A stretch of DNA of 37,492 nucleotides from Treponema sp. (GTDB lineage: Bacteria > Spirochaetota > Spirochaetia > Treponematales > Breznakiellaceae): contig WQSQ01000006.1 of the NCBI GenBank assembly GCA_009787775.1, positions 1 to 37,492 of the forward strand, written 5' to 3'. Shown in pieces: positions 1-37,492 of this stretch (the first letter of the stretch is position 1; each line of letters starts with the position of its first letter). A program made the position numbers and the translations under genes. Under the pieces are notes generated by a model. It ran no database searches and had not been told where the DNA came from. It was given only the letters and a program-made list of their open reading frames with translations.

Positions 1-2
1 GC

Positions 3-1169
3 ATGTTAATTGATTTAAAGGATTATGGTTTTACGGGTGCGGATATCTTTGCCGCACAGGAAATAATAAAAGGAAAAAATCAGCAAGGGTTTATACCCGC
101 GAGAATTATTGAATCGCGCAGGGAACGATACAGGGTTATCTGCGAATACGGAGAAGCGCCCGCTGAAATAAAGGGGAGTTTTTTTCATAATCTTGAAGCG
201 GAAGATCCCTTTGACGAAAAGAAACTTAATGAAGACGCCTTATCGCAGTTCAGGGAACCTTCGGCGTTTCCTGTAGTCGGCGATTTTGTTGTTATGCGCT
301 ATAACGAACACGGCTCCTCATTGATCGATACTGTCTTAAAAAGAAGATCGCGGTTTTCAAGAGTTGACTTTCTAGGGCATGAAGAAGGCTATGTAAAAAA
401 TGTAAAAGAGCAGGTAAACTCCGCTAATTTTGATTATGTGTTCATAATGTCTTCCATGAACTTTGATCTTAATTCGAACCGTCTTGCAAGATATTTAACC
501 GCTGTCTTACAGAGCGGAGGTTTCCCGGTTTTTGTTTTAACAAAGTCCGACCTTGTTGAAGATCCGAACGCGCAGGCCGCTGAAGTCAGAAAAATCGCGA
601 GAGAGGTTCCTGTTATCGCTGTTAGCAGTAAAACAGGCCGCGGTATTGAGGATATTATGCCGTTTCTTGAACCTGCAAAAACCGTTGTTTTTCTCGGATC
701 TTCAGGAGTTGGAAAATCATCGCTTCTGAATTATCTCGCCGGACAGGAATTGATGGAAGTAAAAACAATCCGCGAAGATGACAGCAAGGGACGCCACACA
801 ACAACTTTCCGTCAGCTGTTTCGTCTTTCTTCCGGAGCGCTTGTAATTGACACGCCCGGTATGCGTGAAATGGGCCTTTGGGATTCACAGGAAGGCATCA
901 GCCTCGCATTCGCGGAGGTTGAGGAGCTTTTTTCAAAGTGCCGTTTTAGTGACTGTACTCACCAAAGCGAACCTGGCTGCGCTGTTCTTGCCGCGCTGGA
1001 AGACGGCAGCCTCTCTGCGTCGCAATGGAAAACATATCTTGCCCAAAGCAGGGAAAACGCTTTTGTAATAAGCCGTTCCGCTTATTTAAAACAAAAACAG
1101 GAGTTTCATAAAAACATTGCACAATACAGCCGCGCAAGGAAGAAAAAGGATAATTCATTCGGAGAGTGA
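3..1169 (+). CDS. rsgA: Ribosome small subunit-dependent GTPase A
   Basis: 388-aa ORF with circularly permuted GTPase motifs (TKSD ... GSSGVGKSSLLN ... DTPGMRE) and a C-terminal Cys/His zinc-binding segment (CRFSDCTHQSEPGCAV), typical of RsgA/YjeQ. Confidence 0.95.
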   Translation: MLIDLKDYGFTGADIFAAQEIIKGKNQQGFIPARIIESRRERYRVICEYGEAPAEIKGSFFHNLEAEDPFDEKKLNEDALSQFREPSAFPVVGDFVVMRYNEHGSSLIDTVLKRRSRFSRVDFLGHEEGYVKNVKEQVNSANFDYVFIMSSMNFDLNSNRLARYLTAVLQSGGFPVFVLTKSDLVEDPNAQAAEVRKIAREVPVIAVSSKTGRGIEDIMPFLEPAKTVVFLGSSGVGKSSLLNYLAGQELMEVKTIREDDSKGRHTTTFRQLFRLSSGALVIDTPGMREMGLWDSQEGISLAFAEVEELFSKCRFSDCTHQSEPGCAVLAALEDGSLSASQWKTYLAQSRENAFVISRSAYLKQKQEFHKNIAQYSRARKKKDNSFGE

Positions 1170-1219
1170 AAAAATGATTAAGAATGTTCATTTAATATTC
1201 ATTTGTTTTTTACCATAAT

Positions 1220-1258
1220 GGAAGTTGTTCAATAGCTTCAGTTTATTGAACAACTTCC
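1220..1258. repeat. 15-bp perfect inverted repeat (GGAAGTTGTTCAATA / TATTGAACAACTTCC), 9-nt loop, no T-tract on either side
   Basis: Arms at 1220-1234 and 1244-1258 are exact reverse complements. Confidence 0.9.
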
Positions 1259-1277
1259 CACAGTCGAATATTATTAC

Positions 1278-1601
1278 TTGTTAAAATTAAAGGATAAAAT
1301 TATGTTTGAAGAAATGTTTGATACTTACTGCGGGTTAAAATGTTCTGAATGCGAATACAAAGAAAAGAATAATTGTGACGGCTGCATTACCTCAAAAGGA
1401 AAACCGTTTCACGGAAAATGTGAAGTTGCAGATTGCGCAATTTCAAGAAACAGAAGATTCTGCGGAGAATGCGATAGTTTCCCATGCGAAACATTGAAAA
1501 ACTATTCTTTTGACAAAGAGCATGGCGATAACGGCGCGAGAATAGAACATTGCAAAGCGTTAAAAGCAGAAATGGTAAAAAAAGGCAAGACAAGGGATTA
1601 A
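1278..1601 (+). CDS. DUF3795-like cysteine-rich protein (start probably ATG at 1302, MFEEMFDTYCGLKCSEC)
   Basis: CGLKCSECEYKEKNNCDGC pattern with further CxxC/CxxxxC motifs, resembling DUF3795. Confidence 0.75.
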   Translation: MLKLKDKIMFEEMFDTYCGLKCSECEYKEKNNCDGCITSKGKPFHGKCEVADCAISRNRRFCGECDSFPCETLKNYSFDKEHGDNGARIEHCKALKAEMVKKGKTRD

Positions 1602-1634
1602 TCCCATAAGTATTTGAGGACATCATTGTGATTA

Positions 1635-1979
1635 TTGTTTTTGGGGCAATGGTGCGGCGGATGCAGAAGCGGTTATAATTGCTGTTCTTTTGCAGCATTG
1701 TTTAAAAATAATATTTGCCCGAATGTAAAATGCGCAAAGGAAAACAATCTAAACGGCTGTTATGAATGCAGCAAAATAGACGGATGCAAAACAGGCTATT
1801 ATGGTCAGAATAATGAATATACCGCAAAGGCAGCCGCCTTGTTTATTGGCAAATACGGCGAGGAATGCTATTCAAAAACATTGAAAAAAGCCATTGATTC
1901 AGGTAAAAATTATCCAAAAACATTTGATGAAACCGGAAGCGCAGAAGGCGCAGTAAAGTTATTGGAAAAATATTTATAA
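1635..1979 (+). CDS. Second DUF3795-like cysteine-rich protein, possibly N-terminally truncated
   Basis: CGGCRSGYNCCSF...CPNVKCAKENNLNGCYECSKIDGCKTGYY; resembles full-length DUF3795 architecture but lacks a convincing start/RBS. Confidence 0.55.
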   Translation: MFLGQWCGGCRSGYNCCSFAALFKNNICPNVKCAKENNLNGCYECSKIDGCKTGYYGQNNEYTAKAAALFIGKYGEECYSKTLKKAIDSGKNYPKTFDETGSAEGAVKLLEKYL

Positions 1980-2063
1980 TTGACTTGTTTGGTAGCCGGT
2001 TGTACGCCTAAACCGCAGACAATATAAGCGTTCACCAGCCTCTTTTTCTGCCTTAGTACTGAT

Positions 2064-2224
2064 TCATCATGCAGCCTATATTAAGCTATCACTATAGGCT
2101 AAAGTGAAGTATCACTGCAGTCTATAGTAGCTTATCACTTTAGGCTGTAGTGAGCATTCACTATAGCCTATAGTGGTATTTAACTATAGACTATAGTGAT
2201 ATTTAACTATAGACTGTAGTGATA
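2064..2224. repeat. Tandem array of 23-bp units each containing an imperfect CACTATAG-N-CTATAGTG dyad (6 clear units plus 1 degenerate)
   Basis: Units at 2087-2109, 2110-2132, 2133-2155, 2156-2178, 2179-2201, 2202-2224; degenerate unit 2064-2086; all exactly 23 bp. Confidence 0.9.
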
Positions 2225-2407
2225 TGTTGTACAAGGCAGGAACTTTGTAGCAGAATATCAATGAACAGCGCAAGAAAATACCCTGAAACTGAAGTGTCAA
2301 AAAGAAAAGAATCTGACAGTATTCGCTTCTTTGCTGTTGTTTGTGAGGTAGACGAATTTCGTATGTATATAGTTAAACGAAAATATTTTGCCAGAGTTTA
2401 TTCATCG

Positions 2408-2431
2408 CTCCACGCCATCCTTGGCGTGGGG
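2408..2431. repeat. Hairpin CTCCACGCCA-TCCT-TGGCGTGGGG
   Basis: 8 bp of perfect stem (CCACGCCA/TGGCGTGG) plus T-G and C-G extension, tetraloop TCCT; no T-tract. Confidence 0.8.
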
Positions 2432-2445
2432 AATATATTTAATAT

Positions 2446-2787
2446 TTAATGTAAACCACGTTTTTTCAAGATTTTTTCTATATCATTATTATATATTTTT
2501 TGTATTTTTAGAAATTCTTGGGTGATTTCTTTTGCCAGTAATTTTGAAGCATCATCACTTATGTCATCTGGAATAAATAATCTATATGCATCAATTTTTA
2601 ATGCCATTGAAAGACTTGCTAAAGTCTTATCGCTAATCCATGTCCGACAACCTTCAATATCACAAATCATTGCTGTTGAAATTCCTGCCTTTTCTGCAAG
2701 ACTTTCCTGGGTAATGCCCTCCATTTCTCGAAAACGCTTAATATTGGTCGCTAAATTTCTTCTTATAACCTGAGCTTTATCAGCCAT
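2446..2787 (-). CDS. XRE-family helix-turn-helix transcriptional regulator
   Basis: 113 aa with NIKRFREMEGITQESLAEKAGISTAMICDIEGCRTWISDKTLASLSMALKI, a Cro/C1-type HTH. Confidence 0.88.
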   Translation of the reverse strand: MADKAQVIRRNLATNIKRFREMEGITQESLAEKAGISTAMICDIEGCRTWISDKTLASLSMALKIDAYRLFIPDDISDDASKLLAKEITQEFLKIQKIYNNDIEKILKKRGLH

Positions 2788-2849
2788 ATATAGCTCTAAT
2801 ACTATGGTTTAAAGTAGGTAGTTTACACAGGATAATATCTAATAGGCTA

Positions 2850-2879
2850 TTGACATTATCTAATTTTATGAACTATTAT
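2850..2879 (+). promoter_or_regulatory. Putative sigma70-type promoter for the downstream lipoprotein gene
   Basis: TTGACA (2850-2855), 18-nt spacer, TATTAT (2874-2879), followed by AAGGAAGGAG RBS before ATG at 2930. Confidence 0.55.
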
Positions 2880-2929
2880 TTAAAAACAAGCTATTTAGGC
2901 TATAAAAATAATTAAGGAAGGAGTTTAAG

Positions 2930-3907
2930 ATGAAGAAATTGGTAAATTTGAGTGGAATTATTGCCTTAGTAGCAATAATTGGATTTTTATTGGTAGGTTG
3001 CGATTTTTTAACTGGTGGTGATGATTCTGGTAATGATGGTGGTGGTACTGGTGGCGGAAGCGGCACGACTCCAAGTATAACAATTAGGAATAACACAGGA
3101 TATTATATACATTCTTGGTATATAAAACCGTCAAATTCGACTGATTGGGGTTCAGAAATTTGGGTATGGCAATCAGATGGAGATTCTAAAACTCATAGTT
3201 TTTCTCAATCATTATCATCAAATAACGTATATGATATTCGATTGGCTCAAAATCAATTTGGTGGTGGACATAATTTTAGAAAATATGGTGTTACAATATC
3301 AAATGGAATGACAATCAATTTTACATCTAGTGATCTTAATGATGGAAATAATCTCCCAAGTATAACAATTCAAAATAGATCAGGTGTATCTTTTAATTCA
3401 TTTAAAATTAAACCTTCTTCTTCATCAGATTGGGGGACAAGTTTTGGATCTATTTCAAATAATGATGATCGAACTGTAACAATTCCAATTCCACCTTCAA
3501 GTTATACAGTATTTGATCTTCAAATGGGATCATCAAATCCAACTAATACATATACAAGAACAAATGTTGCCATTACAAATGGTATGAATTTTATATTTAC
3601 TAGTGCTGATAAGGATAATCCAACAATAGAAATGCCAGTTATTGTTATTCAAAATAACACAGGATATTATATACATTCTTGGTATATAAAACCGTCAAAT
3701 TCGACTGATTGGGGTTCAGAAATTTGGGTATGGCAATCTGATGGAACATTAAAAACACATACTTTATCGCAGTCTTTATCAACTAATAATGTATATGACA
3801 TTCGGTTGGCTCAAAATCAATTTGGTGGCGGATATAACTTTATAAAAAATAATGTTATGATTTCTGAAGGTATGATTTTAACATTTACTACAACTGATTT
3901 GAAATAA
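2930..3907 (+). CDS. Secreted lipoprotein with three tandem beta-rich repeats
   Basis: N-terminal MKKLVNLSGIIALVAIIGFLLVGC lipobox; three repeat modules starting ITIRNNTGYYIHSWYIKPSNSTDWGS / ITIQNRSGVSFNSFKIKPSSSSDWGT / IVIQNNTGYYIHSWYIKPSNSTDWGS. Confidence 0.85.
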   Translation: MKKLVNLSGIIALVAIIGFLLVGCDFLTGGDDSGNDGGGTGGGSGTTPSITIRNNTGYYIHSWYIKPSNSTDWGSEIWVWQSDGDSKTHSFSQSLSSNNVYDIRLAQNQFGGGHNFRKYGVTISNGMTINFTSSDLNDGNNLPSITIQNRSGVSFNSFKIKPSSSSDWGTSFGSISNNDDRTVTIPIPPSSYTVFDLQMGSSNPTNTYTRTNVAITNGMNFIFTSADKDNPTIEMPVIVIQNNTGYYIHSWYIKPSNSTDWGSEIWVWQSDGTLKTHTLSQSLSTNNVYDIRLAQNQFGGGYNFIKNNVMISEGMILTFTTTDLK

Positions 3908-3936
3908 TAAATATTTCAAATAAAAAATTATTGTAT

Positions 3937-3967
3937 AACCACCGCCATTCATGGCGGTGGTTTTTTG
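3937..3967 (+). terminator. Rho-independent terminator of the lipoprotein gene
   Basis: AACCACCGCCA-TTCA-TGGCGGTGGTT (11-bp perfect stem) followed by TTTTTT. Confidence 0.88.
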
Positions 3968-4084
3968 AAAGAGGGCAAAATATTTTCGTTTAACAAACAG
4001 TATGCGCTACGCCACCTGTTCGACGGCTCGGGGTTCGAAAAACCGCAGTCGCCTACGGCTTTGTGCGGCTTTTTCTCACCCACA

Positions 4085-4132
4085 TTCCAGCCCACCGCAA
4101 ACCTGCGGTTTGCTTTATAAGGTGGGCTGGAA
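4085..4132. repeat. Nested (composite) inverted repeat
   Basis: Outer arms TTCCAGCCCACC (4085-4096)/GGTGGGCTGGAA (4121-4132), perfect 12 bp; inner arms GCAAACC (4097-4103)/GGTTTGC (4107-4113). Confidence 0.9.
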
Positions 4133-4408
4133 CGTCGCATACTTATAACGTTTTGAAGCAGGCTTTTCCTTAGATGACCCAAAATTATATTTTTGGGGAT
4201 TATCTAATGGTAATCGTTTAGGAGTGATTTTCTCCTTTGTTTTAACAATGCTACCAACCATGTGTTTACCCTCAGTCATTCCTGTTTTATAAGAGAACAA
4301 AACATCGCTGTTGTTATTCTTTTATGCCAAATTACCATTTTTTGTGCATGATAAAATGAACGGCAAGTTTTATCAAGGCTCCTTTTTATATAAAAATGTT
4401 TAAAATAA

Positions 4409-5137
4409 TCACGTTTGTCCGTAATAAGCATCGGGCCCGTGTTTGCGTTCCCAGTGTTTTCTGATAATATGTTCGGGAAGCGGTTTTGCATGAGGATTAA
4501 TTGTGATTGTGAGATACGCCATTTTACAGATCTCTTCCAGGATGACACTGTTGTATACAGAATGGGCTGCGCTGTTTCCCCATGTAAAAGGACCGTGACC
4601 CGCCACAAGAACCATATTGTTATTGGAAGGATTCAGATTTCTTTTTCTAAACGTTTCCAGAATTAAATTTCCCGTCTCAAGCTCATAGTTGTTTTTTACG
4701 GTTTCCTCGTCCATGTACTCTGTGCATGTAATTTCTTCAATGCTGTAATCTGCATGCGTTGTTCCGAAAACAGGAACTGATCTTTTTGCCTGCGCCCAGG
4801 AAACAGCGTATGTTGAATGTGTGTGAGTAATGCCCCGTAAACTGCTGGGTGCAAATGAGGAAAACTCACGGTATAAAACCATATGTGTCTTTGTATCAGA
4901 TGAAGGTTTCAGGCTGCGCCGCTGCGAGTCTTCGATTATTTTTCCTTCAATGTCAAGCAGCACCATTGAATCTGGAGTCAATTTGTCATAATCAACACCG
5001 GACGGCTTTATCGCGAATATTCCGCTTTTGGGATCAAAAGCGGAAGCATTCCCCCATGTATAAACAGCAAGACTGTGGCGCTGTATTTCCATATTCGCTT
5101 CATATGCTTCTTCGCGTAATGTTTTATATATGTTCAT
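4409..5137 (-). CDS. araD: L-ribulose-5-phosphate 4-epimerase (class II aldolase family); ORF extends to 5164 but start MNIYKTLREEAYEAN is more likely
   Basis: HSLAVYTWGNASAFD, KPSGVDYDKLTPDSMVLLD, THTHSTYAVSWAQAKRSVPVFGTTHADY, typical AraD; sits in an arabinose operon. Confidence 0.92.
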   Translation of the reverse strand: MNIYKTLREEAYEANMEIQRHSLAVYTWGNASAFDPKSGIFAIKPSGVDYDKLTPDSMVLLDIEGKIIEDSQRRSLKPSSDTKTHMVLYREFSSFAPSSLRGITHTHSTYAVSWAQAKRSVPVFGTTHADYSIEEITCTEYMDEETVKNNYELETGNLILETFRKRNLNPSNNNMVLVAGHGPFTWGNSAAHSVYNSVILEEICKMAYLTITINPHAKPLPEHIIRKHWERKHGPDAYYGQT

Positions 5138-6617
5138 AACAGGAAGCGCTCCAGCTAAGTTCATTGCACAGCTTATTAATGTTTGTATCTTTGTCTATAA
5201 CAACAAATTCTACACCGCACATTTGGGCCCAGTCACGGAAGTATTCCGTTGAAAGAGCGGTACTGTATACAGAATGATGGGTTCCGCCGCATAGTATCCA
5301 CGCCTCAGCTGAATCATAAATATTGGGGTGCGCTCTCCAAAGAGCGCGCGCGACAGGAAGCTTTGGCATTTCATTTTCAATTTTTACGGTTTCAATTTCA
5401 TTCACTATCATTCTGAAACGTGTACCAAGATCAATTAAGGTCGCAAGTACCGCGTTTCCCGGAGCGGCATTAAACACCATACGCGCAGGATCAGCCTTTC
5501 CTCCGATTCCGAGCGGATGTACTTCAATGCGCGGTTTGCCGTCTGCAATAGAGGGGCAAACCTCAAGCATATGCGCTCCAAGTACTGCTTCCTTTCCGGG
5601 TTCAAAGTGATAAGTGTAATCTTCCATGAATGAAACGCCGCCTGAAAGACCGGATGCCATTACTTTTGCCGAACGTGTCAGCATGGATTGCTTCCAGTCT
5701 CCCTCAGCTCCGAAACCGTATCCCTGTTCCATGAGTCTCTGTACAGCTAAACCAGGCAACTGAGGCAGACCGTGAAGATCCTGAAAGGTTGTAGTAAACG
5801 CACCGGCATTTTCCTTTTCAAGCAATTCCTTAAGTGCAATTTCAATTTTTACCTGTTCAAGCATCGCGTCTCTTGCTTTTCCCGCCTGTTTTAAACTAGG
5901 GGCAAGTTCATAAGAAGAGGCATACTCCTGCGCAAGCTTTTCTGCCTGCGCGCCGCTGACATTTGCGTAACGGCATGCAAGTTCTCCGATACCCCATGTA
6001 TTTACCTGCCATCCCAGCCTGATTTGAGCTTCAACTTTATCTCCTTCTGTAACAGCAACTTCGCGCATGTTGTCTCCCAGACGCAGTACTACAGAGTTCA
6101 TTCCGTCCTGCTTCGCGGCCGCGGCGCGCATCCATACTCCAATACGGCGGCGTAATTCCCTGTCCTGCCAGAAACCAGCGACAACCTTGCGAGCCAGACG
6201 CATTCTAGCGTGAATATATCCGTGCTCTCTGTCACCGTGCGCTGATTGATTAAGATTCATAAAATCCATATCTATGGAAGCCCAGGGAATGTCGCGGTTA
6301 AACTGAGTGTGCAGATGAAGAAGAGGCTTGCGGTTAACTGCCAGACCTTGTATCCACATTTTGGAAGGCGAGAATGTATGCATCCACGTAATGATGCCTG
6401 CGCAGGATTCACAGGAAGCCGCTTCTTCAAAAAGGCTGCGGATTCCAGAAGGGGAAACGGCAGTCGGTTTTAAAACTACAGTACCGGCAATAAGCGGATC
6501 CCTGTTGAATTCATCTGTAATAATACGGGAGTGATCTGCAACCTGCTTAAGTGTCTCATCTCCATAAAGGTCCTGACTTCCGGCAATAAACCAGAATTCG
6601 CATTTTTTAAGATTCAT
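5124..6617 (-). CDS. araA: L-arabinose isomerase
   Basis: 497 aa: FWFIAGSQDLYGDETLKQV, GIITWMHTFSPSKMWIQGL, LHTQFNRDIPW, EDYTYHFEPGKEAVLGAHMLEVCPSI, characteristic of AraA. Confidence 0.96.
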   Translation of the reverse strand: MNLKKCEFWFIAGSQDLYGDETLKQVADHSRIITDEFNRDPLIAGTVVLKPTAVSPSGIRSLFEEAASCESCAGIITWMHTFSPSKMWIQGLAVNRKPLLHLHTQFNRDIPWASIDMDFMNLNQSAHGDREHGYIHARMRLARKVVAGFWQDRELRRRIGVWMRAAAAKQDGMNSVVLRLGDNMREVAVTEGDKVEAQIRLGWQVNTWGIGELACRYANVSGAQAEKLAQEYASSYELAPSLKQAGKARDAMLEQVKIEIALKELLEKENAGAFTTTFQDLHGLPQLPGLAVQRLMEQGYGFGAEGDWKQSMLTRSAKVMASGLSGGVSFMEDYTYHFEPGKEAVLGAHMLEVCPSIADGKPRIEVHPLGIGGKADPARMVFNAAPGNAVLATLIDLGTRFRMIVNEIETVKIENEMPKLPVARALWRAHPNIYDSAEAWILCGGTHHSVYSTALSTEYFRDWAQMCGVEFVVIDKDTNINKLCNELSWSASCYEHI

Positions 6618-6619
6618 TT

Positions 6620-8266
6620 TTATCTCCTTGTAAAGTTTTCAGCTGCAGATTTTTCAATTATTAGTCCCGCTTTATAATGTTCCATAAACATATTAAAACT
6701 TTTTACATCATCAGCATTTGGTTCCAATTTTACGCTTGCAAGACCGGCAAAAACATTTTCCGAAAGAAATCTGTCAAGTGACAGTTTTTCATTTTTATTT
6801 TGCTGCATGAACGCGGCTAAAAGAGCGATACCCCACGCTCCTCCTTCGGTGCTTAAACCGCAGTTTGATGAGTCTTCCATTACCGAAACTGGTGTATTAA
6901 AAGCGGCTGCCATAAACCGCTGGCCTGCTTCCCTGGTTTTAAAAAACCCGCCGTGACCCAGGAGACTGTCAATGCGAACCTGCTCCTTTTCCAGAATGTC
7001 TATTCCAAGTTTTAAAGTTCCAAGAGCGGAAAATAAAATGGTTCTCATAAAATTTGCCAATGTAAAACTGCTGTCCGCAAAACGGACAAAAAGCGGACGG
7101 CCTTCGTCAACTCCGGCAAGCGGCTCTCCTGAAAAAAAGTTATAAGAAAGAAGTCCGCCTGAATTTATTTCCGCTTCCAGCGCTTTTGAATAAAAAAGCC
7201 GGTAAAGATCAGTTTTGCTCAATGTTATCCCTGCGCTCTCAAGGATTTCATTAAACAGCCGAATCCATGCGTCAATGTCGGATGTGCAGTTATTGCCGTG
7301 AACCATTGCAACGGGTTTCCCAGCCGGAGTAGCGACTATATCAATTTCTGGGTATACCTTTGACAGTTTTTTCTCCATAACGATCATTGCAAATACGGAA
7401 GTTCCTGCCGAAATATTACCGGTTCTCTCCTTTATACTATTGGTCGCAATCATGCCTGTTCCCGCGTCTCCTTCCGGCGGACAGAACGGAATATTCTGCT
7501 TTGCCGCACCTGGTTTTAACGAGCCGTCAGGGGAAAGAAGCAAAGCGCCTTCATCCGTTAATGTTCCGGCTTCTTCGCCCGCTTTTAATATTTTTGGGAG
7601 AATGTCTTTTATATCCCAGTTATAATTATACACGGATGCAAGAGCAGAGAACTGATTCAGCATCGCAGAGTCGTAGTTTTGCGTAACATTGTCAATCGGA
7701 AACATGCCTGATGCGTCTCCTATTCCAATCACTTTTTCTCCGGTCAGCTTCCAGTGTACATAGCCTGCCAGGGTCGTAAAAAAATCAACATCCTTTACAT
7801 GGTCTTCTTTATTCAGCATTGCCTGATAAAGATGAGCAATACTCCAGCGCAAAGGTATGTTAAACTGAAACTTTTCTGTTAGAACAGACGCGGCTTTTTC
7901 TGTTGTAGTATTGCGCCATGTCCTGAACTGAGCGAGCTGTCTGCCGTCTTTATCAAAAACAAGATAACCATGCATCATGGCAGATATTCCGATTGCGCCG
8001 ATTGTAGTAATATTAATGCCGTAATGTTCCTTTACATCTGATGCCAAACAGCGGTAACTTGCCAGAAGCCCTTTCCATACATCATCCAAACGATATGTCC
8101 ACAATCCATTTTCCAGCCGGTTCTCCCAATCGTAACTTCCTGCGGCAACAGGCTTATAATTTGTTTCTCCGCCGGATGTGTTCAGCAAAACCGCTTTAAT
8201 GCGTGTTGAACCCAATTCGATACCAAGCGCTGTTCTTCCTTCATTAATGACTTGCTCTGTTTTCAT
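6620..8266 (-). CDS. FGGY-family carbohydrate kinase, probably the operon's ribulokinase
   Basis: [15 protein letters not shown] phosphate-binding motif, [38 protein letters not shown]; immediately upstream of araA. Confidence 0.85.
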
Positions 8267-8383
8267 TAATTAGTTCCTTTATAAATATATATTTGTTCAT
8301 AGTAGTTTTACAACCTAAATATTTTAATTCCCCGCTAATTAAATATAATGGACATCTGCATTCATCCGGGATAGAATGCCGTT

Positions 8384-9415
8384 ATGAATAATATTAAACT
8401 GCAGTTTGATAAAGAGGAAGTTGTAAAATTAATTAATGCTGTTGCAGAAAAGACATTACGAATTGACTTGACTTGGGACTGGCCCTGCGGGGTTGGGTTC
8501 TACGGTATAACGCGCGCGGCAGAGGTTACTGGAAATACAACCTATACAGAAAAACTAACTGCGTGGGTAGACGAGTACCTGGCGCTTGGGCTTCCTGATA
8601 CAACGGTTAATACCGCTTCCATGGGGCATACTCTATTGTACCTGTATCAGAAGACCGGCAAGTATCTGGAACCGCTGAAAGATACTCTTTCATGGCTGCA
8701 GACAAAGGCAGCGCGTTTCGGAGACAGAGTTTTGCAGCATATTGTATCCTCAAAAAATGATTTCCCTGAACAGGCATGGGCTGATACCCTGTTTATGGCA
8801 GCCTATCTGATGCTCAGATGCGGTATTGAGTTTAAGGATGAAACGCTCATAGAAGACGCGCTGAATCAATATGACTGGCACATCAAATATCTGCAGAACC
8901 CTGCAACAGGTCTTTGGTATCACGGTTACAACAACATTGAAAAAAATAACATGTCGGGCTTTTACTGGGCGCGTGCCAACGCGTGGGCGGCGTATACAGT
9001 AAGCATGGCAAACAGAATTCTTCCAAAACCATATTTATATCCCGCATGGGCAGGCATGGTAGCATCGCTGAGAGATCAGCTCAGTTCAGTCAAGTATCTT
9101 CAAACTGACGAAGGCTTATGGCGTACAATTCTGGATGACGAAGAATCATACGGAGAGGTATCAGCCACCGCCGGAATCGGCGCCGCAATGCTTAATAATG
9201 ACAATCCGCTTCATACCAAATATGTTCAAAAAGCGCTTGACGCGGTTTTAAATAACATAACTGAAGACGGACGTGTATTGAATGTATCAGGCGGCACCGC
9301 GGTTATGAAAGACCGCGAAGGTTACCTCCGAATACCCAAAGACTGGGTACAAGGATGGGGACAAGGGCTTGCTCTTGCGTTTTTATCTGCCGCTCTGGTT
9401 TCCGCAGAAAGATAA
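8384..9415 (+). CDS. Glycoside hydrolase family 105-like protein (unsaturated rhamnogalacturonyl hydrolase/YteR type)
   Basis: 343 aa: WPCGVGFYGITRAAEVTG, QAWADTLFMAAYLMLRCG, YHGYNN...SGFYWARANAWAAYT, typical alpha6/alpha6-barrel GH105/GH88-like motifs. Confidence 0.82.
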   Translation: MNNIKLQFDKEEVVKLINAVAEKTLRIDLTWDWPCGVGFYGITRAAEVTGNTTYTEKLTAWVDEYLALGLPDTTVNTASMGHTLLYLYQKTGKYLEPLKDTLSWLQTKAARFGDRVLQHIVSSKNDFPEQAWADTLFMAAYLMLRCGIEFKDETLIEDALNQYDWHIKYLQNPATGLWYHGYNNIEKNNMSGFYWARANAWAAYTVSMANRILPKPYLYPAWAGMVASLRDQLSSVKYLQTDEGLWRTILDDEESYGEVSATAGIGAAMLNNDNPLHTKYVQKALDAVLNNITEDGRVLNVSGGTAVMKDREGYLRIPKDWVQGWGQGLALAFLSAALVSAER

Positions 9416-9597
9416 AGGCTGTTAATAAACCTGTTTGTAAGGATGCGGGTGTAAAACCCTTGCAGAAGGATTAATTTATTTTTAGTTCCTGGTCATGCAA
9501 TACCGCATATTCGCTCCATATATAACAAAGTTTTTTAATTCAAAATCTCAATCAAAAAACACTTTCCGGGAAAACCTTCCATTGGAGGAGAAAAAAT

Positions 9598-10213
9598 ATG
9601 GCTAAACTGCTGATGGATGCGGACATATTGCCGCCGAGCGACGATTGGATTTTCAAGGTTTTGCTTACTCATCCGGAAGCGAAAAAGGTCCTTATTGATG
9701 TTATCTCAACAGTTATTGAACGAAATGTTGTTGATGTACAGGTAAGAAACATTGAAATGCCGGTAATGGATACAGATGAAAAGCAGGCGCGTTTTGATGT
9801 TGACTGTGTAATTGATACAGAGGACGGAGAACAGCTTAGCGATCAGATTAATATGGTGATTATCGAACTAAGTAAATTGAACGAGGCATTTATGGAACCT
9901 GTAGAAAGCCTGACATCATTTGAAAAATGGTCATTATTTTTAAGATACACACAGGAGCCTATGTACAGGAACTAGATCAATGATATTAACTGATAAAGAG
10001 GAGATTGGCATGGCGGCTTCATTATTACAGGAAATCAGTCAGGATGAACGCGAACGCGCGAGACTGCGAAGCCAGCGAATGTACGAGGCAGACAGAATCT
10101 CTGACTTGCTTACTGCTGAGGAGAATGGAGCAACAGGAGGCAGAACTGAAGGTATTTCCATACCTTCATTATTTGTTGTTTTGTTTGCTTTATTTAGTAT
10201 GAACACGCCCTAG
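9598..10213 (+). pseudogene. Decayed Rpn/PD-(D/E)XK (PDDEXK_2) family transposase-like gene
   Basis: LPPSDDWIFKVLLTHPEAKKVLIDVIS N-terminus; nuclease core appears deleted at VID|TEDGEQLSDQINMVIIELSKLNE; stop after RYTQEPMYRN, then continuation in another frame (TDKEEIGMAASLLQEISQDERERARLRSQRMYEADRISDLL). Confidence 0.75.
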
Positions 10214-10254
10214 AAACTTAATACTAAAAAACACTGGACAATATTAACGGGAAA

Positions 10255-11775
10255 TTAAATCCCGTAAATTTTAGAATATTTTTCTTTAATATAATTTAGG
10301 AACGGATCAATCGACAGTTCTTCTCCTGTAACTTTCTTTAACAGTTCGCCGGGAGCTAACCGTCTGCCCCATTTATGAATATTATCACGAAGCCAATCAT
10401 GAATGGGTAAAAAATCCCCTTTAGTTACTAGGTCTTCAAAGCTGGAAATATCTGCTTTTAGCTTTCCAAAGAATTGCAGCCCGTAAAGGTTGCCAAGAGC
10501 GTAACTGGGAAAATATCCAAAAGAACCATGCGACCAGTGGACATCCTGAAGGACACCTTCCGAATCGGTATCAGGAATAATGCCGAGATATTCTTTCATT
10601 TTTGCCCGCCAAATGGATGGAAGCTCACTTGTTTTAATCGCTCCGGAAAACAACCCCTGCTCCAGTTCAAAACGAAGTATAATATGCAGGCAGTAACTTA
10701 CTTCGTCAGCTTCTACGCGTATTAACGAAGGTTTTGCAAGATTAACCGCTTTATAAAAATCATATGCCTTAACATTGTCAAAACGCTTTGGGATACATTC
10801 TTTTAACAGTGGAAATAATCCTTCCCAGAAAGGGAGGCTTCGGCCTATTACATTTTCCCATAAACGGGATTGAGACTCATGAACTCCCATTGACGCGCCG
10901 TCCGCAAGACACGAAAGGCGTATTTCTTCAGGAATATTCAGTTCATAAAAAGCATGGCCGCATTCATGAATTGTGGAAAAAATTGACGAAAGAAAATTAT
11001 CTGGAAAATAACGGGTTGTAATGCGGACATCATTTGAACCTAACGTAGTAGTAAACGGATGGGCGCTGATATCAAGTCGGCCTCTCTTTGTGTTAAAGCC
11101 AAGATACTTCATAAGCTCCATGTTGAATTTTGATTGAACTTCTGCGCTAAACTCATCGTTTAAAAATGAACAATCCGGTTCTGGTTTCATTGCGATATCT
11201 TTTAATAAAGATGAAAGCCTCTCCCTTAGCGGAGTAAAAACTGAAGCGATTTCAAAAACGCCCATGTTTGGCTCATATATATCCAAAAGACCGTCATACA
11301 CTTTGTTCTTAAAACCCCAGTACAAAGAACGTTTTCTTGCGAAATCAATCATATTTTCAAGATGAGGCAGGAAAGCTGCGAAATTGTTATCACGCCTTGC
11401 CTGTACCCATGCTGCCTGTGAAACGCCTTCCGCTTTTGCGGCTGCTGTTACAAAGTCCAACGGCAGCTTTTCTTCCCTGTCGTAGTCCATGCGCATTCTT
11501 CGCAGATAATCCCTTTCCAGTTCCGGCAGTTTTTCATCACCTCGTGGATTATCTGTTGTAGAGCCCAATTCTTCAAGAAGCCGCTCTGTTTCTAAAGATG
11601 TAAAACGTTCATGGTGAAGGCTTTCCAATAGCGCAAGCTGTTCGGAACGTTCTTCCACTCCGAGAGAAGGAAGATATGTCTCAAGGTCCCAGTGCAAAAG
11701 AGAAGCGGTACGTTCAAGCAAACGGCATTCCCTGTCTATAGCATGAAGTTTTTCCAGTAATGCTTTTTTATCCAT
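10255..11775 (-). CDS. Carboxypeptidase Taq-type metallopeptidase (M32)
   Basis: 506 aa with HECGHAFYE zinc motif and M32-typical segments (DIYEPNMGVFEIASVF, HPFTTTLGSNDVRITTRY, GASMGVHESQSRLWENVIGRS). Confidence 0.95.
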   Translation of the reverse strand: MDKKALLEKLHAIDRECRLLERTASLLHWDLETYLPSLGVEERSEQLALLESLHHERFTSLETERLLEELGSTTDNPRGDEKLPELERDYLRRMRMDYDREEKLPLDFVTAAAKAEGVSQAAWVQARRDNNFAAFLPHLENMIDFARKRSLYWGFKNKVYDGLLDIYEPNMGVFEIASVFTPLRERLSSLLKDIAMKPEPDCSFLNDEFSAEVQSKFNMELMKYLGFNTKRGRLDISAHPFTTTLGSNDVRITTRYFPDNFLSSIFSTIHECGHAFYELNIPEEIRLSCLADGASMGVHESQSRLWENVIGRSLPFWEGLFPLLKECIPKRFDNVKAYDFYKAVNLAKPSLIRVEADEVSYCLHIILRFELEQGLFSGAIKTSELPSIWRAKMKEYLGIIPDTDSEGVLQDVHWSHGSFGYFPSYALGNLYGLQFFGKLKADISSFEDLVTKGDFLPIHDWLRDNIHKWGRRLAPGELLKKVTGEELSIDPFLNYIKEKYSKIYGI

Positions 11776-11793
11776 ATGGTTTCTCCTTAATTT

Positions 11794-12186
11794 TTATGGT
11801 TCTAATCCCGGTACATTCCATTCAACGGGAATTCTTACAGGCATTCCTTTTGAATTTACAAATACCCATGTAACTTTCGCATCGACTATTAAATCATCTC
11901 CTCGCCAGATTTGCTGGGAAATTGTGCCGCTGACAGCGCCTTTTTTTACCGGTTTTGATTTTATTAAAAGCTCATCATCTGTAAAAGCCGGTTTTTTATA
12001 ATCAATTTCAATTCGGGAAATATAAGTCCCGTAACCGCTCTCGAATGCCTTTTCATAATCAAAGTTCACATCTTTAAGAAATTCATAACGCGCATATTCC
12101 AGGTAATTTAAATAATTAGCGTTATTAACATGATTATAGCTGTCACATTCGTAAGTTCTGACCTTTAGCATACATTGAGTTTCCAT
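11794..12186 (-). CDS. Acyl-CoA thioesterase, hotdog fold (YbgC/FadM-like)
   Basis: 130 aa: VRTYECDSYNHVNNANYLNYLEYARYEFLKDVN, typical 4HBT motif. Confidence 0.87.
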   Translation of the reverse strand: METQCMLKVRTYECDSYNHVNNANYLNYLEYARYEFLKDVNFDYEKAFESGYGTYISRIEIDYKKPAFTDDELLIKSKPVKKGAVSGTISQQIWRGDDLIVDAKVTWVFVNSKGMPVRIPVEWNVPGLEP

Positions 12187-12195
12187 GTTTTTCTC

Positions 12196-12624
12196 CTATA
12201 ACGCTGAAGTATCACCGGAAACTACATTGGAAGTACAGGCAGGGCAGCGTGTGGCTTCAGGATGCAGCTTGGTTTTACAATAAGGACAAAGAGGCGCAGG
12301 CACATCAGGCTCCTTCTTTTTTTCCCCCAGCGACATCAGCCTGTTCATGACACGAACCAACATAAACACAACAAATGCCATGATTGTAAAGTTAATCACT
12401 GATGTAATAAAAGCGCCGTAGCGCAGGGTAATTCCAAACACGCTTAATACCAGAAAATCGAAATTCTGCCCCGCAAACAATCCAATTATCGGAGACAATA
12501 CATCATCGGTAAGAGACTTCACAACACCTTGAAATGATGAACCTATTATTAAGCCTACAGCCAGGCTCATTACATTCCCGCGCAGAGCAAATTCTTTAAA
12601 TTCATTTAAAAACTTTTTCAGCAT
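12196..12624 (-). CDS. mscL: Large-conductance mechanosensitive channel with C-terminal zinc-ribbon
   Basis: KEFALRGNVMSLAVGLIIGSSFQGVVKSLTDDVLSPIIG...RYGAFITSVINFTIMAFVVFMLVRVMNRL plus CPYCKTKLHPEATRCPAC. Confidence 0.95.
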   Translation of the reverse strand: MLKKFLNEFKEFALRGNVMSLAVGLIIGSSFQGVVKSLTDDVLSPIIGLFAGQNFDFLVLSVFGITLRYGAFITSVINFTIMAFVVFMLVRVMNRLMSLGEKKKEPDVPAPLCPYCKTKLHPEATRCPACTSNVVSGDTSAL

Positions 12625-12681
12625 AAATATCCTTTCTGTATTGTGATTATCTAACTATAAAAAAAAATTGAATAATTTACA

Positions 12682-12969
12682 ATGGAAGCGATTGGCTGGA
12701 TTCCGATTATTCCTGAAGGGTCGCTGCTATTTGATGTTTTAAAATATTTGCTTCATTTTCTAATGTTTATCATATGCAAGGGTATTAACTATAATACGTG
12801 TGATATATTTTTTCATGTTTCTGCTTCCGGCTTAAAGCCTGAAGCTCTTCACCCTGAAAAATCAGAAGTTGCCGACACAATTTTCTTTAAACCGGATGAG
12901 ATTGATTTTTCGGATTTTGCATTTCAATCAACTGTAAAAGCAGTAAAGGATTCCTTGGATAGTCATTAA
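12682..12969 (+). pseudogene. Possible remnant of a NUDIX-type hydrolase (C-terminal part only)
   Basis: EVADTIFFKPDEIDFSDFAFQSTVKAVKDSL resembles NUDIX C-terminal segment; no NUDIX box GX5EX7REUXEEXGU in this ORF. Confidence 0.3.
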
Positions 12970-13024
12970 GTAATTAAATGTTTTTTGCCTACATTTCGGA
13001 TTACTTGACTATTTTGTAATTTCT

Positions 13025-13624
13025 TTGCATCTTGATCATATGTTAAAAGGAAGTCCATCTGTTAATTTCTCCATACCCAGCGAGTACCGCAGAGCAACAG
13101 AACGTTTGTTCCCAAAAGATGGGTTTTCAAAAGGCCAGAAACCTGACATAAAGGCCGTCAGCGAATTTGCCAAGTCTCTTGGAATCGGTGTTGAATATCA
13201 GCGTCTTCTTTCGCTGGATCAGAACAGTGTTGAATTACGGAGATTCCTCATAAATTTTCAAAATAATATTAATTTGCTTATCAGGAAAACCTGGGTTGAA
13301 AAATCCGACGAAATACGCAAGGATTCGCTGCAGGATGTAATTCCCCTGTTTATGTGTACAATTGAGCAGGCTGATTATTGCAAAGCAATCGAAGACTTCA
13401 GCAGGATACTTGACGAGCTGGCGTATTTGTTTTTTGGTATTCAAAGTGAAAAAAATGATTTTACCGAATACACATTCCGCATTGATGCGCAAATGGGGCT
13501 TTTTTGGCTGTACGGCAGCAAGCTTGAATTTTTAATAGAGCTATATGAAAAAAATATAGACAGCAGCGATAAAATTTTATGGGCTGTTTTGCTTCTTGGA
13601 CTTTGTTATCTGACGAATTTCTAA
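13025..13624 (+). CDS. Conserved hypothetical protein directly upstream of glnS
   Basis: 199-aa ORF with coding-like composition ending 11 bp before glnS; family not recognised. Confidence 0.65.
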   Translation: MHLDHMLKGSPSVNFSIPSEYRRATERLFPKDGFSKGQKPDIKAVSEFAKSLGIGVEYQRLLSLDQNSVELRRFLINFQNNINLLIRKTWVEKSDEIRKDSLQDVIPLFMCTIEQADYCKAIEDFSRILDELAYLFFGIQSEKNDFTEYTFRIDAQMGLFWLYGSKLEFLIELYEKNIDSSDKILWAVLLLGLCYLTNF

Positions 13625-13634
13625 AGGATTTTTT

Positions 13635-15416
13635 ATGAATAATACAGAAGAAGCCTCAAATGACGGTGTCAGCCTAACGGATGCGTTGGGCGGCTGTCCG
13701 GCTGCATGTAATGACTTTATCAGCGAACATATAAAAGAGGATCTTGCCACAGGGCGGTATAGCTATGTGCATACGCGTTTTCCGCCGGAACCTAACGGCT
13801 GGCTGCACATCGGCCATTGTAAAGCATTTATGATCGATTTTAACATGGCGGAAAAGTTCGGCGGAAAATGCAATCTCCGCTTTGACGATACTAACCCAGA
13901 GAAAGAAGATATTTCATATGTTGATGCAATAAAGCGGGATATCAAATGGATGGGGTTTGATTGGGAAAATCGTGAGTTTTATGCTTCGGATTATTACGAC
14001 TATCTTTACGAACTGGCAGTAAAAATAATTAAAAAAGGCAAAGCCTATGTTGATGATCTAAATGACGAAGAAATAAGGGAGTATCGGGGGACAGCGGCGG
14101 ATAAGAATAACATATCTGTAACACCGCCTGGAAAGAACAGCCCTTACAGAGAAAGATCTGTTGAAGAAAACATTGACCTGTTTACAAGGATGCGCGCAGG
14201 CGAATATCCTGACGGAGCCAAAACCCTTCGGGCAAAAATTGACATGACGCATCCGAATCTGATTATGCGTGATCCTGTAATGTACCGTATCAGACGCGAA
14301 CATCATTATCGTACAGGCGGCGCATGGTGTATTTACCCTATGTATGATTTTCAGCATCCGTTATCTGACGCAAAAGAAGGTATAACCCACTCTCTCTGCT
14401 CGCTCGAATACGAAATACACCGCCCGCTTTACGACTGGTTTATACGCGAAGCGGAGGTGTTTCCATCGCGCCAGATTGAGTTTGCACGCCTCAATTTAAC
14501 CTATACTGTCATGAGTAAGCGCTGGCTTTTAAAACTTGTACAGGATAAATATGTGTCAGGCTGGGATGATCCCCGTATGCCGACAATTGCAGGGCTTCGC
14601 AGAAGAGGCTATACGCCGCAGGCTATCCGCGGTTTTGTCTCGCAGGTCGGCATTGCAAAGACAGACAGTATGGCTGATATCGCCTTTCTTGAGTACTGCC
14701 TTCGCGAAGACTTAAACAGGAGGACACTACGCGTAATGGCGGTTTTGCGTCCGCTTAAGCTCATTATAGAAAATTGGGATGATAAGAAGACAGAGGATAT
14801 AGAAGCTGTTAACAATCCTGAAGATGAATCCGCAGGAAAACGCCTTGTTCCTTTTTCGCGCGAACTCATGATTGAACGCGATGATTTTGAAGAAGTTCCT
14901 CCTCCCAGATACTTCAGGCTGTTTCCTGGTAACTCTGTTCGCCTGCGCTATGCGTACATTGTTACATGTACTGGTTTTGACAAAGATGCGGACGGTAATA
15001 TCACTGCAGTGCGCTGTACATACGATCCTCAGACAAAGGGCGGAAATGCCGGCAGCAGCGCTGATAACCGCAAGGTGAAGGGAACAATCCACTGGGTATC
15101 CGCTTCTCATTCAATACCGATTGAAGCGCGGTTGTACGATTACCTTTTTAGTAAAGAACGCCCAATGGAGATTACAGCGCGTGCGGACGGATCGCCCGGT
15201 GAATTTACAGATAACATTAATCCCTGTTCGCTGGAAATTATTTCCGGTGCATTCGGAGAATGTGCGATTTCGAAAGCCGCTCCCGGAGACATATATCAGT
15301 TTGAGCGTCTTGGCTATTTCGCGCGTGATCCTGATACAGGAAAGAACGGCAGGCCTGTATTTAACAGGACAGTCGGACTTCGCGATACATGGGGAAAGAT
15401 TGTCAAAAAAAATTAA
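13635..15416 (+). CDS. glnS: Glutaminyl-tRNA synthetase
   Basis: 593 aa: RFPPEPNGWLHIGHCKA (HIGH), CNLRFDDTNPEKED, TVMSKRWL (KMSKS variant), TPQAIRGFVSQVGIAK. Confidence 0.96.
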   Translation: MNNTEEASNDGVSLTDALGGCPAACNDFISEHIKEDLATGRYSYVHTRFPPEPNGWLHIGHCKAFMIDFNMAEKFGGKCNLRFDDTNPEKEDISYVDAIKRDIKWMGFDWENREFYASDYYDYLYELAVKIIKKGKAYVDDLNDEEIREYRGTAADKNNISVTPPGKNSPYRERSVEENIDLFTRMRAGEYPDGAKTLRAKIDMTHPNLIMRDPVMYRIRREHHYRTGGAWCIYPMYDFQHPLSDAKEGITHSLCSLEYEIHRPLYDWFIREAEVFPSRQIEFARLNLTYTVMSKRWLLKLVQDKYVSGWDDPRMPTIAGLRRRGYTPQAIRGFVSQVGIAKTDSMADIAFLEYCLREDLNRRTLRVMAVLRPLKLIIENWDDKKTEDIEAVNNPEDESAGKRLVPFSRELMIERDDFEEVPPPRYFRLFPGNSVRLRYAYIVTCTGFDKDADGNITAVRCTYDPQTKGGNAGSSADNRKVKGTIHWVSASHSIPIEARLYDYLFSKERPMEITARADGSPGEFTDNINPCSLEIISGAFGECAISKAAPGDIYQFERLGYFARDPDTGKNGRPVFNRTVGLRDTWGKIVKKN

Positions 15417-17005
15417 ATATTAGAAGCAGATGTTATCTCTTCTATTAGATTCTTGAATTCTTTTTTTTCATCATTTGAAAGTATGTCCGCAGAATAGAGC
15501 GCTTTTTCAAAGAGTTCTCCGCAACGAATAATGCCAGTGTTTTGTTTCTGTATAAAAAGATTGTTATCAGCAGAAGAAACAATAACGGGCGATGCTTCGG
15601 AAAGATAAATGCAGTACTCCATAGGAGCATGAGAAGGTTTCCATGCAGTACCCCGCACATTTGCACCCCATATAATCAGGCGGGCAAAAAGAGTCACGCT
15701 TTTTTGCACATCGCGTCTTTTGCCCGCTGAATACGCGTTTAAAATATTTCTTGCTGTGCGGTTTATATCTTCGTCATTGTATCTGTTAAGCTTCATATCT
15801 TTGTTTTTTTTCAGATGGGTAAAAAAAGAAAATATTACATTTACTATGCTTGTATACCATTCCTTAATTATCAGAATTAATCTGCGGAAAAAAGGTAAAT
15901 TCCTGACATCAGCCCTGTTAAGCAAAGGCGAAATCATAAATTTTATAAACAAGACCGAAACAAGAATAATCAGACCGTATTTTAAAATAAGTGAACCGTA
16001 TTTTAAAATTAAGTCCCAAATCGGAGAAGATGGGGGCTCTTCGCCGAACTGAGGGAGTCCCTGCGGAATACCTTCGTTTATAAACGGATCTATTTTTTCA
16101 GGTTGTTCGGCCTGCATTGGAGTTCGTCTGAAAAGCGAGAACAGCCATGCGAAAAAAGCCATGATAACCGAGAAGGGAATTATACTGTTGTTTGATGCAA
16201 GAAGGGAAGCTATAACAAAGCCAGATAAAGACAATACAATTATAGCCAATACGCGTTTTATCCTATCGTTGCCTGAAAGGTTAATGCCTTCTCCTGCGTA
16301 ATATTGCTCCCATTTAATAATCGCAAAAAGTCCGTGAATGCACACTCCGCTTATCAATATTATCACAAGTAAAAAATATAATGGCAGCGGTATTGTTATT
16401 TTAAAAATTACGCAGGAGAGGGCGAGAATGCCGATAATACCAAGTTGAAAAAAATAACTGCGCTGCGCTTTATTAATATTTTCATCTGTATATTGAAGCA
16501 ACGCTGAATCTTCAAATAACTTTTCCTTAAGAGTCTGTCCTTCATATTGTTCCGAAATTGCTTCGAACTGTTTGCGGGCGTAAAATAACTGTTTGAGTAT
16601 AATTACATAAACCCATGCATAAAGAGCGCATAAAGAAGCCGGAATGTTCGCATAATTCGGCAGAAACCGTTCTGTAAAATGTTTTTCAGAGAAGAATAAC
16701 GATGCCAATATATAAACCAATATTATAATGATAATTCCGCCGCGGATGTTTGCCGGCTTATGGCTGGATTTGATATCTTTCATAAAGTCAAAATAAAAAG
16801 AAGCTGCGATTGCGCCTGTTGCGCCTCCTGTAATCAGGTAAATTGAATGTAAATGAGCGGAGGCAAGCGCTTCAAGCAAATATATAAACGCGGCAAGCAC
16901 TGTCAAAGGCATGTAAATTGCCAAAATGGAATATATGGGGCTGCTGGAAAGCAGGCTGTTATCCGATCTTTTTGCCGGAAGACTTCCGGTGTCAGATGAT
17001 TTCAT
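15413..17005 (-). CDS. Multi-pass membrane protein with C-terminal DUF4129-like domain
   Basis: 530 aa, many hydrophobic segments, C-terminus NILNAYSAGKRRDVQKSVTLFARLIIWG...; last gene of a moxR-DUF58 operon. Confidence 0.65.
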   Translation of the reverse strand: MKSSDTGSLPAKRSDNSLLSSSPIYSILAIYMPLTVLAAFIYLLEALASAHLHSIYLITGGATGAIAASFYFDFMKDIKSSHKPANIRGGIIIIILVYILASLFFSEKHFTERFLPNYANIPASLCALYAWVYVIILKQLFYARKQFEAISEQYEGQTLKEKLFEDSALLQYTDENINKAQRSYFFQLGIIGILALSCVIFKITIPLPLYFLLVIILISGVCIHGLFAIIKWEQYYAGEGINLSGNDRIKRVLAIIVLSLSGFVIASLLASNNSIIPFSVIMAFFAWLFSLFRRTPMQAEQPEKIDPFINEGIPQGLPQFGEEPPSSPIWDLILKYGSLILKYGLIILVSVLFIKFMISPLLNRADVRNLPFFRRLILIIKEWYTSIVNVIFSFFTHLKKNKDMKLNRYNDEDINRTARNILNAYSAGKRRDVQKSVTLFARLIIWGANVRGTAWKPSHAPMEYCIYLSEASPVIVSSADNNLFIQKQNTGIIRCGELFEKALYSADILSNDEKKEFKNLIEEITSASNI

Positions 17006-18236
17006 AACCGCTTTCCTTTATCTGGTACCGGGGAGAGTTGCCGGGAACTATTGGGAGCAACGTTTTTTCGTCTATAACAAGGTATTCCAGTGAAAGATGA
17101 TGTTTTTTCAGCATATTAAGAGTGATATACGCCTCATTTCCGAGATCAGGTCCTACATACAGGTATCTTGTTCCGTAAGAAAGCTGCCTGCCGAAATTAA
17201 TTATTGTCATCAGGCTGTTATATATATACTCAGGATCGCCTGTTTGTATTCCTGTATCTGCAGGGCTTGACCAATCCAGCGCTGAAAGGCGTTCAAGGAT
17301 TGGAATTAGCGTGAAAGTCGCGGGGGATATAACGCAAATACCTTCATCCTGGCATGATTTATAGATAATGATGCCAAGCGTCTGTCTTTCCCTTGAAGAT
17401 TTTAAACAAAGAGCTGCAGCTGCTTCAATTGTCCGTTCAAGAGCTTGCCTTCTGTTTCTTTTTGGATATGCATTATAACCAACATTTAGAAATATCATAA
17501 CAGGAAATGAAGCGGCAGCGTCGTATTCATTTACAAGAAGACCGCAGGATTGTGTCTGAGATCCTGTTGATATATGAGCGCTTGCTTTCCAATTGATTCT
17601 CCGCCTTTCATCCCCGTGATTATACGGGCGAAGCGATCTGTAACGTGTAATATCCTCGAACAGCGGATTGGTGCTGATAATATTTCCAAGCGGAGTGCCT
17701 TTAATTTTTTTTAGATTAATTGAACGGACCGAGGGATAAACATAAAGCTTTGTTGTTTCCCCGGCTGTCAGGTGAAACGGAAACAGACCTAGAGGATCGG
17801 CTCCCTTGATTACCGCAGGACCGATGGAAAACACACCCCTTTCTGCGCATAATCCTTCCCAGCGGAGATAAGTCCATGTATGTCTGAATAAAGTACAGAA
17901 TGTTTTTGTCATTCTGATTACTGATAGATCGCCTGGTATGTCTCCTGCGACCAGCATAAAGGCGGGAAGCAATCCATGATTTTCAATTTTTAATTCGATG
18001 CGCACCCATTCATGACGGAATACCCGAAGTTCGCAGTCCATGCGTTTTACTTTAATGTTTCTTATCAGATATTCAGAGTATAATTTTGAACTTGCAAAGA
18101 TAAAAATAAAAAACAGGCAAAAGAACTGTACCATCGCCGCCGGAGTGAAAATAAAGACGAGAGATAATAAAATTATTCCGAAGATTAAAAATTTTTTCCC
18201 CGGCAGTTTTATTTTATCCCAATGAGAGACGCTCAT
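16992..18236 (-). CDS. DUF58 domain-containing protein
   Basis: 414 aa: PLGLFPFHLTAGETTKLYVYPSVRSI, DITRYRSLRPYNHGDERRRINWKASAHI, typical DUF58. Confidence 0.9.
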   Translation of the reverse strand: MSVSHWDKIKLPGKKFLIFGIILLSLVFIFTPAAMVQFFCLFFIFIFASSKLYSEYLIRNIKVKRMDCELRVFRHEWVRIELKIENHGLLPAFMLVAGDIPGDLSVIRMTKTFCTLFRHTWTYLRWEGLCAERGVFSIGPAVIKGADPLGLFPFHLTAGETTKLYVYPSVRSINLKKIKGTPLGNIISTNPLFEDITRYRSLRPYNHGDERRRINWKASAHISTGSQTQSCGLLVNEYDAAASFPVMIFLNVGYNAYPKRNRRQALERTIEAAAALCLKSSRERQTLGIIIYKSCQDEGICVISPATFTLIPILERLSALDWSSPADTGIQTGDPEYIYNSLMTIINFGRQLSYGTRYLYVGPDLGNEAYITLNMLKKHHLSLEYLVIDEKTLLPIVPGNSPRYQIKESGYEII

Positions 18237-19225
18237 CAGGCAGTCCGGTATTCAGGAATTGGCGTTGAGTCAAGTATTGACTGAATGATTCTGTCGGGAG
18301 TAATTCCGCGGACTATTGCTTCCGATGTCAAAAGAAGCCGCTGGCGGAAAACGCTCCCGGACATTTCCTTTACATCCTCCGGTGTAACAAAACCGCGGTT
18401 CCTGATCCCTGCCAATGCCTGAGCCGAGCGGTACAGCGCAAGGCTTCCGCGCGGAGAGATGCCCGCTCTTAACTGCGGATGTTGCCGCGTTCCGTTAACA
18501 AGCGCAAGAAGATAATCCTTGACCGTTTTTTCAACATGTATGCGGCTTACAGCTTCCTGAAGCGGTGCGATTTCTCCTATTGCTGCCACACTTTTGATAT
18601 CCGTTACAGGATGCGTAATACGGCGCTGGTTTTCCAGCATTTGGGATTCCGAATCCGCATCAGGATATCCGATGCCGAGTGAAATCAAAAAACGATCTTT
18701 CTGCGCTTCAGGCAGCGGAAAGGTTCCTTCAAACTCAACGGGGTTTTCCGTAGCTATTACAAAAAAAGGCTCAGGAAGAGCAATGCGGCTGCCGTCTACT
18801 GTTATTTGTGATTCAGCCATTGCTTCCAACAGCGCGGATTGGGTTCTTGGTGTCGCGCGGTTAATTTCATCAACTAATATAAATTGATTTACAATTGGGC
18901 CTGGGTTGTAGATAAAACGCCCTTTTTTATCGTCAAATTCCTCAGCCTGCCGCCAGACAGAAATACCCAGGATATCCGCCGGTAAAAGGTCGGGAGTACA
19001 CTGTATCCGCGCGAAGCTCAAATCAAGGCTGGCGGCGAATGCCCGCGCAAGAATTGTTTTTCCTGTACCGGGCACATCTTCCAAAAGCACATGCCCGCGT
19101 GCGAGAAATGCGATTATAATCGTGTCTATAACTGCAGTTTTACCGAGAAAAACAGTCTCGATGTTTTTTCTGATCCTTCCCGCGAATTCCGCGATTTCCT
19201 GACTGTGTGTGTGCGAGTTATTCAT
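18236..19225 (-). CDS. MoxR-family AAA+ ATPase
   Basis: 329 aa: HVLLEDVPGTGKTILARAFAASL, FILVDEINRATPRTQSALLEAMAE, FVIATENPVEFEGTFPLPEAQKDRFL. Confidence 0.95.
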   Translation of the reverse strand: MNNSHTHSQEIAEFAGRIRKNIETVFLGKTAVIDTIIIAFLARGHVLLEDVPGTGKTILARAFAASLDLSFARIQCTPDLLPADILGISVWRQAEEFDDKKGRFIYNPGPIVNQFILVDEINRATPRTQSALLEAMAESQITVDGSRIALPEPFFVIATENPVEFEGTFPLPEAQKDRFLISLGIGYPDADSESQMLENQRRITHPVTDIKSVAAIGEIAPLQEAVSRIHVEKTVKDYLLALVNGTRQHPQLRAGISPRGSLALYRSAQALAGIRNRGFVTPEDVKEMSGSVFRQRLLLTSEAIVRGITPDRIIQSILDSTPIPEYRTA

Positions 19226-19408
19226 GATTTATTATATAATGTTAAGAAAATGTATTCCAGTTTCATTATATAATAATTCAAGATTCTTTTTAGTAATATT
19301 TAAATCAAGTTTATCGAACATTGCAGTTTTTATATGCGGATTATTGTTCGAGTTAATTAAGGCAATCTCTATATCGGATAAGGAATTATGTCAATATAAC
19401 GAAAACAC

Positions 19409-19437
19409 TTGACCTTCTGTCAGAAAATTATTATGTT
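19409..19437 (+). promoter_or_regulatory. Putative sigma70-type promoter for an sRNA
   Basis: TTGACC (19409-19414), 17-nt spacer, TATGTT (19432-19437). Confidence 0.4.
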
Positions 19438-19443
19438 GACAAT

Positions 19444-19622
19444 AACTGATGATACGGTCTAGATGAAACCAGCAAATGATGTTTGGCTTTAATACAGGAC
19501 TTTTACTCAGATAAAAGCGTTATTAAATCATCTAAACAATCAGTCATCTAGTGCTTTTCTGCTGACGTACCTCAGTAATTCCCCGGGTTTCCTCACCTCC
19601 TTTTCCCGGGGAGTTTTTTTAT
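19444..19622 (+). ncRNA. Candidate structured small RNA with intrinsic terminator (novel, unnamed)
   Basis: ORF-poor interval; long-range 8-bp stem CTAGATGA (19459-19466)/TCATCTAG (19544-19551), inner hairpin CTTTTA (19500-19505)/TAAAAG (19512-19517), terminator at 19577-19621; no + strand ORF upstream to own the terminator. Confidence 0.5.
19577..19621 (+). terminator. Rho-independent terminator with 17-nt CU-rich loop
   Basis: AATTCCCCGGG / CCCGGGGAGTT stem (about 11 bp with one G-T), loop TTTCCTCACCTCCTTTT, tail of T residues. Confidence 0.85.
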
Positions 19623-19632
19623 TATCAAATGA

Positions 19633-19665
19633 GCTGTTCTAAAATATAATAAGTTTTGGAACAGC
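19633..19665. repeat. 12-bp inverted repeat GCTGTTCTAAAA / TTTTGGAACAGC
   Basis: Arms 19633-19644 and 19654-19665, one G-T wobble, 9-nt loop. Confidence 0.8.
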
Positions 19666-19673
19666 CTTAGAAA

Positions 19674-19704
19674 ATAAAAAACCCGCTTTTCAGCGGGTTT
19701 TTTA
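19674..19704 (-). terminator. Bidirectional-looking terminator downstream of the 19710-20729 gene
   Basis: AATAAAAAACCCGCT-TTTC-AGCGGGTTTTTTATT, GC-rich stem flanked by A and T tracts. Confidence 0.9.
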
Positions 19705-19709
19705 TTTGG

Positions 19710-20729
19710 CTAAAGCTGGAATCTAGCTCCAAAAGTTCCTCCGAAAGCGGAATCCTTTGTATTATACATCAATGTTAAGTCTAATTTAATCACAGTCAAA
19801 TTTAGGGATAATCCTCCGTAAACCCGAACATTCCAGCTTGATATTTCATTTAATGATTCAAAACCTTTACCGCTTATGTCTGTAACGCCAAAATAGTTTT
19901 TTAAGATATTAATTATCTCATTGTCAGGAGACCCGCCGTTTATTGTTACTTCCGATTTTACCTGATATCCGGTTTTTGCCCATGAATAACTTGCTCCGAC
20001 TCCCGTGTAAGGAGTAATGATAAACAATGGAAATGAAACATGTGCTTTTAATTCCAAAACATTGGTTTGCCAGAGAAGGCCTAAATCTATATCGCTTATT
20101 GAAAGAATATAGGATTGGCCTCCCAATGAATCTGGAGCATTAAAGTTATAACTGGATCCTGTATTCAGGGTTGTTAATAATCCGCCTTTTAAATAATTAT
20201 AGCCTGCACCGATTGATAATCTTACCGGGAGTAATTTACTGTCAATTAACGCAAAACGAATATCTGCGCCCAATAGCAAATAATCAATATTTACTCCAAA
20301 AGAATCAAATATACTCATGTTGGATGTATTCAGGTAGCCGAATTTTGCGCCAATATCAAAAGGCAGCATAAAACCTCCTATCCTTGTCTCCAGAGTATAT
20401 GCCAGAAGCGGGAAACCAACTGAATTATTAAGCGGAATTTCATATTTAAAATACTCCATTAATTTATTAATGGAGTCCAATTTTAAGGTAGTAAATCCTG
20501 CAGAGACGCCGACGCCAATATGAGGCGGCGCACTTAAAAACTGTCCGATATACGCATCAGACCAGTTCAAACCCAATGTTGAATTAAACGGCAATGATTT
20601 TGTCATTGCTGCTGAAAAATCATCTGCCGCATCCCTTAAATCATCAAGCTTAAATTGTGAAAACACAGTACCTGCTGACAAAAAAAGCATTAATACACAT
20701 AAAACCACAATACATTCATTTTTTTTCAT
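19710..20729 (-). CDS. Predicted outer-membrane beta-barrel/porin-like protein (ORF opens at 20810; likely start MKKNECIVVLCVLMLFLSAG at 20729)
   Basis: Signal peptide, alternating hydrophobic beta-strand pattern, repeated GVGASYSWA/LSIGAGYNYLKGG-like segments and terminal aromatic-rich FGGTFGARFQL. Confidence 0.65.
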   Translation of the reverse strand: MKKNECIVVLCVLMLFLSAGTVFSQFKLDDLRDAADDFSAAMTKSLPFNSTLGLNWSDAYIGQFLSAPPHIGVGVSAGFTTLKLDSINKLMEYFKYEIPLNNSVGFPLLAYTLETRIGGFMLPFDIGAKFGYLNTSNMSIFDSFGVNIDYLLLGADIRFALIDSKLLPVRLSIGAGYNYLKGGLLTTLNTGSSYNFNAPDSLGGQSYILSISDIDLGLLWQTNVLELKAHVSFPLFIITPYTGVGASYSWAKTGYQVKSEVTINGGSPDNEIINILKNYFGVTDISGKGFESLNEISSWNVRVYGGLSLNLTVIKLDLTLMYNTKDSAFGGTFGARFQL

Positions 20730-20863
20730 ACTATTATCCCTATATTCACCTATCGGATTTTTTTTATACATTATTGAATTCAAGAAATGTGAATGCTTTG
20801 AAATAACCAAACATGATGATTTTTCTGTATTGACCGGCTGCCTTGTGTTGTAATAGTATTAGT

Positions 20864-20973
20864 AACCCTATGTCAGGAACCGTGCGAGCAGGCGCCGCCC
20901 AACCCCGCCAGGTCCGGAAGGAAGCAACGGTAAGCGGATTCCTGCTGCGCCGCGGCCATCCTGGCGCAGGGTA
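20864..20973 (+). ncRNA. ffs: Bacterial signal recognition particle RNA (4.5S-type)
   Basis: Conserved core CCAGGTCCGGAAGGAAGCAACGGTAAG; closing helix ACCCTATGTCAGG / CCTGGCGCAGGGT; T-tract follows; located upstream of dnaX as is common. Confidence 0.93.
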
Positions 20974-21023
20974 CTTTTTTTTGTACCGGTTTTTTGTTTG
21001 TAAAACAGGTTTAATAGAGTTGC

Positions 21024-21058
21024 GGCTGTCCTGGAAGCCAGTTGCTTCCCGTACAGCC
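21024..21058. repeat. Two-tier hairpin immediately abutting the 23-bp array
   Basis: GGCTGT-CCT-GGAAGC-CAGTT-GCTTCC-CGT-ACAGCC: outer 6 bp, symmetrical 3x3 internal loop, inner 6 bp. Confidence 0.8.
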
Positions 21059-21173
21059 ATTGTACAGCGGACTGTACTAGTCTTGTACAATGTGTTGTAC
21101 TAGCCTTGTACAAAGGTTTATATTAGCCTTGTACAATGTGTTGTAATAACCTTGTACAACATGTTGTACGGTT
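21059..21173. repeat. Tandem array of five 23-bp units with GTACAA-N4-TTGTAC dyads
   Basis: Units 21059-21081, 21082-21104, 21105-21127, 21128-21150, 21151-21173; each starts (c/a)TTGTACA; dyad perfect in units 1, 2 and 5. Confidence 0.92.
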
Positions 21174-21264
21174 CTTTGCGGCTGCGGGCTAAAGGTTCGA
21201 TACAGCTTTGCATGAGGCATTGCACTCCCTTTTCCATAATACAATTAAATGTTATGCTGGTTTC

Positions 21265-22752
21265 ATGGCAGCCTCAGGATACGAAGTAACCGCTTCTAAA
21301 TACAGACCTAAAACCTTTGATGAACTGGCAGGACAGGAATTTGTTGTTTCTACCATTAAAAACTCGCTTAAAAACAGATCAATCGCACACGCTTATCTTT
21401 TTTCTGGGCCGAGAGGATGCGGCAAAACCAGCGCGGCGCGAATTCTTGCACGTTCCCTAAACTGCGAAAAAGGACTTGATACGGGACCTTGCGGCAAAGA
21501 CGATGAAACATGCGATAACTGCCGCGCAATCAGCAAGGGTGCAAGCATGGATGTAATCGAAATAGACGGTGCTTCCAATAATTCAGTTAATGACGTGCGG
21601 CAAATAAGGGATGAGGTTCTTTTTCCGCCGCAGGCAGGTCGATACAAAGTTTACATTATTGACGAAGTGCACATGCTTTCCAATCAGGCTTTTAACGCTT
21701 TGTTAAAGACAATAGAAGAACCGCCGCCGTATATTGTTTTTATTTTTGCGACAACAGAACTGCATAAAGTTCCCGCTACGATTAAAAGCCGCTGCCAGCA
21801 GTTTAATTTCAGGCTTATACCAGTTGAGACAATTCAGGGAATACTTAAAAACATATGTATTGAAAACGGAATTAATGCTGAAGACGATGCATTGTTCTGG
21901 ATAGCAAGAGAATCAACAGGAAGTTTACGCGATGCGTTTACCCTTTTTGATCAGGTTGTCTCTTTTTCTGCAGGCAATATACAAAGCAGTTTAATCCGCG
22001 AAAAACTGGGTATTATAGGACTTGATAAATTAAATGCTCTTGCGCAGTCCTGCGCTGAAAATAATGCACCTGCCGCATTTGCGCTTACCGATGAGATTTT
22101 ATCAGGCGGCGTTGCGATAGAACAGTTTGTTATTGATCTTGCAGGTTTCTACCGCAGTCTTCTTCTTCTGAAAAATGGAATAACAAGAGAATCGCTTTTG
22201 GGTTACCGCCCATCGCTTTTTTCCGTACAGACGCTTGATGTGCTGGATTCAATCCGACTGGAACGGGCGCTTGATATATTGCTTGACTGCTACCGCGATA
22301 TTCGTTATTCCGTTTCTCCCCGTTTTGAACTTGAAACAGCTGTTTCCAAGCTTGTATGGTTAAGCAAATGGGTCTCTCCATCTGAATTAAAAGACGCAAT
22401 TGATGATGCACGCCGCAGTATGGTTTCAGGGAAAACTCATTTGGTCCCGCATAACGAAGAATCTCGCTATGGGTATGAGCCTTCAGGTAACAGCACTGCG
22501 GACAGGCTGTCTTCCACAGGAGGTGCGGCAGGCGGCATGACAGTAAGCAGCAGCGCATCTTTTTCCGGAGACCATGACGGAGGACGTTCGTTAGCTGATG
22601 AACTTCAGCGGGTGATTGCGCAGAAAGAAAACGCCGCCGATGACGATGCTCCCATGTGGGACAGTGTTTTACGAAAAAGCGTAAGGGATAATTCAATTCC
22701 GCCTCAGGTTGAGAATGTATTATCGGTTATTCCCGGAACAATTGTTCAGTAA
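21265..22752 (+). CDS. dnaX: DNA polymerase III subunit gamma/tau (ORF opens at 21208; likely start MAASGYEVTASKYRPKTFDEL at 21265)
   Basis: KYRPKTFDELAGQEFVVSTIKNSLKNRSIAHAYLFSGPRGCGKTSAARILARSLNC, C-x(8)-C-x2-C zinc motif, IIDEVHMLSNQAFNALLKTIEEPP. Confidence 0.96.
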   Translation: MAASGYEVTASKYRPKTFDELAGQEFVVSTIKNSLKNRSIAHAYLFSGPRGCGKTSAARILARSLNCEKGLDTGPCGKDDETCDNCRAISKGASMDVIEIDGASNNSVNDVRQIRDEVLFPPQAGRYKVYIIDEVHMLSNQAFNALLKTIEEPPPYIVFIFATTELHKVPATIKSRCQQFNFRLIPVETIQGILKNICIENGINAEDDALFWIARESTGSLRDAFTLFDQVVSFSAGNIQSSLIREKLGIIGLDKLNALAQSCAENNAPAAFALTDEILSGGVAIEQFVIDLAGFYRSLLLLKNGITRESLLGYRPSLFSVQTLDVLDSIRLERALDILLDCYRDIRYSVSPRFELETAVSKLVWLSKWVSPSELKDAIDDARRSMVSGKTHLVPHNEESRYGYEPSGNSTADRLSSTGGAAGGMTVSSSASFSGDHDGGRSLADELQRVIAQKENAADDDAPMWDSVLRKSVRDNSIPPQVENVLSVIPGTIVQ

Positions 22753-22769
22753 ATAAAGCTGGAGTAAAT

Positions 22770-23087
22770 ATGAATATTAATCCATTTGATGTGTTAAAGA
22801 ACGCGCAGAAAATTCAGGAACAGATGAGCGGTTTTCAGGAAAAACTCGGAACCATTACCGCTACGGGATCTGCAGGTGCAGGACTTGTTGAAATTGATAT
22901 TAACGGGAAGCTGGAAGTACTTGCCGTGCGTATTACGCCTCAAACAATGGGTGATACAGAGATGCTTCAGGATTTAATTATGGCGGCCTTCACTGACGGT
23001 ATGGCCAAAGTAAAGGAAGCGATTAGCTGTGAAGTCGGCGGTATGACAGGCGGATTGAACATCCCAGGCTTTCCAGGAATGGCATGA
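22770..23087 (+). CDS. YbaB/EbfC family nucleoid-associated protein
   Basis: 105 aa, MNINPFDVLKNAQKIQEQMSGFQEKLGTITATGSAGAGLVEIDINGKLEV; between dnaX and recR. Confidence 0.93.
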   Translation: MNINPFDVLKNAQKIQEQMSGFQEKLGTITATGSAGAGLVEIDINGKLEVLAVRITPQTMGDTEMLQDLIMAAFTDGMAKVKEAISCEVGGMTGGLNIPGFPGMA

Positions 23088-23098
23088 TATTCAATAGT

Positions 23099-23692
23099 TT
23101 ATATTTTTACTCTGCCGCGGAAGCTTCGTGATAGTGTCAGTCTGTCGATGTATTCGATGTTTCCGCCGACAGGCATTCCGGATGCCAGCCGTGAAATTTC
23201 TACCGGATAATCTTTGAGCGTTTTCTGCAGGTATAGTGCTGTCGTATCGCCTTCAACTGTTGGATTTAACGCAAGAATAAGCTCTTTTACCCTGTCTGTA
23301 TGCAAGCGGCTGATTAGTTTATTGATGGTAAGATTCGATGGATTTATTCCCTCCAGCGGAGCGATTAATCCGCCAAGGACATGATAAACCCCTGTAAACT
23401 CCCGCCCTTCTTCAATTACGCGCATATCCTGCGCGGATTCAACAATGCAGATAACTGATTTATCTCGTCCAGGATCGGAACAGATAAAGCAGGGATCAGT
23501 TTCTGTAAAGCCGCCGCAAATACTGCACCGCTTAATTGCCTGATGAAGTCCTGTTAACTCATTTGCCAATGTTTGAGCAAGAGCCGGACTTGAATCCAGA
23601 ATGTGATATGTGATTCTGCCTGCGCTTTTTTTCCCTATTCCAGGCAGTTTTGAGAATAATGAAATCAGCCTGTCGATGGTATTTTGGCTCAT
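23099..23692 (-). CDS. recR: Recombination mediator protein RecR
   Basis: LISLFSKLPGIGKKSAGRITYHIL, CSICGGFTETDPCFICSDPGRD zinc finger, YHVLGGLIAPLEGINPSNLTI Toprim. Confidence 0.96.
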   Translation of the reverse strand: MSQNTIDRLISLFSKLPGIGKKSAGRITYHILDSSPALAQTLANELTGLHQAIKRCSICGGFTETDPCFICSDPGRDKSVICIVESAQDMRVIEEGREFTGVYHVLGGLIAPLEGINPSNLTINKLISRLHTDRVKELILALNPTVEGDTTALYLQKTLKDYPVEISRLASGMPVGGNIEYIDRLTLSRSFRGRVKI

Positions 23693-23716
23693 AAAACTCT
23701 TTTCTCTGCCGGCCTG

Positions 23717-26686
23717 TTAATGAAAATCACCCCAGCGGGCTCCTGTTTCTACGCTTACACGCAAGGGAATGCTCAGGCTTGCGGCCTGTTCCATTTCACA
23801 TTTAACCAATTTAACCGTTTTACCGGCCTCATCTTCCGGACACTCAAGGATTAATTCATCATGAACCTGTAAAAGTAATTTTGCGCTACCGCGCTCCTTT
23901 CTTAACTGCCTGTCAACATTGATCATCGCTGTTTTTACGATATCAGCCGCTGACCCCTGTATGGGAGTGTTAACCGCAATTCGTTCTGCCGCGGATTTTT
24001 CTGTTTTGTTACGCGAATTAATTGTCGGGATATAGCGCCGCCTCCCAGAGATTGTTGTCACATAGCCGGTTTGTTCTGTTTTTGCGATAAGGTTTTCGAT
24101 AAACTGCCGTACGCCTGAATAGGTATTAAAGTAAGCGGCGATAAATTCTTGCGCATTTGCGCTGCTTATGTTTAGTTCATTGGCAAGGCGGAAAGCGCTC
24201 ATGCCGTAAATCACTCCGAAGTTGATCACTTTTGCTATGCGGCGCTGCTCGCTTTTTACATCTTTTTCATCAATACCGAAAATAAGCGCCGCAGTGCGGG
24301 CGTGTACATCCTGAAATCCCTTTTTTTCTTTGCCAGGATTTGCGTCACTTGAAGGCCGGTCTCCCTTAAATGCTGATATCAGGGTTTTGTCCTGTGAAAG
24401 ATGAGCAAGGATTACAAGTTCGATTTGGCTGTAGTCTGCGGAAATGAGGATGCAGCCTGGTTTGGCGGTAAATGCCTCGCGTATACGCCTTCCTTCTTCT
24501 GCCCGTATTGGGATGTTCTGCAGATTTGGTTCGCGGCTGGAAAGACGGCCTGTAGCGGTTCCCGTCTGTACAAAATTTGTGTGAATTCTGCCTTTGGCGT
24601 CCGCCATGTCCGCTAACGTATCTACATATGTTGATTTTAATTTTGATAAAATACGGTGGCGAAGAATTAATGCGGGAACGGGATCTTCGCGCGCGAGTTT
24701 CTCCAGCGCGGACGCATCCGTTGAATAACCGGTTTTTGTTTTTTTCCCCGGGTTTAACTTACGTTCGGCAAACAGCACTTCCTGAAGCTGTTTGGGAGAT
24801 GATAGGTTAAATTCATGTCCTACAACTCTCCATGTTTCTGATTGAATCTTGTCCAGCTCAACTGCCAGCTCCTTTTGATAATTTAACAGAGATTTAGGTT
24901 CAATTTTTATTCCTTCGCCTTCCATTTCAGAAAGAATAGGCAGCAGAGGCATTTCAAGATTTTCAAAAAGGTCAATTGACTTTGTTTTTTTTAATTCAGG
25001 CTCAAGGTAATGCTTCATTCTGATACAATAGTCCGCGTCTTCGCATGAATAATTCGTTGCTGTTTCCAGAGACACTGAGTCTATTGTTTCTCCCTTCTTT
25101 ACAATGTCGCCAAACCTAACAGGTGTACATTCAAATAAATATGATGCAAACGAATCAAGCGAATAACTGTTGCGTTCAGGATTCGCGACCCATGCAGCTA
25201 TCATTGTATCCCAAATTTTACATTGCCATCTTTCAATGTTCCAGCCGCGGCTTACCTTGTAATCAAATTTTGCATTATGCGCAGCTATTGTCATTTCTTT
25301 ATCTGCAAATAAAGGAGAAAGCAGTTCTTTCACTTTATCCGGATTGATAAAATCCGAGACTAACTGCGAATCTGCCTCGCCTTCTTTGTTATCTGTTTTT
25401 TTGCCGTGAGGAGCGACCGGTACATAAAATGCCTCTTTTGGCTTTAAAGCCAGCGAGATGCCAATCGGACGTGAATTCCATGCATCAAGAGAATCAGTTT
25501 CAAAGTCAACGGCTATAAGCTTTTGTTTTTTAGCCTGTTCAATAACCGATTTAAGCTCATTAATGTCCAGAATCGTTTTATATATACCATCTCCGACAAG
25601 CGATTGATCTGCCTGTCCTAATATTTCTGAAATTAAAGCATTATTTTTTATTTTATCCGCGTCTGACAAATCTGGTTTCGTCTCAATGTGCCGGATTGTG
25701 GTTGCGTTATTTAAATGCCGGGTTAAAATTTTTGCGTTTTGGCGGATTCCTTCACGTATCAATACAGCAGCTCCTGAGGCTTTATCAAGGTTTTCTATGG
25801 ATAAGTCATCTATGCCTGAAACCGGCAGCTCTACATCGTTCCGCAGCCTGACAAGTGTCTGCGAAAGGTAAGCGCTTTTTTTACCTTCGGCCATCTTTCT
25901 TCCGGCGGAACCTTCTATTGCGGAGATGTTTTTATATATATCATCCAGTGAACCGTAACGCGTTATTAGTTTTAACGCTATTTTTTCTCCTATTCCCCTA
26001 ACGCCTGGTATATTATCTGAGGCGTCCCCTGCAAGAGAAAGAAAGTCAAGGATTTTTAATGGCTCTACACCCCATTCAGATTTAACTTCATCAGGGCCCA
26101 GAAGTTCCAATGAAGGGCCTGCGTTCGCGGATCCTGGATCTTTTCTGTTTATTTTTGAAGGGCGCAGCTCAAATACTCCGCCACCTACAAGCTGCAGTAA
26201 ATCCTTGTCTGATGAAAGAATATAACATTGTCTTTTTTCTTTCCTGCAGATTTCTGCAAGAGTTGCAATAATATCATCAGCTTCAAAACCTTCGGCTTTT
26301 AGGCATTGAATCCCAAGCGATGTCAAAAATTCTTCGACCAACGGAACCTGCTCGTGTAAATCTTCCGGAGTTTTTTGCCTGTTCGCTTTATATTCACTGT
26401 ACATTCTGTGCCTGAATGTAGGAGTCCGTGAATCGAAAACAGCGGCCAGACGCAAAGGTATAATAAATTTGTCGGAAAGTTTACCGTCATCTCCTGCGGC
26501 TGGTGCTCCGTCCTCAATCAACGAAATTATTGTACGTGAAAACCCGAACAAGGCAGATATATTTTTCCCTGAGTTGTTTCGCAAAGGATGTGTCAGAAAT
26601 GCAAAATAAGAACGATAAATTAATCCGTACGCGTCAATTAAGTAAAGGGGAGGCAGGCTGTCCGCAGAAAAGCTTGAGCATTTCAT
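23717..26686 (-). CDS. polA: DNA polymerase I (5' nuclease, 3'-5' exonuclease and polymerase domains)
   Basis: 989 aa: SSDKDLLQL and LAGDASDNIPGVRGIGEKIALKL; exonuclease DFETDSLDAW; motif A DYSQIELVILAHLSQD, motif B RRIAKVINFGVIYGMSAFRLA, motif C QVHDELILE. Confidence 0.97.
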   Translation of the reverse strand: MKCSSFSADSLPPLYLIDAYGLIYRSYFAFLTHPLRNNSGKNISALFGFSRTIISLIEDGAPAAGDDGKLSDKFIIPLRLAAVFDSRTPTFRHRMYSEYKANRQKTPEDLHEQVPLVEEFLTSLGIQCLKAEGFEADDIIATLAEICRKEKRQCYILSSDKDLLQLVGGGVFELRPSKINRKDPGSANAGPSLELLGPDEVKSEWGVEPLKILDFLSLAGDASDNIPGVRGIGEKIALKLITRYGSLDDIYKNISAIEGSAGRKMAEGKKSAYLSQTLVRLRNDVELPVSGIDDLSIENLDKASGAAVLIREGIRQNAKILTRHLNNATTIRHIETKPDLSDADKIKNNALISEILGQADQSLVGDGIYKTILDINELKSVIEQAKKQKLIAVDFETDSLDAWNSRPIGISLALKPKEAFYVPVAPHGKKTDNKEGEADSQLVSDFINPDKVKELLSPLFADKEMTIAAHNAKFDYKVSRGWNIERWQCKIWDTMIAAWVANPERNSYSLDSFASYLFECTPVRFGDIVKKGETIDSVSLETATNYSCEDADYCIRMKHYLEPELKKTKSIDLFENLEMPLLPILSEMEGEGIKIEPKSLLNYQKELAVELDKIQSETWRVVGHEFNLSSPKQLQEVLFAERKLNPGKKTKTGYSTDASALEKLAREDPVPALILRHRILSKLKSTYVDTLADMADAKGRIHTNFVQTGTATGRLSSREPNLQNIPIRAEEGRRIREAFTAKPGCILISADYSQIELVILAHLSQDKTLISAFKGDRPSSDANPGKEKKGFQDVHARTAALIFGIDEKDVKSEQRRIAKVINFGVIYGMSAFRLANELNISSANAQEFIAAYFNTYSGVRQFIENLIAKTEQTGYVTTISGRRRYIPTINSRNKTEKSAAERIAVNTPIQGSAADIVKTAMINVDRQLRKERGSAKLLLQVHDELILECPEDEAGKTVKLVKCEMEQAASLSIPLRVSVETGARWGDFH

Positions 26687-26748
26687 ATGCTACATAGTAG
26701 CATGAAAGTACTTTTATATGGTATACTGAGCTTCAGGATAAAAAACAT

Positions 26749-28698
26749 ATGAACGATAATTCCGGTGACAGGAATGATAATAAAGGTGGTCCCATGTTTC
26801 CATTCGGCGGAGGTAAACTGCCGGATTTTAAAGGATTCGGAGGCTGGAAATATCTTCTTATCTACCTTGCGATTCTTTTGGTGGGAATGAGCCTTTTTAA
26901 CTTTGTATTTTTAAGCAGATTAAATCCCGCAATTGATTTTTCTGAATTTAAAGCATTAATCTCATCAGGTGTAATCAAGCGCGTAGAAATAACTGATTCA
27001 TATTTTACAGGCTATACAAACCCAAATGTCAGGAATCAATCAAGAACCGCGATAACGCGGACTTACGATTCGATACAGCAGGAAAGGGTTTACCGCACAG
27101 TATCAATTTATGATCCTGAGTTCATTAAATTACTGGATGACAAAAATGTTTCATACGGTGCAGTTTCTCAGGAAGGAAGTGCTATCCTTAATTTTATTTT
27201 AAGTTGGGTATTGCCGATTGCATTTTTTATTCTGATATGGCGCTTTGTTATTAAACGCATCGGTAATATGGGCAGCAATGTTCTTTCTGTCGGGCAGAAC
27301 CGCGCGGTTATTGTTGCGGACGGAGATGTTAAAACACGCTTTAGTGACGTTGCCGGAGTTGATGAAGCGAAGGAAGAACTTGTTGAAGTTGTCGACTTTT
27401 TAAAAAGCCCTGAAAAATACAGGGAAATCGGCGGGAAAATACCCAAGGGTGTACTTTTGGTCGGCCCTCCAGGAACGGGTAAAACTCTTCTTGCGCGCGC
27501 CGTCGCAGGAGAAGCCGGTGTTTCATTTTTCCGGATGAGCGGCGCTGACTTTGTTGAAATGTTTGTCGGCGTCGGAGCTGCACGGGTACGCGATTTGTTT
27601 AAACAGGCGAGAGGGAAAGCTCCGTGTATCGTATTTATTGACGAGCTGGACGCTATCGGTAAAAGTAGAATAAATAATATCTCAGGAGGCAATGATGAAC
27701 GTGAGCAAACGCTCAATCAGCTTCTTGTTGAAATGGACGGTTTTGACGGCACAAGCGGTCTTATCATCCTGGCTGCCACAAATAGACCTGATGTTCTGGA
27801 TCACGCACTTCTTCGCCCTGGCAGATTTGACCGGCAGGTGCTTGTAGACAGGCCGGATCTTAAGGGCAGGGAAGAAATTCTGAAAATACATTCAAGGCCG
27901 CCTGTCAGACTTGATCCTGTCGTAGACCTTGAAGTAGTCGCACGTGTGACATCAGGTTTTTCTGGAGCGGATTTGGCGAATATTGTAAATGAAGCAGCTC
28001 TTCTGGCAGTCAGAGCAGGACGTAAAATGATAGCTCAACGCGATTTTGACGAAGCGATTGAAAAAACCATAGCTGGTCTTCAGAAAAAAACCAGAGTTTT
28101 AAAAGAGAGAGAAAGAAAACTCACTGCCTATCATGAAGCGGGGCACGCAATGATTGCGGCCTTTACGCCTAACGCTGATCCTGTTCAGAAGATTTCCATT
28201 ATCCCACGCGGCTATGCGCTTGGATATACACTGCAGCTTCCTGTTGAGGACCGGTATACTGTAACCAAATCCGATCTTTTAGGGAGGATAGACATTCTTC
28301 TTGGCGGGCGGATAGCCGAAGAAATGATTTCAGGCGAATATTCAACAGGAGCGGCTAACGATCTTACAAAGGCGACTGACATCGCACGTAAAATGATAAC
28401 TGATTACGGCATGAGCGATCGTTTCCGTAATGTCGCGCTGACTTCACGCGGGATGAGCATGACGGGGCAGGAAAAGCAGGAACCTTCTTTCCAGCGCGAA
28501 TATGCCGAAAGTACACAGCAGTATGTTGATGAAGAAATTGCGCGTATTATTGAAACTGAGTATGCGAAAGCAAAAGAGATCCTGGAAGATCGTCGCGATA
28601 TCCTTGATAGTATCTCAGCCGCACTATTGGAAAAAGAGACTCTCGATGAGAAAGAATTCAAGTCATTATTGGGAGAAAGAATTAATATTGCGGCTTAA
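26749..28698 (+). CDS. ftsH: ATP-dependent zinc metalloprotease FtsH
   Basis: [52 protein letters not shown] zinc motif. Confidence 0.97.
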
Positions 28699-28754
28699 TA
28701 CTGATTTTTTCTGCGCAGATCATGGCTTCGTTGTTGGATGAATCTTCATGGCTA

Positions 28755-29723
28755 TCAATCATTCAGGCCAATAACTGTTGACCCGGCCAAAATCAATATT
28801 TCCGGTCTGTACTCAAAATGCATTGTGTCAAACTGCTGCCACTTTCCTCCCCAGACAAAACCGTGCGATTCAAAAGCTTTTACAACAGATACAGGCGGAT
28901 GGTATCTTTCGCTGTATGAAACATTCCACCAGTCTCTTCCGTACTGAGATGTCCACAACCAGTATGTTTGCAGCCTTCCCAATGATCTTGGCAGGATATC
29001 GACAGCAAGCCCAAACGCGTGATAAGAGCGCGAATCCGTTACAGCGATGTTGCGCCATCCGTAACTTTCCAGTGTACCGATATTGTTTATCCATGTTTGA
29101 ACTTCCGGCTCTGTACGCGCAATTTCCCGTACCTTCGCTTCTACAATAATGAGCTTCTCATGTATTTCCTGATGAACCTTTGCCTGTTTTCCGAAAAAAA
29201 TAAAATTGACAAGACGTTTTTCTGTTTCATATTGTGTTGTCGCCTGCCATAAAGAATCAAGGAAAAAGTTTGAACGGCGGACTTGTACCTGGCTTCTGTT
29301 GCCGCTATTACTTGTGTTTGTCCAGCTTGAATACCGTCTTGACTCTTCATCAGTCCTGTCGACCCATTCAGGCAGATCCGCGGGGTAATTATAAAACTGC
29401 ATAGATCTGTAGTTGGACGAATTTTCAAGTTCATTTTCAGGCAGAAGCCTTCCTCCCGCGTAATAATACCATGTACCCCTTAAAAGAAGAGCCCAGTCAT
29501 CATTTTGAAACTCTACCTGTTCAATCTTTTCCGGGTATGCTGCCATCAGAGCTTTCATAACAAGTTCAGCTCTTGCAGGAACAGGAGGCTCTTTAATTTC
29601 TTCTATTTCAATTATTTCTGTATTTTGTTCTGTTTCTATATTTAGTACGGTTTTTTTTTCGGCGCAGTAACTAAAGGCTGTAATAATAATTATCAGAAAT
29701 ATTACCTTAAATTGCTTATGCAT
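28755..29723 (-). CDS. M15-family D-alanyl-D-alanine carboxypeptidase-like lipoprotein
   Basis: Lipobox-like IIITAFSYC; SRSYHAFGLAVDILPRS...HPPVSVVKAFESHGFVWGGKWQQFDTMHFEYRPE, M15 zinc-ligand motifs. Confidence 0.85.
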   Translation of the reverse strand: MHKQFKVIFLIIIITAFSYCAEKKTVLNIETEQNTEIIEIEEIKEPPVPARAELVMKALMAAYPEKIEQVEFQNDDWALLLRGTWYYYAGGRLLPENELENSSNYRSMQFYNYPADLPEWVDRTDEESRRYSSWTNTSNSGNRSQVQVRRSNFFLDSLWQATTQYETEKRLVNFIFFGKQAKVHQEIHEKLIIVEAKVREIARTEPEVQTWINNIGTLESYGWRNIAVTDSRSYHAFGLAVDILPRSLGRLQTYWLWTSQYGRDWWNVSYSERYHPPVSVVKAFESHGFVWGGKWQQFDTMHFEYRPEILILAGSTVIGLND

Positions 29724-29822
29724 TATTTTCCTGTTAATATCCGAATCCTTTATCAGAGGTTTCTCCGGTGAAGTTTTCTGGTATCTTATATTTACTTATT
29801 TAATATAATACAATAATTAGAT

Positions 29823-31034
29823 ATGGGGAATATACTGCGGCATGGTATTAATATGTATAAAAATACCATGAACCAGACAGCTAATCCGGAGCTTAAAGAT
29901 GACGGAAAACCTGGCGGTCAGGTAAAAAAAGAAACACAGGCCTTTTATAAAGAAACCAAGCCGGTTAAATATAATGATTTTCACCTGATTTACGGAGAGC
30001 AGGGTAAAGAAAGCAAAGAAAAATCTTTAAAAGATTCGAAATATTCAAGAGTGGCAAAGTTTCTAATTCTTATTGGCAGTAATCAGGCAGCGGGAATTCT
30101 TGCCGAACTTGAACCGCAGCAAGTCCATGAGATATCAAAAGAAATCGCGCAGATAAAAATAATAAAGTCGCATGAAAGAGAAGAGATACTCGCAGAATTT
30201 AACACATTGTTTTCAAACAGGGAATTTAAAGCTTACGGCACAACAAAGGGCGGTATTGAGACAGCGCGCCGTATCCTTTATGCCGCAAAGGGAGCGGAAA
30301 AAGGTGAAGAGATTTTAAATAAAGCTATTCCTGAATCAAAAGAAAACCTTTTCGGTTTTCTGGAAGAGTTCTCCACAGAGCAGCTTGCAATGCTTTTAAA
30401 AAACGAGTCGGCTCAAACCTCGGCGCTAATTCTTTCCCGAATGCCGCCAAAACTTACCGCGGATGTTTTATGCAGGCTTCCGTCAGATAGCATTGCGGAA
30501 GTAGTTCTGCGTATAGCGCATCAAAAGGAAGTTTCACCTGAAGTGCTTGAGCAGGTTTCCTCGGCGTTAAAGGAAAAAGTAAGAAATATCGCGGGAGGAG
30601 CGAAAGACATTGAAATTGACGGAATACAGACCCTTGCGGCAATTTTAAAGCATAGCGGTTATTCTTTCGGCGACAGACTGCTAAGTGAAATTGAAGAAGA
30701 CGATCCTGAAATCGGGAACAGTCTTAAGGATAAATTATTTACGCTTAACGATATAACAGACGCAGTTGATCGCCCCATCCAGGATAAATTAAAAACCATG
30801 ACGGAGCGTGAAATCGCGGTTTTATTAAAAGGTAGAGGAAATGAATTCAGTGAAAAAATTCTTTCTTGTGTCTCTGCTGTACGAAGAAAAGCAATCCGCG
30901 AAGAATTTGAACTTCTTGGAACAGTGGCAAAACGCGAATGCGACACTGCCGCAAGGGATTTTTTAGCATGGTTCAGGGTTGCTCGTGAGAGAGGAGATAT
31001 TTTGTTTTACAGCGATGAGGATGTGTTTGTATGA
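29823..31034 (+). CDS. FliG-like flagellar motor switch paralogue (possibly the spirochaetal FliG1 class)
   Basis: 403 aa: KFLILIGSNQAAGILAELEPQQVHEISKEIAQIK, ARRILYAAKGAEKGEEILNKA, SAQTSALILSRMPPKLTADVLCRLP, C-terminal FTLNDITDAVDRPIQDKLKTM..VLLKG...LGTVAKRECDTAARDFLAWFR. Confidence 0.82.
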   Translation: MGNILRHGINMYKNTMNQTANPELKDDGKPGGQVKKETQAFYKETKPVKYNDFHLIYGEQGKESKEKSLKDSKYSRVAKFLILIGSNQAAGILAELEPQQVHEISKEIAQIKIIKSHEREEILAEFNTLFSNREFKAYGTTKGGIETARRILYAAKGAEKGEEILNKAIPESKENLFGFLEEFSTEQLAMLLKNESAQTSALILSRMPPKLTADVLCRLPSDSIAEVVLRIAHQKEVSPEVLEQVSSALKEKVRNIAGGAKDIEIDGIQTLAAILKHSGYSFGDRLLSEIEEDDPEIGNSLKDKLFTLNDITDAVDRPIQDKLKTMTEREIAVLLKGRGNEFSEKILSCVSAVRRKAIREEFELLGTVAKRECDTAARDFLAWFRVARERGDILFYSDEDVFV

Positions 31035-34000
31035 ATAATAATACGGAATATAAATCAATTTTTAGAACAGATTTAAAGAAAGGGCAGATACTGGACAGCG
31101 GGTTTGTCATTCTTGATGTGCTGGACCTTGATGAATTAAAAGGAACCGGAATTTGGGCTAAACATGAAAAATGCGGTACGGAAGTCTTTCATATTTTAAA
31201 CAGCGACGATGAAAATCTTTTTTCGTTTGCTTTTGCTACATCTCCGGATGACAGTACCGGTGCTCCCCACATTCTTGAACATTCTGTTTTATGCGGCTCA
31301 GAACGTTATCCATTAAAAGACGCGTTTATTGTTCTTGCGCAGGGAAGTCTTCAGACCTTTTTAAACGCTTTAACCTTTCCCGATAAAACAATTTATCCTG
31401 CAAGCTCCGTAAATGAACACGACTATTTTAATTTAATGTCAGTATATGGAGAGGCGGTTTTCCGTCCGCTGCTTCCTGAGTGGACATTCATGCAGGAAGG
31501 ACACAGGCTTGAGTACAATGATGGAAAGCTTTCAATTACTGGAATTGTTTACAATGAAATGAAAGGCGCTTATTCGTCGCTTGACGCTTACGCAAACCTC
31601 TGGTCAGTTAAGGCAGTAATGCCAGGTACTCCTTATGCCTTTGAATCAGGCGGCGATCCTGAAGCAATTCCTCAATTAACATGGGAAGGTCTTAAAGAAT
31701 TTCATCGCGCGCGTTATTCCCCTTCCAATTGCAAAATATTTCTTGCAGGTAATATCCCGACAGAAAAGCAGCTTGCATTTTTAAACGCTCATTTTTTCTC
31801 ATCTCTTTCAGGCGGCAGTTCATGCGAACCTGTGAAAAAGACCGAACGATGGAAAGAACCCAGGAAATTTCATATACCGTGCCCTGCGGGAAGCGAGTGT
31901 AAATCCACAATTTTTCTTTCTTGGCTCTGCTGCGATATTGCCGATACCGATGAAATTCTCGCGCTGGCTGCGTTAACGGAGATTCTTTTGGGACATGACG
32001 GTTCTCCGTTAACAAGAGCTCTTATAGAATCCGGCCTCGGAGAAGATATTGCTCCGGTAACAGGTTTTGAAGGTGAGATAAGAGAAACCCTGTTTGTCGC
32101 AGGATTAAAGAGCGTTGAAGGAGACGCGCAGCAGATGAGCACGGCAGTCGAAGGGTTAGTTACAGGAGAGCTTCGCCGTCTTGTAAAAGAAGGTATCCCA
32201 GAGCAGGAAATAGAAGCAGCTCTTTTGGCGTTAGAGTTTTCCCAGCGGGAAATCCGCCGTTCAGGAGGTCCGTTCTCACTTGTCTGGATGCGCCGCTCCC
32301 TTCGTGCGTGGCTGCACGGATGTAAACCGTGGGAAAGTCTGTTAATTCAGGGGCCTATCGCAAAATTAAAGGAGAATATCAAATTTAATAACAGATATTT
32401 CGAATCGTTGATTGAAAAATATTTATTGAATAACCCGCACCGCGCGCTTGTTATCATCGAACCAAGGGATGATTTTTTAACGAAACAGGAAGAAATACTT
32501 TCACAGTCGCTTTCAGATATGGTTAATAAAATGAGCGAAGATGAAAAGCGGCAAATCACAGAAAAAACAAAAGAGCTTGAAAAAATACAGAGCGAAGCCG
32601 ATACGTCTGAGGTTCTCGCGTCAATTCCGCATCTTTCGCGTAGCGATCTTTTTGTTAAAGATGATTTTATTCCGCGCCGTTATGATGATTTGCGCGGAGT
32701 TCCGGCTCTCTGCCATGATCTTTATACAAACGGCATTACCTATATTGATCTGTCTTTTCCTGTGGATATTTTCCCGGATGATGATTATCCATGGCTTTTA
32801 TTCTTCTCAAGAGCGGCTGTATCGGTTGGGCTTCCTGGAATGGATTACGGCGAAGTGTCAAGCCTGATGGCGCGCACTGTCGGAAGTTTAAACGCGCTTC
32901 TTCATACAGGCTCTGCTGTAAGAGGAGCGCCGCTTTACCTGCAAACCGCATCAGGTAATTTTGATTTATCAGGAAGGGACTGGATCACATACAGGATGAA
33001 ATGCCTCGATGAAAAAACCGCGCCTTCGCTGGACTTTACCCTGCGAATAATTGACGAGGCTGACTTTTCAGATGCAAGGCGTATTAATGATCTTGTTCTT
33101 GAAATGAAAAATGAAATTGATTCCAGCCTTGCTCCGATGGGTCATATTTACGCGTCAGGCAGAGCAGGACGTTTTAACTCACGTTCAAAAAATATTGAAG
33201 AAAAATGGGGCGGTATTTCGCAGATTAGTTTTGCTCATCAGCTTGTTAAATTGAATACAGGGGAAATAATTAAAAAATTGCAATATATTAAGGAAAGAAT
33301 CATTTCCTCAGGCCTTATTGTAAATATTACAGGCTCCGCCCTTGATGATGTATGCAGAGAAACTTCCTTAAGATTCGGAAAGTTCGGACCTCCGCTGCCA
33401 AGATTACAGCCTGACGCGCTTACAAATGGCAGTACGTTGCAAGAACAGCATTCACCAAAAGCGGAGGTTTTTGCTTCCAAATCCCTGCAGGTTGGGTTTG
33501 CTGCTGTTACATTAACCTCCGCTCTTTATGACACTCCCGAACAGGTTGCTGAATCTGTACTAACGCATCAGTTAAGCACAGGAGCGTTATGGGAAGACAT
33601 TCGCATGAAAGGAGGCGCTTACGGAGCTTTTATTAACAACAACTCACTTGAAAATTGCCTGTCATTTGCAACATACCGCGATCCAAATCCAATGCGCTCT
33701 CTGGATGCTATCTCTTTAATTTTTAAAGATAGTTCGTACGGAAAATGTTCCGAAGACTACCTTGAAAAATCAATTATCGGGTGTTATTCAAAAGAAACTC
33801 GCCCGCGCACCGCCGCTGAAGACGGGCTTATCGATTTTTACCGGTTTCTTTATGATATCCAAAATAGCCACTGGAGAAGAAAACTGGAACGTTTGATTTC
33901 TGTTTCAACTATGGATATCGAAACTGCTTTTTCATCTCTTAACTCAAGAGGCTCATCCGGACCTGTAATAATCGCAGGTATAAAAAAAGCGGAAGAAGCG

Positions 34001-34042
34001 GCAAAAGCGCTTGGAACTGATGTTCAAATGCTGCCTGTGTAA
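31031..34042 (+). CDS. Insulinase/presequence-protease-like metallopeptidase (M16C)
   Basis: 1003 aa with inverted zinc motif PHILEHSVLCGSERYPLKDAF and FLNALTFPDKTIYPASSVNEHDYFNLMSVYGEAVF, typical PreP/M16C; 4-bp ATGA overlap with upstream gene. Confidence 0.93.
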   Translation: MNNNTEYKSIFRTDLKKGQILDSGFVILDVLDLDELKGTGIWAKHEKCGTEVFHILNSDDENLFSFAFATSPDDSTGAPHILEHSVLCGSERYPLKDAFIVLAQGSLQTFLNALTFPDKTIYPASSVNEHDYFNLMSVYGEAVFRPLLPEWTFMQEGHRLEYNDGKLSITGIVYNEMKGAYSSLDAYANLWSVKAVMPGTPYAFESGGDPEAIPQLTWEGLKEFHRARYSPSNCKIFLAGNIPTEKQLAFLNAHFFSSLSGGSSCEPVKKTERWKEPRKFHIPCPAGSECKSTIFLSWLCCDIADTDEILALAALTEILLGHDGSPLTRALIESGLGEDIAPVTGFEGEIRETLFVAGLKSVEGDAQQMSTAVEGLVTGELRRLVKEGIPEQEIEAALLALEFSQREIRRSGGPFSLVWMRRSLRAWLHGCKPWESLLIQGPIAKLKENIKFNNRYFESLIEKYLLNNPHRALVIIEPRDDFLTKQEEILSQSLSDMVNKMSEDEKRQITEKTKELEKIQSEADTSEVLASIPHLSRSDLFVKDDFIPRRYDDLRGVPALCHDLYTNGITYIDLSFPVDIFPDDDYPWLLFFSRAAVSVGLPGMDYGEVSSLMARTVGSLNALLHTGSAVRGAPLYLQTASGNFDLSGRDWITYRMKCLDEKTAPSLDFTLRIIDEADFSDARRINDLVLEMKNEIDSSLAPMGHIYASGRAGRFNSRSKNIEEKWGGISQISFAHQLVKLNTGEIIKKLQYIKERIISSGLIVNITGSALDDVCRETSLRFGKFGPPLPRLQPDALTNGSTLQEQHSPKAEVFASKSLQVGFAAVTLTSALYDTPEQVAESVLTHQLSTGALWEDIRMKGGAYGAFINNNSLENCLSFATYRDPNPMRSLDAISLIFKDSSYGKCSEDYLEKSIIGCYSKETRPRTAAEDGLIDFYRFLYDIQNSHWRRKLERLISVSTMDIETAFSSLNSRGSSGPVIIAGIKKAEEAAKALGTDVQMLPV

Positions 34043-34080
34043 CCTGCTTCTTTCCGGATATTATAGTACAAAGTACTAAA

Positions 34081-36147
34081 TTAATGCTGTGTTTTCCTCA
34101 ATGAATCCTTGAATATCTTGTCCGCATCCAGTTTTTCATCTACGCCGAAAACAGGGATTATTCCCTCATTTTTGACGCTTCGGAAAACTGGCCCGGGGCG
34201 ATCTGTATATGCCCAGCTGTTTTCGTTGTTTACAATTTGATCCAGTAAAGTAACTACTGACAGTGAAAAGAAAATTATTGTCGCGTTAATTTTTCTTTCC
34301 GGCTGAAGCATCATTTCCATCCTCCTTGATACTGGACTGGGTACCTGGAAATTGTATGCTGCCCACGGATTATTAATTCCACTGCACGGAGCTTTAGCTG
34401 CCGCTCCTCCTGCGTGTATGCCCTGTTCAATGCCTTTTGCTACCAATGTTAAATATTTGCGCAGCTTTCTTACTTCGGAGTAAATCGGAATAACCTCGTT
34501 TTTTTGAAGAGGTGGCGGCCCTATGGATTCAAATTTATAATACGGAAGAAAGTATAACCGTTTGATCCAATGAAGTTCATTCATGCTTTTTTTTGCATAA
34601 GCAGATCGCGTATCCTTTGTGTTTTCTAGTACCCGACAATAATCAGTTAAACGCGGAAGGTAATCCCGTGAAAAGCTGTCTTCTATGTATCCGCGCCAGT
34701 TATTCACAGTATCGCCTATTTCATCGCTTACTTTTACCATGGTTCCATCAGAACCCTCAACAATACTAAAATTTACATAACGAAGCCCTATAAAAAGGTC
34801 GTCCAGTATATTCAACAATATTGATATCTGATGAAGCGGATCGCACGGAGCGATTAATTCATAACCCTGCTTCATGTTATATATATTTGCGAAATACGGA
34901 TAAAGATCCGGAAATTCTTCAAGTCTGTCCCATCCCGCTTTTGGAAAGAGAGCTCCCAGAGCGGAACGCGCCTGCTCCATGGTTCTATACTCAGACTTTG
35001 CCGCATCTTCTTTTGTAATACGTTCAATTACCTTTGGATCGTTCAAATCTTCACCGATATCCGCTTCTCCATGTTCTTGACCATCCTCGGAGATTTCATT
35101 ATTTTCATCGTCTGATTCATTTTGTATTGCTTCAATATCTATATTGTCAATCTGTTTAGCGTTCCATTCCGAGGAGTCCAATTGCTCAGTTTCGGTAATG
35201 TTCAGGAAAGCCATTACGCGTCTGCGTCTTTCGATAAAAAAGCGTTCATAATCAATAAAGCGATCTGAGATTAATCTCATGAGTATAGGATATAAGCCAA
35301 AATGAACATGCTTTCGTATATCAACATACGACGCGATTATATTGCGTATAATTTCCTGATATTTTTCTTTTGCTTCCATTGGACTTTCTATGTACAGGAT
35401 TTTATATATCAATTTATAAGCTGACTTAATATCTTCCAGTTTGATTTCTTCCAGAATGAACATTGGTTTGTAAACAAGGCGCAGAATATCTGAAAAATCA
35501 GAACCTGTTACCGAACGCGGATGAGATTGCAATTCGGCAATATTTTTGGAAAGCTGTTCAATGTCCCAGCCACGCATTGTATCAAAAAGTTTATAAACAA
35601 AGGGAGACGCTCTTCTTAACTGATTGTTACGTTTTGTATTGCTTTTCGGGAAAAGGCTTCTTGTTGCATATACCATTCTTTCGATTTTATTATAATATTC
35701 GTTCATGCGGATTGTTACAAAGCGGGGATTGATAAAATCAACAGGTTCCCTAAAAAAGGAAAATATAGATTTAAGCACACTCAAGGAACTTTTTATTTCA
35801 AAAATCAACTGCCCTGCATATTGATCAATTTTTATCCTTTCCCTGTAACTTAGTTTGGAGGGAACTGAAGGATCGTCTCCAGGATACGGCTCTGTTCGTT
35901 TTGATTTGCTTTTAATGTCATCATCCAGCGGAACATCTATTCTTCGGATGCGTTTACTTACTTTATCGCCTGCCAGTGTATTTTTTTTACTATCAGCAAC
36001 ATCGGCGTTTCGTTCTGTGCCGACCTCGCCTCCGAGTAAACTCGCCATCCTCTTGGCTTCCGCATCGTCTTTAACGCCCAATTTATCCCTTACACGGCTT
36101 AATTCGCCAGGCGCATAGACCTCATTATTGTTCTTTGCCATAATCAC
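34081..36147 (-). CDS. Large conserved hypothetical protein (probably spirochaete-specific)
   Basis: 688-aa ORF with coding-like composition, highly charged acidic linker (ESDDENNEISEDGQEHGEADIGEDL); ATG overlaps upstream gene stop. Confidence 0.75.
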   Translation of the reverse strand: MIMAKNNNEVYAPGELSRVRDKLGVKDDAEAKRMASLLGGEVGTERNADVADSKKNTLAGDKVSKRIRRIDVPLDDDIKSKSKRTEPYPGDDPSVPSKLSYRERIKIDQYAGQLIFEIKSSLSVLKSIFSFFREPVDFINPRFVTIRMNEYYNKIERMVYATRSLFPKSNTKRNNQLRRASPFVYKLFDTMRGWDIEQLSKNIAELQSHPRSVTGSDFSDILRLVYKPMFILEEIKLEDIKSAYKLIYKILYIESPMEAKEKYQEIIRNIIASYVDIRKHVHFGLYPILMRLISDRFIDYERFFIERRRRVMAFLNITETEQLDSSEWNAKQIDNIDIEAIQNESDDENNEISEDGQEHGEADIGEDLNDPKVIERITKEDAAKSEYRTMEQARSALGALFPKAGWDRLEEFPDLYPYFANIYNMKQGYELIAPCDPLHQISILLNILDDLFIGLRYVNFSIVEGSDGTMVKVSDEIGDTVNNWRGYIEDSFSRDYLPRLTDYCRVLENTKDTRSAYAKKSMNELHWIKRLYFLPYYKFESIGPPPLQKNEVIPIYSEVRKLRKYLTLVAKGIEQGIHAGGAAAKAPCSGINNPWAAYNFQVPSPVSRRMEMMLQPERKINATIIFFSLSVVTLLDQIVNNENSWAYTDRPGPVFRSVKNEGIIPVFGVDEKLDADKIFKDSLRKTQH

Positions 36148-37217
36148 ACCCGTAAATAAAGTTTTTCTCCCATTCCCTTGATGTTTTTGATATTGACCTG
36201 TTCGCCGTCGGAATTAACAAGTACTCCGTTATAAAATCCCAGTGTAATATTAAAATCAGCGCTAGTAATTAATAGTCTTTTACCGCTGATATTCTGCTCT
36301 TTTGGAGTAAAAGTTAGATCAACCATACCTTCAACATCCTGTATGACCCATTTTTCATCAGGGCTGTTTGGCATTGTAATCAATACCGGAGGCAGAGGAG
36401 TTAATTTTCCGTTTATCCACATCGCGTTTTCATTATTTTTATTTTTTTCTCTTGTTTGATTTTCGGCAATATGGAAGCCAAATCGCTTTTTTTCCTCATT
36501 AATTCCTGCGGCACTGCATATGGTGGTATGCATTCTGTATGGAAAAAAACCCTTATAATCACAGAAAACACCCAAGCAGGAGTCCTTTCTCATGGCAATG
36601 TGCTTTCCAGCAAAAACCATATCTCCGTAAACAGGAGAGAACGCTTTATATGCGTACATTATTCGTTGCGGCGAGAAACCAAGAGATACCGCCATTGGGG
36701 TCATATCCTGGCTTTTAATATTATACGCAAGATGAACGGTCAGAGAAGGATGTTTTTTTGTTGATTCAATATTCATGTCAAGTTTTACAGTATCCGCGTC
36801 CAGCCAGCTATGAATACGGAAAAAAAAGTCTGATGAGCGGCTGTCCAGCGAAGAATTCGCAAGACTGACGGGAAGCCGCCAGCCTGTGCCGGGTTTTATC
36901 TTTCTGAAAAAAAATGTCTGCTCATTCCTCCTGTCATACAGAAAAATCTGAGCCATTCTGTACATTTTTACATTGCAAAAAAGCGCTTCCAGTGAAAAAA
37001 AATCATCATACGCGCTGAAAGACTGCCATTCCTTAATTCTGAGGTCTCCTACCCAGCGCGGCAAAGGGAATCCATAGGGTTTGCGTATTTCCTGTAAATC
37101 TACCCTCTCAAATGCCTTATCCCAGGTCCCTATAATGGGATTGCCGTCTTCAACAGGTGAGGCAATTGGAGGCAACACTTCCCTGGTATACATCTGTCTA
37201 ATACTAGCATATATCAT
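36144..37217 (-). CDS. Conserved hypothetical protein, operonic with 34081-36147 (start may be MYTREVLPP)
   Basis: 357-aa ORF with 4-bp overlap to downstream partner. Confidence 0.72.
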   Translation of the reverse strand: MIYASIRQMYTREVLPPIASPVEDGNPIIGTWDKAFERVDLQEIRKPYGFPLPRWVGDLRIKEWQSFSAYDDFFSLEALFCNVKMYRMAQIFLYDRRNEQTFFFRKIKPGTGWRLPVSLANSSLDSRSSDFFFRIHSWLDADTVKLDMNIESTKKHPSLTVHLAYNIKSQDMTPMAVSLGFSPQRIMYAYKAFSPVYGDMVFAGKHIAMRKDSCLGVFCDYKGFFPYRMHTTICSAAGINEEKKRFGFHIAENQTREKNKNNENAMWINGKLTPLPPVLITMPNSPDEKWVIQDVEGMVDLTFTPKEQNISGKRLLITSADFNITLGFYNGVLVNSDGEQVNIKNIKGMGEKLYLRV

Positions 37218-37242
37218 ATTATTAAGCTATAATTTGCGGATT

Positions 37243-37492
37243 ATGAACTGTGACCCGTCAAATCCAAAAGGCTGCGGATTTGTAAATGTCTGGCAGGAAA
37301 CATTCCCTGTACGCTTTGGCACGATAGATAAATCCGACAGATTAACGCTGAATTCAATTTTTAATTATTTTCAGGAAGCCGCTATATGCCACGCGGAAAA
37401 CCTGAATGTAGGACGAGAAGAAATGATCCGCACAGGGCAGGCATGGATTCTGTCGCGAATGTCCGTGCTGGTTGAAAGACGTCCCAAATACA
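37243..37492 (+). CDS. Acyl-ACP thioesterase family protein (partial, runs off window)
   Basis: MNCDPSNPKGCGFVNVWQETFPVRFGTIDKSDRLTLNSIFNYFQEAAICHAENLNVGREEMIRTGQAWILSRMSVLVERRPKY, matches acyl-ACP thioesterase N-terminus. Confidence 0.8.
   Translation, partial: MNCDPSNPKGCGFVNVWQETFPVRFGTIDKSDRLTLNSIFNYFQEAAICHAENLNVGREEMIRTGQAWILSRMSVLVERRPKY

Follow-up and report, generated by a model that had tools for sequence, protein, structure and literature searches.

In Spirochaetota and Bacteroidota, genes encoding proteins with an HU-DNA_bdg domain and a DUF4469 domain usually adjoin an array of 23-bp dyads, mostly located immediately 3' of the stop codon, and the sequence of this array is specific to the gene. 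Three such paralogues in the genome studied here adjoin the three abundant families of period-23 arrays, one each, and in two other species the array tracks the protein clade. We therefore favor, with somewhat better than even confidence, the view that the array at positions 21059-21173 of the window is one of the dispersed copies of an array that binds protein and has its source at an HU-DNA_bdg + DUF4469 gene; binding is inferred here, in the absence of binding data. The window is the whole stretch of DNA analyzed (37,492 nucleotides), and corresponds to contig C6 of a 2.04-Mb draft genome that is 71% complete. The closest named relative, as judged from dnaX, is a Treponema metagenome-assembled genome.

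The array between ffs and dnaX and its counterparts in the genome

The features of the window that are relevant to this analysis are as follows.

1979-2318, no strand assigned: dispersed family A element, consisting of the array with a leader of ~80 bp and a tail of ~60 bp (boundaries approximate)
2064-2224, no strand assigned: family A array of seven 23-bp units, CACTATAG.N.CTATAGTG plus a 6-bp spacer
20871-20969, + strand: ffs, bacterial small SRP RNA gene (RF00169), from Rfam
20970-21221, no strand assigned: insertion (array and flanks, extent approximate), absent from the nearest relative (JAIRQF01, L009) according to the alignment
21059-21173, no strand assigned: family B array of five 23-bp units, 8-1-8 dyad TGTACAAG.N.CTNGTACA plus a 6-bp spacer
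21265-22752, + strand: dnaX (DNA polymerase III gamma/tau), 84% identical to that of the relative in L009

The distance from the ffs core to dnaX is 358 bp in this genome versus 110 bp in L009, which has no array, and the insertion between the two genes thus amounts to ~248 bp. The flanks of the array are unique except for one 35-bp match. The five consecutive 23-bp units were found exactly as quoted in an earlier sequence-only reading of this DNA, as was the perfect 16-bp palindrome described for unit 5 (GTACAACATGTTGTAC); a partial unit extends to ~21050, and TRF called the array at 21051-21168 with a period of 23. Rfam yielded a match in the window for the SRP RNA only, and none for the arrays. 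A CRISPR array was ruled out, as the units are contiguous, their arms have diverged, and the 6-bp gaps are quasi-palindromic rather than unique spacers.

The family B unit contains two nested dyads. The dyad common to most families is represented in B by TGTACAAG.G.CTAGTACA (8+1+8, centre AG.N.CT), which is followed by a 6-bp spacer. The GTACAA....TTGTAC arrangement read initially is the second dyad, which spans the spacer. The paired GTACAG/CTGTAC change in unit 1 had been considered a sign of selection on symmetry. However, the two positions concerned were complementary in 46% of 82 B units, versus the 45–50% expected from shuffling, and the change therefore provides no evidence of compensation. 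Covariation between the arms was absent across 144 A units and 82 B units. In the 144 A units, positions 4/12 paired below expectation (0.52 vs 0.60), and units with both arms variant were scarce (27 observed vs 33 expected, p 0.03). The lack of covariation and the scarcity of double-variant A units argue against hairpins and, as far as can be judged from sequence data, would fit a dimer reading two half-sites, one of which is possibly weak. An excess of pairing was detected at spacer pairs 19/20 in A and 18/21 in B, suggesting that the spacer may have a weak symmetry of its own.

The genome survey covered 1.735 Mb of the 2.04 Mb. TRF returned 81 period-23 and 33 period-46 rows in this sequence, with no more than 31 for any other period, and tandem-dyad chains of at least four dyads numbered 30–34 at periods 22–24, versus 0–3 at each other period from 16 to 40. 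Periods 22–24 correspond to a single peak, because the dyad scan tolerates ±1 bp, and an order-1 shuffled genome gave only 0–2 chains of at least four dyads, which places the observed peak well above chance. A scatter of dyad periods across the genome would have refuted the reading from sequence, but the period proved to be essentially only 23. The arrays at 21059-21173 and 2064-2224 do have the same 23-bp period, and the proposal of a shared architecture with different sequences was also upheld, both arrays having an 8-1-8 dyad and a 6-bp spacer while belonging to separate families.

After merging, about 67 period-23 arrays remained, all intergenic and in every orientation relative to the neighboring genes (the small ORFs overlapping some of them are mechanical calls). 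They fall into at least seven sequence families with a size of exactly 23 bp.

Family A: 23 arrays, CACTATAG.N.CTATAGTG
Family B: 20 arrays, including 21059-21173, TGTACAAG.G.CTAGTACA
Family C: 19 arrays, GCGTCAAG.N.CTTGGTGT
Families D, E, F and G: one or two arrays each

Most families have the 8-1-8 dyad with the AG.N.CT centre and the 6-bp spacer, whereas family E and both subfamilies of G retain the 23-bp size without this centre. About 14 copies of family A in the genome have a leader and a tail in common, and no terminal inverted repeats were found in the family A consensus. The array of family G (G000 C51:2365-2598, L303) changes subfamily part-way, from GGGC/GCCC to GGAC/GTCC arms, with both arms changing at once. 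At two sites (G000 C3:57040-57232 and C3:62835-62995; L234 and L235), a B unit directly precedes a C array (GTACAAGGCTGGTC followed by AGGTTTGGTGG), forming a composite of the two families. A search of 39 congeners with the array sequences yielded one short remnant of family A, in G003, one B-like array, in G007, and no trace of family C, and TRF revealed no period-23 array other than that of G007 in about 340 kb of sampled relatives.

HU-DNA_bdg + DUF4469 genes beside the arrays

In an exploratory search for partners, the proteins of the genome were clustered and the clusters were ranked by their distance to arrays. The ranking pointed to three paralogues of ~250 aa with the HU-DNA_bdg (PF14848) and DUF4469 (PF14734) domains, both of which scored above the curated cut-off in the array-adjoining proteins. 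There are exactly three DUF4469 genes in the whole genome.

DUF4469 gene on contig C24: 13 bp from a B array
DUF4469 gene on contig C11: 1 bp from an A array
DUF4469 gene on contig C14: 415 bp from a C array

The probability of such adjacency for three random genes was 5.8e-4, and that of one array per family was 1.3e-4. Two of these three gene-adjoining arrays are located 5' rather than 3' of the gene. The sole canonical HU gene (C39:11261) does not adjoin any array. The sequence-only reading had envisaged a family of arrays with equal period and interchangeable sequences, matched to paralogous DNA-binding proteins, and this agrees with the presence of at least seven families and of three paralogues, one beside each of A, B and C, the binding of the arrays by these proteins being inferred. 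As candidate regulators, A, B and C have one adjoining DUF4469 paralogue each; near the rare families D, E, F and G, no DUF4469 gene was identified in this 71% complete genome. The DUF4469 link was first spotted among many paralogue clusters, so only the relatives and Bacteroidota provide independent tests of it.

The arrays of the congeners G007 and G003 were located by array sequence, before the partner protein was known. In G007, the stop codon of a DUF4469 gene marks the start of the B-like array (this genome has 15 such genes, and the flank was read for the one with the B-like array), and the A-like remnant of G003 lies 38 bp from the only DUF4469 gene of that genome, a fragment. A protein tree placed the G007 gene next to the B-linked paralogue at a support of 0.96, and the fragment from G003 next to the A-linked one at 0.89, indicating that the array family follows the protein clade.

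Plasmid and phage records were searched in the opposite direction, with the protein first, and arrays were looked for only afterwards. Of the nine loci obtained, six belong to a single strain of Parabacteroides distasonis, one belongs to Fulvitalea, and the remaining two are on human-gut phage scaffolds. TRF detected an array with a period of 23 (24 once) 3' of the DUF4469 gene in eight of these nine loci, and the array sequences were all different. The six Parabacteroides arrays lay 5, 22, 43, 26, 19 and 8 bp from the gene and that of Fulvitalea 146 bp; in the one phage scaffold with an array, the distance was about 500 bp. When the 3' regions of DUF4469 genes, including that of G007, were analyzed for the best lag between 10 and 40, the result was 23 (24 once) in 10/10 cases, weakly so in L364. 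As a background, lag 23 was the best in 2/16 intergenic gaps of one 50-kb Parabacteroides stretch, and one of these two was the DUF4469 gap. Scattered arrays of 22–23 bp are present elsewhere in Parabacteroides.

Proposed explanation, alternatives and known elements

We propose that an HU-like dimer would bind each dyad, with two half-sites per 23 bp, and that tandem dimers would coat and bend the array, which might thus form a local nucleoprotein or autoregulatory element. The paralogues would differ in specificity, making the arrays orthogonal, an inference on both counts. In this lineage, MITE-like copying would have taken arrays to over 60 intergenic sites, that between ffs and dnaX among them, and the proteins encoded by the source genes could presumably bind these dispersed copies. 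The invariance of the period of 23 across unrelated repeat families supports this paired-protein model, and half-sites that appear to vary independently in the sequences would be expected for a dimer reading two half-sites. Several points weigh against it: two of the three gene-adjoining arrays of this genome are 5' of the gene, the rare families D, E, F and G have no DUF4469 neighbor in the 71% complete genome, and a single Parabacteroides strain supplied six of the nine Bacteroidota and phage loci. AlphaFold2, given an alignment of five sequences, did not produce a confident structure (pLDDT 47), and the only relative in the PDB, 4FMR, is an uncharacterized protein. In the open literature, we found no described function and no private flanking array for the HU-DNA_bdg + DUF4469 combination (PF14848 + PF14734; PDB 4FMR), nothing linking either DUF4469 or HU-DNA_bdg to arrays, and only HU-HIG matches that looked irrelevant. 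As far as the open literature searched is concerned, the pairing of an HU-type gene with a private array is therefore undescribed.

BrickBuilt of Porphyromonas gingivalis is the closest known element to these arrays. It is a 23-nt minisatellite within a MITE, with 19 dispersed and always intergenic copies of imperfect tandem units without spacers, leader and tail segments, IS5-like 12-bp terminal inverted repeats and bidirectional promoter activity; its dyad symmetry was noted (Klein et al. 2015, PMC4596501). One of the copies, BrickBuilt_14, is next to a gene for an HU-type DNA-binding protein (PF00216), a link not developed in the text available, in which neither a cognate protein nor a class extending across phyla is proposed (PMC4596501). 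The arrays analyzed here resemble this element in being tandem 23-nt repeats without spacers, dispersed and always intergenic, and in the leader and tail of most family A copies, although the B array at 21059-21173 lacks these segments. They differ in that no IS5-like terminal inverted repeats were found in the family A consensus, and in the presence of at least seven families, versus the one repeat family per genome described; moreover, the BrickBuilt sequence is reported from Porphyromonas only.

REP/BIME elements are dispersed intergenic palindrome arrays, of which several families occur in a genome, every one having a dedicated protein paralogue. The likeness to REP/BIME with RAYT thus lies in dispersed, multi-family palindrome arrays paired with protein paralogues, but the arrays described here form a fixed 23-bp head-to-tail lattice and their partner is HU-DUF4469 rather than a Y1 transposase. 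A REP/RAYT system was rejected, with no Y1_Tnp (PF01797) gene detected in this 71% complete genome, and the presence of Y1_Tnp in congeners does not follow that of the arrays. In the parC/ParR and tubC/TubR partition systems and in plasmid iterons, a DNA-binding protein is encoded next to its own tandemly arrayed sites, as would be the case here if the inferred binding is correct. However, no motor NTPase gene was observed beside the annotated loci inspected, and the arrays of this genome are chromosomal, present in many copies, and associated with a different protein fold.

An unlikely, although still credible, alternative regards the arrays as MITE-like minisatellites comparable to BrickBuilt that are entirely selfish and are copied by a transposase in trans, their nearness to DUF4469 genes reflecting an insertion preference or hitch-hiking rather than binding. 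The about 67 intergenic copies without orientation bias of the neighboring genes are consistent with this possibility, as are the common leader and tail of family A copies, the lack of the ffs-dnaX insertion in the nearest relative, the near or complete absence of families A and C from 39 congeners, and the 23-nt unit of BrickBuilt itself (PMC4596501). It leaves unexplained, however, that single-array genomes carry their array where a DUF4469 gene ends, that array sequences are gene-specific, and that array families agree with protein clades; neither terminal inverted repeats in family A nor a multi-copy transposase among the paralogue clusters inspected could be identified. Dispersal with leader and tail could nevertheless be purely selfish. 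It is improbable that the units are tandem hairpins of RNA or single-stranded DNA, such as terminators, mRNA stabilizers or REP/BIME-like elements: every unit is indeed a dyad, but hairpins are not readily reconciled with the absence of compensatory changes in 144 A or 82 B units, the reduced pairing of A positions 4/12, the occurrence of arrays in every orientation to the neighboring genes, or the lack of an Rfam match and of a Y1_Tnp/RAYT gene in the 71% complete genome.

The repeats are present at many loci, a site-specific integrase adjoins the HU-DUF4469 gene at one Parabacteroides locus, and possible surface-protein genes follow other HU-DUF4469 loci, all of which might suggest that site-specific or homologous recombination acts on the arrays, in phase variation or the shuffling of gene cassettes. 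We consider this very improbable, as no rearrangement was seen, no recombinase is common to the loci, and a 23-bp tandem lattice is unlike the layout of recombinase sites; the earlier idea of a rearrangement system found no evidence in its favor. The position of the array at 21059 between ffs and dnaX could also be taken to indicate a local regulatory element evolved for one of these genes. This is scarcely tenable: the nearest relative is array-free, with ffs and dnaX 248 bp closer to each other, and family B is found at about 20 unrelated sites. Since the ~248-bp insertion is missing from the nearest relative, no special tie of the array to ffs or dnaX is apparent.

The paired-protein model can be extended to a widespread two-part HU-DNA_bdg/DUF4469 system, in which each gene has a private 23-bp-dyad array recognized by its product, specificity is re-programmed in each paralogue, and BrickBuilt-like minisatellites are escaped copies; we hold this generalization, in which binding is again inferred, to be only marginally better than an even bet. 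If true, it would give an initial hint at what the DUF4469/HU-DNA_bdg family does, explain the unplaced 22–24-bp minisatellites of Bacteroidota and Spirochaetota, possibly including BrickBuilt, and reveal natural sets of HU-fold proteins, each of which appears to have its own readable target sequence. Private operators assigned gene by gene would be surprising for HU proteins, a textbook example of low-specificity binding.

Other genes near the arrays

The distance to arrays is shorter for seven small XRE (HTH_3) paralogues than for random genes, with p 0.003 in a post hoc permutation test. One is in the window (2446-2787, - strand), 221 bp from the family A array, and the others are at C7:1769, C49:15920, C1:37627, C19:15944, C10:5626 and C25:18061 of the same genome (G000). 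This proximity is less specific than that of the DUF4469 genes and is a lead. The only array of family E (TCTACCGTACCGGTAGA, period 23; C15:32242-32341) is located 173 bp upstream of a gene for a TetR-family regulator (L255:12514-13149, corresponding to G000 C15:32514-33149). It is possible that this array is an operator array for a different protein fold, although there is one case only.

At L366:48720-49122 in Parabacteroides, a 22-bp-period array precedes an HU-HIG (PF18291) gene by ~120 bp, suggesting that arrays may extend to other HU clades in this genus. The gene following the HU-DUF4469 gene and its array at three Parabacteroides loci (L357:3918, L358:3868 and L359:3943) encodes a fimbrillin at one locus and a large hypothetical protein at two, and the array may therefore be part of the promoter region of a gene that possibly encodes a surface protein.
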